Below, piece by piece: positions 1-47,937 of a stretch of 47,937 bases of DNA. The notes under the pieces were generated by a model, which worked only from the letters and a program-made list of their open reading frames with translations, did not search any database and had not been told where the DNA came from. The stretch comes from a virus, in the IMG/VR virus record IMGVR_UViG_3300016457_001507, positions 1-47,937 of that record; one strand, 5' to 3'. Position 1 is the stretch's first letter, and every line of letters begins with the position of its first letter. The position numbers and the translations under genes are program-made.

Positions 1-405
1 TCAGCTGCGCCCATGACTGGCCTCCGTTGCTTCAGGGTTCACTACCGGCAGCAGCGGCATCGGCGATGCCGCGCGTGCGCAGATCACCTGGTTGGCGATC
101 TGCATCAGGTCCATGGTGGGATCGTTAAACAGCGCCTGCCCGATCTGGGCCGTCAGCCTCTGGCTCGCCGTTGCCGCCAGCGGCACCGGTGCGTCGATCG
201 TGGAATATGCGTACGCGCGCCAGGCGTCGCGTGCTGCCTGCAGCTGCGCCTTACCCGCGAAGGTGAAGGTCAGCGACCAGCCGCCGGCGGAGTTCTGCTC
301 TGAACTGGTCAGGGCGGTTTCAAGCGCAGCTGCAACCGCGATCGCGCTGCGGTGCTGGTGGGCCAGCGGGGACGGCCTGGTCTGCGTGAGTTGTTCGGTG
401 TTCAT
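1..405 (-). CDS. Hypothetical protein, last gene of the PL operon before int
   Basis: A 134-residue protein that I do not recognise. It is alanine-rich and soluble, with no signal peptide or membrane segment, and a central stretch (roughly residues 40-70) looks like a small alpha/beta fold. Its ATG overlaps the stop of the upstream gene (ATGA), which supports translational coupling. Its TGA occupies the first three bases of the window. If the ends are joined, the integrase ATG follows with no gap, so this would be the gene immediately upstream of int in the leftward operon. No function is assigned. Confidence 0.75.
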   Translation of the reverse strand: MNTEQLTQTRPSPLAHQHRSAIAVAAALETALTSSEQNSAGGWSLTFTFAGKAQLQAARDAWRAYAYSTIDAPVPLAATASQRLTAQIGQALFNDPTMDLMQIANQVICARAASPMPLLPVVNPEATEASHGRS

Positions 406-974
406 GGCTGGGCCTCCTTCGTGTGCTCTTCGATGGATCTGCGCATCTGCTCGATCTGACGGTTCCAGTTGTCGCGTTCTGGCTTGCTTTCCCGCCGCAG
501 GGCGAGCTGCAGGCGGTCCAAGGCAGGCAGTACCCAGCGAGGGTTGTATGGCTGCCGCTTCGGGGCGATGCGTACCGGTTCTTTCGGGGGATCGCAGAAT
601 GGATCTGCCCAGTCATGCGGCGAGTTGCACCTGGTGCAGTGGGTTCGGTCAGCGGACCAGATGTGATCCAGCGTTCCCTTGCGGCGCTCTTCGGGCAGAG
701 GGTGGACGTAGAGGGCGCGCAGCCTGTGCCTCTGCTTCCGCGCTCGGTGCCACCCACGTTCATCCACCTCAATCCAGTAGGGGGAGCCAGATGCGCATGT
801 CTCCAAACGCACCGGCCGCTGCTCTGCATACAGCTGATCCCGGATTGCCTGGAACCATTCGCCAACCAGCTCGGCAGGCACCGCGCCGCCGGCGCGCGCT
901 GCATCGCGCATGGCACGCAACGTGTCGCTGACCACCGGCTCCCCTGCCTTCATGCTCGTGTTGCTGGTGCTCAA
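402..974 (-). CDS. Hypothetical protein with a CxxC pair
   Basis: A 190-residue unknown protein. The start is a TTG that overlaps the upstream stop (TTGA). An ATG eight codons in is an alternative start. The middle carries an HCTRC segment followed about ten residues later by an FCDPP segment, a possible metal-binding knuckle. The C-terminus (about residues 150-190) is strongly charged and probably helical. It sits between two other unknown genes of the leftward early operon. The function is unknown. Confidence 0.75.
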   Translation of the reverse strand: MSTSNTSMKAGEPVVSDTLRAMRDAARAGGAVPAELVGEWFQAIRDQLYAEQRPVRLETCASGSPYWIEVDERGWHRARKQRHRLRALYVHPLPEERRKGTLDHIWSADRTHCTRCNSPHDWADPFCDPPKEPVRIAPKRQPYNPRWVLPALDRLQLALRRESKPERDNWNRQIEQMRRSIEEHTKEAQP

Positions 975-1294
975 GCATCCCCCTGCAGCAGCATCGATGG
1001 GTCGATGTTCCAGCCGGCCTCGCGCGCGGCTCGCAGGCGCAGGTCGTTGGCGTCGAATTCATCCAGCTGGAACAGAGAGATGACCCCCTCCACCTGGCGG
1101 GGTAGCAGCGGCCGCCTGCGACCGAAAACCCGCCACACGCTGAGCGTCTTGCACTTCCATGCAGGGGCGAGACAGACCAGCGGCTGTCCGTGCTCGCGGC
1201 AGTACCGACGGATCATGTCGCGGACTGACGCGTTCGCGGGGGCGGCGCCGCGCAGTGCGGCGCGCACGGCTGCGGCTCTGGGGCCAGGGCTCAT
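971..1294 (-). CDS. Hypothetical small basic protein
   Basis: A 107-residue protein whose ATG overlaps the methyltransferase stop (ATGA), so I chose it over the longer open frame that would run back into the methyltransferase gene. It is basic in its first half and acidic near LFQLDEFDAND (about residues 76-86). The QLDEF segment loosely resembles a sliding-clamp-binding pentapeptide but is a weak match. I do not recognise a family. Its tight coupling to the methyltransferase suggests co-expression only. Confidence 0.7.
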   Translation of the reverse strand: MSPGPRAAAVRAALRGAAPANASVRDMIRRYCREHGQPLVCLAPAWKCKTLSVWRVFGRRRPLLPRQVEGVISLFQLDEFDANDLRLRAAREAGWNIDPSMLLQGDA

Positions 1295-2487
1295 GCAATT
1301 TCTCCAAGTGCCAGGCCGGGCTGGACGGTGTTGCACCGCGCCTCGGCGATTGCTGCATAGGTGGGATCCAACTCGATCCCAACGAACTGAAAGCCTTCGG
1401 CGATCGCGGCGCAGCCTGTGCTCCCGCTTCCGGTGAAGGGGTCGAGTATCAAGCCGCCGGCTGGAGCGACCAGGCGGCAGAGGTAGCGCATCAGGCTGGT
1501 CGGCTTCACCGTGGGGTGGTGATTCCCGTTTCGCGCAGACCAGTCAGCGGTCTCGCGTTCGCGCATGGTCGCGCCGGCTCGCGTTACCGGTACCGCGCCA
1601 GATTCGAGGCCTTCGTTGCGGTCCTTCCTGGTGGCCTTGGCGCAGTAGAAGAATCGAGCCGCGCTTCCGCTGTCCGCGCGGCGGGCGCCGGGTTTCATCT
1701 TGAACCCCACGTCACCGTGATTGGCGCTGTCAGCACTCTGTTCGCCGCTGCGCTTCAGCTGGCCACCGCTGTATACATGACGCAGGCGTTCGCTCTCCGC
1801 GCTGGTGCTGATGTTCGCCTTCTGGCCAGGTGCATGCGGAAAAGCTGCGAGTACTTCCGCGCTACCGTCGTGGATGACATTGGCCGGCCACCGGCCGAGA
1901 GCTTCCGCCTTGGCCACGTTTTCATTGCACCGCTCAGCGTGGGCGGCCTTGGCATCGACATTCTGCATCCATGGACGGTTCCAGCCATCAGCACCGGTCT
2001 TCAGAGCCGGGGACTGATCACCGCCGCCGAGCTTGTCATCGGTTGGAACCCGGCAGGCATCGATGTTGAGGCCGCCGGTGCCGTAGGCGGCATGGTTGCT
2101 TTGTATCGTGCCAGCCAGAGGCTTGCGGGCCAGTACGATCGGCTCGTGGGCTGGTTTCAGGCCGGTTCCTCCCCATTCCCCGTTGCGGCTCTTCGGAAAG
2201 CCCTGTCCGTAGATCCACATGATGGTGTCGCGGATCTCCCAGCCCGCATCTTCGATAGCGCAGGCGACGCGGTGGTGAGTACGGCTGCCACCGAACGCGA
2301 TCAGGAAGGCGCCGGGCTTGGCCACACGCAGTGCCTGCTTCCACGTCGCCGGATCGAAGGCAACCCCAGTCGAGTCCCAGGCCTTGCCCATGAAGCCCAG
2401 CTCGTACGGCGGATCGCACACGATCGCGTCGATGGAATTAGGCTCCATGCTGGCCATGATCGAGCGACAGTCCCCGACGTGGATCAT
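1291..2487 (-). CDS. DNA methyltransferase, beta class (N6-adenine or N4-cytosine)
   Basis: A 398-residue DNA methyltransferase of the N6_N4_Mtase family (PF01555). The catalytic motif DPPY is at residues 25-28 and the AdoMet-binding FTGSG is near the C-terminus (about residues 351-355). That order, motif IV before motif I with the target-recognition region between, defines the beta class. The ATG overlaps the upstream stop (ATGA), which sets the start 41 residues inside the longest open frame. No restriction endonuclease partner lies beside it, so it is probably a solitary modifying enzyme protecting phage DNA or marking sites. The target sequence cannot be read from the sequence. It belongs to the leftward early operon. 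Confidence 0.93.
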   Translation of the reverse strand: MIHVGDCRSIMASMEPNSIDAIVCDPPYELGFMGKAWDSTGVAFDPATWKQALRVAKPGAFLIAFGGSRTHHRVACAIEDAGWEIRDTIMWIYGQGFPKSRNGEWGGTGLKPAHEPIVLARKPLAGTIQSNHAAYGTGGLNIDACRVPTDDKLGGGDQSPALKTGADGWNRPWMQNVDAKAAHAERCNENVAKAEALGRWPANVIHDGSAEVLAAFPHAPGQKANISTSAESERLRHVYSGGQLKRSGEQSADSANHGDVGFKMKPGARRADSGSAARFFYCAKATRKDRNEGLESGAVPVTRAGATMRERETADWSARNGNHHPTVKPTSLMRYLCRLVAPAGGLILDPFTGSGSTGCAAIAEGFQFVGIELDPTYAAIAEARCNTVQPGLALGEIA

Positions 2488-2522
2488 GCGAATAGGTCCG
2501 GTTGGGCCGGCGGCGCCGGCAG
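2484..2522. repeat. 39-bp gene-junction repeat, copy 1
   Basis: This copy spans the stop and last 12 codons of the 58-residue gene plus the start of the methyltransferase gene. It matches the copy at 2657-2695 with three mismatches over 39 bp. It encodes the DLFA tail and the ATGA stop/start overlap. Confidence 0.85.
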
Positions 2523-2660
2523 TGGTGCAGGTGCAGAGGCGCGTCTGCGCGCGCGCTGTGCAGCGTTGAAGGCGAACCAGAAGCCGTGCCCGTGCCGGCG
2601 TGCGCGGCATTCCGAGAGGAACACGCGCGCGGTGTGCTTGGCCTGGTTGAAGGCGGTCAT
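2484..2660 (-). CDS. Small basic protein with a C-terminal QPDLFA tail
   Basis: A 58-residue protein, ATG overlapping the upstream stop (ATGA) and its own stop overlapping the methyltransferase start. The middle is rich in arginine, histidine and alanine, followed by an Ala/Pro linker and the tail QPDLFA. The tail is one substitution from QLDLF, the consensus for peptides that dock in the bacterial sliding clamp (QL[SD]LF). The gene just upstream ends in the same way, and the DNA of the two tails is a 39-bp near-duplicate. The core function is unknown; clamp docking is inference. Confidence 0.7.
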   Translation of the reverse strand: MTAFNQAKHTARVFLSECRARRHGHGFWFAFNAAQRARRRASAPAPLPAPPAQPDLFA

Positions 2661-2695
2661 GCGAACAGGTCCAGTTGGGCCGGCAGCGCCGGCAG
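2657..2695. repeat. 39-bp gene-junction repeat, copy 2
   Basis: The partner of 2484-2522. It covers the QLDLFA tail of the 220-residue gene and the ATGA overlap with the next gene. Just beyond it a 9-bp unit (cgccggcag) is repeated once more. Confidence 0.85.
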
Positions 2696-3319
2696 CGCCG
2701 GCAGAGGCGCAGCGACAGCCAAGGGAGTGGGCTTTATGCGGATCAGGCACTCTCCCTCGCCACGCATCTGCCACGGCCTGCCGGCGATGGGCACAAGGTC
2801 GTGGAAGCCACTACCACCGCCCACGCGGTCCTTGATCCTCACCTGGTAGTAGTCCCTGCCGCCGAACTGTGTGTGGTGCCCAGGACGCGGCCGCACGGCG
2901 ACGACCGTGAAAACGGGAATCAGAAGGTGCCACTCGCTGGCCCGTACCTCATCTTCGTAGTGCCACGAGCCATTCAGATGGCGGTCCATCGAGAGAACCA
3001 AGTCGCCCACCGCGAAAGGCACCAAGCTCTCCACATCGCCGTGCGCAGACTTGTGGACCGGCGGGAAGAGCTCACGAATCGAGAAGAGCAGGCCGCGCCC
3101 GTTCACGTCAGTAAAGTCCGTGATGGGGAAGTAGGCGAGGGCAATCCCCCCATCCCGCAGGAGATAGAAGGCGGTTCCGCACGGGGTCGGCCCGGCCGCG
3201 TCGTGATTCCGCAGCGACTGGCGCGACCAGCCGCCTTCCAGCAGGTCGAAGACGATACGCTCTGCGAGATCCATTCCGATCTCCCGGTGCATCACGCGCT
3301 CGCTCTGTGCCTCAGCCAT
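2657..3319 (-). CDS. Hypothetical protein with a C-terminal clamp-like tail QLDLFA
   Basis: A 220-residue protein of unknown function. The ATG at 3319 overlaps the upstream stop by 8 nt (ATGGCTGA), so I chose it over a longer frame. The body contains several beta-like segments; around residues 100-165 they look like a compact all-beta domain. It ends with an Ala/Leu/Pro linker and QLDLFA, an exact match to the sliding-clamp-binding consensus QL[SD]LF, at the extreme C-terminus where such motifs usually work. Expression is probably from PL with its neighbours. Confidence 0.72.
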   Translation of the reverse strand: MAEAQSERVMHREIGMDLAERIVFDLLEGGWSRQSLRNHDAAGPTPCGTAFYLLRDGGIALAYFPITDFTDVNGRGLLFSIRELFPPVHKSAHGDVESLVPFAVGDLVLSMDRHLNGSWHYEDEVRASEWHLLIPVFTVVAVRPRPGHHTQFGGRDYYQVRIKDRVGGGSGFHDLVPIAGRPWQMRGEGECLIRIKPTPLAVAAPLPALPALPAQLDLFA

Positions 3320-3863
3320 GGACGACCGCCTCCGCGCGCTGCGCCAGCTCTTCCAGGAAGCCCGGCCACAGGTACTTCCAGAATCCAGTGGCTTGCCGGT
3401 TTTCCTGCTTGTAGTCGGGCCCATCGCCAGAAGTGAAAATCTCTGTCCAGTAGGGATCGCTGTAAATGAATAGGACGTGCGCATGCTCGCTGTCCAGATC
3501 GGCATCAGCCAGTTCGTCCCAAAGCTCGCGTGCACGGCTGTGGCTCAGATCGTCGTCGCGACGTTCGCGCAGTAGGTGCTCCTTTAACGCATTGCGGGCG
3601 GTGGTTTCGTCGTACACCAGGTAGTCCGGACCCCACAGCTTGTTCAGGAGATAGCCGGCGCTGGTCTTGGCGAAGAACTGCGCCGCCGGCCGGCCCATGT
3701 GTCCCCAGGTGTGGCCAACCACACCGAACGACGTGTTGCAGGTCAGCTCGCACCAGTGCCGGGTCGTGCCGTCCTCGCTCTGTTCACTGCCTTCCAGCAC
3801 ATAGAAGCTGCCGTACTCGCCATCAGCGCGGACCTGGATGCGGGTGAGCATCGGGTCAGCCAT
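3312..3863 (-). CDS. Hypothetical conserved-type phage protein
   Basis: A 183-residue acidic protein rich in tryptophan and tyrosine (for example the FWKYLWPGF segment near the C-terminus). It has no signal peptide or membrane segment. The start overlaps the upstream stop by 8 nt. It looks like the acidic, aromatic-rich proteins often found in phage early operons. Its general make-up resembles the 228-residue protein at 6178-6864, but I cannot align the two convincingly by eye. The function is unknown. Confidence 0.75.
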   Translation of the reverse strand: MADPMLTRIQVRADGEYGSFYVLEGSEQSEDGTTRHWCELTCNTSFGVVGHTWGHMGRPAAQFFAKTSAGYLLNKLWGPDYLVYDETTARNALKEHLLRERRDDDLSHSRARELWDELADADLDSEHAHVLFIYSDPYWTEIFTSGDGPDYKQENRQATGFWKYLWPGFLEELAQRAEAVVHG

Positions 3864-3871
3864 TGCGCACC
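3856..3871. repeat. 16-nt junction repeat, copy 1
   Basis: The sequence tcagccattgcgcacc is identical to 4157-4172. In both places it encodes the end of one gene (RNG-stop) and the start of the next (Met-Ala) in overlapping frames. Confidence 0.9.
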
Positions 3872-4164
3872 TCGGCGTCCAGGTCGGTCAGCACCGGCAT
3901 CGCGGCAGGCGGATAGTGGTGGAACGGGCGGCTGTAGCACTCCATGGCCTTGATCAGCTCCGGGTGCTTGCCATGCAGCATCATGTTCCGGCGAATGTCG
4001 GCGGCCGACATCCAGAGCAGGTCGGCGTCACCGCGGCCATAGTCCACGTTCACACGCGCAGCCTCGGCGCCACGGATGTGGCGGCGCGGGTTGAACTCGA
4101 TCAGCGTGAACAATGGAGCGGTGCGGGTGGCGTCATCGGCCAGGGGGCACGTGCGCTCAGCCAT
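3856..4164 (-). CDS. Hypothetical protein ending in VRNG
   Basis: A 102-residue unknown protein. The ATG at 4164 overlaps the upstream stop by 8 nt, and a longer frame starting at 4230 would run back into the upstream gene. A stretch around residues 50-65 (WMSAADIRRNMM) looks helical. Its last residues, VRNG, are the same as those of the upstream gene because the two junctions share an identical 16-nt sequence. No function is assigned. Confidence 0.72.
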   Translation of the reverse strand: MAERTCPLADDATRTAPLFTLIEFNPRRHIRGAEAARVNVDYGRGDADLLWMSAADIRRNMMLHGKHPELIKAMECYSRPFHHYPPAAMPVLTDLDAEVRNG

Positions 4165-4172
4165 TGCGCACC
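4157..4172. repeat. 16-nt junction repeat, copy 2
   Basis: Identical to 3856-3871. A third junction at 3312-3319 shares the core ATGGCTGA only. Confidence 0.9.
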
Positions 4173-4834
4173 ACCTGGCTGCATTCCTGCGCCGTATCGG
4201 TGAGCCGATTAGGAGCGCTGTTCGGCTCACGTTCCGCTGCCTGGCTTTCTATTCTGCGCAGCTTGTCTCGCACGTTGTCGTGCCAGCGGTCAGGCAGCTC
4301 GAGGTAGCAGTTGAGCAGGAACCGCAGCACGGCGGCCTGCTCGCTCTCGGCACGGTGCGGGATTACGTCGCCGCGCATCCGCAGCATGCCGGCCAGCTCG
4401 ATGCAGGCGAAGTTGGGGCGGCCGAGGATCTGGCGCACGCTTTCGTTGTCGGGAAGCTGCACTTCCTGCGGCACGATCGGCTCGCCGCGCTGGTGCAGCA
4501 TCATGCAGAAGTTGGCCACGTCGCGCGGGTCACCCTTGTCCACGTGGTCCCGCAGCATGCGGCTGAGTTCATCGGCGCTGCACTGCGCCGGATCTTCCCA
4601 GCCGCCGCGGCCCTTGGCGCGCGCAGCGGCCATCTTGTCCTTCATGCTCATGGCGAATTCGTCGACCGCCCGGTCGTCCGGGTGCTGACCGGACACAGCT
4701 TGGCTTGCGGTAAGGGCCGAGATAGCCGCATCCAGTGCGGCGGTGCGCGACGGGCTCCCGGCTTCGGTGAACCGGGAGCGCAGTTCCTGCAGCACGAGGA
4801 CGTGCGCATTGCGACGCAGATCGGTGGCGGTCAC
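4157..4834 (-). CDS. Hypothetical protein, mostly helical
   Basis: A 225-residue protein starting at a GTG that overlaps the upstream stop (GTGA). It appears largely alpha-helical, with charged amphipathic stretches (about residues 45-90 and 145-200), and has no membrane segments or recognised motif. It ends in VRNG, created by the 16-nt junction repeat. Unknown function; part of the leftward operon. Confidence 0.75.
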   Translation of the reverse strand: MTATDLRRNAHVLVLQELRSRFTEAGSPSRTAALDAAISALTASQAVSGQHPDDRAVDEFAMSMKDKMAAARAKGRGGWEDPAQCSADELSRMLRDHVDKGDPRDVANFCMMLHQRGEPIVPQEVQLPDNESVRQILGRPNFACIELAGMLRMRGDVIPHRAESEQAAVLRFLLNCYLELPDRWHDNVRDKLRRIESQAAEREPNSAPNRLTDTAQECSQVVRNG

Positions 4835-5331
4835 GGGGTGGCCTCCGGCGTGGTGTCCGCCAGCAGGAACGCTTCAGTGATCCCCATGCCTACCAGCTCG
4901 CGAACAGTCTTGTCGCTCATGGCCATGGCCGTATCACTCAGGGTGCGCGCGCTGTCGGCGAGGTCCATGTACACCTTGCGCAGGTGAGCTGCAGTAAAGC
5001 CGGGAATCGTCGTCAGTACGGGTCCGTGCCGGCGCCGGGCTTCGGCCTGGCACTGGCTCAGGAGATCAGCCAGCAAGGGCGCACGCGCAGCAGCGGCTTC
5101 ACCGTTCAGCGCAGCATCCAGCTGTCGCACCAAATGGGCGTGGGCCTCCAGCTCGAGCGAGAGCGTTGCGTCCTGGCTGACCAGCGGTGCTGCTGCGGCC
5201 AGGCCGGCACGGATGGCGTCCGCATAGCCCTTCTGGGAGCCATGGGCGACATAGGCAGCACGGAATGCTTCGACCGCGCTGTCTGGAATGGGGTGGGGCG
5301 TGGGTGAGGCGCTGGGCTGAGGCTGTTTCAT
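4831..5331 (-). CDS. Hypothetical early protein
   Basis: A 166-residue protein with a Pro/Ser-rich N-terminus (about 15 residues) followed by an alanine-rich helical body. The segment AIRAGLAAAAPLV (about residues 40-53) is a kind seen in many small phage early proteins of no known function. The start is ATG with only a weak ribosome-binding site, 9 nt after the upstream stop. No membrane segment or catalytic motif is visible. Confidence 0.75.
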   Translation of the reverse strand: MKQPQPSASPTPHPIPDSAVEAFRAAYVAHGSQKGYADAIRAGLAAAAPLVSQDATLSLELEAHAHLVRQLDAALNGEAAAARAPLLADLLSQCQAEARRRHGPVLTTIPGFTAAHLRKVYMDLADSARTLSDTAMAMSDKTVRELVGMGITEAFLLADTTPEATP

Positions 5332-5340
5332 CGGGAGATC

Positions 5341-5547
5341 TCAGGCTGTGGTGGTGGCCGGCGGCGCGGCCATTGCTGCCAGGCGCTCGAGGCGCACGGC
5401 TTCGGCGATGTAGTGGTCGTGCCGGTCCTGGCGGACCTTTGCGGAGAAGAACGGATCGGTCAGGGCGTGCTCGGCGGCGGCGCGATTCGCCTTGGCCAGC
5501 CGGGCGGGGTCGTGGTCGAAGATGTCGAGCTGGTTCCTGTGGTCCAT
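5341..5547 (-). CDS. Small protein with an N-terminal QLDIF motif
   Basis: A 68-residue protein. The chosen ATG follows an AGG-containing ribosome-binding site; a GTG two codons upstream is possible. The much longer open frame running up to 5850 overlaps two better-supported genes and has shadow-frame composition, so I rejected it. Residues 6-10 are QLDIF, close to the sliding-clamp-binding consensus QL[SD]LF. The rest is a charged, probably helical segment with clustered His and Arg. Clamp docking is inference; the protein is otherwise unknown. Confidence 0.65.
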   Translation of the reverse strand: MDHRNQLDIFDHDPARLAKANRAAAEHALTDPFFSAKVRQDRHDHYIAEAVRLERLAAMAAPPATTTA

Positions 5548-5564
5548 GGGCACCGACCTGCGCG

Positions 5565-5810
5565 TCAGTCGCGGCCGATGGGCGGCCACAGCGCCGGCAT
5601 GCGCTTCTGCCAACCTGCGTAATGGATGCGGCGGCCGGCTTTCATCGCGCGCTGGTGCACTTCGCCGAACTGCACGCGCAGTCCGTGGAAGCGGTCGGGG
5701 TGGGCGGCCAGCGCCGACCGGTACCGCGCAAGGCGCTGCTCGGCCGTCGGCGTGATCGTGCTGACGATCACCGCGTCGTGGCCGCCGCCCAGACAGTGCA
5801 GGCCGGCCAT
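5565..5810 (-). CDS. Hypothetical small protein
   Basis: An 81-residue protein. The first part contains a Cys/Gly-rich CLGGGHD segment, then an amphipathic helix (about residues 22-40) and a basic aromatic C-terminus. The ATG has an AGGA about 10 nt upstream. The frame is the same as that of the 49-residue gene before it, separated by a TGA, so the pair could in principle be one gene split by a stop codon; the 36-nt gap and separate start make two genes equally plausible. Confidence 0.55.
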   Translation of the reverse strand: MAGLHCLGGGHDAVIVSTITPTAEQRLARYRSALAAHPDRFHGLRVQFGEVHQRAMKAGRRIHYAGWQKRMPALWPPIGRD

Positions 5811-5846
5811 CAGCGCACCATCCTGTGCACGCCGGGCGCGATACGC

Positions 5847-5996
5847 TCACGGCAGCTCTGCTGCTTCGCGCTGCTGCTGCCCGCTGCCATGGTGAATGCG
5901 GTACGGGTGCCGGCGCGGCTTCTTGGCGCGATCCAGTGCCGCGCGCTGGTCAGGGGTCAGTGCCGGTGCCGGCAGCTTGATGCCAGGGGATTTCAT
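5847..5996 (-). CDS. Small basic protein
   Basis: A 49-residue basic protein whose ATG overlaps the stop of the upstream cysteine-rich gene (ATGA). It has a Pro-rich start, a helix-like DQRAALDRAKKPRR segment and a polyglutamine patch (about residues 40-43). It is too short for family recognition. The overlap pattern, shared with most genes of this operon, is the main support. Confidence 0.5.
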   Translation of the reverse strand: MKSPGIKLPAPALTPDQRAALDRAKKPRRHPYRIHHGSGQQQREAAELP

Positions 5997-6181
5997 TCGG
6001 CGTGGTCCTCACTCGGAGCGTGCTGGCGCAGCGCGTGGTCGACGGCCTCGCAGTCGTCGCAGTCGTCGCAGACGTGGTGGTTGGCCGGGTCGCATTCGCA
6101 GCGGTGTGCCGCTGGCGCTGCCGGTGGCGCGATGGGTGGGATGCCGATGCGCATCTGCGCGCAGAAGTCCTGGTCGGTCAC
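5993..6181 (-). CDS. Small Cys/His-rich protein, possible zinc knuckle
   Basis: A 62-residue acidic protein with overlaps at both ends (ATGA with each neighbour). The second half holds HRCEC and HVCDDCDDC, that is, clustered Cys and His in C-x-C and C-x2-C-x2-C arrangements able to bind one or two zinc ions. It is very acidic for a nucleic-acid-binding finger, so a protein-protein or metal-buffering role is as likely. Unknown function. Confidence 0.6.
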   Translation of the reverse strand: MTDQDFCAQMRIGIPPIAPPAAPAAHRCECDPANHHVCDDCDDCEAVDHALRQHAPSEDHAE

Positions 6182-6864
6182 TGGGCTGCACTCCAGCGGT
6201 CGTATGCCTTCACCGCGTGTGCGATGGCAAAGAGGCGCCAGTAGAAGTGGAGCGTGTAGTCCTGCATCGAGGACGCGTGTTCCCAGGGCTCACTGAACCT
6301 GAACCTGGCGAACCCGGTGTTGCTGTCCGGCTTGTAGCTCTCCATGGCCTCGATGGCTGCAGCCACGGACTCGTTTTCAAGCAACAGCACTTCACTGCGC
6401 AGGTCAATCCACAGCTGTGATGCCCACTTCGGCTGGGTGTTGGGTGCACCGTCCTCGCCATCCACCATGTTGTCGTCAATGAAATTGTCGAACGACTCCC
6501 TCACTACCTGTTCGAGCAGTTCCGCGCGGAATTCCCGCATGTCCCCTTTGTTGGCAACACACTTCTCTGCCCAGTAACCGGGGTTGATGGTGAGCGTCTC
6601 GGGCGCTTCATCCTTGCGCTGGTCGGTGCGGAAGAACTCGATCATGTCGGGCAGTCGGGTGAACACGGACTCGCCCATATCGCCTGTTATCGCCAAGTAG
6701 CCCGGCCAGGTGACGATGTCGAAGCGGTAGATGCTGCTGCCGCCCCTGCTGAATTTCAGATGGCGATACAGGCCATTGTCTTGCAGCACCTCCAGCTGGT
6801 GCTCCGCGGTGTCCGCGCGGAATCGAGCGAGCGTCCTGGACTGGTTGTCGGCCTTGAGGTTCAC
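6178..6864 (-). CDS. Conserved-type phage hypothetical protein
   Basis: A 228-residue protein starting at a GTG overlapping the upstream stop (GTGA); the longer frame to 7092 is rejected because it runs through two coupled genes. The N-terminal third has a pattern I associate with a widespread phage early hypothetical family: RHLKFSRGGSS, then FDIVTWPGYLAITGDMG, then a phenylalanine-rich EFF segment. The C-terminal FYWRLFAIAHAVKAYD is a long aromatic helix. No catalytic motif is evident. It is soluble and acidic, and its function is unknown. Confidence 0.78.
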   Translation of the reverse strand: MNLKADNQSRTLARFRADTAEHQLEVLQDNGLYRHLKFSRGGSSIYRFDIVTWPGYLAITGDMGESVFTRLPDMIEFFRTDQRKDEAPETLTINPGYWAEKCVANKGDMREFRAELLEQVVRESFDNFIDDNMVDGEDGAPNTQPKWASQLWIDLRSEVLLLENESVAAAIEAMESYKPDSNTGFARFRFSEPWEHASSMQDYTLHFYWRLFAIAHAVKAYDRWSAAQ

Positions 6865-7085
6865 GCAGCACCGCCTTGGACGCGCTGCATCCGGCGCAGC
6901 GTCTTGCGCACGTCGGCAATGGCGCGGCCGGCGCTGGCGCGGCGGTCCAGTACGGCGAAGGCTGCAACGTCGGCGGCAGCGGCCACCTGGTTCGGTGTGA
7001 AGCCCATGCCGGCGGCAGCGGCGGCCACGGCCTTGGCGGCGCCGGCGGCGCGTTCGGCCAGCGGGTAGCTGATGACGGCGATCAC
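6861..7085 (-). CDS. Small alanine-rich protein
   Basis: A 74-residue protein beginning at a GTG inside the GTGA overlap with the upstream winged-helix gene. The middle is a long Ala/Val helix (about residues 10-45) and the C-terminus is basic (KTLRRMQRVQ). It could be a small DNA-associated helical protein, but nothing specific supports that. Overlaps at both ends are the main evidence that it is real. Confidence 0.6.
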   Translation of the reverse strand: MIAVISYPLAERAAGAAKAVAAAAAGMGFTPNQVAAAADVAAFAVLDRRASAGRAIADVRKTLRRMQRVQGGAA

Positions 7086-7366
7086 GCGGCACCGTCCTTG
7101 CTGATCGTGTAGCCGCGGCTGCGGGTCGCGTTGATGCTGTAACCGTGCTGGATCAGCTTCTGGCGAAGGCGGCATACGGTCACCTGCACCGTGTTCGACT
7201 TGCTGCCGGCGGCGCCGTACAGCTTCTCTTCCAGCGTCGCGCGGCTGACCGGGGTGTCGCCGGCGTCGATGATCAGCTGCAGGACCTTCGACTCGGTGGG
7301 GCTGAGCGGTAGGCGCTGGCCGCCGACCATCGCGGCGCGCGGCTCGGTGCGCAGGCCGGCGATCAC
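7082..7366 (-). CDS. OmpR/PhoB-type winged-helix DNA-binding protein
   Basis: A 94-residue stand-alone DNA-binding domain of the Trans_reg_C type. Typical features run in order: LSPTESKVLQLIID (first helix, about 21-34), SRATLEEKLYG (residues 41-51), NTVQVTVCRLRQKL (recognition helix, about 58-71), and the wing RSRGYTI (residues 82-88). No receiver domain is attached, so it is not a normal two-component regulator. The start is GTG overlapping the upstream stop (GTGA). As the second gene behind PL it may regulate phage or host promoters early in infection. Confidence 0.85.
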   Translation of the reverse strand: MIAGLRTEPRAAMVGGQRLPLSPTESKVLQLIIDAGDTPVSRATLEEKLYGAAGSKSNTVQVTVCRLRQKLIQHGYSINATRSRGYTISKDGAA

Positions 7367-7881
7367 GGCGCCACCTCTATGAAGGCCAGGTCGTACATCA
7401 CGCACTGCGCCCGGGCCAGCACGGGGGATGTGCTCGGCTCTTTGCCGTCTGCGGTCGACAGGGGGACAACCGCATTGGCCCGGACGCATGCTGCCGGGGA
7501 GACCTGGTAGGAGCCGCTCAGCACGGCGTCGGCCGCGTCCAGGGCGAGCTGCCAGCGCTCGGGCTGGAAGCTGTGGGTGAGGGCCTTGGTGATGCCGGGG
7601 GCGCAGTCGGGCACGCGCTCTGCGGAGCGGAAGGCGTTGAGGCTGGTGTTGGCGACGGTTGCGCGCAGGCCCCAGTCGTCGGCAGAGGCCAGCTCGTACA
7701 CCGCCAAGGCGGCGCAAATGCGCGGGCTGGTGATCACCAGCCCATCCGGGGCGTCACCAGCGGCATCAGCCGCCGGCTCGTCGCCGGGCGAGGCCCAAGC
7801 CGCAACGGCCAGGACGATGAAACAGGCGAGGGCGACAAGGCCGAGGCGGGCCGAGCGCAGGTTGCTGGTGGACAGGGGCAT
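7363..7881 (-). CDS. Membrane-anchored or exported protein, first gene of the PL operon
   Basis: A 172-residue protein with an N-terminal hydrophobic segment (about residues 12-30) after a short basic stretch: a signal anchor or a signal peptide ending near AWA. The rest is predicted periplasmic and contains four cysteines, which could form disulfides. It starts at an ATG with a good GGAGAG site, 35 nt downstream of the predicted PL transcription start, so it is the first protein made from PL. The position resembles lambda genes that modify the host early, but no family is recognised. Confidence 0.75.
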   Translation of the reverse strand: MPLSTSNLRSARLGLVALACFIVLAVAAWASPGDEPAADAAGDAPDGLVITSPRICAALAVYELASADDWGLRATVANTSLNAFRSAERVPDCAPGITKALTHSFQPERWQLALDAADAVLSGSYQVSPAACVRANAVVPLSTADGKEPSTSPVLARAQCVMYDLAFIEVAP

Positions 7882-7922
7882 TGCGTTTCTCTCCGTGGGC
7901 GGCAGAAGCCGGCTGCGGAGCT

Positions 7923-7972
7923 ATAAAAGCACGCTAATACGGAGAATGCAAGCACGCTTATTCAGCGTGCTT
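7923..7972 (-). promoter_or_regulatory. PL promoter with three left operators (OL)
   Basis: The leftward promoter reads TTGCAT (7951-7946), a 17-nt spacer and TTTTAT (7928-7923). Three copies of the palindromic operator AAGCRYGCTT lie here: 7927-7936 (one mismatch, in the spacer), 7950-7959 (perfect, touching the -35) and 7963-7972 (one mismatch). The first two are 23 bp apart, the same spacing as at OR, so repressor bound there would block PL. Confidence 0.85.
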
Positions 7973-8002
7973 CTACGCTACTACCTCAAAGGAGCACGAG
8001 GA

Positions 8003-8686
8003 ATGGGGATGGATCTGCGCAAATCGTTGGTGTTGCTGACTCTTGGGGTTATTGGAACTGCCGGTGCCCAGACTCCCGCGCCAGGCGAGGTCAAACGGCA
8101 GGCTATCTCTGTTGAGAAAGCGAATACATCCCGCCGATCCGATGAAAGGCCGAACACCGGCTTTGAGTTCATGGGAATTTTTGTCGGTGGACGACTCGTG
8201 CGGGAGTGCCCCATAGAGCGAGTCTACGGCGGGGCAATATACGACTTGTCCTCAATCGAATCAGCGTGTTGGGCGACCATGAGCATGCGCCAGAATCCGC
8301 GCCCTAACCTGCGGGACAACGACGCGCTGCCTGTGGTCCCTGTTGATAAGAAGAGACCTACAGGCACCCGTTCCGTCAGAGCGGTTGTTGTAGACGGCAG
8401 GATCGAAGGCTTGAGGGTTGAGACGGATGGGTTTCAGCATGCCCAGCAGCTTTTTGAACAGCTGCAGCAGAAGCTTGGAAAGCCGACGATCCAGGGGACC
8501 AGTGAAGTTGTCTCCGGGGTTGGGGCCAAGTTCTCAAGCCCCGAAGCGGTGTGGAATCTACCCGAGGTCTACGTCCACTTTAGTGGGATCGTAGGGGCCA
8601 TCGATTCCGGTCTGATATCTATCTATACACCAGAGCAACAGGCGCGCGAGTCGGCGCGCCAGGAAGCACAGACCAAGTCGTTCTAA
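8003..8686 (+). CDS. Secreted accessory (moron) protein between OL and the repressor
   Basis: A 227-residue protein with a clear signal peptide (basic start, hydrophobic core, likely cleavage after AGA near residue 22). The mature part has three cysteines and ends in a charged helix. The start has a strong AAAGGAG site. The gene is less GC-rich than its neighbours and faces cI, ending 2 nt before the cI stop, while its 5' end abuts the left operators. That location and composition are typical of a lysogenic-conversion gene expressed from the prophage. Possible roles are superinfection exclusion or altering the host envelope. I recognise no family. Confidence 0.8.
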   Translation: MGMDLRKSLVLLTLGVIGTAGAQTPAPGEVKRQAISVEKANTSRRSDERPNTGFEFMGIFVGGRLVRECPIERVYGGAIYDLSSIESACWATMSMRQNPRPNLRDNDALPVVPVDKKRPTGTRSVRAVVVDGRIEGLRVETDGFQHAQQLFEQLQQKLGKPTIQGTSEVVSGVGAKFSSPEAVWNLPEVYVHFSGIVGAIDSGLISIYTPEQQARESARQEAQTKSF

Positions 8687-8688
8687 CG

Positions 8689-9396
8689 TCAGACTTCCTG
8701 CGCGCTTCGCAGCAGTGCCAGGCCCAGAATCTTTCCGCCCACGTGGAGCTGATCAGCCTCGTGCGGCGGAACGACCTCGCTCAGGTACTTCCGGTTGGTG
8801 CTGATGACGTGCAGCCCATCCCGCAGCAGCTGCAGGCGCTTCACGTAGGTCAGTCCGTGCAGGTTGATCAGGTACAGGCCATCGCCGTCGAAGTAGTCCT
8901 TGGCGACGTCCACGAACACCACGTCGCCATTCTTGATGTCGGGATACATCGAATCCCCACGCACGGTCACCAGGCGCACGCGATCACCCTCGGGCACGAA
9001 GCCCAGCTGCTGGCGAACCTGCCACTCTGCGATGTCGAGCTCCCGGACCACGTCCGGGTAATCCTGATTCATTGCGCCAAAGCCCCCTGAAGCCTCGCCT
9101 TCCATTACTCGAAGGCGAACATAGCCAGCGGGTGTCTCACTGACTGATATCGAGGATCCATGAGACTCGTCCCAGCGCTCAGGCAGTTCGCCAGTGATCA
9201 GCCATTCGACCCGGAAAGGCTTGTAGACACGGGCCAACTTCACCGCCGTTTCGCCGCTGAGCGATTTCGTCTTCCCGTCCTCCAGCTGATAGAGAGCTGA
9301 TGCAGTGATCCCAGCACGACGCGCGGCGTCGGCGGGTTCGGTGATGCCGCACTCAGTGCGTGCGCGCTTCAGGCGGGTGGCGAGAGCAGTAGTCAT
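8689..9396 (-). CDS. cI: CI-type prophage repressor (HTH plus S24 peptidase domain)
   Basis: A 235-residue repressor. An HTH_3-type helix-turn-helix occupies about residues 5-65. The C-terminal half is an S24/LexA-like autoprotease and dimerisation domain with Ser149 in GDSM and Lys186 in YVKR. It should bind the AAGCRYGCTT operators at OL and OR to hold PL and PR off. It is divergent from cro across OR, as in lambda. In the hinge (about residues 98-112) I find no Ala-Gly or Cys-Gly dipeptide, the usual self-cleavage site, so induction may use another bond or an antirepressor. A predicted antirepressor lies at 13717-14508. Confidence 0.93.
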   Translation of the reverse strand: MTTALATRLKRARTECGITEPADAARRAGITASALYQLEDGKTKSLSGETAVKLARVYKPFRVEWLITGELPERWDESHGSSISVSETPAGYVRLRVMEGEASGGFGAMNQDYPDVVRELDIAEWQVRQQLGFVPEGDRVRLVTVRGDSMYPDIKNGDVVFVDVAKDYFDGDGLYLINLHGLTYVKRLQLLRDGLHVISTNRKYLSEVVPPHEADQLHVGGKILGLALLRSAQEV

Positions 9397-9398
9397 GT

Positions 9399-9460
9399 TA
9401 GCGAGCTTATTAGTCCGTTAAGTAAGCGTGCTTGCATCCACAATGGAAGCGTGCTTATAT
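9399..9460 (+). promoter_or_regulatory. PR promoter with three right operators (OR)
   Basis: PR reads TTGCAT (9432-9437), a 17-nt spacer and TTATAT (9455-9460). Operator copies are at 9399-9408 (8 of 10 matches, next to the cI start), 9424-9433 (perfect, overlapping the -35) and 9447-9456 (perfect, in the spacer). The two perfect sites are 23 bp apart, matching OL. The weak outer site is placed to control the cI promoter (PRM), as OR3 does in lambda. Confidence 0.87.
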
Positions 9461-9466
9461 GGGGCT

Positions 9467-9709
9467 ATGAACATGCCCCGGATCACCAAGGAAGAAGCCA
9501 TTGCCGCCTACGACGGCAATGCCGCCGCGCTTGCGCGCGCTCTCGGTATCACGCCGTCGGCCGTGTACCAGTGGCCTGACGGTCAGATCGATGACCTGTG
9601 GGCTCTGAAGCTTCGCTTCGTGCTGATGCCGGCCCACTTCCAGGCGCTCCAGCGGCCCGCCGAGGACGATCCGGATGCAGATCGGATCGTGCCGGTCGAC
9701 GCGGCCTAG
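9467..9709 (+). CDS. cro: Cro-like repressor
   Basis: An 80-residue protein with a short helix-turn-helix (about residues 12-33: NAAALARALGITPSAVYQW) of the Cro/YdaS type. It is the first gene from PR and diverges from cI. The chosen ATG lies 7 nt after the predicted -10 box, so transcription would start at or within a base of the initiator codon and the mRNA would be leaderless; a second ATG at 9473 is an alternative. The acidic tail is probably flexible. By lambda analogy it should bind the same operators to shut off cI and later PL/PR. Confidence 0.88.
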   Translation: MNMPRITKEEAIAAYDGNAAALARALGITPSAVYQWPDGQIDDLWALKLRFVLMPAHFQALQRPAEDDPDADRIVPVDAA

Positions 9710-9825
9710 CTGTTACCCATGCGCCGCGCGCTGCCGAGCTGCCGAGCTGCGCCATCTGCCTATCCCCTGAATTCCGGTCGTCCTGTCCATGGCGACCACT
9801 TTGCATCGCCTCCCGAGGTGCGTAA

Positions 9826-10428
9826 ATGAAGCCTGATCCTCAGTACCACGAGCCCCGCTCCGCGGTGGTGTTCCGCCACACGACCGACGCCGTCCGCAAC
9901 AGCGGCCATACCGACAGCAGCCTTGCCCAAGCCATCGCCGAGCAGTACCTGGCGGATGTGGCCCCGACCGAGCGCATCATCCATTTCCATGCCGGCACCG
10001 ATGCAGACAGCATCGAGCGCGCGCTGAAAGCGAATGCCCAGATCGTCGGCCGCATTCGCAACGGCACGGTCAAAATGCCGGTGGACCTTGAAGAGTCGTG
10101 GGTGCGCGCGCTGCCGCCGCAGTGGCGCGACGCCTGCTCCCGCGAACTGGCCCAGCGCTATGGTTTCCTCGGCGCGCGGATCCCGATGATGGAGCCGCAT
10201 GCCGGCGTCCTGGCCGTCGCCCGCCTGTCGGTGGAGTTTGGCCACACCCTCGAGGCGCTGACCAACATCCTGGCCGACGGCCGGATCTGCGCGATGGACA
10301 TCCCTGAGATGCGCCGCGCGCTGGATGAGATGGGGCAGCTGGAAGCCGAGCTGACCACTGCCAGGCAGTACGTCACCGGCCACCTGCAGGAGCTGGCACC
10401 GCGCGCGGTGAGCGGTGGAAGCCAATGA
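9826..10428 (+). CDS. Putative early regulator (CII position)
   Basis: A 200-residue protein 116 nt after cro, with a GAGGTG ribosome-binding site 5 nt from the ATG. It is soluble, with an N-terminal part of mixed character, a central segment (about residues 60-75) that might be a degenerate helix-turn-helix, and helical segments to the end. Position and general make-up fit the phage regulatory CII (CP76) group, but I see no decisive motif. Unknown protein with a likely regulatory role. Confidence 0.6.
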   Translation: MKPDPQYHEPRSAVVFRHTTDAVRNSGHTDSSLAQAIAEQYLADVAPTERIIHFHAGTDADSIERALKANAQIVGRIRNGTVKMPVDLEESWVRALPPQWRDACSRELAQRYGFLGARIPMMEPHAGVLAVARLSVEFGHTLEALTNILADGRICAMDIPEMRRALDEMGQLEAELTTARQYVTGHLQELAPRAVSGGSQ

Positions 10429-10751
10429 GCACCGCCGCGATGGTGAGCTGGGCGATTGCTGTGGTCGGCGAGTTCGATGCCGCCGGCCGCCGCATTCCCG
10501 AGAACGTGGTGCAGCTGCTGCCCATGGTCGATGTCGTGCTCTGGGCGAAGGAGCAGCCGCAGCCTCTGCAGGTAGAAGCCCTGCAGTCGAAGTTCGGCCT
10601 CTCCCGCGCCACGGCCTATCGCTGGCTGACCGCGCTGCACGACCTGCATGACCCCGCGGCCGCGCGCGGCAGGATGCCGGCCGCCCAGCCGCTGGCTTCT
10701 GCCCTCGGGCGGCATCTTCCGGCTGCAGGCCGGGCAGGAGAGGCAGCATGA
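10425..10751 (+). CDS. Small HTH protein, paralogue 1
   Basis: A 108-residue protein overlapping the previous gene (ATGA). Residues of about 47-72 form a helix-turn-helix with the core QSKFGLSRATAYRWLTAL, which aligns with the core QDRFNVSRSTAFRWRSSL of the next gene. The rest of the two proteins differs. A DNA-binding role, probably regulatory or replication-associated, is likely. The C-terminal 30 residues are Ala/Pro-rich and probably unstructured. Confidence 0.75.
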   Translation: MSTAAMVSWAIAVVGEFDAAGRRIPENVVQLLPMVDVVLWAKEQPQPLQVEALQSKFGLSRATAYRWLTALHDLHDPAAARGRMPAAQPLASALGRHLPAAGRAGEAA

Positions 10752-11107
10752 GCCCGCTCGCCAGCCTGGGCACTGTTTGCGGCCCGCAGCGCACCAGCAG
10801 CCTTTGCGACGTGCCTGATTCGGCGCGCGCGCCCGACCACCGCCGCAAGGCGGCGCTCAGTGGTCAGTGCCAGACCAGGATCGTCATCGACTTCGCGCTG
10901 TGGGTGAGCGCGTGCTGCACCAACTTCCCCACGGTCCAGCAGGTGCAGGACCGGTTCAACGTCAGCCGCTCTACGGCGTTCCGCTGGCGGAGCAGCCTGG
11001 CCGACGCCTTGTGCCTGGCCGAAGTGCCGAGGAACCCGTGCCCTTCGCACACGCCGGAGCCGGTGGCGATGGCGCCGCTGCTGCGTGGCATGGGGAATCG
11101 AGCGTGA
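10748..11107 (+). CDS. Small HTH protein, paralogue 2
   Basis: A 119-residue protein overlapping its paralogue by 4 nt. The helix-turn-helix lies at about residues 60-85. The N-terminal 40 residues are basic and cysteine-containing; the segment VIDFALWVSACC before the HTH parallels the VVDVVLWA segment in the upstream gene, supporting duplication. It ends in a GTGA overlap with the initiator-like gene. The function is unknown beyond likely DNA binding. Confidence 0.72.
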   Translation: MSPLASLGTVCGPQRTSSLCDVPDSARAPDHRRKAALSGQCQTRIVIDFALWVSACCTNFPTVQQVQDRFNVSRSTAFRWRSSLADALCLAEVPRNPCPSHTPEPVAMAPLLRGMGNRA

Positions 11108-12108
11108 TCTACTTCGAGATGTACCCCGGCGACTACCTCAAGGACACCACACGGCTGTCCCTGACGGACCACGGCGTCTACTTCAAGCTGATGCTGGCTT
11201 ACTACTCGGAAGAGGAGGCGCTGCCCGAGAGCCTGGGGGAGCTGTATGTCATCGCCGGTGCCATCAGCACGGCCGACAAGGTAGCGGTCAAGAAGGTCGC
11301 CGAGCGCTACTTCCCTGTGGCCGAAGATGGGCTGCGCCACAGCAAGCGCTGCGACGAGCAGATCGCCACCGCTCAGGTCCGAATTGCTGACGGGCAGGGG
11401 CGCCGGGAAGACAGGAAGCAGGCCGAGGCAGAGCGGCAGGCGCGCACCCGCGCGCGGCGCACGATGCTGTTCGAAGACCTACGCAACGTGGGTGTCGTGC
11501 CAAGCGGCATGGCCACCATGGCGGAGTTGAAGGCGCTGCACGTCACGCATGTGACTGGCGATGAACGCGTGACTTCGGCCCACCTGTCACGCGTGACAAG
11601 TCACGGAGAGTCACGCGTGACAGGGGGCGTGAACACAGGCGTGAACACGGGTAACCAGACCCCAGACCCCATATCTATTACTCCAGATACATCACTGCAC
11701 GCTCAAGGATCTCTGAGCGGTGCGTCCGATGCGGGGCGTGCGTGCGTGCTGATGCGCCAGGCCGGTTGCCACTCGACCAACCCGAGCCATCCCGACCTGA
11801 TCGCCGCGCTGGCCGAAGGCGTGACGCCGCAGGAGCTGGCCGACACCGTCACCGAGGCGCTGTCCCGATCCCCACCTGTGGCCAAGCCCTTCCCCTGGGC
11901 AATCCAGGCCGCTCGAAGCCGAAAAGCCGCCGGCGCAACGCCGACGAACACCACCAATCCCGGAGGCCCCAATGCAAACCCTCAACTCGGTTCTGCCGAA
12001 CACGTCGCAGAGGAGCGACGACGCCACGAACAGCGCGCGGCAGCTGGCGGCTTTGGCGGAGCAGGCGGCGACGTCATCGAAGGCGAATTCCAGTGCGTCC
12101 AGCACTGA
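11104..12108 (+). CDS. DUF1376 (YdaU-like) replication initiator-type protein
   Basis: A 334-residue protein starting at a GTG inside a GTGA overlap. The first 95 residues match the DUF1376 family (YFEMYPGDYLKDTTRLSL near the start), which occupies the lambda O position in many phages and has a winged-helix character. A charged helix follows (about 95-125), then a low-complexity middle (about 150-200) whose DNA is full of TCACGCGTGA-type repeats, then a C-terminal domain. As in lambda O, the origin probably lies inside this gene. Its last 137 bp overlap the next gene in another frame. Confidence 0.82.
   Translation: MIYFEMYPGDYLKDTTRLSLTDHGVYFKLMLAYYSEEEALPESLGELYVIAGAISTADKVAVKKVAERYFPVAEDGLRHSKRCDEQIATAQVRIADGQGRREDRKQAEAERQARTRARRTMLFEDLRNVGVVPSGMATMAELKALHVTHVTGDERVTSAHLSRVTSHGESRVTGGVNTGVNTGNQTPDPISITPDTSLHAQGSLSGASDAGRACVLMRQAGCHSTNPSHPDLIAALAEGVTPQELADTVTEALSRSPPVAKPFPWAIQAARSRKAAGATPTNTTNPGGPNANPQLGSAEHVAEERRRHEQRAAAGGFGGAGGDVIEGEFQCVQH
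11542..11700 (+). other. Candidate replication origin: iterons plus AT-rich stretch
   Basis: Repeats of a TCACGCGTGA core occur at 11542-11555 (imperfect), 11565-11573 (half), 11585-11598 (perfect 14-bp palindrome) and 11610-11621 (perfect 12-bp palindrome). Two direct repeats of GGCGTGAACAC follow at 11626-11636 and 11638-11648. An AT-richer segment (about 11668-11700) comes next. The arrangement within the initiator-like gene mirrors lambda ori inside O. Confidence 0.7.
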
Positions 12109-12685
12109 TCCGGACCAGCGCGCAGTGAGCGCCCTGTGGACAGTGTGGGAGCGCATGGCCGGCATGTTCCCCGGGAAGTGGGTGCGCGAGAACGGCACAG
12201 CCCCGGTGAACAACGCGGGCAGCCTGACTACCGCCGGTGAGCTGTGGTTCCAGGTGATGTCTGGCATCACCCCCCGGCAGGTGGCGGAAGGGCTGGGCAA
12301 CTGCCTGCGCAGCGCGCTGCAGTGGCCACCGAACCCCGGCCAGTTCCGCGCCATGTGCCTGGGCGTGCCGGCGCTGGCCGAAGTCGACGGCCAGATGCAA
12401 CCGGGTCAGGCCCACAGCGGGTTCACGGTGCTGGTGCGGTCGAAGCTGGACCTGCACGCTTACCGCACTGCAGAGAGCGGCGCGCTGCAGCAGCGCATGC
12501 TGGCCAACGCCTACGAGCGGGCGGTGAAGCACGTCATGGATGGGGGCGCCGTGCCGGCACCGGCAGAAGCGCTGCCCGCGCCCAAGCACGAGCCACTGGA
12601 GGTGCGCGATCGCGATTCCGCGCGCAGCGCCATGGCGCTCGCTGCTGCCGAGTTGGGTTTCGGAGGCGCACATGGAGCAGGCTGA
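11972..12685 (+). CDS. Lambda P-like helicase loader
   Basis: A 237-residue protein of the phage replication protein P family. Recognisable features are FPGKW (about residue 67), an ELWFQVMSG-type segment, GL-x2-C (about 108) and PPNPGQFRAMC (about 118-128), the family's signature near its C-terminal core. It probably delivers the host replicative helicase to the phage origin. The start overlaps the upstream gene by 137 bp, but a GGAGG five bases before this ATG makes it convincing. It follows the DUF1376 gene, as P follows O. Confidence 0.85.
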   Translation: MQTLNSVLPNTSQRSDDATNSARQLAALAEQAATSSKANSSASSTDPDQRAVSALWTVWERMAGMFPGKWVRENGTAPVNNAGSLTTAGELWFQVMSGITPRQVAEGLGNCLRSALQWPPNPGQFRAMCLGVPALAEVDGQMQPGQAHSGFTVLVRSKLDLHAYRTAESGALQQRMLANAYERAVKHVMDGGAVPAPAEALPAPKHEPLEVRDRDSARSAMALAAAELGFGGAHGAG

Positions 12686-13202
12686 CATCCGCGCCTACCA
12701 GCGGCAGCTGATTCTGTTCTGCCTGGGCGTCCACGGCGACAGCACTGCGGCCGAAGCGCTGGAGCTGATGGGCAACGCCGCGCTCGAGGGCGGCGCACCG
12801 CGCGAGGCCATGCTGCTGACGACCGCCGCCGCTGCCGGCCTGCTGCGCGAGCTGGACCGGGATGGGCTGGTGAGCCGCTGCGAGAACCGCGTCAGCGCTC
12901 GCCACGGGCGGCCAGAGGCTACATGGGCGGTCACCGACGCCGGCCGCGTGGACAGCATGCCCCTGCCGCCGTCCGGGCAGCAGCAGCTGGCCATGCCGCA
13001 TCTGGCACCGGCGCCGACCCTGCGCACCCGGGGCGGCATTTCCATGGAGCAGCTGATGGGCCTGCTCAACGTCGAGTTCGACTGCATGCTCGAGCAGATG
13101 GACCGGGAGCACCAGGCCGCGCAGCTGCGCGCCCGGCACGAGTTCGAAGCCTTCCGCCAGCGCGCGCTGCGCGTGTGGGGCGCTGCGGAGGCATCCGCCT
13201 GA
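12672..13202 (+). CDS. Winged-helix-like protein
   Basis: A 176-residue protein with a GGAGG site 5 nt before the ATG, overlapping the end of the P-like gene by 14 nt. Residues of about 45-95 have the look of a winged helix: LLRELDRDGLVSRCEN followed by a basic wing and a TWAVTDAGR strand. The C-terminal half is helical and charged (about 125-170). It is likely to bind DNA, but I cannot place it in a family. Confidence 0.68.
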   Translation: MEQADIRAYQRQLILFCLGVHGDSTAAEALELMGNAALEGGAPREAMLLTTAAAAGLLRELDRDGLVSRCENRVSARHGRPEATWAVTDAGRVDSMPLPPSGQQQLAMPHLAPAPTLRTRGGISMEQLMGLLNVEFDCMLEQMDREHQAAQLRARHEFEAFRQRALRVWGAAEASA

Positions 13203-13720
13203 TGCCGCCGAAGAAGACGTCCACCCGCTCGCTGCGCTACGCCTCCACGCAGGACATGCCGGAGGGCATGCGCCGTCTGGTCCAGAGCCAGGCCAGCACC
13301 GCTGCCGCCGTACCAGCCCCGACAGCGCCGCGCGCCTATCGGCCGTCGGCAGCGGCTCAGTCCACCGGCAGCGGCGACGCCGCCGGCAAGGTCGCGCGCG
13401 GCAGGCCCCGGCATGTGCCCGGCGAGATGAACAAGACCGAAGAGGCCTATGCCGCGCACCTCGCGCTGCAGATGGCCGCCGGCGAGATCGCCTGGTTCCG
13501 ATTCGAGTCCGTGAAGCTGAAGTTGGCCGAGAAGACCCACCTCACCATCGACTTCTTCGTGATGACGGCCGCCGGCGACCTAGAGGCCCACGAAGTGAAG
13601 GGCTTCTGGGAGGAAGACGCCCGCGTGAAGGTGAAGGTGGCCGCCGAGATGTACCCGTTCCGATTCCTGGCAGTCCAGCGCGCCCCCGGCGGCGGCTGGA
13701 AAACGGAGGTGTTCTCTTGA
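13202..13720 (+). CDS. DUF1064 family endonuclease-like protein
   Basis: A 172-residue protein; the first 70 residues are basic and disordered, the rest matches DUF1064 (PF06356). Candidate PD-(D/E)XK active-site residues are Glu80 (NKTEE), Asp117 (TIDFF), Glu131 and Lys133 (HEVKG). The family is thought to be a phage T7 endonuclease I/VSR-like nuclease and often sits where lambdoid phages carry a Holliday-junction resolvase. Its place after the replication genes fits processing of replication or recombination intermediates. The start overlaps the upstream stop (TGATG). Confidence 0.83.
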   Translation: MPPKKTSTRSLRYASTQDMPEGMRRLVQSQASTAAAVPAPTAPRAYRPSAAAQSTGSGDAAGKVARGRPRHVPGEMNKTEEAYAAHLALQMAAGEIAWFRFESVKLKLAEKTHLTIDFFVMTAAGDLEAHEVKGFWEEDARVKVKVAAEMYPFRFLAVQRAPGGGWKTEVFS

Positions 13721-14508
13721 ACGCGATGATGATTGGCGGCGCCAGCGTGCGCCGCGACGACGTGGGCAGGTTCTGCCTGAACGATCTGCACCAGGCTGCC
13801 GGCGGCGCCAAGCGGCACCAGCCCAGCGACTGGCAGCGCCTGAAGCAGACGGAGGAACTGGTGGCCGAGCTGGTCAATTCCGGGGAATCCCGGGTTTACC
13901 CTGTCCACTCGGTGGCCGGCCGCTACGGTGGCAGCTACGTGGTGCGCGAGCTGGTCTACGCCTACGCCATGTGGATCAGCCCCAGCTTCAGCCTGCAGGT
14001 GATCCGCGCCTACGACGCGCTGGCGGCCGGCGTTCCCGCGCCCGACCCGATGCAGGCGCTGACCGATCCGGCGACGCTGCGCGCGCTGCTGCTGTCCTAC
14101 AGCGAGAAGGCGGAGATCCTCGAGGCGCGCGTGCAGTACCAGGAACCGCAGGTGCGCGCGCTGCTGCGGCTGACCCAGGCTGATGGCGCCTTCAACATCA
14201 GCACCGCAGCCAAGATGCTGCAGGTGCAGCCGCGCCAGCTGTTCGCCTGGCTGTCCGAGCACGGCTGGATCTATCGCCGCGCCGGCAGCAAGAACTGGCT
14301 GGCCTACCAGAACCGTCTGCAGCAGGGCGTGCTGGTGCACAAGGCATGCGTGCAGCGGACCGAGGGCGAACAGGAGCGCGTGCACGAACAGGTGCTGGTG
14401 ACCGCAAAGGGTTTGTCGCGGCTGGCCGAGAGCATCGACCGGGGGCAGATGACCTGGGCGCAGGCTGACGCGGCGACCGCGCTGCAGCTGGCTGCGGAGG
14501 CCTCCTGA
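13717..14508 (+). CDS. Antirepressor: KilA-N domain plus KilAC (ANT) domain
   Basis: A 263-residue two-domain protein. The N-terminal KilA-N domain (about residues 1-105) includes NDLHQAAGG and a conserved GGSYVVRELVYAYAMWIS stretch. The C-terminal half (about 150-255) matches the ANT/KilAC domain (phage antirepressor, PF03374), including QLFAWLSEHGWIYR. Such proteins oppose CI-type repressors or act on host regulators. A TTG start inside a TTGA overlap, 7 nt after GGAGG, is preferred to the ATG three codons in. It may provide an induction route if CI is poorly self-cleaved. Confidence 0.88.
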   Translation: MNAMMIGGASVRRDDVGRFCLNDLHQAAGGAKRHQPSDWQRLKQTEELVAELVNSGESRVYPVHSVAGRYGGSYVVRELVYAYAMWISPSFSLQVIRAYDALAAGVPAPDPMQALTDPATLRALLLSYSEKAEILEARVQYQEPQVRALLRLTQADGAFNISTAAKMLQVQPRQLFAWLSEHGWIYRRAGSKNWLAYQNRLQQGVLVHKACVQRTEGEQERVHEQVLVTAKGLSRLAESIDRGQMTWAQADAATALQLAAEAS

Positions 14509-14810
14509 TGGACGCCATCGAGAAGCGGGCGCGGGAGCTGCTGGCTGTCGTGCTTCATGAGATGTACCCAGATGACGCAGGGAAGCGCTACGTGATCGAC
14601 AAGTTGCTCGTGGATGAGTTGGACCTTGTCAGCGCTCGAGGTGCCATCCGCGCCATTGTCGGCGCACTCACGCCGCCCGAGGGCCACGTGCTGGTGCCGG
14701 TGCAGCCGACTGAGGCAATGATCGCCGCAGCCGAAGGAGCTCACATGCCTTTCGGCGATATGGGATTCGCCATTGCGGCCGCGATCAGCGCTCGCCCGGA
14801 GGTGCCGTGA
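14508..14810 (+). CDS. Hypothetical phage protein with a PTEAMIAAA segment
   Basis: A 100-residue protein overlapping the antirepressor stop (TGATG). The C-terminal half holds VLVPVQPTEAMIAAAEG (about residues 63-79), a segment repeatedly seen in small unknown phage proteins that often describe a short conserved domain. The N-terminal half is a helical bundle. Nothing indicates a function. Confidence 0.7.
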   Translation: MDAIEKRARELLAVVLHEMYPDDAGKRYVIDKLLVDELDLVSARGAIRAIVGALTPPEGHVLVPVQPTEAMIAAAEGAHMPFGDMGFAIAAAISARPEVP

Positions 14811-15241
14811 TGGACAGGCTGATCGCCATGCAGCAGGAGGTGGCACCGGTGAAGCCGGGCACCGCCATGGAAGAGCAGCTGCAGCTGAAGGGCATCGGCC
14901 GGCTGCTGGCCGGGTTCGGGTATCGCTACGGTTCGGAGATCCAGCTGCACGAGGTTCTGGCCAGCGTCCTGGACAACGCAGGCCATGCGCACGTGCGCGA
15001 GTACCGGTTGGATGCCAGCAACCGCGCTGACTTCTGGCTGGACGGCCTGGTGATCGAGGTGAAGGTGGCCGGCTCGCTCGCCGATGCCCTGCGGCAGGTC
15101 GGGCGCTACATCAGCCTGCCGCAGGTGCGCGGGGTGCTGCTGGTCACCACCGAGCGCTGGGGTGAGCGGCCGCTCGTGGCCCGGCCGGCCTGGCAGGGCA
15201 AGCCCTTCAACATCATCCGCCTGAAGAGGCAGGCACTCTGA
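14810..15241 (+). CDS. PD-(D/E)XK nuclease-like protein
   Basis: A 143-residue protein with the core of a restriction-nuclease fold: Asp74 in NRADFWLDG, then Glu83 and Lys85 in VIEVKV, followed by a helix and a VLLVTT strand. The ATG is 7 nt after a GGAGG and overlaps the upstream stop. Its own stop overlaps the ATG of the SNF2 helicase, so the two are probably co-translated and may work together on DNA. Small nuclease plus SNF2 helicase pairs are common in phages, but their substrate is not established here. Confidence 0.78.
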   Translation: MDRLIAMQQEVAPVKPGTAMEEQLQLKGIGRLLAGFGYRYGSEIQLHEVLASVLDNAGHAHVREYRLDASNRADFWLDGLVIEVKVAGSLADALRQVGRYISLPQVRGVLLVTTERWGERPLVARPAWQGKPFNIIRLKRQAL

Positions 15242-16989
15242 TGCAGACGACCTATGGAACCCTCCTGTACAGCGCCGCCGGCAGCACCTGGCGGGTGGTC
15301 TGCGAGCCGCAGGTGCGCGCGCGCATGAAACGCGTGTTTCCACGCGTGCGCCAGCACGCCGCCGAACACATCGACCTGTCGGCCACACCCGAGAACAGCC
15401 GGGAGCTGCAGTGGTTCACGCAGCGCTATCCGCTGTTGATGGATGCCGACACGGAGCGCGCGCTGCAGCTGCTGGCCGCCGAGCACGTGGATATGGAGCG
15501 CAGTCTGGGCGAACTGCTGGCCGGCCGCGTGCAGATTCCGGAGTTCACGCTGGCCAAGCCGCCTCGGGAGTACCAGCGCCTCGCGGGCGCGCAGCTGTCC
15601 ATCCGTGGCGGCCTGCTGCTGGCCGACGATCTTGGCCTGGGCAAGACGGTCACCGGCATCTGCCCCATGGCCGCGCCGGGCAATCTGCCGGCGGTGGTGG
15701 TGTACCCGGCGGCGCTGCCGAACCACTGGCCGGAGAAACTGGCCGAGTTCGCGCCGCAGCTGCGCGTGCACCACATCAGGAAGGGCGCGCCGTACCCGCT
15801 CGTGCGGCAGCCGAAGCAGCGGATCAAGGATCTGTGGGACACGCTGCCGGACGTCATCCTGGTCAGCTACCACAAGCTCCGGGGCTGGGCTGAGACGCTG
15901 GGGGAGATTGCGCAGTACGTGGTGTTCGAGGAATGCCAGCAGCTGCGCAGCCCGGACAGCAGCATCCACAGCGCCTGCCGCCACCTGGCCAGCCGGGCAC
16001 GGCTGCGCATGGGCCTGACCGCCACCCCGATCTACAACTACGGGTGCGAGTTCTTCCACGTGGTCGACCCGCTGCTGCCGGGCTGCCTGGGCACGTATGA
16101 CGAGTTCCTGCGGGAATGGTGCATCTCCGCGCCCGGGGAGAAGGCCAAGCTGCAGGACGCCGAGCAGTTCGGCCAGTACCTGCGGCGGCAGGGGATCATG
16201 CTGCGGCGCACCCGCAAGGAAGTGGGGCGCGAGCTGCCGGCGCTGTCGAAGATCCCGCACGAGGTGGAGGCCGACGCCAAGGCGCTGGACGCCATCACCG
16301 GCGACGCCGCGGCGCTGGCGCGGATCATCCTGCGGGCCAACGAGCAGTACCGCGGCGAGAAGATGCAGGCCGCCGGCGAATTCGACCGGCTGCTGCGGCA
16401 GGCGACCGGCGTGGCCAAGGCCCCCTACGTGGCCGAGTTCGTCAGGCTGCTGCTGGAGAGCGGCCAGAAGGTGCTGCTGTTCGGGTGGCACCGAGAGGTC
16501 TACAACATCTGGCAGGAGAAGCTGGCGGCATACAACCCGGTCATGTACACCGGCAGCGAGTCGCCGAACCAGAAGCAGGCGGCGAAGGAGGCATTCATCG
16601 CCGGGGACAGCCAGGTGATGCTGATCAGCCTCCGCTCTGGTGCTGGCATCGACGGGCTGCAGCACGTGTGCAGCACCGTGGTGTTCGGCGAGCTGGACTG
16701 GTCGCCCGGCGTCCACGAGCAGTGCATCGGCCGCGTGCACCGCGACGGCCAGACAGAGCCGGTCATGGCGTACTTCCTGCTCTCCGACAGCGGCAGCGAC
16801 CCGATCGTCTCGGACGTGCTCGGGGTGAAGCGCGAGCAGATCGAGGGCGTGCGCAGCCCCGGGGAACACTTGGTGGAGCGGCTGGACGTAGGCGAAAACC
16901 AGCTGCGCGCGCTGGCCCAGCAGTTCCTTCAACAGCAGGGCGCGGCCCTGATCACATCCAACGTTACAACCATGGAGACCTCCCGATGA
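15241..16989 (+). CDS. SNF2-family DNA helicase/translocase
   Basis: A 582-residue superfamily 2 ATPase of the SNF2 type. Visible motifs: I, DDLGLGKT (about residues 129-136); II, degenerate FEECQ (229-233) in place of DEAH/DEAQ; III, GLTATP (about 260-265); and VI, QCIGRVHRDGQT in the C-terminal RecA lobe. The first 100 residues form an extra N-terminal domain. SNF2 proteins translocate on double-stranded DNA and can remodel protein-DNA complexes. It is the largest early gene, coupled to a small nuclease; roles in recombination or counter-defence are possible. Confidence 0.93.
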   Translation: MQTTYGTLLYSAAGSTWRVVCEPQVRARMKRVFPRVRQHAAEHIDLSATPENSRELQWFTQRYPLLMDADTERALQLLAAEHVDMERSLGELLAGRVQIPEFTLAKPPREYQRLAGAQLSIRGGLLLADDLGLGKTVTGICPMAAPGNLPAVVVYPAALPNHWPEKLAEFAPQLRVHHIRKGAPYPLVRQPKQRIKDLWDTLPDVILVSYHKLRGWAETLGEIAQYVVFEECQQLRSPDSSIHSACRHLASRARLRMGLTATPIYNYGCEFFHVVDPLLPGCLGTYDEFLREWCISAPGEKAKLQDAEQFGQYLRRQGIMLRRTRKEVGRELPALSKIPHEVEADAKALDAITGDAAALARIILRANEQYRGEKMQAAGEFDRLLRQATGVAKAPYVAEFVRLLLESGQKVLLFGWHREVYNIWQEKLAAYNPVMYTGSESPNQKQAAKEAFIAGDSQVMLISLRSGAGIDGLQHVCSTVVFGELDWSPGVHEQCIGRVHRDGQTEPVMAYFLLSDSGSDPIVSDVLGVKREQIEGVRSPGEHLVERLDVGENQLRALAQQFLQQQGAALITSNVTTMETSR

Positions 16990-17138
16990 TTCCCAATTTC
17001 CCCAGCCTGGACGAGGCAACCCACCACCTGTACCTGGAAGGAAAGGAGGGCCCCATCAGGTGCCGGGTAGACGGCAGCCTGTGGGATGTCTGGCTGGACG
17101 GCCGGTCCCGCTGGGTCAGCAACTGTGAGGTGGCCTGA
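16986..17138 (+). CDS. Small protein between the SNF2 helicase and the Q-position gene
   Basis: A 50-residue protein with 4-nt overlap at its start (ATGA) and single-base stop/start sharing (TGATG) at its end. It is acidic and tryptophan-rich (DVWLDGRSRWV near the C-terminus), probably a small beta fold. A ribosome-binding site (GAGACC) precedes the ATG. Its coupling on both sides makes it likely to be real; the function is unknown. Confidence 0.6.
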   Translation: MIPNFPSLDEATHHLYLEGKEGPIRCRVDGSLWDVWLDGRSRWVSNCEVA

Positions 17139-17902
17139 TGTCAGCAGTGGCCGCGCCCGCAGTGGACCTGACGCCGTGCGGCAACTGCGGCAGCGACGAC
17201 GTGCGCATGCGCGCGCGGGGCAGCGCCGGCAGCCGCCGCACCGCGCAGGTGGTCTGCGCGCGCTGCAGCGCGCGTGGAGAACTGCATGTTGGCGCAGATG
17301 CGGAAGAGGGCGCCCGCAGGGCATGGACACACCGGCCGATCTACATGCCGGCGCCGACGCCGGTCAGGGTGGTGCATGGCCGAGTGCCGGTGCCAGAGCC
17401 GACCTTGGAACGAGATCCGCTCGAGCTGATCGCCCGCATGCTGGTAGGCGGGAGCTTCCGCGAGCCATCGGATGGCCGGTCAACCATGCCGCCGTTGACG
17501 TCTGCCGACATCGCCGGTGCCGTCGGCATGATGCGCGATTCGGTGGCCAAGCAGGCCGTGCTGGCGGTGGCGCTGCGCGGGCAGGGAGTGTCCCTGTCAT
17601 CGCTGGGGCGCTCCCTGGCCAGGCGTGTGATGCGGCAGATTCAGTGGCAGCGACGCTTCGGCGCAAAGCCTGCGCTGCGAATGGATGACCCAGCCGACCG
17701 CTGGCGCATGAGGCTGGTGCTGCAGGATGCGGTGAACGACCTGGTGTGGCCCGAAGGGAAGATCGCCGCACAGGATGCGGCAAAGGCGGCCAAGATGCGG
17801 AAGGGGGACTATCTACGCGTGTACGGGATTGCTACCGCGACGCTGCGACAGGCGCTGGAGGATGGGCGCAAAGAGTTCAGTGGCAGGGTATTCAATCGGT
17901 AA
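17138..17902 (+). CDS. Zinc-ribbon protein in the lambda Q position
   Basis: A 254-residue protein with an N-terminal zinc ribbon, CGNC (about residues 14-17) and CARC (about 40-43), resembling the Lar/restriction-alleviation type of finger. The middle is Pro-rich. The C-terminal part (about residues 125-254) is a basic helical domain with a segment resembling an HTH (YLRVYGIATATLRQAL). It is the last gene of the PR operon, just upstream of the accessory block and lysis genes, where lambda carries the late antiterminator Q. That role is an inference from position and DNA/RNA-binding look; I do not recognise a Q family. Confidence 0.7.
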   Translation: MSAVAAPAVDLTPCGNCGSDDVRMRARGSAGSRRTAQVVCARCSARGELHVGADAEEGARRAWTHRPIYMPAPTPVRVVHGRVPVPEPTLERDPLELIARMLVGGSFREPSDGRSTMPPLTSADIAGAVGMMRDSVAKQAVLAVALRGQGVSLSSLGRSLARRVMRQIQWQRRFGAKPALRMDDPADRWRMRLVLQDAVNDLVWPEGKIAAQDAAKAAKMRKGDYLRVYGIATATLRQALEDGRKEFSGRVFNR

Positions 17903-17949
17903 CCTACCTATGTGACGGGACAGCATGGCGCCGTCCCGCCCCACGGAGA

Positions 17950-18219
17950 TCAGGCTCCGGACCTGATGTCAAAGTCGACGGTTTTATGTTCAAGATCATG
18001 CTGAGAGCCCATCAGCAGCTCATACAACTCGTCACCCTGTTCCTTCGTGAGACGAACGAAATCGTGGGATTGCCCCGATTTCATATAGACAGATAGGGAA
18101 ATGACGTCTGGGCGGTACTCAAACGATGAAATCTGATCCGCCAAGATTACTGTTGTATAGCTTGATACTTTTCCAGCATCGTTCTTGTGGGTACGAGTGA
18201 TTTGAAGCAGCTGAGCCAT
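17950..18219 (-). CDS. Small acidic protein, lone leftward gene in the accessory block
   Basis: An 89-residue protein on the strand opposite to all nearby genes, starting at an ATG with AAGGA 7 nt upstream. The body alternates beta-like strands (TTVILADQISSFEY, then VISLSVYMKSG) with a C-terminal helix. It looks like a small PH-like or beta-barrel fold but matches nothing I know. The GC content is clearly lower than that of the flanking phage genes. It diverges from the GIY-YIG gene across an operator-like repeat array, so it may be co-regulated with it. Confidence 0.65.
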   Translation of the reverse strand: MAQLLQITRTHKNDAGKVSSYTTVILADQISSFEYRPDVISLSVYMKSGQSHDFVRLTKEQGDELYELLMGSQHDLEHKTVDFDIRSGA

Positions 18220-18258
18220 GTCCAATCCTTTTGATAGAAGCCCTGAACGTTAAGCAAC

Positions 18259-18322
18259 ATTACCGCAGTCGCGCCGAACCTTACCGCATTCGACCGACTG
18301 CGGTAAGGAACCTTACCGCAGT
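18259..18322. promoter_or_regulatory. Operator-like array of TTACCGCA repeats
   Basis: Four copies of TTACCGCA lie between the divergent genes: 18260-18267, 18281-18288, 18299-18306 (inverted) and 18313-18320. The last two are part of a perfect inverted repeat with 12-bp arms (18297-18308 and 18311-18322) and a 2-bp centre. Copies one and two are 21 bp apart, two helical turns. The spacing and symmetry fit a dimeric DNA-binding protein controlling both genes. Confidence 0.8.
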
Positions 18323-18358
18323 TGCATTGGGAACCAGGCTTGTTGTCCAATTGGGACC

Positions 18359-18850
18359 ATGGGCGAGAAAGCGCATAACGGGGTGTACGACTGCAATGGT
18401 CGCTGGGCCCTCGGTCGATGCTACGTGTATGTGTTGATGGCCCGCGATGCGCAAGGCCCCATGTACGTGAAGATAGGAGTCAGTGACGATCCCTACTCAC
18501 GGATCGGCGCGATCCAGACCGGGTGTCCAATCCCTTTGGTCAAGGCGGGCATGGTCAAGTGCATGAGCCGTACCCAGGCCAGGTTGATTGAGAAGGAACT
18601 TCACGTTGAACTGGCCCCGTTTGGATCCAATGGGGAGTGGTTCCGATTTGATTGGGCTGACGTAGCGCAAAAGCAGGCACTCAACGTCGCCATCGAGGCG
18701 CATATGTCCAGAGTCAAGAACTGGGCACTTGAAGATGTGGACCTGCAGAAGGTCTTCGCGATGAAGCGCCTGATCGAAGCTCACCGGAAGAACGCATATC
18801 GCGAGAAGCGACGGCGGACTGCCGCTGTTCGCTCCGCTGTAGGTTTGTAA
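18359..18850 (+). CDS. GIY-YIG family protein (MUG113/T5orf172-like)
   Basis: A 163-residue protein. Residues of about 20-105 match the MUG113/T5orf172 branch of the GIY-YIG nuclease superfamily: CYVYVL, then YVKIGVSDDPYSRIGAIQTG, a conserved LIEKELHVELA segment, and NGEWFRF at the end of the domain. The C-terminus (about 130-163) is a basic helix that could bind nucleic acid. GC is moderately low. It sits after a repeat array and before a tRNA gene, a typical accessory-cargo spot. Nuclease activity is not proven for this branch. Confidence 0.82.
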   Translation: MGEKAHNGVYDCNGRWALGRCYVYVLMARDAQGPMYVKIGVSDDPYSRIGAIQTGCPIPLVKAGMVKCMSRTQARLIEKELHVELAPFGSNGEWFRFDWADVAQKQALNVAIEAHMSRVKNWALEDVDLQKVFAMKRLIEAHRKNAYREKRRRTAAVRSAVGL

Positions 18851-18863
18851 CAGTTTGCGCCGG

Positions 18864-18900
18864 CCGCAGGCCTGGACTCGGGAGGTCCAGTGACCTGCGG
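18864..18900 (+). other. Large stem-loop just upstream of the tRNA
   Basis: A bipartite hairpin: outer arms CCGCAGG (18864-18870) and CCTGCGG (18894-18900), inner arms CTGGAC (18872-18877) and GTCCAG (18885-18890), with a 7-nt loop. It has no T-tract, so it is not a standard terminator. It ends 12 nt before the tRNA. Confidence 0.6.
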
Positions 18901-18912
18901 TTCGTCGTTTCT

Positions 18913-18997
18913 GGGGCGGGTTGCCAGATGGGCGCTGGGCCGGACTGTAAATCCGGCGTCTGTGACTCACGTGGTTCGACTCCACGCCGCCCCACCA
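18913..18997 (+). tRNA. tRNA-Tyr (anticodon GTA), CCA encoded
   Basis: An 85-nt cloverleaf. The acceptor stem GGGGCGG (18913-18919) pairs with CCGCCCC (18987-18993), followed by A and an encoded CCA. The anticodon stem CCGGA/TCCGG frames the loop CTGTAAA with anticodon GTA at 18947-18949. The T arm is CGTGG-TTCGACT-CCACG. The variable arm is long, as in bacterial tRNA-Tyr (class II). The D stem is only about three pairs. It is phage-borne and lies in the accessory block, far from int. Confidence 0.92.
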
Positions 18998-19141
18998 TCA
19001 AACAGAGCGACGCCCCGATGCCTGCCAGCACCGGGGCGCCGCCGCAGTACACGCGTTTCAGCCGCGTGCCATTGGCCTAAGCCCTGCCGCTCTCCGGAGA
19101 GCGCGAGCAGTTTGCTTAACGTATGTCGCAACAGCTGAGAC
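18998..19141. other. Intergenic stretch with two hairpins
   Basis: No gene is seen. A hairpin with 7-bp arms CGCCCCG and CGGGGCG (about 19014-19041) and a perfect 16-bp palindrome CGCTCTCCGGAGAGCG (19088-19103) are present. Neither has a T-tract. They may end or process the tRNA transcript or act as a protein-binding site upstream of the methylase. Confidence 0.5.
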
Positions 19142-19906
19142 GTGAACACAAAGACCCTATTCCCTTGGCCGGGCGGTAAGACGCGCCTGGTGAAACACCT
19201 GCTGCCCCTGATCAACCAGCGGGAACACAACTGCTACGTCGAAGCCTTCGCCGGCAGTGCTGCGATGCTGTTCGAGCGCTCGCCGGCGAAGATCGAGGTG
19301 CTCAACGACACGCACGGCGAACTGGTGCGGCTGTACCGCGTCGTGGCGAACCACCTGGACGAGTTCGTCCGGCACTTCCGCTGGTCCTTGACCAGTCGTG
19401 AGATGTACCGGTGGGCACAGCTGCAGCACGTCGACACGCTGACCGATATCCAGCGCGCGGCCCGGTTCTACTACCTGCAGAAGCTCAGCTTTGGCGGGAA
19501 GGTGGAAGGCCAAACTCTTGGGGTGGGCCCGACTGGTGCGAAGCGCATCAACCTGCTCCGGCTAGAACAGGATCTGAGCGATGCCCACCTGCGGCTGCAT
19601 GGCGTGGTGATCGAGCAGTTGCCCTGGCAGCGCTGCATTGAAAAGTACGACCGGCCTGAGACGCTGTTCTTCTTGGACCCGCCTTATTGGCAGACCACCG
19701 GTTATGGCCAGGCATTCCCGCTTGAAGAGTACGAGCAGCTGGCCGCGGCGATGGGTGCGTTGAAGGGTAGGGCGATCCTCACCATCAACGATCACCCGCA
19801 GATGCGCGCGCTGTTCGATCGATTCCACCGCGTCAGCGTTCCTATTCGATACACGGTCGGCGGCGGTGCTGGGGTTGCGCGCACTGAACTGATCTACACC
19901 ACGTAG
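19142..19906 (+). CDS. Dam-like adenine-N6 DNA methylase (D12 class)
   Basis: A 254-residue alpha-class (D12, PF02086) DNA adenine methylase. The AdoMet-binding FAGSA is at about residues 36-40 after PWPGGKTRL (8-16), and the catalytic DPPY is at 179-182. The order of motif I before motif IV separates it from the beta-class enzyme at 1291-2487. The start is GTG with a poor ribosome-binding site; no better start precedes it. It lies between the accessory block and lysis genes and has no restriction partner, so it probably protects phage DNA or alters gene control by methylation. Target site unknown. Confidence 0.92.
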   Translation: MNTKTLFPWPGGKTRLVKHLLPLINQREHNCYVEAFAGSAAMLFERSPAKIEVLNDTHGELVRLYRVVANHLDEFVRHFRWSLTSREMYRWAQLQHVDTLTDIQRAARFYYLQKLSFGGKVEGQTLGVGPTGAKRINLLRLEQDLSDAHLRLHGVVIEQLPWQRCIEKYDRPETLFFLDPPYWQTTGYGQAFPLEEYEQLAAAMGALKGRAILTINDHPQMRALFDRFHRVSVPIRYTVGGGAGVARTELIYTT

Positions 19907-20005
19907 CTGGGCCATGGCCCGGCGTTATCTATGCCCGTTCCCCGACCGGATCAACTCTCGCGCCTAGCCGGCAGCGGGGCGGGCACCTTTCTGCAGGAAC
20001 ACCTG

Positions 20006-20518
20006 ATGGCCAAGATCACCGCTCAACAGGCCGGCGGCACCAACGTCGTCGCCTTCCTGGACATGCTGGCCTGGTCGGAGGGCACCAGCACCAGCCCGGC
20101 GACGAAGAACCAGGGATACGACGTGATCGTGACCGGTGCCGACCGTGTGCCGGAGATCTTCACCGACTACTCGGTGCACCCGTTCTCCCGCGGGCGGAAG
20201 TCGAAGGCCATCAACAGCAAGGGCCTGACCTCAAACGCATCAGGGCGCTACCAGTTCATGCTGAAGGACTATGCCCACTACCGCGCGCTGCTGAAGCTGC
20301 CGGACTTTGGGCCGATGTCGCAGGATCTCTGGGCCATCCAGCTGATCCGCGAACGCCGCGCACTTCCGCTGATCCAGGCCGGCCGCATCACAGACGCCAT
20401 CAAGGCCGTGCGTAACATCTGGGCGAGCCTGCCAGGCGCAGGCTACGGCCAGCCGGAGCACGCACTGGAGAAGCTGATGGCTGCCTACCGCAAGGCTGGC
20501 GGGGCAGTGACGCCGTGA
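20006..20518 (+). CDS. R: Endolysin, lambda R-type transglycosylase
   Basis: A 170-residue peptidoglycan lytic transglycosylase strikingly similar to lambda R. Shared segments include FLDMLAWSEGT (catalytic Glu25 equivalent to Glu19 of R), GYDVIVTG, ALPLIQAG and NIWASLPGAGYGQ. It has no signal peptide, so it needs a holin to reach the cell wall. I chose the ATG at 20006 because it follows AGGAA and aligns with R; the longer frame from 19931 adds residues without homology. It overlaps the putative holin gene (GTGA). Confidence 0.95.
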   Translation: MAKITAQQAGGTNVVAFLDMLAWSEGTSTSPATKNQGYDVIVTGADRVPEIFTDYSVHPFSRGRKSKAINSKGLTSNASGRYQFMLKDYAHYRALLKLPDFGPMSQDLWAIQLIRERRALPLIQAGRITDAIKAVRNIWASLPGAGYGQPEHALEKLMAAYRKAGGAVTP

Positions 20519-20970
20519 CCGAGCCGATGAGCACCCTGAAAACCTTCGTTGGGACGTTCACCGCTGCGGTGGTGGCGCCGGCGACGGCTGACGCGTTGCG
20601 CGAGGCCGAGCGAATTATCCTGGGGGTGCCGCAGTCCGTGCTGCTGGTGGCAATGGCCGGCGCACTGATCGGCGTGTTGTTGCTGCCGGAGAAGGACGCA
20701 GAGCGAGTAGCCGCCGATTCCAACCGCAGGCGTGGCCACCGATTCCTGCAGACAGCTGCGCGCTGGGCTGCGCTGGCAGTGGCAGTGGTGGCCTACGCCA
20801 TCGTGGCCGCATGGGTCATCGCAGTTGCTGCGTCCGTCTGGCCGGCACTGGCCGGCGCCCCGCAGCTGCCGCTGGCCGGCCTGTCCGGTGTCCTGATCCG
20901 CCGGCTGTTGCCCGGCTACGTGCGCATGGTGGAAAGAGCTACCGGCGCCATCGGAGGCGATAAGCCATGA
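20515..20970 (+). CDS. Putative holin
   Basis: A 151-residue membrane protein starting at a GTG overlapping the endolysin stop. It has two clear transmembrane helices (about residues 38-57 and 84-110) and perhaps a third (about 112-130), with a basic loop between the first two. Its place between endolysin and spanin genes makes it the only holin candidate in the window. It is longer than typical class I/II holins and follows rather than precedes the endolysin, so the assignment is inference. Confidence 0.65.
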   Translation: MTEPMSTLKTFVGTFTAAVVAPATADALREAERIILGVPQSVLLVAMAGALIGVLLLPEKDAERVAADSNRRRGHRFLQTAARWAALAVAVVAYAIVAAWVIAVAASVWPALAGAPQLPLAGLSGVLIRRLLPGYVRMVERATGAIGGDKP

Positions 20971-21449
20971 GCGTTCTGATTCGGTTCTTCAAGGCCCTCT
21001 GGGACCTGCTGGTCGGCTGGGCGGCTGAGGCGCTGGTCTGGTTGCGTAAGCCCGGAAGCGTGATGAAGGTCTGCTGCGGGGTGCTGGCGTTCGGTTGCCT
21101 GGTCGCTGGCCTATCGGCCTACGAGAAAGAGCAGAAGATCAAGGATCTCAGCGCGCAGGTGGTGAAGGTGCGTGCGGATTGGAAGGCCGACAGTGAGCGG
21201 CTGCAGGCCGACGTCGCCAGCCGCGATCAGCGCCTAGCCGAGATCGCCGCAGTCCTGAGAAAGGAAGCGGAGAAGCTCGAAGCCCTCCGGGCGGAGAGTG
21301 CGGAGGCGCTGCGGTCCCTGGCCGTCAAGGTCGAGGCGTCCGAGAAGGACGCAGCCACATGGCGTGGCCGGTACGAACAGCGTCCCGATACATGCAAGGC
21401 AGCCCTGGAGCTGCTCGATTCTGCCTGCCCGGAATTGAAGGGGTACTGA
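20967..21449 (+). CDS. Rz: Inner-membrane spanin (Rz-like)
   Basis: A 160-residue protein with a membrane-spanning segment at about residues 33-51 and a long charged coiled-coil (about 55-135), the usual plan of an i-spanin. The C-terminus has a CKAALELLDSAC segment whose cysteines could form a disulfide with the partner. The ATG overlaps the holin stop (ATGA). It would form the inner-membrane half of the spanin complex that fuses inner and outer membranes at lysis. The N-terminus is longer than in lambda Rz. Confidence 0.88.
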   Translation: MSVLIRFFKALWDLLVGWAAEALVWLRKPGSVMKVCCGVLAFGCLVAGLSAYEKEQKIKDLSAQVVKVRADWKADSERLQADVASRDQRLAEIAAVLRKEAEKLEALRAESAEALRSLAVKVEASEKDAATWRGRYEQRPDTCKAALELLDSACPELKGY

Positions 21450-21450
21450 T

Positions 21451-21738
21451 ATGCGCATCCTTCTGATCTCTGTGGCGCTGACGCTTGGCGCATGTCAGTC
21501 GGTACCGCCCAAGCCCAACCCGCCGGCCCCGGACATCATCGAGGTGTCGGTGGCCACCTATGTCCCCATCGATGCCGCGATGACCAAGCGCTGCAGCTGG
21601 GTGCGCGCTGACAGGCCGTCGGCGGTGTTTGAAGTGAGCAATGGTCGCAAGCGCTGCTTGGATCAGTACGAGGCTCAGTTCGATTCGATCAACCAGGTGC
21701 AAGGTAAGCCGGTGCCTCACCAGGTGCCACAACCATGA
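21451..21738 (+). CDS. Rz1: Outer-membrane spanin lipoprotein (Rz1-like)
   Basis: A 95-residue lipoprotein with lipobox LGAC (Cys15) after a hydrophobic signal, then a Pro-rich stretch (PPKPNPPAP) typical of o-spanins. It begins right after the i-spanin stop, so the pair is separate rather than embedded as in lambda. The C-terminal half carries two more cysteines. It should reside in the outer membrane and contact the i-spanin coiled coil. Confidence 0.87.
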   Translation: MRILLISVALTLGACQSVPPKPNPPAPDIIEVSVATYVPIDAAMTKRCSWVRADRPSAVFEVSNGRKRCLDQYEAQFDSINQVQGKPVPHQVPQP

Positions 21739-22100
21739 CGGCCGTGGTGAAAATCTATGAAGGGCATCTGTCCTTCAAATGCCCTGGCTGCAATCTGCAC
21801 CACACACTGCCCGTCGATGGCAGGCCGAGTGCATGGCGCTTCAACGACAGCACCGACCGGCCAACGCTGGAACCGTCGATCTTGGCGCGAGGCGGCTGCT
21901 GCTATGAGCCTGACTGGCACGATCAGGAGCGCCGAAGGGGTATCGCCGAGCCTTGCGACAAGGGCTCCCCTGACGAGGACGGCATCAGCATGTGCCACAC
22001 CTGTCATTCGTTCGTTCGTGACGGACAGATCGAGTTCCTGAGCGACTGCACCCACGCCTTGGCAGGGAAGACGGTGCCGCTGCCTGCGGTCGCGCCCTGA
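21735..22100 (+). CDS. DUF6527-like cysteine-rich protein
   Basis: A 121-residue protein overlapping the spanin gene (ATGA). It has CPGC (about residues 16-19) and CHTC (about 86-90) knuckles, then FVRDGQIEFLSDCTHALAG (about 92-110), the signature I associate with DUF6527, a small family often found near phage and plasmid genes. Four cysteines in two pairs suggest a structural zinc. The function is unknown. It lies immediately before the cos region. Confidence 0.75.
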   Translation: MTAVVKIYEGHLSFKCPGCNLHHTLPVDGRPSAWRFNDSTDRPTLEPSILARGGCCYEPDWHDQERRRGIAEPCDKGSPDEDGISMCHTCHSFVRDGQIEFLSDCTHALAGKTVPLPAVAP

Positions 22101-22357
22101 TGTTTCACGATTGTGTTTCACATCGGTGCGAGTGAACGCGAAACTGAACGGAACAAGTGGATATCAACAGGTTATCCACAGAAAGCTGAATGGGGCGGGG
22201 CCCCTGGGCTTATCCACAGCTACCGGGGGGAATTCGGACCCCGGTAAAAGACAGTATTTCGGCCTCTAGGGTGCTCCACCACAGGCCACGCATTTGGCGG
22301 TTTTTGCCGGGAGAAACCGCATTTTCTGGCCTGAATAGGCTGTGCATCGGGTAGAAC
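22101..22357. other. Candidate cos region with DnaA boxes and inverted repeats
   Basis: This non-coding stretch lies where lambda-like phages carry cos, just upstream of the terminase genes. It holds direct repeats TGTTTCAC (22101-22108 and 22114-22121), two perfect DnaA boxes TTATCCACA (22172-22180 and 22210-22218), a G/C block GGGGCGGGGCCCC (22192-22204) and an 8-bp inverted repeat TACCGGGG/CCCCGGTA (22221-22228, 22239-22246). A further hairpin (arms GCGGTTT/AAACCGC) is near 22298-22321. The cut site cannot be fixed by reading. Confidence 0.6.
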
Positions 22358-22861
22358 ATGGCTGACATCCACGAATTCACCAAAGGCTGGTCCGTGGCCA
22401 GGCTGGCGGATGAGTTCGGGATGGACCGCCGAACGGCCAGCAAGCGCCTGAAGGAGGCCGGCGTCCCGCCGCTGACCAAGCGCGCCGGGCACGACGTCTA
22501 TCGCCTGGCCGACGCAGCCCCTGCGCTGGTGAATCCGGGTGCCGCGGCGTTCGGCGCGGAGGGCGTGGTTGATCCGCGCGACCTGCCGCCGATGGAGCGC
22601 CGGGCCTACTACCAGTCGGAGAACGAGCGCCTGAAGGTCGAGTCGACCATAGGGCAGCTGGTGCCGGCCGCAGAGGTCGAGGCCGACTACGCCGAGCTGG
22701 TGAAGAAGGTCGTGCAGTTCTTCGACACGTTGCCTGATGTGCTCGAGCGTAAGGCAGGGCTCACGCCAGAGCAGGTGGTCAAGGTCCAGGACGAGTGCGA
22801 TCGCGTGCGGCAATCCATGTACGAGGGCATCACCGATGACGACGTACGCGACAGCGCGTAG
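22358..22861 (+). CDS. Terminase small subunit (Nu1-like)
   Basis: A 167-residue protein of the Nu1/DUF1441 terminase small-subunit type. The N-terminal winged helix-turn-helix (about residues 8-50: SVARLADEFGMDRRTASKRL) should bind cos-side sites, and the C-terminal helices (about 90-165) contact the large subunit. It is followed, with overlap, by a GpA-type large subunit, and preceded by the candidate cos region, as in lambda. Confidence 0.9.
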   Translation: MADIHEFTKGWSVARLADEFGMDRRTASKRLKEAGVPPLTKRAGHDVYRLADAAPALVNPGAAAFGAEGVVDPRDLPPMERRAYYQSENERLKVESTIGQLVPAAEVEADYAELVKKVVQFFDTLPDVLERKAGLTPEQVVKVQDECDRVRQSMYEGITDDDVRDSA

Positions 22862-24923
22862 CGTGCGCCAAGGCGTTGCCGAGATGATCCGGCCGCCGCG
22901 CCGAATCAGGGTGAGCGAAGGTGCGCGGGTGCTGCAGGTGGCAAATGCTGCCGGCGCCGCCGGTTCCTGGGATCCAGACACCACGCCCTACATGGTCGAG
23001 CCGCTGGATACGACCGGCAGCCGCCATTACGAGGCCGTGGTGTTCGTAGGGCCGGCGCGGTCGGGCAAGACCATCTCGCTGATCGATGCGCGTCTGGCCT
23101 ACCTGATCACCTGCAACCCGGCCGACGCCATGGTTGTGCAGATGTCCAAGGATGCGGCCGAGGACTACAGCAAGACCCGTATCGCCCGCAGCATCGCCGC
23201 CAGCCCGGAGCTACGCTCGCGGCTGAGCCCGCGTGCCCACGACGACAACATCCTGCTGAAATTCTTCCGGTCGGGAATGTCGCTGCGCATGGGCTGGCCG
23301 TCTGTGTCGGTGCTCTCGGGCAAGGACATCCACGACGTCCTGATGACGGACGTGGACAACTACACGGGCGACCTGACGATCGATGAGTGCTTCGGCCTGG
23401 GCCTGAAGCGCACGCAGACCTACATGTCGGCCGGAATGGTGGTGGCCGAGTCGAGCCCGGCAACGGACTACGCCGACGGCGCGTGGAAGCCGCTGCACCC
23501 GCACCAAGGCCCACCGGCCGCCGGCATCGCCGCGCTGTATGCGCGCGGGGACCGCCGCCGCTGGTACTGGCCCTGCCCGGAGTGCGGAGAGCGGTTCCAG
23601 GCCGCGCCCGGCTATGACGGGTTCGCGCTGCCGCCGATGGAGGAACTGCTCGAGCGCGTCGTGCTGGACGACGTGCAGAAGATGGCGCGGCACTATTCGC
23701 TGCTGCACTGCCCGCACTGTGGTGTCGGGCTGCAGCATCGGTGGAAGGACGGGATGAACCGATGCGGCGTCTGGGCTGCGGACGGCCAGGTCGTGCACGC
23801 CGATGGAACGGTCACCGGCGAACGGCCGGAGGCGCGCATCGCCAGCTACTGGCTCGGCGGTGTCGCTGCGTCCTACCAGTCATGGGAATCGCTGATCGAG
23901 CGCTACCTCCAGGCACTGCGCACCTTCGCCACCACCGGTGAAGAGCGCCCGCTGAAGACCACGCACAACGTGGACGGGGCGATCAACTACGTACCGATGG
24001 CGGCGCGGTCGGCCAGCGACCCGAACGAGATGCAGGAGCGCGCCGAGGTCTGGCCCGCTGGCGCGGTGCCCGCTGGCGTGCGGTTCCTTCTGGGGGAGGT
24101 CGATGTCCAGGCCAACCGCTTCGTGGTGCTGGTGCTGGGCTTCGGCATCGGCGAATCAGGGCAACTGGAGCGCTGGGTGGTGGATTCCTTCACCCTGCGC
24201 ACGTCCAAGCGCGAGGACGGCTCGGGCGGCTTCCTGCCGCTGGATCCGCCGAAGTATCTGGAAGACTGGGAGCGCCTGGTCGAGAAAGTCATCAGCCGTC
24301 GCTATCCGCTGGACGATGGCACCGGCCGCAGCATGCCGGTCCACGCCGTGGGCATCGACTGGGGCGGCAAGTCGGGCACCTCGGTGCGCGCGCTGGAGTT
24401 CTGGCGTTCGCTCAAGGCCCGGAAGCTGCACGCCAGGGTCAGGCTGATCAAGGGCGATGCTCGCCGCGAGGGCGGGTTGTTCCGCGAGACCTTCCCCGAC
24501 AGCAGCAAGCGCCGGGACCGTAAATCCGGGTCGAAGGGCGATGTTCCGCAGCTGCTGCTCAACGTAGACAGGCTGAAGGACACCGTCGACGCCAACGTGA
24601 AGCGGGCCGAGCCCGGCCCGGGCTACTACCACTTCCCCGACTGGCTGCCGGAAGCGTTCTACGCCGAGCTGACAGCGGAATCGAGGATGGCCAAGGGCTG
24701 GGAGAACCTGGCGAAACGACGCAATGAGGCGTTCGACCTGTGCGGCTACGCCGAGGGCATGGCGCTGTGGCTGAAGGTTCCGGCCATCAACTGGACCACG
24801 CCGCCGCCATGGGCCGCGCCGTGGGACGACAACCCAGACGTGAGGGCAGACGACGTCGCGCCGGCGCCAATGCCGCGCACGCGCACCCGCCGCGTCATCC
24901 GAAGCAAGTACCTGGGACGCTGA
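22836..24923 (+). CDS. Terminase large subunit (GpA family)
   Basis: A 695-residue packaging motor of the lambda GpA family (PF05876). Walker A is GPARSGKT (about residues 72-79); the Walker B region lies near DVLMTDVD (about 167-174). A zinc-ribbon-like pair CPEC and CPHC follows (about 246-300), and the nuclease domain begins around GEVDVQ (about 421-426). It cuts cos and pumps DNA into the prohead. The ATG overlaps the small-subunit gene by 26 nt; a longer frame to 22737 is not supported. Length is slightly above lambda GpA (641). Confidence 0.93.
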   Translation: MTTYATARSVRQGVAEMIRPPRRIRVSEGARVLQVANAAGAAGSWDPDTTPYMVEPLDTTGSRHYEAVVFVGPARSGKTISLIDARLAYLITCNPADAMVVQMSKDAAEDYSKTRIARSIAASPELRSRLSPRAHDDNILLKFFRSGMSLRMGWPSVSVLSGKDIHDVLMTDVDNYTGDLTIDECFGLGLKRTQTYMSAGMVVAESSPATDYADGAWKPLHPHQGPPAAGIAALYARGDRRRWYWPCPECGERFQAAPGYDGFALPPMEELLERVVLDDVQKMARHYSLLHCPHCGVGLQHRWKDGMNRCGVWAADGQVVHADGTVTGERPEARIASYWLGGVAASYQSWESLIERYLQALRTFATTGEERPLKTTHNVDGAINYVPMAARSASDPNEMQERAEVWPAGAVPAGVRFLLGEVDVQANRFVVLVLGFGIGESGQLERWVVDSFTLRTSKREDGSGGFLPLDPPKYLEDWERLVEKVISRRYPLDDGTGRSMPVHAVGIDWGGKSGTSVRALEFWRSLKARKLHARVRLIKGDARREGGLFRETFPDSSKRRDRKSGSKGDVPQLLLNVDRLKDTVDANVKRAEPGPGYYHFPDWLPEAFYAELTAESRMAKGWENLAKRRNEAFDLCGYAEGMALWLKVPAINWTTPPPWAAPWDDNPDVRADDVAPAPMPRTRTRRVIRSKYLGR

Positions 24924-24924
24924 A

Positions 24925-25140
24925 ATGGCATTCACCACCAAGCAAGTCGAACAACTGGAAGCCGCGATCGCGGCCGGCGTGCTGAGCGTCCGATATGCCG
25001 ACCGCACCGTGACCTACCAGAGCCTGGTGGAGATGCGCCGCCTGCTGAAGCAGATGCGCGATGAGCTGGGCCAGGCCGCAGGTGTACCGCGGCGCCGCCG
25101 CGTCGTGCGCCTCTACCAATCGGGAACCGGCAATGTCTGA
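24925..25140 (+). CDS. Head-tail joining protein W-like
   Basis: A 71-residue protein of the gpW type (lambda gpW is 68 residues). It starts one base after the terminase stop and overlaps the portal gene. The sequence runs helix, short beta hairpin (VRYADRTVTYQS), helix (VEMRRLLKQMRDEL) and a basic C-terminus with RRRRVVRL, matching the gpW plan. It completes the head connector before tail attachment. Confidence 0.88.
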   Translation: MAFTTKQVEQLEAAIAAGVLSVRYADRTVTYQSLVEMRRLLKQMRDELGQAAGVPRRRRVVRLYQSGTGNV

Positions 25141-26614
25141 TACCGCCGAGAGCAGCTATCGCGCCGCCGGCAACGGCCGCCGCCTTCGCACCTTCCGCCC
25201 GACTTCGCTCGGACCCAACGCATCGCTGCTGGGCCTGCCGACGCTGCTGGCACGGGCACGGCACCTGGCCCGGAATGACCCGTGGATGGTCAGCGCGCTC
25301 AACAAGAGCGTGTCGAACGGCATCGCCACCGGCATCCAGGCAAAGCCGATCTGGGGCACGAAGGAGCACAAGAAGAAGGTCACCATGCTGTGGACCCGTT
25401 GGGGCAAGTACGCTGACGCCGATGGCGTGCTGGTATGGGAAGGCCTGCAGGCGCTCGCCTGGCGCGAGTGGAAAGAGGCCGGCGAGGTGTTCGCCCGCAT
25501 CCGGTACCGGCGGCCCGAGGACGGCTTGCCTGTGCCGCTGCAGGTACAGCTGATCGAATCGGAGCAGTGCCCGCAGCACTACAACGGCGTGGCCAGCAAC
25601 GGCAACGTGATCCGGCAGGGCATCGAGGTCGATAGCATCGGCCGCCGGGTGGCCTACTGGATGTACCGGGAGCACCCGGGCGACCTGCAGCTGACAGTCA
25701 ACGGCAACGAGCTGGTGCGCGTGCCGGCGGAGCAGGTGCTGCACCTGTACCGGCCGAACCGTGCGGGCGCGATGCGGGGCGTGCCGGGCTCGGCGCCGGC
25801 CTTGCTGCGCATGTTCAACCTGGACCGCCTGGATGATGCGGTGCTGGAGCGCCAGGCCCTGGCCAACCTGTTCGCAGCCTTCATCACCACCGATGCCAAT
25901 GCGGATGGAGAAGAAGGCGATGCCATCGGCGATCTGATCACCGGTGAGGATGCCGACGGCACGGCTATCGGTGGGCTCGAGCCGGGCACGATGCAGGAGC
26001 TGCCACCCGGCCGAAAGATCACGTTCGCCGAGCCGCCCAGCGCCGGCTCTGACTATGCCGAGTTCCTGCGCGGGCATCTGCTGGCGATCTCTGCCAGCCA
26101 GGATGTGCCCTATGAAGTGCTGACCGGCGACCTGCGCAACGTCTCTGACCGCGCGCTGCGTCTGATCCTCAACGAGTTCCGCCGGGTCATCGAGCAGGAC
26201 CAGTGGCTCTTCATGATCCCCATGTTCTGCCAGCGGGTCCGTGACGCCTTCATGGACCAGGCGGTGCTGGCGGGTCTGCTGAAGGTGCCGCGCTATGCGG
26301 CCCTGCGCGATGACGTGACCGAAACCCTGTGGGTGCCCGAGGGCTGGCCCTGGAGCCACCCTGTGCAGGACGTGACCTCCGAACTCAAGGCGGTGCGGGC
26401 GGGCTTCAAGTCGCGCAGCAAGGTGGTGCTGAGCGCCGGCGAGGATCCCGAACAGGTCGATGCCGAGCAGGCGCAGGACAACCAGCGCGCAGACGCGGCC
26501 GGGCTTCGCTACGACAGCGACCCGAGGCGAACGAACGCCTCTGGTGCCCGGCAGGACGACGAACCCGGCGCCCTTGGCGCCAACGACGATGAAAGGAATG
26601 ACGATGACGAGTAA
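25133..26614 (+). CDS. Portal protein (lambda B-like)
   Basis: A 493-residue lambda-family portal protein (PF05136). Characteristic stretches include the N-terminal RARHLARNDPW (about residues 41-51), the SNGIATGIQ segment and LLAISASQDVPYEVLTGD (about 321-340). The last 60 residues are acidic and disordered. It forms the dodecameric DNA gate of the capsid. The ATG overlaps gpW; the next gene overlaps its end by 11 nt. Confidence 0.94.
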   Translation: MSDTAESSYRAAGNGRRLRTFRPTSLGPNASLLGLPTLLARARHLARNDPWMVSALNKSVSNGIATGIQAKPIWGTKEHKKKVTMLWTRWGKYADADGVLVWEGLQALAWREWKEAGEVFARIRYRRPEDGLPVPLQVQLIESEQCPQHYNGVASNGNVIRQGIEVDSIGRRVAYWMYREHPGDLQLTVNGNELVRVPAEQVLHLYRPNRAGAMRGVPGSAPALLRMFNLDRLDDAVLERQALANLFAAFITTDANADGEEGDAIGDLITGEDADGTAIGGLEPGTMQELPPGRKITFAEPPSAGSDYAEFLRGHLLAISASQDVPYEVLTGDLRNVSDRALRLILNEFRRVIEQDQWLFMIPMFCQRVRDAFMDQAVLAGLLKVPRYAALRDDVTETLWVPEGWPWSHPVQDVTSELKAVRAGFKSRSKVVLSAGEDPEQVDAEQAQDNQRADAAGLRYDSDPRRTNASGARQDDEPGALGANDDERNDDDE

Positions 26615-27965
26615 GCCTGGCCTGTTGGCCCGAATGCTGGGTCGCGGCAGCCGTGCGCCCGTGGTGGCCTCGCTCGCCGCCGCGGTCCTCAATCAGCCCC
26701 TGCTGGTGCAGCCGGCCATCGGCGAAGCGCTGGTGGGCGGCTATCTGGAAGGGAAGGTCACCAGCGACGACAGCGTGCTGAAGGCCGACCGCTTCGAAGT
26801 TTCCGGCCCCGACGGGCAGCCGGTGGGCGTGGCGCAGAACCTGATCGGTGTGATCAACCTGTCCGGTGCGATGGTGAACCGGCCGATGCCCGGTGCCAGC
26901 GGACCGGGGCCGGTGAGCTACGCAGCGGTGCGCGACACCTTCGACGAACTGCTCAACGATGACGCGGTGACGTCCATCATCCTGCGGCTGGATACGCCGG
27001 GTGGCATGGCGTCGGGCTGCTTCGACCTGGTCGACCACATCTTCGAGGCGCGAGGCCGGAAGCCGGTCTATGCGCTGGTCGATGACCATGCGTACTCCGC
27101 CGGCTTCGCGCTCGCTTCGGCTTGCGATGAGATCTGGATCAGCCGCACCGGCGGCGTCGGATCGGTGGGCGTGGTCTGCTATCACCACGACTGGAGCGGC
27201 AACAACGCCCAGATCGGCCTGAAGGTAACCCCGCTGTTCGCCGGCGCACGCAAGGTCGACTTCAACCCGAACTTCCCGCTCAGCGAGGAAGCGCACGCCG
27301 AGGCCATGGCCGATCTGGAGGACATGCGCACGATGTTCGTGGACACCGTGGCGCGCAACCTCGGCATGGATGCTGAAGCCGTGCGCGCAACCGAGGCGGC
27401 TTGCTACCGCGGCCAGGCCGCCGTGGCGCTGGGCTTTGCCACCCGGCTCGGCACCTGGCACGACCTGGTCGCACACCTCGGAGCGGCCGATGCGGCACCG
27501 CAGCCCGCGCCGGGCAACCCTGATTCGGACGACGATCCGGAGGCAGCGGCAACGCCGCCGGTGCCCGAGGCCGCTCCCGCGCCGACTGCAGCCGTGGTGG
27601 CGAACCCGGCAGCTGCATTGGCAGCTGCAATCGCATCCAGTGATCTGCCGCCGGCGTTGGCGGTGGCCCTGCTGCGCCGCCCTCTGCATGAGGGCGAACC
27701 GGCGGCCAGCGCCATCGAATACGCGACCGCAGTGCAGGACGCCTGTGCTGCGGCGCTGCGTGGCGATGACACCCTCGCGGCCAGCTTCATCGAGAAGAGC
27801 ACCGACCTCGACACGGTGCGCGCACAGCTGCTGTCGATGAAGGCGGAGGAAGGCCGCAGTACCCAGGTCGTCACCGCACACCCGGTCTCTACGGCCGACA
27901 AACGCGCCGCCGACATCAAGGCGCAGCTGAACCCCAACCACATCTACAAGACCCGAGGTAACTGA
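26604..27965 (+). CDS. Head maturation protease, S49 family (lambda C-like)
   Basis: A 453-residue S49 peptidase. Ser165 in the AYSAG motif and Lys217 (about GARKVD) are the expected catalytic dyad, with the same spacing (52) as in bacterial SppA. The C-terminal 170 residues are Ala/Pro-rich and helical and probably act as a scaffold, as Nu3 does within lambda C; an internal start there is possible but not identified. I chose the ATG at 26604 because AAGGA sits 6 nt upstream. It processes the prohead before packaging. Confidence 0.92.
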   Translation: MTSKPGLLARMLGRGSRAPVVASLAAAVLNQPLLVQPAIGEALVGGYLEGKVTSDDSVLKADRFEVSGPDGQPVGVAQNLIGVINLSGAMVNRPMPGASGPGPVSYAAVRDTFDELLNDDAVTSIILRLDTPGGMASGCFDLVDHIFEARGRKPVYALVDDHAYSAGFALASACDEIWISRTGGVGSVGVVCYHHDWSGNNAQIGLKVTPLFAGARKVDFNPNFPLSEEAHAEAMADLEDMRTMFVDTVARNLGMDAEAVRATEAACYRGQAAVALGFATRLGTWHDLVAHLGAADAAPQPAPGNPDSDDDPEAAATPPVPEAAPAPTAAVVANPAAALAAAIASSDLPPALAVALLRRPLHEGEPAASAIEYATAVQDACAAALRGDDTLAASFIEKSTDLDTVRAQLLSMKAEEGRSTQVVTAHPVSTADKRAADIKAQLNPNHIYKTRGN

Positions 27966-27967
27966 CG

Positions 27968-28654
27968 ATGGAAATCACCCTGGCCGGCATCCGTACCGGC
28001 GAATTCCTGCTGTCCGAAGCGGGCGGCGAGCGCAGCCGCGAGCTGATCCGTCTGCCGGCCGGGCAGGGCATGCTGTCCGCCGGCACCCTGCTCAAGGCAG
28101 ACAACACCGTCGCTGCCAATGGCACCGACGCGGTCAAGGTGCTGTATGGCCCGATCGACACCGGCACCGATCCCGCGGCGCTGGCGGTCAAGGGCGCGGC
28201 GATCGCGCGCGATGCCGAAGTGTTCGGCGAGAAGCTTGTGTGGGCCGAAGGCGTCACCGCTGACCAGAAGCTGCTGGCCGCGCTGAGTCTGGCCGAATCC
28301 GGCATCATCACCCGCTGGACCCAGCAGCCGATCGCATCGAACGCTGCCGATCACCTGGTGTTCGTGTCCGTGCCGCTGACCGGCACCGCCGGTGTGGCGC
28401 TGGGCCCGATCGTTGCGCACGTCAAGGATGTCTTCGGCGCCCTGGTCACCGGCAGCACCGTCAGCGCCACCCTGGCCAAGGCCACTGGCACCGGCAATCT
28501 GACCGGTGGCGGCGCGAAGGCCGCTGTGGGTGGGGTCATCACCTGGGATGCCGCGACGCTGAGCGCCGCCGGCGACTACACCCTCAAGGTGACCGCTGCG
28601 GACCTGGACGAGGCCACCAGCGACACTATCACCATCGCAGCTGCCGGCGGCTGA
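27968..28654 (+). CDS. Head decoration protein D with C-terminal Ig-like domain
   Basis: A 228-residue protein in two parts. The first 120 residues match the lambda D-like capsid stabiliser (PF02924), about the size of lambda gpD (110). After that come about 105 residues with Ig-like/invasin-type features: repeated Thr/Val strands, a DVFGALVTGSTVSATL stretch and AGDYTLKVTAADL near the end. As gpD trimers stud the capsid surface, the extra domain would be displayed outside. It is followed by a strong hairpin terminator before the capsid gene. Confidence 0.87.
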   Translation: MEITLAGIRTGEFLLSEAGGERSRELIRLPAGQGMLSAGTLLKADNTVAANGTDAVKVLYGPIDTGTDPAALAVKGAAIARDAEVFGEKLVWAEGVTADQKLLAALSLAESGIITRWTQQPIASNAADHLVFVSVPLTGTAGVALGPIVAHVKDVFGALVTGSTVSATLAKATGTGNLTGGGAKAAVGGVITWDAATLSAAGDYTLKVTAADLDEATSDTITIAAAGG

Positions 28655-28689
28655 CCGCCGAGCAGAGCCACTTTCACCCGTTGACCCTT

Positions 28690-28713
28690 GGCCCCGCTTC
28701 GGCGGGGCCTTTT
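28690..28713 (+). terminator. Intrinsic terminator between the D-like and capsid genes
   Basis: A hairpin with perfect 8-bp arms GGCCCCGC (28690-28697) and GCGGGGCC (28702-28709), loop TTCG and a TTTT tail. It would end part of the transcript before the capsid gene, so late antitermination or a separate promoter is implied. The capsid ATG is at 28742. Confidence 0.8.
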
Positions 28714-28741
28714 CGTATCCCATTCCGAGAGAGAAATCACC

Positions 28742-29746
28742 ATGGATCTGCAAACCCTTCTGGCGCTGGGCGTGCTGGGCTTCGACGCCCTCAACGCTTA
28801 CATCAACAACCTGCCGCGCATCGTCACTCGCTTGGGCGATATGCGCCTGTTCCAGGAAGAAGGCCTCGTCGGCACCACGATCGTGAAGATCGGTATCGAG
28901 AACAACAAGCTGGTGCTGGTGCCCAACGTGCCGCGTGGCGCGCCAGGTCAGCCCAAAGGGCTGGACCGCGGCAAGGTGAAGCTGCTGGAAACCACCCACC
29001 TTCCGCAGCGCTCCACTGTCATGGCCGACCAGCTGCTTGGCGTTTGGGATCCGGTCAATGACCCGGAGGGCAACAACGTCGCAGCCGTCGTCAACCGTCT
29101 GCAGGCCCTGCACAAGCGCGATCTGGACTACACCATCGAGTACCACCGCCTGGGTGCGCTGCAGGGCAAGCTGCTGGACTCCGATGGCTCGCTGATCGTG
29201 GACTTCTACGACGAGTTCGGCGTGAAGCAGATCATCATCGGCATGGAGCTGAACAAGCCGGAAACCAAGGTCCGTACCAAGGCGGTATCGATCAAACGCG
29301 CGATCGAGGAAAAGCTCGGCGGTGTGCCGTACACCGGCGTCCATGTGCTGTGCAGCGCGGGCTTCTTCGATTCACTGGTGGATCACCCGGACGTCGAAGA
29401 GGCCTACAAGCGCTGGCAGGACGGCGCCGCGCTGCGTACGGATCTGCGCAAGGGTTTCGTCTTCGGCGACGTCGTGTTCGAAGAGCTGCCGGGCAGCACG
29501 GGCGGTAAGCTGGCCATTCCCGATGGTGAAGCGATCGCCTTCCCGCTGGGTGTGCCCGACATGTTCCTGACCCGCTTCGCGCCGGCGGACTACCTGGAAA
29601 CCGTGCGGGGCATCGGCCTGCCTTACTACACCAAGACCGAGCCGATGCGCATGAACAAGGGCATCGAGCTGGAAAGCCAGTCCAACCCGCTGAACATCAA
29701 CACCCGTCCGGATGCGGTGATCCGCCTGAAGGCCGGCGCGAAATAA
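28742..29746 (+). CDS. Major capsid protein (lambda E-like)
   Basis: A 334-residue major head protein of the lambda gpE family (PF03864; lambda E is 341). The GAG ribosome-binding site and the ATG at 28742 set the start. The N-terminal segment (LLALGVLGFDALNAYIN), the central AVSIKRAIEEKLGG and the C-terminal strand PDAVIRLKAGAK fit the family. It forms the HK97-fold shell together with the D-like protein. Confidence 0.92.
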   Translation: MDLQTLLALGVLGFDALNAYINNLPRIVTRLGDMRLFQEEGLVGTTIVKIGIENNKLVLVPNVPRGAPGQPKGLDRGKVKLLETTHLPQRSTVMADQLLGVWDPVNDPEGNNVAAVVNRLQALHKRDLDYTIEYHRLGALQGKLLDSDGSLIVDFYDEFGVKQIIIGMELNKPETKVRTKAVSIKRAIEEKLGGVPYTGVHVLCSAGFFDSLVDHPDVEEAYKRWQDGAALRTDLRKGFVFGDVVFEELPGSTGGKLAIPDGEAIAFPLGVPDMFLTRFAPADYLETVRGIGLPYYTKTEPMRMNKGIELESQSNPLNINTRPDAVIRLKAGAK

Positions 29747-29759
29747 GCCAGCAGTGCCT

Positions 29760-29777
29760 GGCCCGCTTCGGCGGGCC
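29760..29777 (+). other. Hairpin without T-tract after the capsid gene
   Basis: Arms GGCCCGC (29760-29766) and GCGGGCC (29771-29777) with loop TTCG, the same loop as the terminator at 28690-28713. No T-run follows; instead GGGCAGGAGGG provides the ribosome-binding site of the next gene. It may stabilise mRNA or act as a weak terminator. Confidence 0.55.
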
Positions 29778-29791
29778 GGGCAGGAGGGTGT

Positions 29792-30550
29792 ATGGCCCAG
29801 ATCAGGATCGGGGTCGACCCCGACAACGCCTTCGGGCGACAGCTGACCGAGCTGGAGCAATCCCAGCTCCCCTACGCCGCGGCGCAGGCCGCCAACAAGG
29901 TGGCCTACGAGATCCGCGAGCGCTGGAAGCGCCAGGCACCGAAGGTGTTCGACCGCCCGACGCCGCTCACGGTCAATGCGGCCATGTATCGCAAGGCCAC
30001 CAAGGACCAGCCGTACGCCGAGATCTTCATCCGCGACGAGGCCTTCAAGGGCACGCCGCCGGCCAAGTACCTGCTGGCCGAGGTGGATGGTGGTCAGCGC
30101 CGCCGGAAGGGCTTCGAGCGGCTGCTGCAGAGCCGAGGCCTGCTGTCGCCGACGCAGTTTGCCGTGATGGGGCGCGGCGCCCAGGCCAACCAGTTCGGCA
30201 ACGTGCCGGCCGGCCAGGTGACCAAGATCCTGTCGCAGCTGGGCGCCCAGCGGGACCGATACCAGAACCAGACCAACGTCAGCCAGAAACGGCGGCGTGG
30301 CAAACGAAACAACCGTGATGGCGAGTACTTCGTGATCACCAAGCGCCGCGGCGTGCTGCGCCCGGGCATCTATGAGCGGATCGGACGCGGATCCGGTGTC
30401 CGCTCCATCTTCATCTTCACCAACGCCGCCGCCTACACGCCGCGCTACGACATCTTCGGCATGGCCGAGGACACCTGGAAGCGGCTGATGCCGTTCTTCC
30501 TGAAGCGCGAGCTGGAGAAGGCGATGGAAACCGCGAGGCCGCTGCCTTGA
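29792..30550 (+). CDS. Minor tail protein Z-like
   Basis: A 252-residue protein in the lambda Z position, with a GGAGGGTGT ribosome-binding site. The N-terminal part (about residues 1-75) contains the helix AAAQAANKVAYEIRERWKRQAP, typical of the Z/tail-completion type; the central part is basic. It should help finish the tail end that joins the head. Order and size fit, but similarity to Z is weak by eye. Confidence 0.7.
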   Translation: MAQIRIGVDPDNAFGRQLTELEQSQLPYAAAQAANKVAYEIRERWKRQAPKVFDRPTPLTVNAAMYRKATKDQPYAEIFIRDEAFKGTPPAKYLLAEVDGGQRRRKGFERLLQSRGLLSPTQFAVMGRGAQANQFGNVPAGQVTKILSQLGAQRDRYQNQTNVSQKRRRGKRNNRDGEYFVITKRRGVLRPGIYERIGRGSGVRSIFIFTNAAAYTPRYDIFGMAEDTWKRLMPFFLKRELEKAMETARPLP

Positions 30551-30879
30551 ATCAGAGAGCTTTCATGCAGGCCTTCGACGCAGTCGCGTTCGGAGCCTTC
30601 CGCGCCGCCGGCGTTGCAGATAGCGCCTTCTACCTGCCACCAGGTGCGACCGTGGAGGTGCCGTGCACGGTGCTGCTGGATGAGGCCGTCGAGCAGTTCA
30701 CGCCCGATGACGTCGCGCCAATCGCAACCACCGTGACTCGGATCACGCTGCAGCTGGCCGAGATCAGCCCGCGCGATGGCGGCGTTGTGCGTATCGCAGA
30801 CACCGGCCGCCGCCTGAAGCTGGTGCAGAAGATCCGCGCCGATGAATCGACGGCGGTGTGGGAGGTGGCCAATGTCTGA
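30547..30879 (+). CDS. Head-tail joining protein FII-like
   Basis: A 110-residue protein starting with a TTG inside a TTGA overlap; an ATG at 30565 is an alternative. The beta-rich profile (ATVEVPCTVLLDE, then TRITLQLAEISPRDGG) fits the FII/Gifsy-2-type joining proteins. In lambda FII lies next to Z and bridges head and tail, though the order here is Z then FII-like. No catalytic role expected. Confidence 0.65.
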   Translation: MNQRAFMQAFDAVAFGAFRAAGVADSAFYLPPGATVEVPCTVLLDEAVEQFTPDDVAPIATTVTRITLQLAEISPRDGGVVRIADTGRRLKLVQKIRADESTAVWEVANV

Positions 30880-31327
30880 CCGCACCCCCAGCCCACGGAA
30901 GCAGCTGCTGCTGGCCATGGGCAAGACACTGCAGCTGATCAGCACCGCGAACGACTACCTGACCGACGCTGGCGCGGGGTGGACGCTGGAGCCGAAACCC
31001 GGTGACCAGGACACCCAGGCCGTGCTGACGGCCGTGATCGAGAAGCAGCTGCGAGCGGAGAGCCCGTCGAAGGTCAACACGCACCGCCTGACCACGGTCA
31101 GCGTCATCGCCAAGGTTCCCTCCGACACCGAGGAATACCAGCAGGTGCTGGACGACCTGGTGACCGACATCGAGGCGGCACTGGACACACGAGTGGTCGC
31201 CCGCAACTTCCCTGACGGCATCCAGGTGCCGGTGTACGTCGGCATGGAGCCGCTGATGCCGGAGAGGGCCGGCGCGGGCTGGGTCGGCGTGCTGATGACC
31301 TACCAGTCCCACATTCCCAAGAAATAA
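30872..31327 (+). CDS. Tail terminator protein U-like
   Basis: A 151-residue protein (lambda U is 131), placed just before the tail tube gene. It has the expected alpha/beta pattern: an N-terminal helix, THRLTTVSVIAKV strand and a VLDDLVTDIEAAL helix near the middle. The ATG at 30872 overlaps the upstream gene by 8 nt. It should cap the tail tube to fix its length. Confidence 0.75.
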   Translation: MSDRTPSPRKQLLLAMGKTLQLISTANDYLTDAGAGWTLEPKPGDQDTQAVLTAVIEKQLRAESPSKVNTHRLTTVSVIAKVPSDTEEYQQVLDDLVTDIEAALDTRVVARNFPDGIQVPVYVGMEPLMPERAGAGWVGVLMTYQSHIPKK

Positions 31328-31363
31328 CCCGCCGCACAGCGGCAACCCAACTGGAGAGCCACC

Positions 31364-32119
31364 ATGGCCGAAGATTACAGCTACCTGGGCAGCGGCATCG
31401 TCCTGATCCGCCTGTGGAACAGCAACGACCCCTTCCTCGAGGTCGGCAACGTTTCCGCCTACACCGTCGCGCCCCAGACCACCACCTTGGAGCTGGCCGA
31501 CAGCCAGAACCCGGGCGGCGGCACGGCCAACAGCGTCGATCGCGTCACCGGCTACAACCTCAACTACACCTTCCACGACTTCAACGCCGAGAACTTCGCT
31601 CGCGCAACCCGTGGCAAGGCCAGCAGCATCGCCGCCGGCACCGTGGCCGACGAGCTGGTGGTGGCCACGCCGGAGCGCTTCTCGCCGCTGTCGCGCCTGG
31701 CCAGCGAAATCACCTCGGTCAAGCCCGTGACCGGCACCGATACCTACGTGGCCGGCAAGGACTACCGCTTCGAGCGCGGCATGCTGTTCATCCCGGCTGG
31801 CTCGGCAATCGCAGCGCCGGCGACTGCGGGCCAGCCCAACGTCAAGGTCACCTACAAGAACGCGGACCTTGGCCACGTCGAGGCCGCCGTCACCTCGCAG
31901 CAGTACTACGAGATGCAGTTCTACGGCGCCAACGAAGCCCGTGGCGGCAAGCTGGTGCGCATGGTTGCGCACAAGGTCTCCGGCGGCGTCATCGAGAGCA
32001 TGGGCCTGATCGGCAACGAGTACGGCGCCGGCAGCGTGCCGGGCAAGCTCGTGAAGGACGCCGCCAAGGCCACCGGCTCGGACAAGTCGGCCTACTTCTA
32101 CTGGCAGCAGGAGAAGTAA
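31364..32119 (+). CDS. Major tail tube protein (V-like)
   Basis: A 251-residue tail tube protein with GGAG ribosome-binding site. The beta-rich sequence (ATTLELADS-type strands, then TGYNLNYTFHDFNAENFARATRG) matches tail tube proteins, and it is followed by a chaperone pair with programmed frameshift. The long insert between about residues 115 and 165 may add a surface-exposed loop. Confidence 0.88.
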   Translation: MAEDYSYLGSGIVLIRLWNSNDPFLEVGNVSAYTVAPQTTTLELADSQNPGGGTANSVDRVTGYNLNYTFHDFNAENFARATRGKASSIAAGTVADELVVATPERFSPLSRLASEITSVKPVTGTDTYVAGKDYRFERGMLFIPAGSAIAAPATAGQPNVKVTYKNADLGHVEAAVTSQQYYEMQFYGANEARGGKLVRMVAHKVSGGVIESMGLIGNEYGAGSVPGKLVKDAAKATGSDKSAYFYWQQEK

Positions 32120-32122
32120 GCC

Positions 32123-32593
32123 ATGGCGGATCTGGATGTGATCACCCCGCCATCGCGCACGGTCCCTTTCCGTGGCCAGGCGCTCTCGGTGACGCCCCTC
32201 CGCCTGCAGCAGATCGGCCCCTTCATCACGGCCAGCCGCACCATCATCGCCAGGGTGGCGATGATGGTCGGCGCTGTCGAAGGCGCGCCGTCCGCTGCAA
32301 CGGGCGCCATTCTGCTGGACCTGCTCGAGCAGGACAGCGCTGATCTTGCCGCCGCGCTGGCGGTGGCATCGTGCTCCGAAGCGAATTGGACCTCCGGCGC
32401 CGAGCTGGATGAAGCGCTGCGCCGCCATTCGGAGTGGATCGCGGGCGGCACCCTGGACGAAATCGCGGGCCTGCTCGAGGCCGTGGTGGGGTTGAACCGG
32501 GATTTTTTCGCCCATCGCCTGCGGAGCCTGCTGCTGCAGGCCAGGCCGCCGGCGGAAGAGAACTCGGGCTCGCCGACCTCGCCCAGTACCTGA
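32123..32593 (+). CDS. Tail assembly chaperone G-like (unshifted)
   Basis: A 156-residue protein made without frameshifting, beginning 3 nt after the tube gene. It has a helical C-terminal half (EIAGLLEAVVGLNRDFF, then the tail). Residues 127-129 (Asp-Phe-Phe) sit on the slippery sequence used to make the longer GT form. As with lambda gpG, most copies should terminate in this frame and help load the tape measure protein. Confidence 0.85.
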   Translation: MADLDVITPPSRTVPFRGQALSVTPLRLQQIGPFITASRTIIARVAMMVGAVEGAPSAATGAILLDLLEQDSADLAAALAVASCSEANWTSGAELDEALRRHSEWIAGGTLDEIAGLLEAVVGLNRDFFAHRLRSLLLQARPPAEENSGSPTSPST

Positions 32594-32829
32594 TCGCCCG
32601 CGGCCACAGCAGGGCCGAGGTCATGACGTACACCCTGGCGCAGATCAGGGGCTACACCGCCGCTGCAGCCTATGACGAGCACGAGCGCGAGCGCGCGCGC
32701 CTCGCCCACACCGCCACCGCCATCCGGACCGCGATGTGGGCCGAGCAGAGCGAATGGCAGGCGTACCAGGCCGAACTGAGCGGCAAGGCCCCTGCGCCGA
32801 AGAATCAAGGAACCACGACCCATGGCTGA
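32123..32829 (+). CDS. GT-like tail assembly fusion by programmed -1 frameshift
   Basis: The -1 frame after TTTTTTC (32503-32509) stays open to 32829, giving a fusion of about 235 residues: the first 129 from the G frame, then 106 from the T frame. The T part includes GLADLAQYLIARGHSRAEVM and ends in a basic linker. The tape measure gene starts just before its stop, as in lambda. No separate start codon with a ribosome-binding site serves the T frame. Confidence 0.82.
32503..32509 (+). promoter_or_regulatory. Slippery heptamer TTTTTTC for -1 frameshifting
   Basis: In the G frame the bases read T-TTT-TTC, an exact X-XXY-YYZ site with X=Y=T and Z=C. Slipping one base back opens the T frame. 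No obvious downstream pseudoknot was worked out. Confidence 0.8.
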
Positions 32830-35611
32830 GCCTTCAGCGAATCTGCGCGTCCGTATCAGTGCGGACCTGGCCGACATCCGTCAGGGCCTGGGCGTGCTCA
32901 CCCGCCAGCTGCGCGAGGTGCGCACCGAGGCTGCTCGCCCGCTGCCGGCGAAGAACAACATCGGTGAGCTGGGCATCTCGGCCGGCCAGACCGCGCAGGC
33001 GATGCGGCAGCTGCCGGCGCAGTTCACCGACATCTTCACCAGCCTGCAGGGCGGCATGCCCTTCTTCACCGTGCTGGTACAGCAGGGTGGTCAGATCAAG
33101 GACAGCTTCGGCGGCGTGGCACCGGCCCTGAAAGGCGTCTCGTCGGCACTGCTGGACATGGTCAACCCGTACACGGTTGCCGCTGCTGCCGTGGGCCTGG
33201 TGGTGTTCGCCTGGTATGACGCAGAGCAGCAGGCTCAGGCCTACACCAAGGCGCTGGTGCTGTCGCGCAACGAGGCGGCCGCGACCACGCTGACGCTGGT
33301 CGATATGGCCAAGAAGACCAGCGACGCGCTGCAGGTCTCCGCTGGGGCCGGCGCGGAGGTGGCGCAGGCGGTCGGATCCAACGGCAAGATCGCGGCGCAG
33401 AATCTGCAGGCCGTGGCCAACGCGGCTGTGGCCATGAAGGAGGTCAGCGGCCAGGCGCTGGAAGACACCATCGCTCTGTATGCGAAGCTGGCCGAAGACC
33501 CGGTCAAGGGTGCGCAGAAGCTCAACGAGCAGGTCAACTTCATGACCGTGGCTCTGTACGAGCAGGTCAAGGCGTTGCAGGAGCAAGGCCGCAATCAGGA
33601 TGCGGTGACGGTGATCACCCGTGCTGCTTCCGATGAGACGGTGATGGCCCTGGCCAAGGTACGTGCCAGCCAGAACCCGGTCATCGCCGGTTTCAAGGAA
33701 CTCTGGGTCGAAGCCACGAAGGCCTGGTCCGCCATGCAGTCGAGCGTCGGCCTCGGGCCGGCCGCGGCGCAGATGCAGCACCTCCTGGCGGAGAATCAGC
33801 GCGAGCTGGCAAAGCTGAATGCCTTGGCATCTGGCGACCAGCGCGGCCTGCCGCTGGCCAGAAATCCCATCGCCCTGGCGGCGATGCAGAAGTCTATCAA
33901 GGATCGATCGGACAAGATCAAGGCACTTGCCGTCGATCTGACCAAGGAACGCAAGGAAGCTGAGGTGAAGGCTGCAGAAGACGCCAGCGCGGATTTCCTG
34001 CAGCGGCAAGACGCCATCATCGATTCTCAGGCGAGCAAAGAGCAGAAGAAGAAGGACGAGATCTCCCGGATCAATGGAGAGGCAGAGAAGGTTCGGCGGC
34101 AGGCCGAAGCCGCTGGCTTGATCGAAGATGTGAAGAAGATCGAGGAACGGCGTGCTGCAGCTGTCGCCGCTATCGAAAAGAAGTACAAGGAAAAGCCGAA
34201 GGCCGGTAACGGCTCCGCGACTCGCGGTGCTGGCCTGCAGGGCTACAAGGATGATCTTGTCGCGGAACAAGCCCAGATCACTGCCAACACGCAGCTTCTG
34301 CGTGCACAGTTCTCGGCACGTGAGATTACCGCAGCTGAGTACTACAGCCGCATGCGTGAGCTGGTGCAGAGGAACACGGATGCACAGTCAAAGTCGCTGG
34401 AGCAGCAGGTTGCCTACCTGCAGAGGCAGTCGGTCGCTGGCAAGGAAGCCATCGGCGTAAATCGCCAGATCGGTGAAATTGAGGCTCGTCTGACGAAGAT
34501 TCGTACCGAGGGCGCCAGCGCGCTCCAAGTGCTTTCAACGGAAGAAGCGGCGGCGATGAGGGCGAGGACCAATGTCATCGCCGCCTACGCGAATGCACTG
34601 AACGCAAGCAATCAGGCATTGCAACGGCAGCTCGCCACCCAAGCTCAGCGTGTGGGCATGGGTGACCGTGAATACGAAATCCAGCAGCGCATCAACGACG
34701 CATACGCTGACCAGGCCGACAAGCTCCGTGAGCTGCAGCTGCAGTTGAATGCTGGGCAGGTGGATCAGGAGACGTTTGAAGCTGAACGGGCCACGCTGAT
34801 GGCCAAGACCCTCGACCGCCTGCAGTTGATCAAGGATGGCTACGAGGATCTCCGCCTGGCCGAGGGCAACTGGTTGGCTGGTGCCAGCGCGGCATGGGCC
34901 AACTACCAGCAGGAAGCTGGCAACTATGCCCGGCAGATGGGCGACACCGTCACCACCGTCGTCGGCGGATTCGAGGATGCCTGGGTTCGGTTTACGACCA
35001 CCGGCAAGCTGAGCTTCTCGGACCTGACGAAGTCGGTGCTGGCCGACCTGTCCCGGATCCAGATCAAGCAGGCCATCGTCGGCATCGGCAACTGGATCAG
35101 CGGCTCGTTCGCGGCGCAGTCCGGTTCCATCAACACCGCCGGCAACACGGCTGTCACCCAAGGCACGTCGACCATCAACGACGACCTGTTCCAGCGCCTG
35201 ATGCGGAACGGCAAGGCCGACGGCGGCTACACCGGCGACGGCGCCAAGCATGATCCGCGCGGCATCGTTCACGCGGGCGAGGTGGTCTGGTCCCAGGCCG
35301 ACATCGCGCGCGCGGGCGGCGTCGGGATCGTGGAGGCGATGCGCCTTGGCCTGCGCGGATACGCGAATAGTGGCGTGGTGGGGGCGCCGCGCGCTGCAGC
35401 CGCCGGGATGGTACGCGGTGACGTCAACGTCTACATCGACGGCGTGAAGAGTGACTCGAGCGGGGCTCAGGCAGAGATTGGCCCTTCCGGCGACCTCGAT
35501 ATCAGGGCCTCCCTGCGCGAACTGATGCGGGGCGAGATCCGCGGCGGATCGTTCGACAACGACTTCCGCAGCCGGTATGGCCTGACCTACAGGGGGAACC
35601 GAGGTGGTTGA
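32822..35611 (+). CDS. Tape measure protein (lambda H-like)
   Basis: A 929-residue tape measure protein. It has the TMP_2-type N-terminus (ISADLADIRQGLGVLTRQLREV), a single hydrophobic stretch at about residues 115-130, long coiled-coil regions (about 300-700) and a lambda-type C-terminal segment including a GGYTG and VHAGEVVW segment. It sets tail length, and its N-terminus overlaps the end of the GT frame by 8 nt. The predicted tail would be roughly lambda-sized or slightly longer, given lambda H is 853 residues. Confidence 0.93.
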   Translation: MAEPSANLRVRISADLADIRQGLGVLTRQLREVRTEAARPLPAKNNIGELGISAGQTAQAMRQLPAQFTDIFTSLQGGMPFFTVLVQQGGQIKDSFGGVAPALKGVSSALLDMVNPYTVAAAAVGLVVFAWYDAEQQAQAYTKALVLSRNEAAATTLTLVDMAKKTSDALQVSAGAGAEVAQAVGSNGKIAAQNLQAVANAAVAMKEVSGQALEDTIALYAKLAEDPVKGAQKLNEQVNFMTVALYEQVKALQEQGRNQDAVTVITRAASDETVMALAKVRASQNPVIAGFKELWVEATKAWSAMQSSVGLGPAAAQMQHLLAENQRELAKLNALASGDQRGLPLARNPIALAAMQKSIKDRSDKIKALAVDLTKERKEAEVKAAEDASADFLQRQDAIIDSQASKEQKKKDEISRINGEAEKVRRQAEAAGLIEDVKKIEERRAAAVAAIEKKYKEKPKAGNGSATRGAGLQGYKDDLVAEQAQITANTQLLRAQFSAREITAAEYYSRMRELVQRNTDAQSKSLEQQVAYLQRQSVAGKEAIGVNRQIGEIEARLTKIRTEGASALQVLSTEEAAAMRARTNVIAAYANALNASNQALQRQLATQAQRVGMGDREYEIQQRINDAYADQADKLRELQLQLNAGQVDQETFEAERATLMAKTLDRLQLIKDGYEDLRLAEGNWLAGASAAWANYQQEAGNYARQMGDTVTTVVGGFEDAWVRFTTTGKLSFSDLTKSVLADLSRIQIKQAIVGIGNWISGSFAAQSGSINTAGNTAVTQGTSTINDDLFQRLMRNGKADGGYTGDGAKHDPRGIVHAGEVVWSQADIARAGGVGIVEAMRLGLRGYANSGVVGAPRAAAAGMVRGDVNVYIDGVKSDSSGAQAEIGPSGDLDIRASLRELMRGEIRGGSFDNDFRSRYGLTYRGNRGG

Positions 35612-36020
35612 TCTCTACATGCCATCGAGCATCCCCGACCCCGAGAACGAGAGCCTGGACTACGCACCACACGGTGAGGACGTCATGCGATCAACCATGG
35701 GGGCGGGGACGAAATCGCGCCCGGTCCGGACCAGCTCTCTCGAAGCGTTCAAGTGCCGGCTCTACTTGGAGCCGTCGCAGCTGAAGACGTTGCTGGACTT
35801 CTACAACATCAGCGCCCGGCGCGTGCTCCCGTTCTACTGGTGGGACTGGCGGTGGTCTGGCGCGGGTCAGAGCCGGGCTATCTACAAATTCACGGCGCGA
35901 CCCAGCTACGTCAAATGGCAGGACATGTGGCGGGCAGAACTTAGCCTGCTGATCGTCGCCAGCGCAGACGGACAGTTCCTGCTCGACATATACGACACCA
36001 ACAACTGGCCGACAACCTGA
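35604..36020 (+). CDS. Minor tail protein M-like
   Basis: A 138-residue protein in the lambda M position, starting at a GTG after GGGGGAACC and overlapping the tape measure gene. It is rich in aromatic residues (FYWWDWRWSG in the middle) and has beta strands typical of tail tip proteins. It probably forms part of the ring between tube and central tip. Confidence 0.75.
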   Translation: MVDLYMPSSIPDPENESLDYAPHGEDVMRSTMGAGTKSRPVRTSSLEAFKCRLYLEPSQLKTLLDFYNISARRVLPFYWWDWRWSGAGQSRAIYKFTARPSYVKWQDMWRAELSLLIVASADGQFLLDIYDTNNWPTT

Positions 36021-36499
36021 TGCCACGCGTCCTCTCAGCAGCAGCCGCCAGATCCATTCTGGCGGAGGACACGGCCGAAACCTGGCTGTGCCTGCTCACC
36101 ATCACCCATCCGGATCTGCAGACGATCCGGATCGTCAACAACACCGAGCCCGTGGCACGGGGAAGTACCGTCTGGCAGCCGTACCCGTTCGAAGCATCGT
36201 TCCCCGACGACACGGACGATGCAACGCCGAACGTCGCACTGCGCATCGACAACGTCGACCGCGACATCACCCGGCAGATCAAGGCGCTGCAGGGACCGCG
36301 CCCGCAGGTGCGTCTGGAGGCCGTGCTGGCGAGCCAGCCCGCCGTGGTGGAGATGGGACCGTTCAACTTCGCCGTGCTGCAGGTGGACTTCGACATCATG
36401 GAGTTGGGTGTGCAGATCGGCTACCAGGAAGACTTCCTCAACCAGGGCGTGCCTGCCCAGAGCTATACGCCGTCCAACTCGCCCGGCCTTTTCGTATGA
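36020..36499 (+). CDS. Minor tail protein L-like (DUF1833)
   Basis: A 159-residue protein of DUF1833 type, in the lambda L position. Segments such as LTITHPDL, VALRIDNVDRDITRQI and VRLEAVLAS fit that family. It should join the tail tip structure. The ATG overlaps the upstream stop by one base (TGATG), and its own stop overlaps the K-like gene. Confidence 0.82.
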   Translation: MPRVLSAAAARSILAEDTAETWLCLLTITHPDLQTIRIVNNTEPVARGSTVWQPYPFEASFPDDTDDATPNVALRIDNVDRDITRQIKALQGPRPQVRLEAVLASQPAVVEMGPFNFAVLQVDFDIMELGVQIGYQEDFLNQGVPAQSYTPSNSPGLFV

Positions 36500-36825
36500 G
36501 GAAGTGGATCGGCATCTCCTACCAGGGCGACAAGTTCTGCCGGGAGTTCGCTCGCATGGTGCTGGCGGAGCAGGGCATCCCCATGCCCGCCGTGGCAGCG
36601 CCTGACGATGCCACCGGCTGGGCCAAGGTCGAGATGCCGGAGCGCTTCGACGTGGTCGTCTTCAACAGCGCCGGCAGGCCCTGGCACGTCGGTGTGTGCA
36701 TGGGCAGCGGCGAGTTCCTGCACGTGGAGCTGGGCCGCACCAGCCGCATCGAGCGGCTGGGCTCCCCCATGTGGGAGGCGCGCATCGCTGGCTTCTATCG
36801 CTACATGGGGAAGAAAGATGAATGA
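36496..36825 (+). CDS. Tail tip peptidase K-like (NlpC/P60)
   Basis: A 109-residue compact NlpC/P60-type domain. Candidate catalytic residues are the cysteine in KFCREFARMV (about residue 14) and the histidine in WHVGVCMGSGEFLH (about 64), with a C-terminal AGFYRYM strand. The domain is smaller than lambda K, with no JAB part visible. Such tail-tip hydrolases help local wall penetration or tip processing. The ATG overlaps the DUF1833 stop (ATGA). Confidence 0.8.
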   Translation: MRKWIGISYQGDKFCREFARMVLAEQGIPMPAVAAPDDATGWAKVEMPERFDVVVFNSAGRPWHVGVCMGSGEFLHVELGRTSRIERLGSPMWEARIAGFYRYMGKKDE

Positions 36826-39340
36826 AGTTCCGCTGCACCTGCGGGGGCACGAGTTCGATGCGCCAGGCGTGGTCTACGCCCAGCCCGGGCAGACGCTGCT
36901 GCAGATGCTCAAGGACGCCTCCGGCGGCGCGGAGATCTCCGCCGACGTTGTGGTTCGGGTCGGTGGCTATGTGGTGCCGCGCGAGGCGTGGGCCCGACTG
37001 CGGCCCAAGGCCGGCGTGCGCGTCGATGTGCTGCGGCAGGGCCTGGCCAAGGGCGGTGCGCGGCAGATCCTGGCCGCGGTGGCGATGATCGTGGTGGCGT
37101 ACTACGCCCCGGGCTGGGGCGCCTCGCTGGCCAAGGGCGCGGGTTGGAGCGCAGCTGCGGGCAACGCGATCGCGTCGGGCATCACCCTCGCCGCGTCGCT
37201 GGCCGTGAACGCCCTGGTTGCCGTGCCAATGTCAACCGAGGGTGGGTCTGAAGCACAGCGGTCATGGAATGCCCTGACGGGCAGCTCCAACCAGATCAAC
37301 CCGTATGGCGCCATCCCGTTGATCCTGGGCGAGCACCGGTTCTTCCCGACGCACGCTGCCATTCCCTACACCGACGTTGTGGGCTACGACGCCTACCAGT
37401 GCTGCATGTTCGACCTCGGCTTCGGGGCGCTGAATATCTCCGATCTTCGGATAGGTGATACCCCGGTGCAGAGCTATCAGGACTTCCAGTGGGAGCTGTC
37501 CTGGCCCGGTGGTGCGGCCGCGAAGCTGTACACCAACGATGTGGACGAGCAGGCGGTCAACGCGACCATGAATTCGGAGGGGGACCAGGTCCTGCGCACG
37601 ACAGCACAGGGCGTGGACGCGATCAGCCTCGACCTGCTGTTCTCGAACGGCCTGAAGGTGTTCGGCGACTCCCTCAACAAGGGCTGGCCGATGTGGGTTC
37701 TGTGGCGCGTGGAGTATCGCCGCGTTGGCGCCACCACCTGGCTGACGCCGCCATCGCCGCGGCTGTCGAAGCTGCTCGGCACGTGGACTGCTGGGGCGAG
37801 CGAGTATCCGACCACGCCGCCGGCGCCGGGCCTGTACCTGAGCAGGGACCAGACCCGTGATCCTTTCGCCTCGGGCATCGCGTGGGACGTCGACACGGGC
37901 CAGTACGAGGTGCGCGTCACCCGCGTGGAACGCAAGAACCAGACCAATCGGACCTGGGCCGATGGGGCAATCTGGACCTCCTTCCGTAGCATCCGCTACA
38001 CCTCTCCCAGCACCACCGGCACGTCCAAGCTCAACGTGCGCGTCAAGGGCACCGACCAGCTGTCCGGCACCCTGCAGACCTTCAGCGTGCTGGCCAAGTC
38101 GATGGTTCCGGTCTACAACCGAAGCACCAATACCTGGAGCAACCAGTACACGCGGAATCCGGCGTGGATTGCGTACTGGCTGATGACACAATGCCAGGCG
38201 CTGGCCGAGCACGTGCCTGCGTCCCGCATCGACCTGAACTCGTTCGCTGACTTCGCCGCGCACTGCTCGGCAAACGGTCTGGAATGCCGGATGGTGGTCG
38301 ATGCCCAGATGACCGCTCGTGACCTGCTCAGCAAGGTTCTGGCATGCGGCCTGGGTGACATCGGCAACAGGGATGGCCGCTACTGCGTTGTCTTCGACCG
38401 GAACAGTTCCTTGGCAACCGCAGAGCTGTCGCCTCTGGACATCAAGGAATTCAGCGGCAGCCGGCAGTTCATCAAGCTGCCGCACGCGCTGCGCGTGCAG
38501 TTCAAGAACCCAGACGCGGACTGGCAGGACGACGAAATCATCGTGGTCCAGGACGGCTACAGCTACCGCGGCATGGACGCGCGGGGAAATCCCTCCACCG
38601 AGCCGGCGGCGACCCTGTTCGAAACGCTGCGGCTGGAGTGGGCCATGCTGGCGAAGCAGGCGTGGCGCATTGCTCGCTATCACATGGCGCAGGGCCTCTA
38701 CCGCAGCACGGTCTACAGCTTCACCACCGACATCTCTGGCCTGGGCATTGTCCGCGGCGATGTCGTGGACGTGGCGCACGACGTTGCCGAGTGGGGCACC
38801 GGATGGGGCCGCATTGTGAGCTTGGCCAACGGTACCCCGGAAGGGACTGATGGCGCCACAGTGAGGCTGGACACCGAGATATACACCGACCCGTTGAAGC
38901 TCTACGGCCTGCAGACCCGCACGGCGGGCGGCGCAAAGCGGAAGGTGAACTGCCGGCCGCACAGCGCGTTCAGCGATACGTTCTACACGGACAACCGGCC
39001 AGCCGGGGCCGTGGTCGGTGATCGCGTGGTAGTGGGTGAGCGGGGCCTGGAGATGACCACGCTGATCATCACCGGCGTGCGCTACTCGGAAGACCTGTCG
39101 TCCTCGTTCACCGCGGTGGCGTACGACGAGCGCGTGGACGCCTACTGGAAGAACCCGCCAGAAGGGATCGTCAGCGAGATCAGCGGCCGCGACTACGGTA
39201 TCCCGGCAGCGCCCAAGGTCACCGTGGCGGTATCTGACCCGGTGAATGATGAGGTGGACGATGCGGGCATTCCCACCGCTGTGGTGCGGATCGGCACCGC
39301 CCCGCGCCACGGCTACAACACAGTGGAGATGCTCCAGTGA
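36818..39340 (+). CDS. Central tail tip protein J-like
   Basis: An 840-residue protein of the lambda J/phage-tail-3 type, with a short beta-grasp-like N-terminus and a hydrophobic stretch at about residues 90-135 that also recalls tail protein I. So an I-like region seems fused to the start of J. Further in come the tip-assembly domains and a DUF-type beta fold (about 530-750). It should form the central fibre hub that engages the receptor. The 8-nt overlap with the K-like gene sets the start. Confidence 0.85.
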   Translation: MNEVPLHLRGHEFDAPGVVYAQPGQTLLQMLKDASGGAEISADVVVRVGGYVVPREAWARLRPKAGVRVDVLRQGLAKGGARQILAAVAMIVVAYYAPGWGASLAKGAGWSAAAGNAIASGITLAASLAVNALVAVPMSTEGGSEAQRSWNALTGSSNQINPYGAIPLILGEHRFFPTHAAIPYTDVVGYDAYQCCMFDLGFGALNISDLRIGDTPVQSYQDFQWELSWPGGAAAKLYTNDVDEQAVNATMNSEGDQVLRTTAQGVDAISLDLLFSNGLKVFGDSLNKGWPMWVLWRVEYRRVGATTWLTPPSPRLSKLLGTWTAGASEYPTTPPAPGLYLSRDQTRDPFASGIAWDVDTGQYEVRVTRVERKNQTNRTWADGAIWTSFRSIRYTSPSTTGTSKLNVRVKGTDQLSGTLQTFSVLAKSMVPVYNRSTNTWSNQYTRNPAWIAYWLMTQCQALAEHVPASRIDLNSFADFAAHCSANGLECRMVVDAQMTARDLLSKVLACGLGDIGNRDGRYCVVFDRNSSLATAELSPLDIKEFSGSRQFIKLPHALRVQFKNPDADWQDDEIIVVQDGYSYRGMDARGNPSTEPAATLFETLRLEWAMLAKQAWRIARYHMAQGLYRSTVYSFTTDISGLGIVRGDVVDVAHDVAEWGTGWGRIVSLANGTPEGTDGATVRLDTEIYTDPLKLYGLQTRTAGGAKRKVNCRPHSAFSDTFYTDNRPAGAVVGDRVVVGERGLEMTTLIITGVRYSEDLSSSFTAVAYDERVDAYWKNPPEGIVSEISGRDYGIPAAPKVTVAVSDPVNDEVDDAGIPTAVVRIGTAPRHGYNTVEMLQ

Positions 39341-39987
39341 CGGTTGCGATCGCTTCGTATGAGCTGCGCTTCCGTGAAGTCGGTGCGCCGGACACGGCGT
39401 GGCAGTACCGCAGCCAGGTGGCCGGGCAGGTGTTCGTCGTTCGTGAGCTGCAGCGCGGCACCCCCTACGACCTGCAGATGCGGTCTATCGGCGTCAACGG
39501 GCGAGCCTCGGAATGGGTCGACGTGGCGGTGAATGTACCTGACACCAACCGCGTGGGCGCGGCGGCGCTGCCTAACATCGGCAACCAGCAGTCCATGTGG
39601 GATATGGCCACGTCGGTGACGTTCGCCGCAGCGAGCGACGCCGCAGGCGCCTCTGTGGCCACCATCAGCGTCACCGCGGGAACGCTGGTCATCGGCTCAG
39701 TCCAGGTTGCCTACGCCGCCAGCAGCGCCAGCCTGACCGGCACGGCCGGGCAGAAGGTCACCGTCTACCTCTACTACAACGATCCGCAGCTGCAGGGCGG
39801 CAGCCGGCAGCTGCGGGTGACCACCAACGTCGTGGAGACGGCGAACGTCAACGGCAATGTGGCCATCAGCGCTCTGCAGATCACTTTCCCCGCTGCGGGT
39901 GGGTCAGGCAGTGGCGGCGGCAGCATCGGTGGTGGCGGCGGCAGCGGTGGATCGAGAAACCCGGCATTCGAGGAAGTACCGCTATGA
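39337..39987 (+). CDS. FnIII-like tail tip extension with glycine-rich end
   Basis: A 216-residue protein that starts at a GTG overlapping the J-like stop (GTGA). The first 70 residues have fibronectin type III features (YELRFREVGA, then TPYDLQMRSIGVNG), as found at the C-termini of many J proteins, so it may be a split-off part of J. The next 120 residues are beta-rich, followed by a Gly/Ser-rich linker. A structural role in the tail tip is likely. Confidence 0.75.
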   Translation: MTVAIASYELRFREVGAPDTAWQYRSQVAGQVFVVRELQRGTPYDLQMRSIGVNGRASEWVDVAVNVPDTNRVGAAALPNIGNQQSMWDMATSVTFAAASDAAGASVATISVTAGTLVIGSVQVAYAASSASLTGTAGQKVTVYLYYNDPQLQGGSRQLRVTTNVVETANVNGNVAISALQITFPAAGGSGSGGGSIGGGGGSGGSRNPAFEEVPL

Positions 39988-40370
39988 GCTATGTGAAGAA
40001 GGACGGTGTTCCCGTCGACCCTGGTCAGACCGTGGTCGAGCTGGATACCGGTGATCTGGTTGCGGTGGTCTGCACCCGGACACTGCAGGGCGGGCAGATC
40101 CTGTTCCGCGGGTTGGCCCGCGCCATCACCGATGCCGGTTTGCCGCTGATCGGCGGTGATGGCAAGGCCATCGAACGCGAGTTCCAGCACAGCGACCCCA
40201 GACCGGCCAAGGCCGACGACGTCGCCCGGGATGTGCTGCTGGCACTTCTCGGGGAGCAGCCGCAGCTGGTCGCCTGGTCGAACCAGGTGTTGCTGGACGT
40301 GAGCATCCGCCAGGCGCTTGCCCTGGCCAACATTGATACCGGGGCCGTCGATGCCTCGGCCGTTCTGTAG
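39984..40370 (+). CDS. Small tail-associated protein
   Basis: A 128-residue protein between the FnIII-like gene and the tail spike, overlapping the former (ATGA). The segment EREFQHSDPRPAKADDVARDVLLALLGE and the C-terminal VLLDVSIRQALALANIDTG suggest a helical body. It may be a spike connector or chaperone. I do not recognise a family. Confidence 0.7.
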   Translation: MSYVKKDGVPVDPGQTVVELDTGDLVAVVCTRTLQGGQILFRGLARAITDAGLPLIGGDGKAIEREFQHSDPRPAKADDVARDVLLALLGEQPQLVAWSNQVLLDVSIRQALALANIDTGAVDASAVL

Positions 40371-40378
40371 GAGAGAAA

Positions 40379-43300
40379 ATGGCGACGATTGATGGCCGGC
40401 AGATCATTCCGGCGGCAGACCTTCCGCAACGAGCTGCCGGGCGGACCGATGCCTTGGTGGGCGTGGTCCGAACGTCGGAATCCCTTGCGGCGTTTCCGAT
40501 TGCTGATCTCCCCACTCCCAAAGCCGCGCAGGCTGAGATCGATGCTCTCAAATCTGGGCAGTCCACCAGCGCGATTTACATGGCAACCCTGGGTGAGCTG
40601 CAGACAAAGATTGGAGCCTACGAGGGCCAGGGTGCATTCGTTGCCACTGGCGCTGGTGCAGGTCAGTACCGCTGGGACGGTTCTGGCTGGCAGTTCCTCC
40701 GCGAGGACATGCTGGCCACGAAAGCAAATGCCAGTGACCTCTCGAGCTTGGAGCGTGAAAGTCTGCCTGCAATTCGACAGATCGACCCTCTCACCGACGC
40801 CATCCGTTCCAATCTGTACAACCTTCTGGTCACCCGCACGCCTACGGCGCTGGTGGCATCGAGTGTCGGCTACTCGTCGTGGACACAGGCTTTCGATGTT
40901 GGGACTGACCTCGCTGCCGGAAGCAGCTTTGACGGCATCCGGGCACAGCTTCAGGTTGTGGCGGAGGCCGCAACCTTGCACGTGTCGATTTGGCGTCGAT
41001 CCTTGGCGGTGGGCACCCAAGACCGCGCAGGCCCGGGTATTGCAGGTGATCTGCTTGTAGCAAGCAGGTCCATCCCGATCGCGGAGCTTGGATTGTCCGT
41101 TGGCCTTGCAGCATTGGTATGGGTTCCCCTCCCGGTGGTGATCGCGGAGGAGGGATACACCTATCTTGTCACTCTGGATTCCCGGAACGCGGCCGGTGCA
41201 TCCGTGGCCATGGGTCTGGGATACCTGAGCACAACCGGCCTCACCCAGCGTCGGATGGGCTACTACCGTTCGTCTCCCGGTGCTGGATTCTGGAGCAACA
41301 TGGGCGCGGGGAGCGCGATTGCTTGGAGCGTGGGTGCGGTCCGGCTCGTGAAGTCTGCCGACCTGGATGCGCGCGCGTCGTCGCTGGAGACGTTCCAAGC
41401 TGCAATCGACCGGCTGATTCCGAGCGCTCCTCAGACTGTGGCTGCCCTGTCCGGCGAGAGCGCATTTACGATCGCCAACGGGCGCTACACCTGGGCCGTC
41501 GGCATTGTCGGTGGTCTGGATGTGCCTGCCGCGACCGTTGCTGACGGCGTGAGCATCCCGCTGATGGTGGAGGCAGGGACTGCGAAGGTGGTTGTATGGC
41601 TGTACTCTCGGCCGCGTAGCGCAGCGTGGGAAGCGCAGGCGCCTGGTTTCACTGGCGATGTGCTGGAGGCCAGTGCCCAAGGCACGGTTGATGATTTGGG
41701 AATCGTGCCTGGCGCTCCGTCGATGACGACGGTGAATCTTGCGTTGTCGCGTTTCACCGTCAAATCCGGAACCATGTACTACCTCGTCGTGGAGGCGCAG
41801 GATGCGGCCGGGGCACGACTGCTTTCGGCGATCACCTATCACAGCGTGGCGGGATTGGTTGCCGATCAGTACCGCAAGTTCTGGCGCAGCGGGCCGTTGT
41901 CGTCATGGTCCAGTGGTGCATCGTCCACCACCTACCGGTTCGCGTACGACCTGACCCTCACCGGCTATCAGCTCGATCGTGATGACGTGGGTGCCGACAT
42001 CTGGTTGGGCGACTCGATCATTGAGGCCACCGCTCGCTGGCAGGGCGCGGGTGTTCGCCTGAAGGGCATTGCTGCGAGGAGCGGCGGAAAGCATAACTTC
42101 GACACCACGGTGAGCCTTGCGGCGCTGGCTGGTGCCACCGTGACTGATGAACCGCTCACGCTGCGGCCGGCGGCCGGCAGTGCGAAGACGTGGAGTTACA
42201 TGCGCGATCGTGTGGCGCACGCGGCTCTGACAGGGGTGATCGTCAAGGATGCTGGCACTGGCGGTACGCTGGTTCTGGACACGGACTACTGGGCGATCCC
42301 GGGGCTGGGCGCGTTCTCTTTGCCCGGCACCAGCGGTGCGGAACGGGATGTCCTGGTCAGCTACACCTGGAAGGCGCGGCGCTATGATCTGGTCGTCTAC
42401 ACCCCACTGACCGGTGTTGTGTCGGTGCTCACGGGCACCGAGCGTGTGCGAGATGCCAGTGAGTTCGTACCCGCGCCTGGTGTGGGTCAGCTACCGCTCT
42501 TTGCGGTGGACGTAGAAGCCAAGGTGATCTTGCCGCTTTGGGACAACGCCCCAGAAGGTGTGAAGCGGCAGTCGCTTCCAGAGCACCGTGCTGAGGTGGA
42601 ACGCAACCGAAAGCTGCTCAGGCCGGCTTTGCGCAAGCTGCGCCAGGCACTGCCGCTAAAGGTACTGGCCTACGGCGATAGCAACTTCGCGCAGATGGGT
42701 GGCCCCTACAACCTTGCAGCAGTGCGCTCCACTGCGAATACGGTGTTTCATGACCGCAGCAAGGACGTGGGCGGTCTACTGGCCAACCCTCCTTACGGCG
42801 CCGATGTCCTTGCCACGGTCCAGGTATATGACACGGGGGACGGCGCCGGCGCCGTGCACACTCGTTTCGGCATGGTGTGGGAGATGGTGCGCGCCATGCA
42901 GGCTGGATATGGCAGCGTTGTGACGCTGAGCAATCGGAGCATTCCGGGAACCACGTCCGCCAATGCGACCTATCAGGGGCAGGACAGCGTGAGGCTTTCC
43001 GCCGCAGTGGCCGACGCAGGGGCGGGTGACCTCGTGATCGTGGGCTTCGGCCAGAACGAGCTGGGTCAGGCATCGACCCGGGCAAACATCATCGCTATCT
43101 GTCAGGCATTCCAGGCTGTTGGCGCCGCGGTGATTGTGATGGGTTGCTTCCGACCGAACGCCCGCGACTTGCATACGGCGAATACCTACGGGAACTGGCG
43201 CTACACCCAACGTGCACTGCGGGAAGCGGCGTATGCATGCGGGGCAGCATACGTCTCCACCGAGATGCTCTATGACGATGCTGTGCAGGGTGCACTGGGG

Positions 43301-43399
43301 CTTTCAGCGAACGACTTCAGTGCCGCAACCTTTGACGTCCACCCAGGGCTGCGAGAGCATCGATACTTGGGTGCGCGTCTCGCGTCTTGGTTAGATTAA
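40379..43399 (+). CDS. Tail spike with SGNH esterase domain
   Basis: A 1006-residue tail spike. The N-terminal 110 residues look like an attachment domain. Two similar beta-rich units of about 170 residues follow (about 155-325 and 360-535). The C-terminus (about 755-1006) is an SGNH/GDSL hydrolase: nucleophile Ser768 in GDS, Asn893 in GQNELG and the Asp986/His988 pair in DVHPG. Such domains usually deacetylate surface polysaccharide, so this spike probably binds and trims a host glycan. It is the last late gene, preceded by GAGAG. Confidence 0.9.
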   Translation: MATIDGRQIIPAADLPQRAAGRTDALVGVVRTSESLAAFPIADLPTPKAAQAEIDALKSGQSTSAIYMATLGELQTKIGAYEGQGAFVATGAGAGQYRWDGSGWQFLREDMLATKANASDLSSLERESLPAIRQIDPLTDAIRSNLYNLLVTRTPTALVASSVGYSSWTQAFDVGTDLAAGSSFDGIRAQLQVVAEAATLHVSIWRRSLAVGTQDRAGPGIAGDLLVASRSIPIAELGLSVGLAALVWVPLPVVIAEEGYTYLVTLDSRNAAGASVAMGLGYLSTTGLTQRRMGYYRSSPGAGFWSNMGAGSAIAWSVGAVRLVKSADLDARASSLETFQAAIDRLIPSAPQTVAALSGESAFTIANGRYTWAVGIVGGLDVPAATVADGVSIPLMVEAGTAKVVVWLYSRPRSAAWEAQAPGFTGDVLEASAQGTVDDLGIVPGAPSMTTVNLALSRFTVKSGTMYYLVVEAQDAAGARLLSAITYHSVAGLVADQYRKFWRSGPLSSWSSGASSTTYRFAYDLTLTGYQLDRDDVGADIWLGDSIIEATARWQGAGVRLKGIAARSGGKHNFDTTVSLAALAGATVTDEPLTLRPAAGSAKTWSYMRDRVAHAALTGVIVKDAGTGGTLVLDTDYWAIPGLGAFSLPGTSGAERDVLVSYTWKARRYDLVVYTPLTGVVSVLTGTERVRDASEFVPAPGVGQLPLFAVDVEAKVILPLWDNAPEGVKRQSLPEHRAEVERNRKLLRPALRKLRQALPLKVLAYGDSNFAQMGGPYNLAAVRSTANTVFHDRSKDVGGLLANPPYGADVLATVQVYDTGDGAGAVHTRFGMVWEMVRAMQAGYGSVVTLSNRSIPGTTSANATYQGQDSVRLSAAVADAGAGDLVIVGFGQNELGQASTRANIIAICQAFQAVGAAVIVMGCFRPNARDLHTANTYGNWRYTQRALREAAYACGAAYVSTEMLYDDAVQGALGLSANDFSAATFDVHPGLREHRYLGARLASWLD

Positions 43400-43401
43400 A
43401 G

Positions 43402-44187
43402 CTACTCGTTTAGCAGGGCATATCCAGTCGGCATCTGATCTTCCGGCAGTAGCCTATAGTTCCAGATGCCGATGCCGTTTCGGCCTCGACACACCATGTT
43501 CTTCAGCCAAGAATCAGCGCCGCGTTTGCGCATCGTCAAGAGATCATTCTCTACCTTGAAGCCATCGAGGCTGAATGCGTCGAAGAAATTGGCGCGTCTT
43601 ATCTTGAGTAGGCCGGCTTGATACTCGAATTCGACATCTATCTGTCGCGGGCCTCGTCTGCTTCGGAAGATTCGGCCCTTTTGGTCATGGTCCCATACGT
43701 TGTTGTAAAGCGTCAGTTCGCCGCGGTCTATGCGAGTGATGGCCTTACCCGTTTCATCGGTGAAAACTGCTGAAATAGTCTCCAGCCCCTCGTCGCGATG
43801 GACTGTAATGTAGTCACGCCCATTGATCATTAAAGCGGTTGCTGCTGCATCCGGCCAGGGTGATGTTATTTGAAAATCAACGCTGCCGATTAAAAGTGAA
43901 AAAGCTTTTGTGTCCGGAATAATGAGGGGAGCGGTCTTCGGTGCTCCGCTATTAAATGGATTATTGTTGCTTTGTTGTACTTGCTCTCGATGAATCAATC
44001 CGCGGGTCTTTAGAGCGTGGTGTGTTGGGCACAGTAGGGTGAGATTTGCTTCCTCATGCAACCTGTTTTTTGAGTACTCCTCAATGTGCTCGTACTCGTA
44101 AAATGGGACGCCGCAAATGACACAGCCGAACCCGCATCTTTGCCGAACGGAGCGTTTGATTTCAGCCGGAATTGAATGGCGAGACAT
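43402..44187 (-). CDS. HNH-type endonuclease-like accessory protein
   Basis: A 261-residue protein with an HNH motif near its N-terminus: C18-x3-C22-x2-C25, His34, Asn49 and CPTHH (about 53-57). Residues 100-261 form an unknown, beta-rich domain. GC content is clearly below the flanking genes, and the gene lies opposite to the late operon with its stop 2 nt from the spike stop. It could be a homing-like nuclease or an anti-phage/anti-plasmid element. The start at 44187 is chosen because the longer frame crosses GC-rich phage DNA. Confidence 0.82.
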   Translation of the reverse strand: MSRHSIPAEIKRSVRQRCGFGCVICGVPFYEYEHIEEYSKNRLHEEANLTLLCPTHHALKTRGLIHREQVQQSNNNPFNSGAPKTAPLIIPDTKAFSLLIGSVDFQITSPWPDAAATALMINGRDYITVHRDEGLETISAVFTDETGKAITRIDRGELTLYNNVWDHDQKGRIFRSRRGPRQIDVEFEYQAGLLKIRRANFFDAFSLDGFKVENDLLTMRKRGADSWLKNMVCRGRNGIGIWNYRLLPEDQMPTGYALLNE

Positions 44188-44433
44188 TTGAAAGTGCGTG
44201 GCTTCGGTGGTGTCTATTGTTGCCTTACGATTAAACTGCGCACAACTCTCGACTGTCGTCTGTTGGTGAAACTCGGCCTTCAGGAGAAGCGCGACGGGCT
44301 GTGGTGCCCGACTGAGGCCGGCCGGGCCTTCAGCGTGCTGCTGCAGGTTCGCAAGAAGCAGCTCGCTGGCACCGACGTGCAGCAGCTGAAGTGGAAGGAG
44401 AGCGTTCTGGGGCAGCTGGTCGACCTCGCCTGA
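44176..44433 (+). pseudogene. Truncated phage antirepressor C-terminus
   Basis: The frame from 44176 gives 85 residues. Its last 60 (from LLVKLGLQEKRDG, about 44258) match the C-terminal end often seen on phage antirepressor proteins, including LWCPTEAGRAF and VQQLKWKESVL. The first 27 residues lie in low-GC DNA shared with the HNH gene start and do not fit, so the 5' part of the antirepressor gene seems to have been lost when the HNH gene arrived. A functional short protein is possible but unlikely. Confidence 0.65.
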
Positions 44434-44441
44434 TGCACAAC

Positions 44442-44469
44442 CCTGCGGCCTCCATCTGGCGGCCGCAGG
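44442..44469 (+). other. Hairpin after the antirepressor remnant
   Basis: Perfect 9-bp arms CCTGCGGCC (44442-44450) and GGCCGCAGG (44461-44469) around a 10-nt loop, with no T-tract on either strand. It lies between the remnant and the 3' end of umuC and could end leftward umuDC transcription. Confidence 0.55.
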
Positions 44470-44502
44470 TATCAACCCATGCCCGTGACTGCCGCCCGTG
44501 CA

Positions 44503-45753
44503 TCAGCATCGCGCCGGCGGGATCTCGTGCACGGAGGTCGTGTAGTTCGGCGAGAGCATGTGCTGCCGCATGCCCCACGCAGGCCGTGGCTGCCAACCCG
44601 ATGCGCCAAGGCCGGCCGTGCCGCGCCCGAACTTCTGGTTGATCTGGTCCATGGTGGCCATCAGCCTTTCGTTGCCGACCACCGTCGGCCCGAACAGATC
44701 CGCCTGCAGTTCATCTGGCCGGGCCAGATCGAGCAGCGCCACGCCGGCCTTCTTGTATCCAATGCCGTCGCGGAGCAGGCCTCGCAGCAGCTTGCGCACG
44801 ACGCCAAGCACCACGGTAGTGTCTGCGGTGGACGCGGGCAGGCCCACGGTCCTACTGGCGTTGTGCTGCCGAAGCTCAGGCCGGAACACGTCGGACTGTG
44901 CGAACACCCACACGCCGGCGGTGACCAGCCCCCGGGCACGCAGCTTCTCGCAGGCGCGCACGGCGAAGGTGGCCAGCGCCTGGGCAACGGCGTCGTGGTC
45001 CTCGACTCGGTCAGCAAACGATCGGCTGACCATGATCTGCTGGCGATCCGGCTCCACTTCTTCCAACTCCATGCAGGGGTGGCCCTGCAGCTCGCGCTGG
45101 GTGCGCGCAAGCGTCACCCCGAAGGAGGCCAGGATGTCGTCCGCCGGCGCATCGCGTAGCGCGGCGGCAGTGGTGATGCCCATCGCCTCCAGCCGCGGCG
45201 CCAGCCGGCGGCCCACACCCCACAGATCCCCGACCGGGAACCTGCGCAGCACCGCGTCGCGGCAACCGGCGTCCCCGAGGTCGATGACGCCGTCGGCGCT
45301 CTTGGCCACCTTGTTGGCCAGTTTGGCCAGGGTCTTCGTGGGCCCGATGCCAACGCAGTTGGGAATGCCGGTCCATCGGTGCACACGCTGCCGCAGATCC
45401 CGGGCGAACCGCTCGCGGTCCCGCACACCCTCCAGATCGATGAAGCTCTCATCGATGCTGTAGACCTCCACCCGCGGCGCGGCCTCTCGCAAGATGGTCA
45501 CGACGCGGGCGCTCATGTCGCCGTACAGGCCGAAGTTGGCCGAGCGCATCTGCAGCCCGTGGCGTCGCACCAGGTGCTTCAGCTCGTGGGCCGGCTGGCC
45601 CATCTTGATGCCCAGCGCCTTGGCCTCTGCCGAGCGCGCGATCGCGCAACCATCGTTGTTGCTCAGCACCACCAGCGGCACACCGCGCAGCGCCGGCTGA
45701 AACACGCGCTCGCAGCTGGCGTAGAAGTTGTTGCCGTCAACGAGCCCGAACAC
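44503..45753 (-). CDS. umuC: Y-family translesion polymerase UmuC-like
   Basis: A 416-residue Y-family polymerase (E. coli UmuC is 422). Asp6 in VDGNNFYASCE and Asp101-Glu102 in SIDESF are the catalytic carboxylates. Residues 350-354, QADLF, match the sliding-clamp-binding consensus. The GTG start overlaps umuD's stop region. Working with UmuD and the clamp, it would copy damaged DNA. Together with the LexA box it forms an SOS cassette carried by the phage. Confidence 0.94.
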   Translation of the reverse strand: MFGLVDGNNFYASCERVFQPALRGVPLVVLSNNDGCAIARSAEAKALGIKMGQPAHELKHLVRRHGLQMRSANFGLYGDMSARVVTILREAAPRVEVYSIDESFIDLEGVRDRERFARDLRQRVHRWTGIPNCVGIGPTKTLAKLANKVAKSADGVIDLGDAGCRDAVLRRFPVGDLWGVGRRLAPRLEAMGITTAAALRDAPADDILASFGVTLARTQRELQGHPCMELEEVEPDRQQIMVSRSFADRVEDHDAVAQALATFAVRACEKLRARGLVTAGVWVFAQSDVFRPELRQHNASRTVGLPASTADTTVVLGVVRKLLRGLLRDGIGYKKAGVALLDLARPDELQADLFGPTVVGNERLMATMDQINQKFGRGTAGLGASGWQPRPAWGMRQHMLSPNYTTSVHEIPPARC

Positions 45754-46219
45754 GGCCGCCCCGGCGCTTGATCTGGCGGACGACCCCGACCACGGCGAAC
45801 ACCTCAACCTCGGTGGCCTGCTCGAGCACGATGGGCGGGAAGTCTGGGTTGGCCGAGTGCAGCTCCATGTGGCTCTCGAACAGCTGCAGCACCTTGCAGG
45901 TGGGCTGGTTTCCGTCCCAGATGGCAATGACCAGGTCACCGGCCAGCGGCGTGACCGACCGGTCCACCACCAAGATGTCCCCATCGCTGACGCCGGCGCC
46001 GCTCATGGACCAGCCATCGGCCCGGTACAAGAAGGTGGCGGCGGGGTTGCGCACCAGCAGACGATGCAGGTCGATCGCATCGTCCATGAAGTCGTCGGCC
46101 GGCGACGGGAAGCCCAGCCGTGCGCGCGCTGCTGCCAGGGGCACGAAATGCGCCGGGCCGTCGATCAGCGCGGGCCCGATGGGCTGCGCCAGGGTGTGGG
46201 GGAAGGGTAGGGACTGCAT
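45737..46219 (-). CDS. umuD: UmuD-like S24 protease
   Basis: A 160-residue UmuD homologue with Ser71 and Lys109 as the catalytic dyad, spaced like Ser60 and Lys97 of E. coli UmuD. The self-cleavage site aligns with Leu35-Gly36 (RLGFPSP), where known UmuD/MucA proteins carry Cys-Gly or Ala-Gly. The ATG at 46219 is chosen over one at 46267 because the latter would start just beside the LexA box. It should be cleaved on RecA filaments to UmuD', partner of UmuC, if the Leu is tolerated. Confidence 0.9.
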   Translation of the reverse strand: MQSLPFPHTLAQPIGPALIDGPAHFVPLAAARARLGFPSPADDFMDDAIDLHRLLVRNPAATFLYRADGWSMSGAGVSDGDILVVDRSVTPLAGDLVIAIWDGNQPTCKVLQLFESHMELHSANPDFPPIVLEQATEVEVFAVVGVVRQIKRRGGRVRAR

Positions 46220-46268
46220 GGGCGTACTCTGGGAGCGGCGTGTCTCACGAGTCGAGACGGCACGCATC

Positions 46269-46284
46269 TTAGTACAATTACTAA
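46269..46284. promoter_or_regulatory. LexA (SOS) box
   Basis: A perfect 16-bp palindrome TTAGTACAATTACTAA that fits the Xanthomonadaceae LexA pattern TTAG-N6-TACTA. It lies 49 nt upstream of the umuD ATG and 109 nt upstream of the small rightward gene at 46394, so it may control both. Confidence 0.88.
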
Positions 46285-46393
46285 CAGCTGGCCGTGAGCG
46301 TGGAGCGTCCGGTTGCTGAACGTGTTCCGTCGCAGCGGCCGCCGCGGCATGCCAGTCGCGGCCTCCGCGACAGGGGGCGGGCATCCTGCAGCA

Positions 46394-46609
46394 ATGGCGA
46401 AATGGCAGAAGGATCAGGCCTCATTGGAGGCCCAGGCTGCGGCCAAGCTGCAGCAGGCATCCGACCTCGAGCGGGATACCTCGGGGAGCTGGCGGTCCCG
46501 TGCACGCCGGCAGCGAAGTGCACAACGGCTGCGGCAGGCGGCCAGCGGCAACCAGCGCGCCGCCAGCCGGCTGGCAGGACTGGACCTGCCGGATGACCTG
46601 CCGTTCTAG
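46394..46609 (+). CDS. Small protein with SSB-like acidic tail
   Basis: A 71-residue basic helical protein (two Arg/Gln/Ala-rich helices) ending in LDLPDDLPF, which resembles the acidic C-terminal tip of bacterial SSB (DDIPF). It diverges from umuD across the LexA box, and its stop overlaps the integrase stop tail to tail (CTAG). An ATG at 46313 would add 27 residues; I chose the later ATG for its protein-like composition. It may mimic the SSB tip to engage SSB-interacting proteins; this is inference. Confidence 0.6.
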   Translation: MAKWQKDQASLEAQAAAKLQQASDLERDTSGSWRSRARRQRSAQRLRQAASGNQRAASRLAGLDLPDDLPF

Positions 46610-47937
46610 AGGCCTGCTCCCTTGCGGATCTGCAGCACTGTGGCGCCCGCGCCGGTGAGCAGTTCAAGCAGCGCCTCTACGGCAGCGCGCTTCTCCGCGT
46701 CGTACTCGAAGAAGTTGTAGTGCCGCTTCTGGACGCCGCTCAGGCCGTGGGACTGCAGGTGGCCACGAACTTCCTCGGACAGGCCCAACGCCGCGAGCCG
46801 CGTTTCCACTGTGCGGCGCAGGTCGCCTGGCGTGAAAGGCGACGCCAGTTCCTCGGCAGCCACCATGCTGGCCACCACCGGGTCCATGATTCCCCGGAAC
46901 TCGTCATAGCTGGCTGCCTTCTTGCCGGCGGTAAGCGAGAACAGGTGCGGCCCTTCACCGTCGCCGCGTAACGTTTCGAGATCCGTGGCTATGCGGGGAA
47001 GCAGCGGCACCAGGTGCACGCGCGGCAGGCGCCGCCGGCCTTTGATGTCGAGCAGGCGGACGGAGCCGGTATCGGTGTCGGCGTCGTGGTCGTGATCTGA
47101 CCATTGCAGCCGGATCATCTGCGCGATTCGTTGGCCGCCGGTCAGCAGGTGGAACCGCAGGAGTGCGCCTGGCCGCCCGGGGATGGCCTCGATCCTGCGC
47201 CAGTAGGCCCGAAGCTCCGCCACCGAAAGAACTCGGTCGCGCGGTTGCCCGCTGTCCAGCGTGGCCAAGTCGCGCGCTGGGTTCCTGGACACGTTGAGCG
47301 CACGCAGCGCGTCAGGGGCGGCGGCGTCCTGTTTGGCGGCGATGGCCGCCGCGTAGGCTGCGCGCAGGTACGACCGGACCTTGCCGCCCTCGCGCATTTT
47401 CTTGCCGCGCACCAGGCGCGACAGGATCGGGATCAGGTCGTCCAGCTCCAGCTCGGATGCAGGGCGGGCCCACAGGGCCGGCCACGGTTTCTCGATGTGG
47501 CGCTCGATGGATGCTCGGGTGGCGGCGGCAGACACCTTGCCGGCGTCCTTCAGGCTCTGGGCATAGGCCAGCATCAGGGCGCCCAAGGTGGCGCCTGATC
47601 GGCGCGTCGCCTCGGCCAGCGCCTCTTCCTTCGCACGCTCCACTGCCGCTGCTTCTTCGGCCATCGAATCGCGCAGATCCCGGTCTCCGGCCTGATACCG
47701 ACGGGACAATGCCGCCGCTGCCTCGCGCGCTGCGGTCAGCGCCAAGCCCGTGCCGATCAGCAGGCGGTCGCGTTGCCCGTTGGCCTTTGTGTACCGGTAG
47801 TAGAACCGCAGCTGCCCGCCGGCCAGCTTGCGCACGTCTAGGCAGCCGGTGCCACGCGGGGCCGGATCGGAGGCCCATTCGCCGACCGGCAAAGCGGCCA
47901 GTCCCTTCGCTGTAAGCATTCCCTTCATCGCGCCCAT
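46606..47937 (-). CDS. int: Tyrosine integrase (P4-type)
   Basis: A 443-residue tyrosine recombinase with an N-terminal DUF4102-like arm-binding domain (about residues 1-90), a core-binding helical domain (about 110-215) and a catalytic domain (about 235-430). Catalytic residues: Arg270 in GGQRI, Arg375 in PGDLRR (the usual His before it is Gly), His397, and Tyr407 in RHYNFF. It starts at the last bases of the window; if circular, it follows the gene at 1-405 directly and is the end of the PL operon. It would catalyse prophage integration and excision. Confidence 0.93.
   Translation of the reverse strand: MGAMKGMLTAKGLAALPVGEWASDPAPRGTGCLDVRKLAGGQLRFYYRYTKANGQRDRLLIGTGLALTAAREAAAALSRRYQAGDRDLRDSMAEEAAAVERAKEEALAEATRRSGATLGALMLAYAQSLKDAGKVSAAATRASIERHIEKPWPALWARPASELELDDLIPILSRLVRGKKMREGGKVRSYLRAAYAAAIAAKQDAAAPDALRALNVSRNPARDLATLDSGQPRDRVLSVAELRAYWRRIEAIPGRPGALLRFHLLTGGQRIAQMIRLQWSDHDHDADTDTGSVRLLDIKGRRRLPRVHLVPLLPRIATDLETLRGDGEGPHLFSLTAGKKAASYDEFRGIMDPVVASMVAAEELASPFTPGDLRRTVETRLAALGLSEEVRGHLQSHGLSGVQKRHYNFFEYDAEKRAAVEALLELLTGAGATVLQIRKGAGL

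Follow-up and report, generated by a model that had tools for sequence, protein, structure and literature searches.

A small prophage protein with an SSB-type C-terminal tip and a promoter resembling those of host DNA-repair genes

Does a prophage carry the C-terminal tip of bacterial SSB on a small protein that is not an SSB, and is this protein produced in response to DNA damage? SSB is a hub that gathers many bacterial DNA-repair enzymes. The last residues of its tip bind many repair proteins (PMC5872125, PMC10143822). The question was raised by a short gene near one end of the window, by which we mean the whole 47.9-kb virus record analyzed here. The window also encodes a CI-like repressor and helicase, portal and tape-measure genes, and its relatives were found in Stenotrophomonas. 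The original prediction described the product of the short gene as a basic protein of 71 residues with the C-terminus DLPDDLPF. Translation of the gene gave the C-terminal sequence GLDLPDDLPF followed by TAG, and a direct count gave 13 K/R against 8 D/E residues, in agreement with that description. The features of the locus are summarized in Table 1.

Table 1. Features of the small gene, its surroundings and its tip-less relatives (window coordinates).
Feature	Coordinates	Strand	Basis or remark
Small basic protein gene, 71 aa	46394..46609	+	22 loci, purifying selection; AlphaFold2 helices 3-27 and 33-63
Codons of SSB-like tip DDLPF, residues 67-71, free C-terminus	46592..46606	+	Invariance in 22 loci; likeness to host SSB tail
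Dyad GTCGC-N7-GCGAC, -39 to -23 of small gene; proposed activator site replacing -35	46355..46371	+	Fixed distance to ATG; same element at host repair genes
Predicted -10 hexamer CATCCT (NANNNT), ending 6 nt before ATG	46382..46387	+	Conservation of A(-11) and T(-7)
Palindrome GAACGTGTTC, between the two divergent promoters	46318..46327	.	Kept in some loci
LexA-type box TTAGTACAATTACTAA	46269..46284	.	Usually 50 nt from umuD ATG; moves with umuD
umuD dyad GTCTC-N7-GAGAC, same -39 to -23 spacing	46242..46258	-	Only other promoter match in the window
Predicted umuD -10 hexamer CAGAGT	46226..46231	-	Sequence
umuD-like gene, 160 aa, ATG at 46219	45737..46219	-	Peptidase_S24 E=6.6e-25; PHROG UmuD-like for the longer frame
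umuC-like DNA polymerase V subunit (start inferred)	44503..45753	-	IMS and DUF4113 domains
Tyrosine integrase (int), convergent with small gene	46606..47937	-	phrog_1 E=4.5e-23
Sister-clade loci without the tip: L050, L052, L054-L057, L078, L079, L087

Orthologues were gathered from IMG/VR, a genome scan and whole-genome searches, and 22 distinct loci, mainly from Stenotrophomonas prophages, were compared. Most substitutions in the small gene fell on third codon positions. The summed pN/pS was 0.29 for residues 8-60, 0.28 for residues 61-66 and 0.14 for residues 67-71, the lowest value thus falling in the last five residues. The other two forward frames showed the opposite pattern (pN > pS). 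One reverse frame likewise had a low pN/pS, as expected because its codon positions mirror those of the gene. Judged from these substitution patterns, the frame is a real gene and not a chance ORF.

The AlphaFold2 model made from 30 sequences (mean pLDDT 79.7, pTM 0.59) contained two helices and an unstructured tail, and the body of the protein is predicted to be a two-helix hairpin. Residues 64-71 had no secondary structure in the model (block pLDDT 58 and 52), which would place the tip on a flexible tail. A Foldseek search of the model against PDB returned only generic helical hairpins, with a best E of 1.3. The protein had no match among annotated phages and plasmids and no useful family in Pfam, PHROGs, NCBIfam or PADLOC, Pfam giving one weak match at the level of chance. 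The small gene is not described in a paper on SOS islands of S. maltophilia (PMC13310844).

All 22 loci finish in (D/E)(D/N)LPF. L69, P70 and F71 never vary, whereas position 67 holds D or E and position 68 holds D, with N found once. The SSBs of related hosts finish in MDDFADDDIPF. When 659 gene-called C-termini of the window and the fetched loci were screened, [DE]xPF was found only in this family and in host SSB; these C-termini were gathered around family members and serve as a background control, not as an unbiased survey. When the window was shuffled by mononucleotides 100 times, not one open frame ended in [DE][DE][ILVM]PF. The SSB profile PF00436 had no match in the window, leaving the phage without an SSB of its own there.

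The 3' end of the small gene overlaps the stop of the convergent int by 4 bases, and the tail might have been conserved merely through this overlap. This was ruled out by loci L011/L017, L022 and L068. In L011/L017, unrelated sequence has displaced the gene's 3' part and the protein ends in ISELIEDLPF, with EDLPF retained by other codons, while cargo lies between the small gene and int, which no longer abut. The small gene is likewise apart from int in L022, L031 and L068. Since L011/L017 keep the tip with different codons and away from int, the overlap is not the cause of tip conservation. The proposed likeness to the SSB tip was therefore upheld: the tip is in every orthologue compared, survives the 3' replacement in L011/L017, and recurs in a remote member, L093.

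This remote member (E=1.2e-7), found in two genomes, ends in SSADLPF and adjoins tRNA-Asn (L093/L109); the gene call shows no integrase as its neighbour. A sister clade with 31-42% identity has the same core and the same promoter type without the tip; its proteins end in DDDQAA, FDEAA and similar sequences, often acidic and several closing in AA. Some prophages of this clade are integrated beside tmRNA (L051, L052 and L055). The original prediction would have been refuted by loss of the acidic tail in homologues; the tail was kept in the orthologues, and was lost only in this distant clade. By these comparisons, the tip is strongly selected in one clade and is not universal in the family. Because the tip-less clade has the same core and promoter type, the ancestral role does not depend on the tip, which speaks against a tip-based function of the protein. 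An uncharacterised phage gene whose product starts with MLPPDF adjoins the sister-clade gene in L052 (8995-9492) and L055 (8796-9107), and the one in L052 has the same repair-type promoter.

As originally described, the small gene and umuD diverge across a LexA-type box. In the loci compared, the box lies 43-51 nt, usually 50 nt, upstream of the umuD ATG. Thirteen of the 22 loci have it within 140 nt of the small gene, and the other 9 do not. The exact box is absent from the stretch examined in L068 and L077; in L028, the box remains and umuD was not found within the 8 kb examined. The box was considered as the operator of the small gene, and this was ruled out, because it travels with umuD and is not near the small gene in the 9 loci. 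Its position indicates that the LexA box belongs to umuD. The palindrome between the two promoters, GAACNNRTTC, is retained in about half of the loci. Beyond umuC, toward the tail genes, an HNH-like protein with a weak PF01844 match is encoded at 43402-44475 on the minus strand.

The small gene has a predicted promoter of its own, different in kind. The dyad is placed exactly at -39 to -23 throughout the DLPF clade, with single-base variants in L009 and L077, and its spacer varies in sequence while its length is constant. A(-11) and T(-7), on which a -10 hexamer chiefly depends, were each present in 22 of 24 non-redundant members of the whole small-protein family. Because the predicted -10 ends 6 nt before the ATG, transcription is predicted to start at the ATG and to give a leaderless mRNA. 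A position-weight scan of the window found only two genes with this promoter, the small gene and umuD. In the GTCTC-N7-GAGAC variant, both arms are altered together, as would be seen for a dyad bound by a protein. The upstream inverted repeat was also considered as an RNA hairpin and rejected, its fold energy being no better than that of shuffles (z 0.2); the fixed -39 position and the A(-11)/T(-7) hexamer fit a promoter better.

The same layout was found in host genomes. The pattern GTCGC-N7-GCGAC-N11-A-N3-T-N6-ATG occurred exactly in 182 of 390 Xanthomonadaceae/Lysobacteraceae genomes, against 1 match of the reversed control. We analyzed 50 host loci (L115-L164), which combine the loci returned by the search with 20 hand-picked ones, so that the counts are not a census. 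The genes downstream coded PA0069-family radical SAM proteins (17), UvrD (8), arginyl/leucyltransferase (8), the Pfam 5'-nucleotidase family (7), Lhr-like helicase (3), RecA (2) and RecC (2), and 3 were unassigned. Representatives were confirmed by profile search. When up to 2 mismatches were allowed in three related hosts, RmuC and TIGR03916 were added, amid matches at the level of chance. WYL proteins are present in these three related hosts. The small gene belongs by layout to this host repair promoter class, defined as GTCKC-N7-GMGAC at -39 to -23 with an NANNNT -10 ending 6 nt before the ATG.

With this layout also present upstream of host recA, recC, uvrD, lhr, rmuC and radical-SAM genes, the small gene appears to be wired into a host DNA-repair regulon. 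The dyad and the -10 at a fixed distance from the ATG would mark a candidate LexA-independent repair regulon with leaderless mRNAs, and the host regulon is probably LexA-independent. DNA damage likely controls the small gene, judging from the company its promoter keeps. The idea that the protein is made during SOS thus stood in part: control by DNA damage was made likely, but control through the LexA box was not supported, as the box travels with umuD and the promoter of the small gene differs.

The reading that we favor, with slightly better than even confidence, is that the small protein is prophage-encoded, DNA-damage-regulated and not an SSB, and presents an SSB-type C-terminal tip with which it docks on host SSB-interacting proteins. 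Binding of the tip to the SSB-tip pocket of one or more of these proteins is, taken by itself, fairly probable. Upon DNA damage, a non-LexA host activator would switch on the small gene together with umuDC. The free LPF-COOH tip and its acidic flank would then dock in the SSB-tip pocket of at least one host SSB-interacting protein, and the basic body would keep the complex bound to nucleic acid or to a partner. The outcome would be either competition with SSB tips or steering of repair enzymes to or away from phage DNA, neither being preferred here; the original prediction named RecQ, RecO, PriA and exonuclease I as proteins for which the tip could compete with SSB. Candidate partners are ExoI, RecO and PriA, whose genes occur in related hosts. 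Pure competition would need high expression, because each small chain has one tip while SSB-coated DNA has many. The phage may in this way tap the host repair machinery after DNA damage.

The position of the gene suggests other roles. The interval from umuDC to int is a hotspot for cargo, which lies on either side of the small gene, and SRAP (PF02586) genes are frequent neighbours. The start of int abuts tRNA-Tyr in L017 and L058. An accessory of integration or excision, such as an excisionase-like protein or a directionality factor with an incidental tip, would agree with the convergent overlap with int in most loci and with the location of the small gene, which is always at most a few kb ahead of the attachment site. 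Cargo, however, separates it from int in L017/L031, L022 and L068, and the distant DLPF member beside tRNA-Asn has no integrase next to it in the gene call. The predicted hairpin is not the winged helix of an excisionase fold, and the promoter is common to repair genes, not recombination genes, making this role very unlikely. We find it unlikely, to a slightly smaller degree, that the protein is linked to defence or counter-defence, modulating a defence system or RecBCD-like nucleases with the tip docking on a repair enzyme. The cargo of the hotspot includes defence genes, and in L016 (7344-9872) umuD is separated from the small gene by a PD-Lambda-5-type pair, a D12 methyltransferase and an AAA ATPase. 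Cargo is bordered by a decayed second copy of the small gene in L026 (5950-6260) and by a partial 3' copy in L068 (7918-7998), which suggests that modules were gained by recombination at the small gene. The small gene is nevertheless bound to no single cargo type, its product had no PADLOC match, and its promoter points to DNA damage.

The conserved tail could also be another C-terminal signal, for example one recognized by a protease, with the DLPF and sister-clade tails serving as alternative turnover signals. The family does swap tails at a fixed length, and several sister tails end in AA as in ssrA-type tags. To our knowledge, however, DDLPF is not a known tail for ClpXP or Lon. It matches instead the SSB-tip pattern with its acidic flank included (PMC5872125), and we regard a turnover signal as quite unlikely.

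A wider claim can be made only tentatively, and we put it at somewhat less than an even chance: that a temperate-phage protein family, absent from Pfam, PHROGs, NCBIfam and PADLOC, subverts the SSB hub by mimicking the tip and is induced through an undescribed LexA-independent damage regulon of Xanthomonadaceae/Lysobacteraceae, which also drives recA, recC, uvrD, lhr and rmuC through leaderless promoters. If the tip binds, the 71-residue protein would offer a natural tool for the study of the SSB hub and a starting point for peptide inhibitors. The promoter may matter more, as it points to a second, LexA-independent damage regulon in a family rich in plant and opportunistic pathogens, and its pattern makes the regulator directly searchable.

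In a limited search of open-access literature, no phage protein other than SSBs emerged for which an SSB tip has been demonstrated. Compared with the bacterial SSB C-terminus (DDDIPF; partners ExoI, RecO, PriA, RecQ and others), the small protein has the same free end, acidic and then hydrophobic-Pro-Phe, on an unstructured tail, but it is phage-borne, has a predicted helical hairpin instead of an OB fold, and has Leu for Ile. The SSB of phage HK620 recruits Sak4 with an NDYPPF tail (PMC5928155); that tail is also phage-borne and of SSB type and works in recombination, whereas its carrier is a true SSB. DdrB of Deinococcus is induced by damage, as is proposed for the small protein, and likewise lacks an OB fold and has a purported SSB-like C-terminus, although the sequences are unrelated. 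That C-terminus was reported to be dispensable for radioresistance (PMC3834827), a caution against the reading that we favor, since SSB-like tails can be dispensable. The promoter can be compared with two WYL-activated, LexA-independent systems. Damage promoters of PafBC, TGTCGG-N10-TANNNT (PMC8151990), are alike in the GTC-type half-site, the 10-bp gap to the -10 and the repair-gene targets. The site of DriD, ATACGAC-N7-GTCGTAT overlapping the -35 (PMC12340889), shares the N7 dyad over the -35 and the repair-gene targets, with its half-sites oppositely oriented.
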